Positions 1 to 10,140 of a stretch of 10,140 nucleotides of DNA are shown piece after piece. Below the pieces are notes generated by a model. That model worked only from the letters and a program-made list of their open reading frames with translations, did not search any database and was not told where the DNA came from. The stretch covers positions 1-10,140 of the forward strand of contig VYCX01000094.1 of NCBI GenBank assembly GCA_009843725.1, given 5' to 3'. This DNA is from Boseongicola sp. SB0675_bin_26 (GTDB lineage Bacteria > Pseudomonadota > Alphaproteobacteria > Rhodobacterales > Rhodobacteraceae). The translations under genes and the position numbers were made by a program. How positions within the stretch are numbered: the stretch's first letter is position 1; each line of letters starts with the position of its first letter.

Positions 1-699
1 GAGCGAGACCTGCATGATCGCCTGGTTGAAGATCACCAGGCCGGTCACGCGCACATCAATGCCGGGGAACCGCGCGCGAACCCGTTCGGCGAGCCCATAG
101 GAGAATTCGGCTACCAGGGCGCCCTCGCGCATCTTGTCCCCGCCCGGCAGCGCCACGGTGACGTTGACGCCGCTGACCCCGCCGTCGCGCGCGATCAGGC
201 GCCCCGCCAGGAGCGGTTCCGCCAGCGCGGTCGCACGAACTCGGGCCCGCTCCGCGGCATCGCCCAAGGCGCTCCCGTCCACGAGGTCGCGAACAACGAT
301 GTCGTCCTCGTCAGCCATGCTGTGCTGGAAGTTGGTCAGCGAGTCGACACGGGCGGCAAACGGAATCTGCCACGCTCCGTCAGTGAGCCAAAGGGCGGCT
401 TCAAGCGCGCGGGCGGAGGTGGCGTTGCCGTCCTCGGGCGCGACGGCGAAAAAGACGTTGCTGGTCTCGCCATAGGTGTTCTCCATCGCCTCGGCCGCGA
501 CGAGCTGGGGATTGTCCCTGAAGAAGTAGATCCGGTCGTCGGCGGAGAATTCGAGAAATGCCGTGCCGCTCGCCGCGACCGCCGACAGCACGAAGGCGGC
601 GGCGATGATCGTGCGCCGCCGCTCGATGGCCCAGCCGCCAAGCCGCGACTCCAGTCTCCGCACTGCTTGCGCCATCGGCTTTCCGGTCGAGCGACTCAC
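1..699 (-). CDS. MMPL/RND superfamily exporter, N-terminal part (truncated by window edge)
   Basis: This is the first 233 codons of a large membrane protein that continues past position 1. Family members are inner-membrane, proton-driven exporters of the RND/MMPL type, usually with two six-helix halves and two large periplasmic loops. Visible here are a short basic N-terminus, one hydrophobic helix at about residues 30-48, and the start of the first periplasmic domain. That domain carries the FFRDNPQL stretch (59-66), followed by a segment ending in ENTYGETSNVFFAVAP, which is typical of predicted RND exporters. The chosen start is GTG at 699, preceded by AGGGGG at 706-711 with a 6-base spacer. 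An in-frame ATG at 675 is the alternative. The frame is open down to position 1. The substrate cannot be told from this part. No partner gene is recognised upstream. Confidence 0.85.
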   Translation of the reverse strand, partial: MSRSTGKPMAQAVRRLESRLGGWAIERRRTIIAAAFVLSAVAASGTAFLEFSADDRIYFFRDNPQLVAAEAMENTYGETSNVFFAVAPEDGNATSARALEAALWLTDGAWQIPFAARVDSLTNFQHSMADEDDIVVRDLVDGSALGDAAERARVRATALAEPLLAGRLIARDGGVSGVNVTVALPGGDKMREGALVAEFSYGLAERVRARFPGIDVRVTGLVIFNQAIMQVSL

Positions 700-933
700 G
701 CCCGACCCCCTGACCCGGCCATGACGGCTTCAGCCGTCGCGCGGCACGCAGTTCGCGAACGGGCCCAGACGTCGTCCCGCCGGGCAGTTCGACCGGCGCA
801 ATGTCCCGCATGCCGTGGAAGCCCCTTCCCGTTGGCCCTCCTCGTGGACGAAGAGCGTGACGGACGCGTGGACGATACGTCCTCCAGCGCCAACGAGGCC
901 GCAAGCGGTCCTTCCTTCCGCCGTGTTCTCCTT

Positions 934-1149
934 TCAAGCTGGGCGCGCCCCGACCAATGCACGAGACAGGGTGACGCTCCTCGAGACGCCGGGGTGGCAC
1001 ACGGTGCCATGCATCCCACACAGGACCAGCGCGCAGAAGAGAATCCAGGTGATGGGGCAGTTCCGCGTGCCCAATCTTGCGAGCTGCTTTGCGGGCGCCA
1101 TGAGCAACGAGTTGAATGCCGCCAGATTCCGGAACAGCTCAACGCACAT
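934..1149 (-). CDS. Small hypothetical membrane peptide (71 aa), possibly a remnant
   Basis: This 71-residue open frame begins MCVELFRNLAAF and has one hydrophobic stretch, about residues 32-46 (CPITWILFCALVLCG), with several cysteines nearby. Roughly four fifths of its codons end in G or C, which fits a genuine coding past in this genome. Its ATG overlaps the TGA of the preceding minus-strand frame (1139-1264) in ATGTGCGTTGA, an arrangement that would permit translational coupling. I do not recognise a family and see no convincing ribosome binding site of its own. It may be a real small gene, or a fragment in the decayed stretch upstream of the exporter. Confidence 0.3.
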   Translation of the reverse strand: MCVELFRNLAAFNSLLMAPAKQLARLGTRNCPITWILFCALVLCGMHGTVCHPGVSRSVTLSRALVGARPA

Positions 1150-1264
1150 TGGCCAAGGCAGCGTGCCGCCCGGTGCACCGCCGGGGGTCTACGAGAATGT
1201 TGGCTGCGATGGCGACATTCTCCTCGAAATCGTCGTTCACGGCCAGCGGCATCGACCGTGTCAT
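1139..1264 (-). CDS. Short hypothetical ORF (41 aa), possibly the 3' end of a decayed gene
   Basis: From ATG at 1264 this frame encodes MTRSMPLAVNDDFEENVAI and ends at 1139, overlapping the start of the next small frame. The same frame stays open much further upstream (to about 1648), but only the last ~60 codons have convincing composition and GC-rich third positions. It may therefore be the tail of a longer degraded gene. The family is not recognised. Treat it as a coding-like remnant unless homologues are found. Confidence 0.2.
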   Translation of the reverse strand: MTRSMPLAVNDDFEENVAIAANILVDPRRCTGRHAALANVR

Positions 1265-1762
1265 GATCGTCACCCGCGGGGCGGAAGCGGCGAAGTGGCG
1301 AACATCGTTCCAAATGACGTTTCTCTCGCTTGTGCGGCAACATTCAGAACTCCACGAATGAAAGTCAGCTGAGGCAGAAATCTCCTGTCCGCCATCTGTA
1401 CCCTTCTGTACACATCTACACATCCGGGCGGGCTTTCGGAACACTGCGATGCGGAATTCTGCCCGCCGCGGACCGGCTTCATGGCGGTTGGCCCGCAGGA
1501 CATCAGGTTCGCACCCGACATTCTCAAGCGTCTGCGGCTTTCCGATCAGCTGACCCAACCACGGCGGCGCCAGACAGGCATGCTCGGTGACGACCCCGTC
1601 CGCGCCACGCAGGAGGCAATCTCCATCCTGCTGCCACCGCGCGACCAATCATTGCCAATCCGACAAGTTGCGCGTTCATGTGCTCAGCGGGCAAAGTGCG
1701 GATCAAGAGGTTCTGCACCCTGAAACGGGACAAGGATCCGCTTAAGGACGTGCCAAAGTGCC

Positions 1763-1791
1763 TTGCGTCAGACTGCCTTATCAAGTATCCG
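1763..1791 (+). promoter_or_regulatory. Possible sigma70-type promoter for the tRNA-Ser gene
   Basis: TTGCGT at 1763-1768 and TATCCG at 1786-1791 are separated by 17 bases. The second box ends 16 bases before the mature tRNA start at 1808, so transcription would begin a few bases before the tRNA. The -35 match is fair and the -10 match is weak, so this is placed mainly by its position. Confidence 0.3.
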
Positions 1792-1807
1792 GCCCTCCCA
1801 GCCCTGC

Positions 1808-1897
1808 GGAGAGGTGCCGGAGCGGTCGAACGGGGCGGTCTCGAAAACCGTTGTGGGTGCAAGCCCACCCAGGGTTCGAATCCCTGTCTCTCCGCCA
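1808..1897 (+). tRNA. tRNA-Ser (anticodon CGA)
   Basis: This is a 90-base class II tRNA that includes the encoded CCA. The acceptor strands GGAGAGG (1808-1814) and TCTCTCC (1887-1893) pair over seven positions, with one G-U at the inner end, followed by discriminator G and CCA. The anticodon stem GCGGT/ACCGT encloses the loop CTCGAAA, giving anticodon CGA, which reads UCG serine codons. The long variable arm (GTGGGTGCAAGCCCAC) and the T-arm GGGTTCGAATCCC are both present. The 3' end is the crossover target of an integrated element: its last 14 bases plus three following bases recur 2.8 kb downstream. Confidence 0.95.
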
Positions 1898-1900
1898 CTT
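1884..1900 (+). repeat. Putative att site in the tRNA-Ser 3' end (int-proximal copy)
   Basis: CTGTCTCTCCGCCACTT covers the last 14 bases of the tRNA and three bases beyond. An exact copy lies in the same orientation at 4669-4685. Tyrosine-recombinase elements commonly use tRNA 3' ends as attachment sites and leave such direct repeats at both ends. The integrase remnant lies immediately downstream of this copy, as expected. Confidence 0.8.
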
Positions 1901-2058
1901 TGGGCTCTGGGCGACGCACCCCAATACTCTGACAATAGGGAATTTTCGGCGTTTTCGCACTCACTGCGGCTCTTCGTCCGCTTGATCTGCTGCGCATTTT
2001 GCTACGCAATTTGCTGCACAAACGCGGGAATTCTCTTGCCCTGAGCATCGCAAGATGA

Positions 2059-2542
2059 GGCCGTCTCTACCATCTCCGCCGCCGCGTCCCGCGCCAATAT
2101 CGCGGCGTTGACCCACGTGAGTTGGTCTGGATCAGCCTGCATATCGGCTTGGGGACGGTCGCCCGCAGCAGGGCGGACCGCGCGTGCAGCCAGATGAGCG
2201 AAGCCTGGCAGGCGCGGCTGGCCGGGGACGGCGATAATGCCGCGGCACGCCACGAGGCAACACGCGACCTGGCCCCGGGCGTGGGGGCTATCGGTATCTG
2301 GGTTCCGGCGCTGTCGCAAAGTTGCCGGCAGCGGCCGTTATTGGATGTGTCGAGGCCATCCCAATCCCCGCGAACCAACCTGACCCGGCTGAAGCCGCCG
2401 TCCTTTTTCGCACCGCTCCCGCGCCGCGCTTCACGGTCACCAAGGCGCTGGAGCTCCTTTGGACGCCGGCCAAGGAGAAGACGCTGGGCAAGAGCGAAGA
2501 CCCGCTCCGTGCTGAGACGCACCGCGCAGGAAAGCGGCAAAG
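2059..2542 (+). pseudogene. Tyrosine-recombinase (phage-type) integrase, N-terminal fragment with frameshifts
   Basis: Three plus-strand frames together read as one protein resembling the N-terminal half of Rhodobacteraceae-type tyrosine integrases. Frame 1 (from 2059) gives LYHLRRRVPRQY, then LVWISLHIGLGTVARSRAD, then SEAWQARLAGDGDN. At about 2280 the reading shifts to frame 3: RGGYRYLGSG, then QPDPAEAAVLFRTAPAP, then RFTVTKALELLW and EKTLGKSEDPLR. A short third segment, APRRKAAK (2519-2542, frame 2), may continue it. An ATG at 2054 in another frame followed by a TGA at 2056 suggests the start is also broken. The catalytic domain with its Arg/His/Tyr residues is not found in the window. The parent enzyme would have integrated the islet at tRNA-Ser. 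The family call comes from remembered motif patterns, not a search. Confidence 0.75.
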
Positions 2543-3297
2543 ATGTTGTTCCTTGAACTGCTCTTGGCGTGGATATCCCGCGCCTTTTCGTTCGGATCGG
2601 GACGATTTCTCAATTAGCCCATCGAGGTGGCGGCAGTCCTGCGCAACCTGCCGTTTCTGTGGAACAACGTCCGTTACGCGGCAATTGCCCGGATTTGCGG
2701 GTCAATGGCGTCCGCCGGCCCTGCCCGCCAATGGTCAGAATTGACAGTATTTCAGGCAATTGCATGGCTTCTGCAAAGGAGCGCAGACAAGAGAGATGGA
2801 GGCTTTGCCGTTCGGTCGTCTGGTACCAATCTGGGCGGTTCGACGCCCTGAATTCGCTGCGGAATCCAGTCATGCTGGCCAGGTGCGCGAGCAGGTCGGC
2901 TAGCAGCGCTTCCGATTCTTGACTTCGAGGGTCTCATCGAGCTGAACTGGCTAGCGAAAGACCTGACTGGTCGCTGGGGGCACTTCGTCCCAAGTCTCGA
3001 CTCTTTAAACCGAACGCAGCGAATGGACGAATTGGATTCGGCTGGTTCTGACACCATCGAATGGCTGGTCCGCGGAAGACCGCTGCGCCGCCTAAATCTC
3101 GTTGCCGCAAGCTCGAGCAATCCTTATAGGCACTCTGCACCTGCATCCGCTACGCACGCAAAATTCGGCAGAGTCCTGCGTTGCGGTCATCCCCACACCC
3201 AAGCTGCTGCGTCATTGATCAAGGTCTGCTTTGACGGGCTGCACCGCAACATTCTGATGGCCCGCACAGCGGCAGATCTTGGCCGTTCGCAGCATCC
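2543..3297. other. Unassigned part of the islet
   Basis: No gene is recognised here. A plus-strand frame around 2925-3120 reads plausibly, with GLIELNWLAKDLTGRWGHF followed by SLDSLNRTQRMDEL. It has no obvious start and resembles no family I can name. Integrase catalytic motifs, which would be expected here if the integrase were only frameshifted, were looked for and not seen, so the C-terminal half is probably deleted. Confidence 0.4.
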
Positions 3298-4245
3298 TTA
3301 AGGTGCGGTGATTGGCGGAGGCTTGCGTCGCTTGCCTGATACTGCATTGCCCGCAATCGCCGCAAGCAGCACAGCACCGCCAATCAGCGTATTGAAGCTC
3401 GCTGTTTCGCCAAGGAAGAGCCAGACCCAAAGCGGGCCCAGCAGTACCTCGGCCAGAGACAATAGGGCGAGCTCTGCAGCAGGGAGACTGCGTGACCCCA
3501 GCGTGTAGAGGATCAATCCTGCCCCCACCTGGAAGACCCCCATGCCCATGGATATCGTGCCGTCGTGCAAACTGAGGGCAACGGACAGCCCCGAGAACTG
3601 GCATATTCCGAATGTGACGACGACGGCGAACAGACCGGACAGAAATACCGATGGGAGCATTTCGACCGTCCGTCCCCATCGTAAGGCAACGGTGAAGACG
3701 GCGAAGCCTAGTGCCGACCCAAGTGCGGCAAGACTGCCTTTCAGGAGGACGCTGCCGGACTTGTCGGCAACCATGATCGCGATCCCGCCCATGGCAACGG
3801 CAATCGCAACCCAGGTCGCGAGGCGCACGCGTTCGCGCAGAATGATCCAACCAAGGACCGCAGCCATAAAAGGTGCTGTTGCAAAGAGCAGCATTGCATT
3901 CGCGATCGAGGTATTCTGCATTGAGTAGATCCCGCCGGAGTAGGCTGCGACCAGCGAAAGCCCGGCGATAACCGAAGGAAATCCGGCGCGGCGGATCAGG
4001 ACAAAGGGGCTTTCTCCCGACCGCACGCGAATGACCACGTAAAGAAACAGCGACATGCTGATTGATCGATAGAGCAAGATTTGCCAGACGACAGCGTCTT
4101 CGATCATGCGAACTCCAAGACCAACCGTTGACCACAGGACCCCGGCGGCAAACACCAAAAGCACACCGAACCTGCGGGCATCCGCTTTGGAAGTGGGAGG
4201 GGCCAATGATGTCATGCCGTGCGATTCAATGAAGCTCGCTTGCAC
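3298..4245 (-). CDS. EamA/DMT-family permease
   Basis: This is an inner-membrane transporter of the drug/metabolite (EamA) superfamily, about 315 residues and of normal family length. It has ten hydrophobic helices arranged as two EamA repeats, at about residues 25-150 and 160-293. The first repeat includes NTSIANAMLLFATAPFMAAV and the ILRER end of helix 4. The second includes QVGAGLILYTLGSR and the WLFLGE motif, followed by a basic C-terminus. Members export amino acids, nucleosides or other metabolites, but substrate cannot be read from sequence. The chosen start is GTG at 4245, with GAGAGG five bases upstream. ATG at 4287 or 4215 are alternatives without good ribosome binding sites. It is the only intact gene inside the tRNA-Ser islet, transcribed toward the integrase remnant, and is probably retained cargo. 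Confidence 0.88.
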   Translation of the reverse strand: MQASFIESHGMTSLAPPTSKADARRFGVLLVFAAGVLWSTVGLGVRMIEDAVVWQILLYRSISMSLFLYVVIRVRSGESPFVLIRRAGFPSVIAGLSLVAAYSGGIYSMQNTSIANAMLLFATAPFMAAVLGWIILRERVRLATWVAIAVAMGGIAIMVADKSGSVLLKGSLAALGSALGFAVFTVALRWGRTVEMLPSVFLSGLFAVVVTFGICQFSGLSVALSLHDGTISMGMGVFQVGAGLILYTLGSRSLPAAELALLSLAEVLLGPLWVWLFLGETASFNTLIGGAVLLAAIAGNAVSGKRRKPPPITAP

Positions 4246-4668
4246 GATAGCCTCTCGGAGCGGTCTCGTATCCCTCATATGCGACATTCACGCAATTCGT
4301 CAGAGAGCCTGACTGCAGAATTCCCATGCGATCAGAGCCTCCGCAACTGACCGATGGCCAATGACCGGTTTCGGGGACCTGCGCTGCAACGACATCGGCT
4401 TGGACCGTCGGCAGCCAAGAACTGGAGCGCGTTGCTGCGGTTTCGCGACCTGGAGCACAACGGCTCGGCTGTCCGCATGCCGTGGCGCAGGGGGGTGTCG
4501 CTGGCGGCATTGATCAGCGCATAGTGGCAGTTGCCCAGAGAGTAGGGCGTCAGGTAACGAAAGTGGCCCAAATCTGTTGCACGTTTTGCTGCAAGACCTG
4601 CAGCGCGTCAGAGCGACAAGTCCATTTGCATCAACACCTTAACACATTGATAAATATTAACTTTCGGA
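4246..4668. other. Right part of the islet without a recognised gene
   Basis: No known family is seen. A minus-strand frame (about 4571 down to 4332) starts MGHFRYLTPYSLGNCHY with GC-rich third positions for about 30 codons and then degrades into shadow-like composition. It may be a gene fragment. The last 50 bases (about 4619-4668) are clearly AT-richer than the surroundings, as is common next to att sites. Confidence 0.35.
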
Positions 4669-4685
4669 CTGTCTCTCCGCCACTT
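4669..4685 (+). repeat. Putative distal att site (copy of tRNA-Ser 3' end)
   Basis: CTGTCTCTCCGCCACTT is identical over 17 bases to 1884-1900 and in the same orientation. No tRNA body precedes it: the upstream sequence is AT-rich and cannot form the remaining arms. It is therefore a duplicated tRNA end, not a second gene. Confidence 0.8.
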
Positions 4686-4774
4686 GAATCTCTAACAAGG
4701 CGCCGCCGATGCACCAGCTGGCGCCAGGCCAACATTCAGTGCCTGGAAACACCCCAAACATGAAATGGCGCAGG

Positions 4775-4806
4775 GGATTCGGCTAAGGAATTTCGTCGCC
4801 GATTCC
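4775..4806 (-). terminator. Weak hairpin downstream of kamA
   Basis: GGATTCGGC (4775-4783) and GCCGATTCC (4798-4806) can form an eight-of-nine base-pair stem around a 14-base loop, about 45 bases beyond the kamA stop. There is no T-run after it on the minus strand, so it is at best a candidate for transcription termination or 3'-end stability. Confidence 0.25.
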
Positions 4807-4850
4807 TGATGCCTGCACGGAGATCCGCACTTCTCCTGTCTTTCGGTCTC

Positions 4851-6194
4851 TCACACTGCCTGCAAGACTGGAGCAGTCCGGTCCTCAAAGAAGAACGCGC
4901 TTTCGCCGAAGGCCGGTTCGAGTTCATCCAGCCAGGTCGCCTGCGCGTCGAATTTGGCAAAGAATGGCCGACCGACCCAGTCGGGGTCGCGACCCTGCAG
5001 GAAGCGCAACATGAAGACCTTCTCGCCGGCGAGTCGCTGAACACCGAGCACCTCGACCTTTCCGGGTGTCGCGCTCATGCTCGGGCCGCGAACCGTACGG
5101 CCAAGACCTGAGACCTGTTGCACTGCTTGCCTGAACACGTCGTGGCAGCGCACCAGCGGCACCTCGAAATAGCACTTTGCCCCCGTGTCCCGCTCTACGA
5201 ACATGTAGTAGGGGACAATGCCGAGGCCGACCTGCGTACTCCACATGCGCGCCCAGACGTTCGGATCGTTGTTGACATGGTTGAGAAGCGGCGCCTGGCT
5301 GCGGATGATCGCGCCGGTGTCGCGGATGCGGCGGATCGCTTCGCGAACGACGTCGGTCCGCATTTCCTGCCAGTGATTGAAGTGCGCCATGATGGCGACA
5401 TGGCGCCCTGCGCGCACAATGTGCTCCAGCAGGCGCAAAAGGTCATCGGCATCCTTGTCATGCACGAAACGGTGCGGCCAGAAGGTAAGCGCCTTGGTGC
5501 CGATCCGGATGTTCCTCACATGATCAAGCTTCGGATTGTCGACGAGGGGCCTCAAGTAGCGTGCCAGCACACGGGTCTTCATGACCATCGGATCGCCGCC
5601 AGTGACCAGCAGGTCGGAGACATGCCTGTGAGAGGCGAGATGCTGATGAAGGCTCCGAGCATCATTTGACGCGATTTTCATCTCCTTGTCGCCAACGAAC
5701 TGAGCCCAGCGGAAACAGAAAGTGCAGTAGGCATGGCAGGTCTGGCCCTTGCTCGGGAAGAACAGGACGGTCTCGCGGTACTTGTGCTGGATTCCCTCCA
5801 ATGCCCCGTCCGCCCCGCCGGGTATGTTCAGTTCACGCTGCGCGGCAGGATGGGGATTGAGGCGGGCACGGATCTTGCCAACTGCGCCGTCGATTTCATG
5901 CGCTGGCGCTTCGCGGGCCAGCAGACCCGCAATACGATGAAAATCCTCGTCGGCAAGCATGCCTTTCTGCGGGAAAACCAGCTGGTAGACCGGATCATCA
6001 GGGATCCTGTCCCAGTCGATCAGCTCTTCGAGAACATACCGGTTGGTGCGGAACGGCAGCACCTTGCTGACGACACGCATCGCGAACAGGTCTTCACCTC
6101 GCACGTTGCCATGTTCGGCAATCCTGTCGAGGTGCCTTGCGGTCAGTGCACGGTACCGGCCGTGCGGCTGATCCTTTCCTGTGTGTTTACTCAT
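4851..6194 (-). CDS. kamA: KamA-family radical SAM aminomutase (lysine 2,3-aminomutase-like)
   Basis: This 447-residue enzyme belongs to the KamA family, which uses a [4Fe-4S] cluster, S-adenosylmethionine and pyridoxal phosphate to move an amino group between carbons 2 and 3 of an amino acid (L-lysine to beta-lysine in the prototype). The radical SAM motif CHAYCTFC gives Cys153, Cys157 and Cys160. Arg162, two residues after the last cysteine, fits the carboxylate-binding Arg134 of clostridial LAM. The SAM-binding GGDP is at 199-202. Lys379 in TPGK is the best candidate for the PLP-binding lysine, which is PGGGGK in LAM. The length suits KamA better than the shorter EF-P modifier EpmB. ATG at 6194 follows GGAAG closely. 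No acetyltransferase partner (ablB) or EF-P gene is nearby, so the role is unknown. Whether lysine is the substrate is uncertain. Confidence 0.85.
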   Translation of the reverse strand: MSKHTGKDQPHGRYRALTARHLDRIAEHGNVRGEDLFAMRVVSKVLPFRTNRYVLEELIDWDRIPDDPVYQLVFPQKGMLADEDFHRIAGLLAREAPAHEIDGAVGKIRARLNPHPAAQRELNIPGGADGALEGIQHKYRETVLFFPSKGQTCHAYCTFCFRWAQFVGDKEMKIASNDARSLHQHLASHRHVSDLLVTGGDPMVMKTRVLARYLRPLVDNPKLDHVRNIRIGTKALTFWPHRFVHDKDADDLLRLLEHIVRAGRHVAIMAHFNHWQEMRTDVVREAIRRIRDTGAIIRSQAPLLNHVNNDPNVWARMWSTQVGLGIVPYYMFVERDTGAKCYFEVPLVRCHDVFRQAVQQVSGLGRTVRGPSMSATPGKVEVLGVQRLAGEKVFMLRFLQGRDPDWVGRPFFAKFDAQATWLDELEPAFGESAFFFEDRTAPVLQAV

Positions 6195-7184
6195 ACTTCC
6201 AATACCCCCGTCTCTGGGTTCCCAACGGCAATCCGGTGGCTGCTTCCTGACTTCATCGGAACCGACCGACCGACATGTCGGCGGCCACGCTCATTTGGTG
6301 GCGCAAGGCGCATGCATGCGTCGGCGAGCCGAATCCGGGCAGCATGTTCCAAACCACAGGGATTCATGCCGTCGACTGAAGCGCAATGCGTTCCAGCCCT
6401 GACGACTGAATTCACGGCTCGTCGGGGTGGCCAACGCCCCACGCGGTGCAAATGCGACGCACCCGGACGTTTAGTGTCGTTTCCCGCATTGCCTGAGGTT
6501 CCGGCACGGCATGGGCTGCGCAATGCCGTCTCGAAGTTCGGCGGGTGTCCCGCCCTTCCAGCTTGGATAAACGCTTCCGGCCCGGGCAATCGCTGGCGGA
6601 TGAAATCGCTTCAGTCAAACTCATGACCCCCTGATCATACGCCATCAGGCCCGAATTTGCGAGCAAAAAGCTGCCGAGGGCCAGTTTGTCGCACTTGGCG
6701 CGGAAAGGCGCAGCGAAAAGACGGGTCAGGTGACAATGGCTCCGCGCCTCGTCCAGAGCCGCCAGACAGGCACGGTCCCGGCCAAAAAATGCAGACCCTT
6801 GCCGCGCTCGGAGTGTCGGACCCGTTGGGCCTTCTGGCACCCTGTGCCTGAAGCCTGCGATCACGCATCCGGCGTAGCGCGCGAATTCACGCGCCCGCCG
6901 CCCCGTGCCGAAACGGGATTCACGGTCGCGATCGATTGGCGGCCGGCCTTGTCCTGAAGTGCCAAGGGCAACGGTGCCGCACACGTCTTGCGATTGTCGT
7001 CGCAAGCCCGTCAACTTGATTGCGTGCTCTCCCCTTCCTTCGCACGCTTTGGCGACGGCAGCCGCACGGACCGAACTGATCTCCGGACACTGAATTGCGG
7101 TTCGTTCGCGGCGGACCTTGGAGCTGCCGTGACGTCACGAGTTCGGGCAGGACACAATCACGTGCAGACACGCGCCATGACGGT
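6195..7184. other. Gene-poor stretch of about 1 kb between the DUF3179 gene and kamA
   Basis: No recognised gene lies on either strand. Open frames crossing it are mostly Arg/Pro/Ser-rich shadows. One minus-strand patch, about 6780-6540, has more protein-like composition (CDKLALGSFLLANSG, then LMAYDQGVMSLTEAI), but no family is recognised and its upstream part looks non-coding. The kamA-proximal end carries a 12-bp palindrome. No RNA gene was recognised. Confidence 0.4.
6261..6281. promoter_or_regulatory. Palindrome CCGACATGTCGG upstream of kamA (candidate operator)
   Basis: A perfect 12-bp palindrome at 6270-6281 is preceded by three tandem ACCG units (6261-6272). It lies about 75 bases upstream of the kamA start codon, where a repressor or activator site would be expected. 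No transcription factor is known for it from this sequence alone. Confidence 0.3.
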
Positions 7185-8186
7185 TCAGCCGCCCAGCATC
7201 CATTTCCCGTCTGGCCAGAACGCATGAAAGGCGAACGCGAACATCACGTCATGCGGGACGTCCCGAGCCTGCGCATCACGCACCCGGATCGTGCCGACGT
7301 CCTTCCCCGCACCGATGTCGCTCGAATCCAGCGCGGAGGCCTGCCCGCTCGTCCACGAAATCGTCACGCCCGCCTCGGTCACCTGGCCCTCCTCGCGCAA
7401 ACGGCTCACCGGCCAGGCCTGATCGCCTACACGGACCACGCGCGCCAAGGCAGGAATGCCGTGCGGCGGGAGTTCGCCAGCGTAGAGAAAAGGGCGCAGC
7501 GAGGAATCGTAGGACACGTACGGATTTCGCCCGTACATCCTAGGCCACTTGGGCTGGTCCATGACCAGGCCATCCGGATTCCTGACCTTGAACTCCGCCC
7601 AGCTTTCCATCCATGACGGCAGCGGCACGAGTTCGGTGCCAGTCAGTTCGCCCACGATGCCCGTGCCGATGGCCTGCTGCCACCAGCTCTCCGTTTCGCG
7701 GTCGAACATCACCATGTCGGAATTCCTGAGCTTTCCGGACACACCGAAGGTCAGGACCCGCCCGTCCACGCGCCTGTCAAAGGTCAACCCCGAATTGCAA
7801 AGCGGACAGAACGTCACGGCCACAGGCACGCCGCCAACCGTGTCGTTCACGATCTCGTGCCAAGTCAGGTAGCGCACCGGATAGGACCGCGGCACGGAGC
7901 CGTCTATCTCGACCGTGATCACCGGCTCCCTGTCCCCGATCGTGTCCTCTTCGGCAACGGCTATGAACTCAGGGGCGCTGAGCGCCGGGATTCCGTCCCT
8001 TGGCGGTCCGCCGGACATGATCTCCCTCCAGTTCTCGATGCTCGTGGTCTCGAAATCCGTATTTGGCCATTCGTGCTTCCAGAACGCGGGTTCTGCACTC
8101 GCCTTGCCGTGGCCAAACAAGCCGGGCCCGGCCGTGCCCAGCCCAAGAGCCAGCACCAAGACGCAGAACGAGCGGATGATTTGCAT
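7185..8186 (-). CDS. DUF3179 domain-containing protein, exported
   Basis: This 333-residue protein has a Sec-type signal peptide: a basic start, a hydrophobic core at about residues 9-24, and probable cleavage after ASA at 29-31. The mature part should act in the periplasm. The rest is DUF3179, recognised by YLTWHEIVNDTVGGVPVAVT (106-125), the FCPLCNSG box with Cys127 and Cys130, LTFGVSGKLRNSDMVMFDR (145-163) and ESWWQQ. The molecular function of this family is not established; the paired cysteines could serve metal or thiol chemistry. ATG at 8186 was chosen because GGGGAG sits seven bases upstream. An in-frame ATG at 8219 would add 11 residues before the signal peptide. It is divergent from the DUF6314 gene and appears to be transcribed alone. 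Confidence 0.9.
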   Translation of the reverse strand: MQIIRSFCVLVLALGLGTAGPGLFGHGKASAEPAFWKHEWPNTDFETTSIENWREIMSGGPPRDGIPALSAPEFIAVAEEDTIGDREPVITVEIDGSVPRSYPVRYLTWHEIVNDTVGGVPVAVTFCPLCNSGLTFDRRVDGRVLTFGVSGKLRNSDMVMFDRETESWWQQAIGTGIVGELTGTELVPLPSWMESWAEFKVRNPDGLVMDQPKWPRMYGRNPYVSYDSSLRPFLYAGELPPHGIPALARVVRVGDQAWPVSRLREEGQVTEAGVTISWTSGQASALDSSDIGAGKDVGTIRVRDAQARDVPHDVMFAFAFHAFWPDGKWMLGG

Positions 8187-8594
8187 GGACTGTCTCCCCA
8201 TTCCCGACATGCCTCCCAATCTCTTGCTGATCGTGGCATCCGCTCCCGAGACATGACAGCCCCAATCACGCGAGATTGATCGCCGCGTCGGCGCAGACCT
8301 GTTCCAGACAGGGACGTGGTGCTTGCACTACGCCCCCGCCCTGGTCATGCCGTGCCATTGCCGTCATGTCGTGTAACCGACACCTGGTCTGATGAATGCA
8401 GACACCGCCGCAGGGAATGCCCCTGCGTATTCCGTCGCGCCTGCAACAGATTCGCATTCTGGCAAGTCGTGCGGCAGTGCAGCAGCATGTCCGCAATTTC
8501 GAGTCACGCCGAGACGTGGAACTGGTGTGGAACTGGTGTATGGTTTTTTCTGGCGGAACCGAAATTGACATCTCTCGAGGGACAAGAAGGACCG
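8187..8594. other. 408-bp divergent intergenic region
   Basis: It separates the DUF3179 gene (minus) from the DUF6314 gene (plus) and must hold promoters for both. No convincing promoter pair or RNA gene was identified. It contains an 11-bp tandem duplication near the DUF6314 start. TTGACA at 8567-8572 is too close to that start codon to serve as its -35 box. Confidence 0.4.
8516..8537 (+). repeat. Tandem duplication of an 11-bp unit
   Basis: GTGGAACTGGT occurs twice head to tail (8516-8526 and 8527-8537), and GT of a third unit follows. It is 57 bases upstream of the DUF6314 start codon, in its presumed leader or promoter, just before the sequence TATGGTTTTTT. Confidence 0.7.
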
Positions 8595-9044
8595 ATGGAA
8601 TCGCTTGCTGAGGCAAGGTCGGCCGAAATTGCATCGCTTTGGTCTCTCGTCGGTCAATGGTCTCTGGTGCGCCAGATCCGGCATGCCGACGGTCGCAAGA
8701 ATTCTCTCACTGGCGAGGTCGTGTTCACTCGTTCGGGTTCCCGATTGATTCAGGACGAGTCCGGGCTTCTCCGGCTCGACGACCAGGCTCTTGAGGCCCG
8801 CCAACGCCTTGTCTGGAAGCAGGACGGGTCTTTGTTGAGGGTTCATTTCGCGGACATGCGACCGTTTCACGAATTCCCTCTCGGAATCGCCGATCCCGAG
8901 GCGGTCCATGATTGTCCGCCGGATCGATACCATGTCGCCTACGACTTTGCGCATTGGCCGATCTGGGGGAGCGTGTGGACCGTGACCGGGCCGCGCAAGG
9001 ACTACGTCATGAACTCCACCTACACGCCCGATCAAGGCGGGTGA
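8595..9044 (+). CDS. DUF6314 family protein
   Basis: This is a 149-residue soluble protein without signal peptide or membrane helix. It matches the pattern I know for DUF6314, a small proteobacterial family of unknown function. The features are LVGQWSLVRQIRHADGR (18-34), a GEVVFTRSG strand, the central FADMRPFHEF (about 85-94), and the strongly conserved-looking end YHVAYDFAHWPIW followed by WTVTGPRKDYVMNSTY. The composition suggests a compact beta-barrel, lipocalin-like fold, but that is inference. The ATG at 8595 has AAGGA three bases upstream. It precedes bioY on the same strand by 213 bases, so co-transcription is possible but not shown. Confidence 0.85.
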   Translation: MESLAEARSAEIASLWSLVGQWSLVRQIRHADGRKNSLTGEVVFTRSGSRLIQDESGLLRLDDQALEARQRLVWKQDGSLLRVHFADMRPFHEFPLGIADPEAVHDCPPDRYHVAYDFAHWPIWGSVWTVTGPRKDYVMNSTYTPDQGG

Positions 9045-9192
9045 CGAAGAACAAGTCCAGCAATTCAGGTTCATTTTCTTGCCTTTGCGGCGCTCGGCCG
9101 TGACAGCGGCCCGAACGATGTCCGCGCCCGTGAATCCGTTTCGATTGCGCAGCTTCGCGCACTGTCGCATCGCCTGTCCGCACTTTGCCACC

Positions 9193-9220
9193 TTGCACGT
9201 TCGAGGTGTCGCATGATAAG
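9193..9220 (+). promoter_or_regulatory. Possible promoter of bioY
   Basis: TTGCAC (9193-9198) and GATAAG (9215-9220) are separated by 16 bases and end 37 bases before the bioY start. The match to a housekeeping sigma-factor promoter is moderate. I found no BioR-type box (TTAT-N2-ATAA) in 9045-9257. Confidence 0.3.
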
Positions 9221-9257
9221 CACCCGCCAAAGGAATCCTGAACAGAGGAACAGGCCC

Positions 9258-9857
9258 ATGACAACGCTCGCCACCCGTCCGGTTCTTGCTGACACGTTCT
9301 GGGAAACGACCGAGACCGGAATCTGGATCAAGCGTATCGCCCTCGTTGTCGCGGGCGTTCTTGCCCTGACGATTGCGGCTAAGCTCAAGGTGCCCATGTG
9401 GCCGGTTCCGATCACCATGGGCACCTTTGCGGTCCTGGCAATCGGCACGGCCTACGGCCCGGCCCTCGGCCTGTCCACCATTCTGGTTTACCTGCTCGTC
9501 GGCGCATTCGGGCTTGATGTCTTCGCCGGCAACTCGGCCGGGACAACCGGTTTGACCTACATGATGGGCACCACCGGCGGCTACCTTGTCGGATACGCCC
9601 TGGCCGCAACGGCGCTCGGCTGGTTCGCCCGCAAAGGCTGGGACAGGGAAATCAAGTGGATGGCCCTGGCGCTGCTGATCGGCAACGCGATCATCTACGT
9701 GCCCGGCCTGCTTTGGCTTGGTCAAGTCGTGGGCTGGGACAAGCCTGTCCTGGCGTGGGGCCTCTGGCCGTTCCTGATCGGCGACGCATTGAAGCTCGTG
9801 CTTGCCGCACTTGTCATTCCGGGCCTCTGGAAACTGGTGGGCGACGCCCGAGCCTGA
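9258..9857 (+). CDS. bioY: Biotin transporter BioY (ECF S-component)
   Basis: This 199-residue inner-membrane protein is the substrate-binding S-component of the energy-coupling-factor biotin importer. Several hydrophobic helices begin at about residue 24. Family hallmarks are WPVPITMGTFAVLAIG at the end of the first helix region, TTGLTYMMGTTGGYLVGYAL in the middle (the TGGYLxG motif), and WPFLIGDALKLVLAAL near the C-terminus. The chosen start is ATG at 9258, with AGAGGA eight bases upstream; an in-frame ATG at 9213 would add 15 charged residues and has no such site. The ATPase (BioM) and T-component (BioN) genes are not within the window. BioY may use units encoded elsewhere or work alone, as reported for some solitary BioY proteins. 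It converges on ccmB with a 110-bp gap. Confidence 0.93.
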   Translation: MTTLATRPVLADTFWETTETGIWIKRIALVVAGVLALTIAAKLKVPMWPVPITMGTFAVLAIGTAYGPALGLSTILVYLLVGAFGLDVFAGNSAGTTGLTYMMGTTGGYLVGYALAATALGWFARKGWDREIKWMALALLIGNAIIYVPGLLWLGQVVGWDKPVLAWGLWPFLIGDALKLVLAALVIPGLWKLVGDARA

Positions 9858-9912
9858 GACATTTGCGACCAAGTTGGACGCCTTGCCCTGCGCGGCCACG
9901 TGACGTTTTCAT

Positions 9913-9940
9913 CGCGATGCCCGTCGTGGAGTTCATCGCG
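9913..9940. terminator. Hairpin between convergent bioY and ccmB
   Basis: CGCGATG (9913-9919) and CATCGCG (9934-9940) form a perfect seven-base-pair stem around a 14-base loop, placed between two genes that end toward each other. There is no T-run on either side, so a bidirectional terminator role is plausible only from position. Confidence 0.3.
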
Positions 9941-9967
9941 TGCGCCGGCATCCTCGCTTCGTCCTGA

Positions 9968-10140
9968 TCAACGCAGGTTGCCGCGAAGGGTCATGGCACA
10001 GGCAAAGGGCAGGACGGCAAGGCTGCCAAGCGTGATCAGCGCCAGCAGAAGCAGCGGCATGGCGTTGCCCTGCCCGGCAGCGGTGCGGCTGACGGCCTCG
10101 GACCCGAAGATCAGGGTCGGCACGTAAAGCGGCAGCACAA
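9968..10140 (-). CDS. ccmB: Heme exporter protein CcmB, C-terminal part (truncated by window edge)
   Basis: The last 56 residues of a membrane protein are present, ending at the TGA at 9968-9970. The gene begins beyond the right edge. The stretch VLPLYVPTLIFGSEAVSR, a loop, a hydrophobic helix (LLLLALITLGSLAVLPFA) and the ending AMTLRGNLR match the C-terminus of CcmB. CcmB is the membrane subunit that works with the ATPase CcmA, and with CcmC/CcmD, in delivering heme to CcmE during periplasmic cytochrome c maturation. In many alphaproteobacteria ccmC directly follows ccmB. Here ccmB is followed by the convergent bioY gene, so ccmC must be elsewhere or the cluster is rearranged. Confidence 0.85.
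   Translation of the reverse strand, partial: VLPLYVPTLIFGSEAVSRTAAGQGNAMPLLLLALITLGSLAVLPFACAMTLRGNLR

Follow-up and report, generated by a model that had tools for sequence, protein, structure and literature searches.

Background

Islands integrated into tRNA genes are a well-known kind of genomic element. In the part of the Islander account considered here (PMC4383910), such tDNA-integrated islands are required to contain an integrase open reading frame with the PF00589 domain and to measure 2–200 kb. Vibrio pathogenicity island-2 (PMC3014918) likewise occupies a tRNA-serine site and, as portrayed in the section of that paper drawn on here, measures 57 kb and has a content unlike that of the locus described below.

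We analysed a window of 10,140 nucleotides, part of contig 124 of a Boseongicola assembly (4.14 Mb in 574 contigs; genome G000), in which a 2.8-kb islet adjoins tRNA-Ser(CGA). With the islands defined in the available portion of the Islander description (PMC4383910), the islet has in common a regenerated tRNA at one end, a displaced and equally oriented piece of it at the other, integrase sequence, cargo, and a length above 2 kb that falls within the 2–200 kb range; it differs from them in lacking the catalytic domain PF00589. Since a complete integrase is required there, the islet is best called the remnant of such an island, and it is a very degraded example of this well-known kind.

Results and Discussion

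The islet is almost certainly the decayed remnant of a mobile element that integrated at the 3' end of tRNA-Ser(CGA) (Table 1). This is how the initial annotation, made from the sequence alone, had read it, and the att repeats, an unoccupied site in a congener, the integrase remnant and the element-like ends bear that reading out, with two amendments: one gene in the islet is intact and under selection, and the islet itself is old and occurs in congeners as well. The bounding 17-mer, CTGTCTCTCCGCCACTT, consists of 14 bases of the tRNA 3' end plus three further bases and occurs exactly twice in the window, at 1884–1900 and 4669–4685, both times on the forward strand; allowing up to three mismatches on both strands still returns just these two places. 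In 200 dinucleotide-preserving shuffles searched at the same tolerance the mean was 0.06 matches and none of the 200 reached two, in agreement with the initial claims that the tRNA end and three more bases are repeated exactly, in direct orientation, 2.8 kb away and that such a match by chance is very unlikely.

Table 1. Features of the islet and its borders (positions in the window)
Feature	Position	Strand	Basis
tRNA-Ser(CGA), intact integration target	1808..1897	+	ARAGORN; Rfam tRNA 50.9 bits
tRNA-side att repeat, 17 bp	1884..1900	+	exact repeat of 4669–4685
Left arm, three 12-bp direct repeats, probable integrase arm-type sites	1985..2020 (1985, 1997, 2009)	+	matrix scan
Tyrosine integrase remnant (DUF6538 type), N-terminal ~163 of ~428 residues	2026..2543	+	tblastn with homologues; alignment to intact copy
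Dispersed-repeat fragment, 68 bases, sharp left edge, at integrase break	2544..2611	+	similar stretches in congeners
Stretch without recognisable gene or relative	2612..3156	.	Pfam, protein and DNA searches
Intact EamA-family (drug/metabolite transporter superfamily) gene, 329 aa	3298..4287	-	Pfam EamA 8.2e-23, two stretches
Right arm, two weak 12-bp arm-type sites 12 bp apart	4572..4595 (4572, 4584)	+	scores 4.2, 7.9
Element right-end sequence, running into att repeat	4649..4670	+	20/22 bases identical to G204 element right end
Distal att repeat, displaced tRNA 3' fragment, 17 bp	4669..4685	+	exact repeat of 1884–1900
Start of chromosomal right flank	4686..4695	+	identical to G003 unoccupied site

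Seven congeners (G001–G007) were compared at the tRNA-Ser locus. One of them, G003 (locus L035), has a tRNA identical to that of the window and, in the stretch compared, a single exact copy of the 17-mer (L035:4003–4019) that leads directly into GAATCTCTAA, ten bases also found right behind the distal copy in the window. Positions 4003–4029 of L035 match window positions 4669–4695 at 100%, and the match resumes at L035 4120, equivalent to window 4698, about 90 bp of the G003 right flank being missing from the window just after 4695. The islet-free relative foreseen in the initial annotation, with tRNA-Ser and one 17-mer joined straight to the sequence beyond 4685, is thus found in G003, which supplies the one-copy unoccupied site of a tDNA island. 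Three further congeners (G001, G002, G007) have 16 of the 17 bases at the tRNA end, and the flank that matches the window from 4760 onward begins about 90 bases past their tRNA, with different sequence in between; G004 has different DNA past the tRNA, its contig ending 788 bases on.

The right part of the islet, including the EamA gene, is present beside the same tRNA in G005 (window 3157–4698, 90% DNA identity) and in G006 (3267–4698, 93%), so that, counting the window, the islet occurs at least in part in three of eight genomes and is absent from four, G004 with its different DNA being counted in neither group. Since its right part is common to three genomes of the genus, the islet is not recent but old and shared within the genus. 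One old insertion followed by clean loss in G003 is likely; it is held at that strength because the flank trees disagree on the placement of G003, the right-flank tree (3.4 kb) putting it inside the islet-bearing group with modest support (85/89 and 89/94) and the left-flank tree (1.8 kb) arranging the genomes differently and placing G004 beside the window.

For the segment after the tRNA copy, where an integrase remnant had been proposed, searches with homologues return two tblastn pieces. These begin 128 bases past the tRNA, read away from it, and at 2026–2286 and 2286–2510 are 64% and 69% identical to residues 2–88 and 88–162 of the 428-residue integrase of G008 (L042). The reading frame is interrupted by a TGA near 2056 and shifts near 2286, and the DNA similarity to L042 stops at 2543. 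The homologues in G008 and G029 (L043) contain both DUF6538 and Phage_integrase domains; PF00589 occupies residues 277–404 of the L042 protein and the window keeps residues up to about 163, so that the catalytic half is missing and the islet lacks the complete integrase of its element group. Because of this loss the islet would be unable to excise by its own enzyme and is probably no longer self-mobile. No further copy of the integrase is found in the same genome, and none in the seven other congeners at E 1e-8, G005 and G006 included.

The integrase breaks at a fragment of a dispersed repeat, to which stretches in five congeners are 76–87% identical (six of seven congeners when a longer copy serves as query); set against their own flanks, the copies start at about the same edge. 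The adjacent stretch, 2612–3156, gave no Pfam match even at E 10 for the frames searched, its frame 2852–3298 no homologous protein, and a search of 30 other genomes only one 28-base match (E 0.006). A match of a transposase-containing frame of G006 to window 3267–3377 was rejected as sign of a transposase, since the matching part is just the terminal stretch of the EamA gene translated in a different frame.

An integrase match at E 1e-60 is present in 44 of 295 genomes of the bacterial family. Thirty loci were examined, the best-scoring one per genome, six of them with a stop inside the match; at 21 loci, and at none of the other nine, the integrase is immediately preceded by a tRNA gene of the same strand. 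These tRNAs are tRNA-Ser in 17 cases (CGA 4, GCT 6, TGA 4, GGA 3) and tRNA-Arg in four. A second tRNA call, for tRNA-Gly, was made inside L098. A 12-bp arm-site matrix, its seed read off 20 of the 21 tRNA loci (L098 was omitted for a run of N, and the window was not included), yielded 56 sites distributed over all 20 loci under a limit of three per locus, and some of these sites are weak. Among all positions on both strands of the window, the three left-arm sites rank first (2009), second (1997) and seventh (1985), and their distances from the tRNA end, 88, 100 and 112 bases, are those of five of the 20 loci (L074, L076, L077, L081, L082); the islet thus possesses the left-arm triplet of direct repeats.

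Three elements elsewhere in the family, in G204 (about 10.3 kb), G270 (9.4 kb) and G008 (31.3 kb), share with the islet the integrase type, the left-arm repeats and the right end. They differ in that their integrase frames are open, whereas that of the islet is incomplete, and in size, 9.4–31 kb against 2.8 kb. At its far end the G204 element repeats 19 bp of its tRNA end, and the sequence leading up to this repeat agrees with the right end of the islet at 20 of 22 positions. In G270 the element lies between copies of CTGTCTCTCCGCCA, with the same att core as the islet, and in G008 between 22-bp direct repeats, with the integrase on the left and an EamA gene near the right end in the orientation of the window. 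In the stretch compared, no tRNA gene stands at the left att copy in G008 or G270; since each of these two elements adjoins another integrase-like gene, we infer that both were inserted at the margin of an older element. As to cargo, the G204 element carries Drt3a and Drt3b (above the NCBIfam cut-offs) and a PDC-S36 match, and the G008 element, which encodes 94–95% relatives of two other G204 proteins, has further cargo in addition to its EamA gene, whereas EamA is all that the islet retains.

Over the last 70 bases the islet is identical to the G204, G008 and G270 elements at 42, 38 and 44 positions, and for each none of 20,000 single-base shuffles scored as well; G204 was found by its tRNA repeat, and part of the likeness of G008 and G270 is due to selection, as both were picked by the right-end motif of the islet. 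A scan of the compared loci for this motif at up to five mismatches returned only the window, G005, G006, G204, G008 and G270, so that the islet has, beside its distal att copy, the common right end known from the latter three alone. In the genus, the right end together with the att core, at up to three mismatches, is exact in G000 and G006 and missing from four others; places with three mismatches elsewhere in G005 and G001 were taken for chance, and the islet end of G005 was missed by this pattern owing to three extra bases. In public collections the right-end pattern hit one stretch in genome_contigs, a Boseongicola MAG contig, and none in viral_contigs. The right-arm sites, too weak to count by themselves, agree with the right ends of G204, G008 and G270.

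The islet might be composite, built from two or more insertions at a hotspot, one the source of the integrase end and another that of EamA together with the right end, later fused by deletion. Accretion does happen at the locus: other DNA has been added between the tRNA and the EamA part in both G005 and G006, and G006 has a succession of three att-like copies (L038 4601, the tRNA's own end, then 6491 and 8584, with 3, 3 and 0 mismatches to the 17-mer), the middle one separated from the tRNA by other DNA. The accreted DNA of G006 includes a 274-aa frame that recurs in G005 at 92%; the protein has no PADLOC match and no Pfam family, and we take it to be nucleotidyltransferase-like. The distal att copy of G005 has three mismatches to the 17-mer. 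The rarity of EamA in such elements elsewhere also speaks for a composite. Against it, both ends of the islet match a single element group, the left arm and integrase as well as the right end being shared with G204, G008 and G270; the middle att copy of G006 lies within a 46-base match (87%) to window 1887–1932, the one place in G005 and G006 where the islet left end is recognisable by DNA match, extending 32 bases beyond att; and in G008 integrase and EamA reside inside one element, EamA likewise oriented and near the right end. We therefore regard a composite origin as rather unlikely.

"Gene-poor", the term first applied to the islet, does not hold as a simple description: one intact gene is recognised there, and this gene, which encodes the 329-aa EamA-family protein, fills 35% of the islet. 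Its copies in G005 and G006 are 96% identical in amino acids, and none of the three islets has a stop in the frame. Pairwise dN/dS, computed with our own script by the Nei–Gojobori procedure and with no test against 1, is 0.097 (G000–G005), 0.149 (G000–G006) and 0.119 (G005–G006). Judged from these sequences, the islet EamA gene is under purifying selection and, the gene being intact and its dN/dS low, the host probably uses the transporter.

Whether the gene travelled on the element is a separate question, and a second alternative takes it for host DNA that was captured by or moved into the islet. Four congeners (G002, G003, G004, G007) have an 81–83% identical EamA copy elsewhere and none in an islet; at E 1e-80, G000, G005 and G006 have the islet copy only and G001 none, a distribution that would suit such a transfer. 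The three islet copies, on the other hand, form a clade of their own (100/100) apart from those of the four congeners, with dS of 0.12–0.19 within it and 0.74–0.92 to the others, so that a recent move of the local gene does not account for them. At E 1e-110, EamA was found in 24 of 295 family genomes at 26 places including that of the window, and of the 25 outside it only that of G008 falls within an integrase-bearing element, the count covering elements whose integrase is among the E 1e-60 places. G008 is thus a suggestive single case, short of proving that the element brought EamA along. The surroundings examined for the copies in G002, G003, G007, G034 and G115 contain neither this integrase nor the right end. 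On balance, we consider capture of host DNA unlikely.

That the second repeat is merely the tail of a degenerate tandem tRNA, without any element, which the initial annotation had itself named as the observation to look for against its reading, may be dismissed: the distal repeat is indeed mostly tRNA sequence, but the 76 bases before it are no more tRNA-like than shuffles (12 of 76 identical to the tRNA body, a score equalled by 247 of 1000) and resemble instead the right termini of integrative elements from related genera, no second tRNA was found in the window by ARAGORN or by Rfam at the gathering threshold, and the unoccupied site of G003 has one copy of the 17-mer.

Returning to a decayed integrative element as the preferred reading, the course of events may have been as follows. 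An element with a DUF6538-type tyrosine integrase would have entered tRNA-Ser(CGA) by recombination between its attP core and the 3' end of the gene; element sequence would have restored the tRNA, and the 17-bp fragment that it displaced would have come to lie at the far end, as the anatomy of the locus and the unoccupied site suggest. Later the integrase, as its present sequence attests, was deprived of an open frame and of its catalytic half, a dispersed repeat presumably inserted where it broke off, and an originally larger element would have shed most of its interior. What is left would be a remnant unable to excise by its own enzyme, with the EamA gene apparently kept intact under selection. 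Several observations fit this reading less well: the small size, the stretch 2612–3156 without relatives, the lack of the integrase remnant in G005 and G006, the weak right-arm sites, the conflicting flank trees, an arrival of EamA on the element that is short of proof, and the fact that a distal repeat of at least 12 bases was found, within the stretch compared, in one of seven integrase loci searched and in none of the other six.

A phage origin of the element is possible, since the integrase relative in G029 adjoins capsid and protease matches. Relatives of the G204 integrase occur in three phage records (about 40% identity, E limit 1e-30) and in one plasmid record (61%, E limit 1e-40). Among the islet frames searched, a subset of all its frames, the transporter alone matched Pfam, and no virion gene was seen between the att copies. 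In the literature searched we found no mention of DUF6538 and, going by titles, no description of this element group.

Conclusion

The islet is an otherwise ordinary tRNA island that is unusually well documented. A finder that requires an integrase, as Islander does according to the part of its description considered here (PMC4383910), would stop at such remnants, and the arm-site repeats and the right-end sequence offer a handle by which members of the group and their remnants may be found after the integrase is lost. One kind of element is seen here in stages: an unoccupied site, relatives whose integrase frames are open, copies with accreted DNA, and a remnant whose ends are mapped and in which one gene is under selection. 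A broader proposal, which we put forward tentatively and with less than even confidence, is that these are members of an unnamed family of small tRNA-Ser/Arg elements, united by their integrase type, by 12-bp arm repeats that keep nearly the same spacing from the tRNA and by a shared right end, and carrying exchangeable cargo for defence or metabolism; in this genus the element may have been worn down to one domesticated transporter replacing the EamA copy that congeners keep elsewhere.

The integrase break and the right flank

The dispersed repeat that begins where the islet's integrase remnant breaks off, with a left edge starting about TGTTGTTTTTTGAACTG, is present in one to three copies in each congener possessing it and may represent an end of an insertion element. 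In L073, a copy of this repeat terminates a frame that appears integrase-like by eye. Just beyond the islet, at window positions 4695-4698, approximately 90 bp of right flank are absent that are present in G003, the congener with the unoccupied site; as judged by eye, sequence similar to these 90 bp follows the distal att copy in G005 and G006, which carry the right part of the islet.

Other accreted or possibly integrated DNA, and the cargo of related elements

The DNA accreted at the tRNA in G005 and G006 encodes a conserved protein of approximately 275 amino acids that had no match in Pfam or PADLOC and that we take to be nucleotidyltransferase-like in appearance. In the congener G004, the DNA following the same tRNA matched none of the other loci in the set, and is perhaps another integrated element, truncated by the contig end. 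Elements with the islet's integrase type in other genomes of the family include those of G008 and G204. Inspection by eye alone of the translations from the G008 element points to transporter, LysR-type and dehydrogenase-like genes. The tRNA-Ser element of G204, the ends of which are mapped, is a small carrier of defence genes, containing the reverse transcriptases Drt3a and Drt3b, a PDC-S36 match and a protein similar to UvrD and helicase IV.

Features of the window, including genes flanking the islet, and of the compared loci
Feature	Location	Strand	Remarks
Dispersed repeat	window 2544-2611; also L066-L070, L072, L073		left edge sharp, right side ragged
KamA-like radical SAM protein	window 4851-6194	-	scores under NCBIfam cut-offs
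DUF3179 protein	window 7185-8219	-	
BioY	window 9213-9857	+	
~275-aa protein, G005	L037 7594-8478		within accreted DNA
~275-aa protein, G006	L038 5207-6031		within accreted DNA
G004 DNA immediately 3' of tRNA-Ser(CGA)	L036 1-802		differs from the window's
G008 element, 31.3 kb	L042, L048, L122 (G008:C2, about 42-73 kb)		adjoins another integrase gene
G204 tRNA-Ser element, cargo	L104 6820-10048 and 2679-6518
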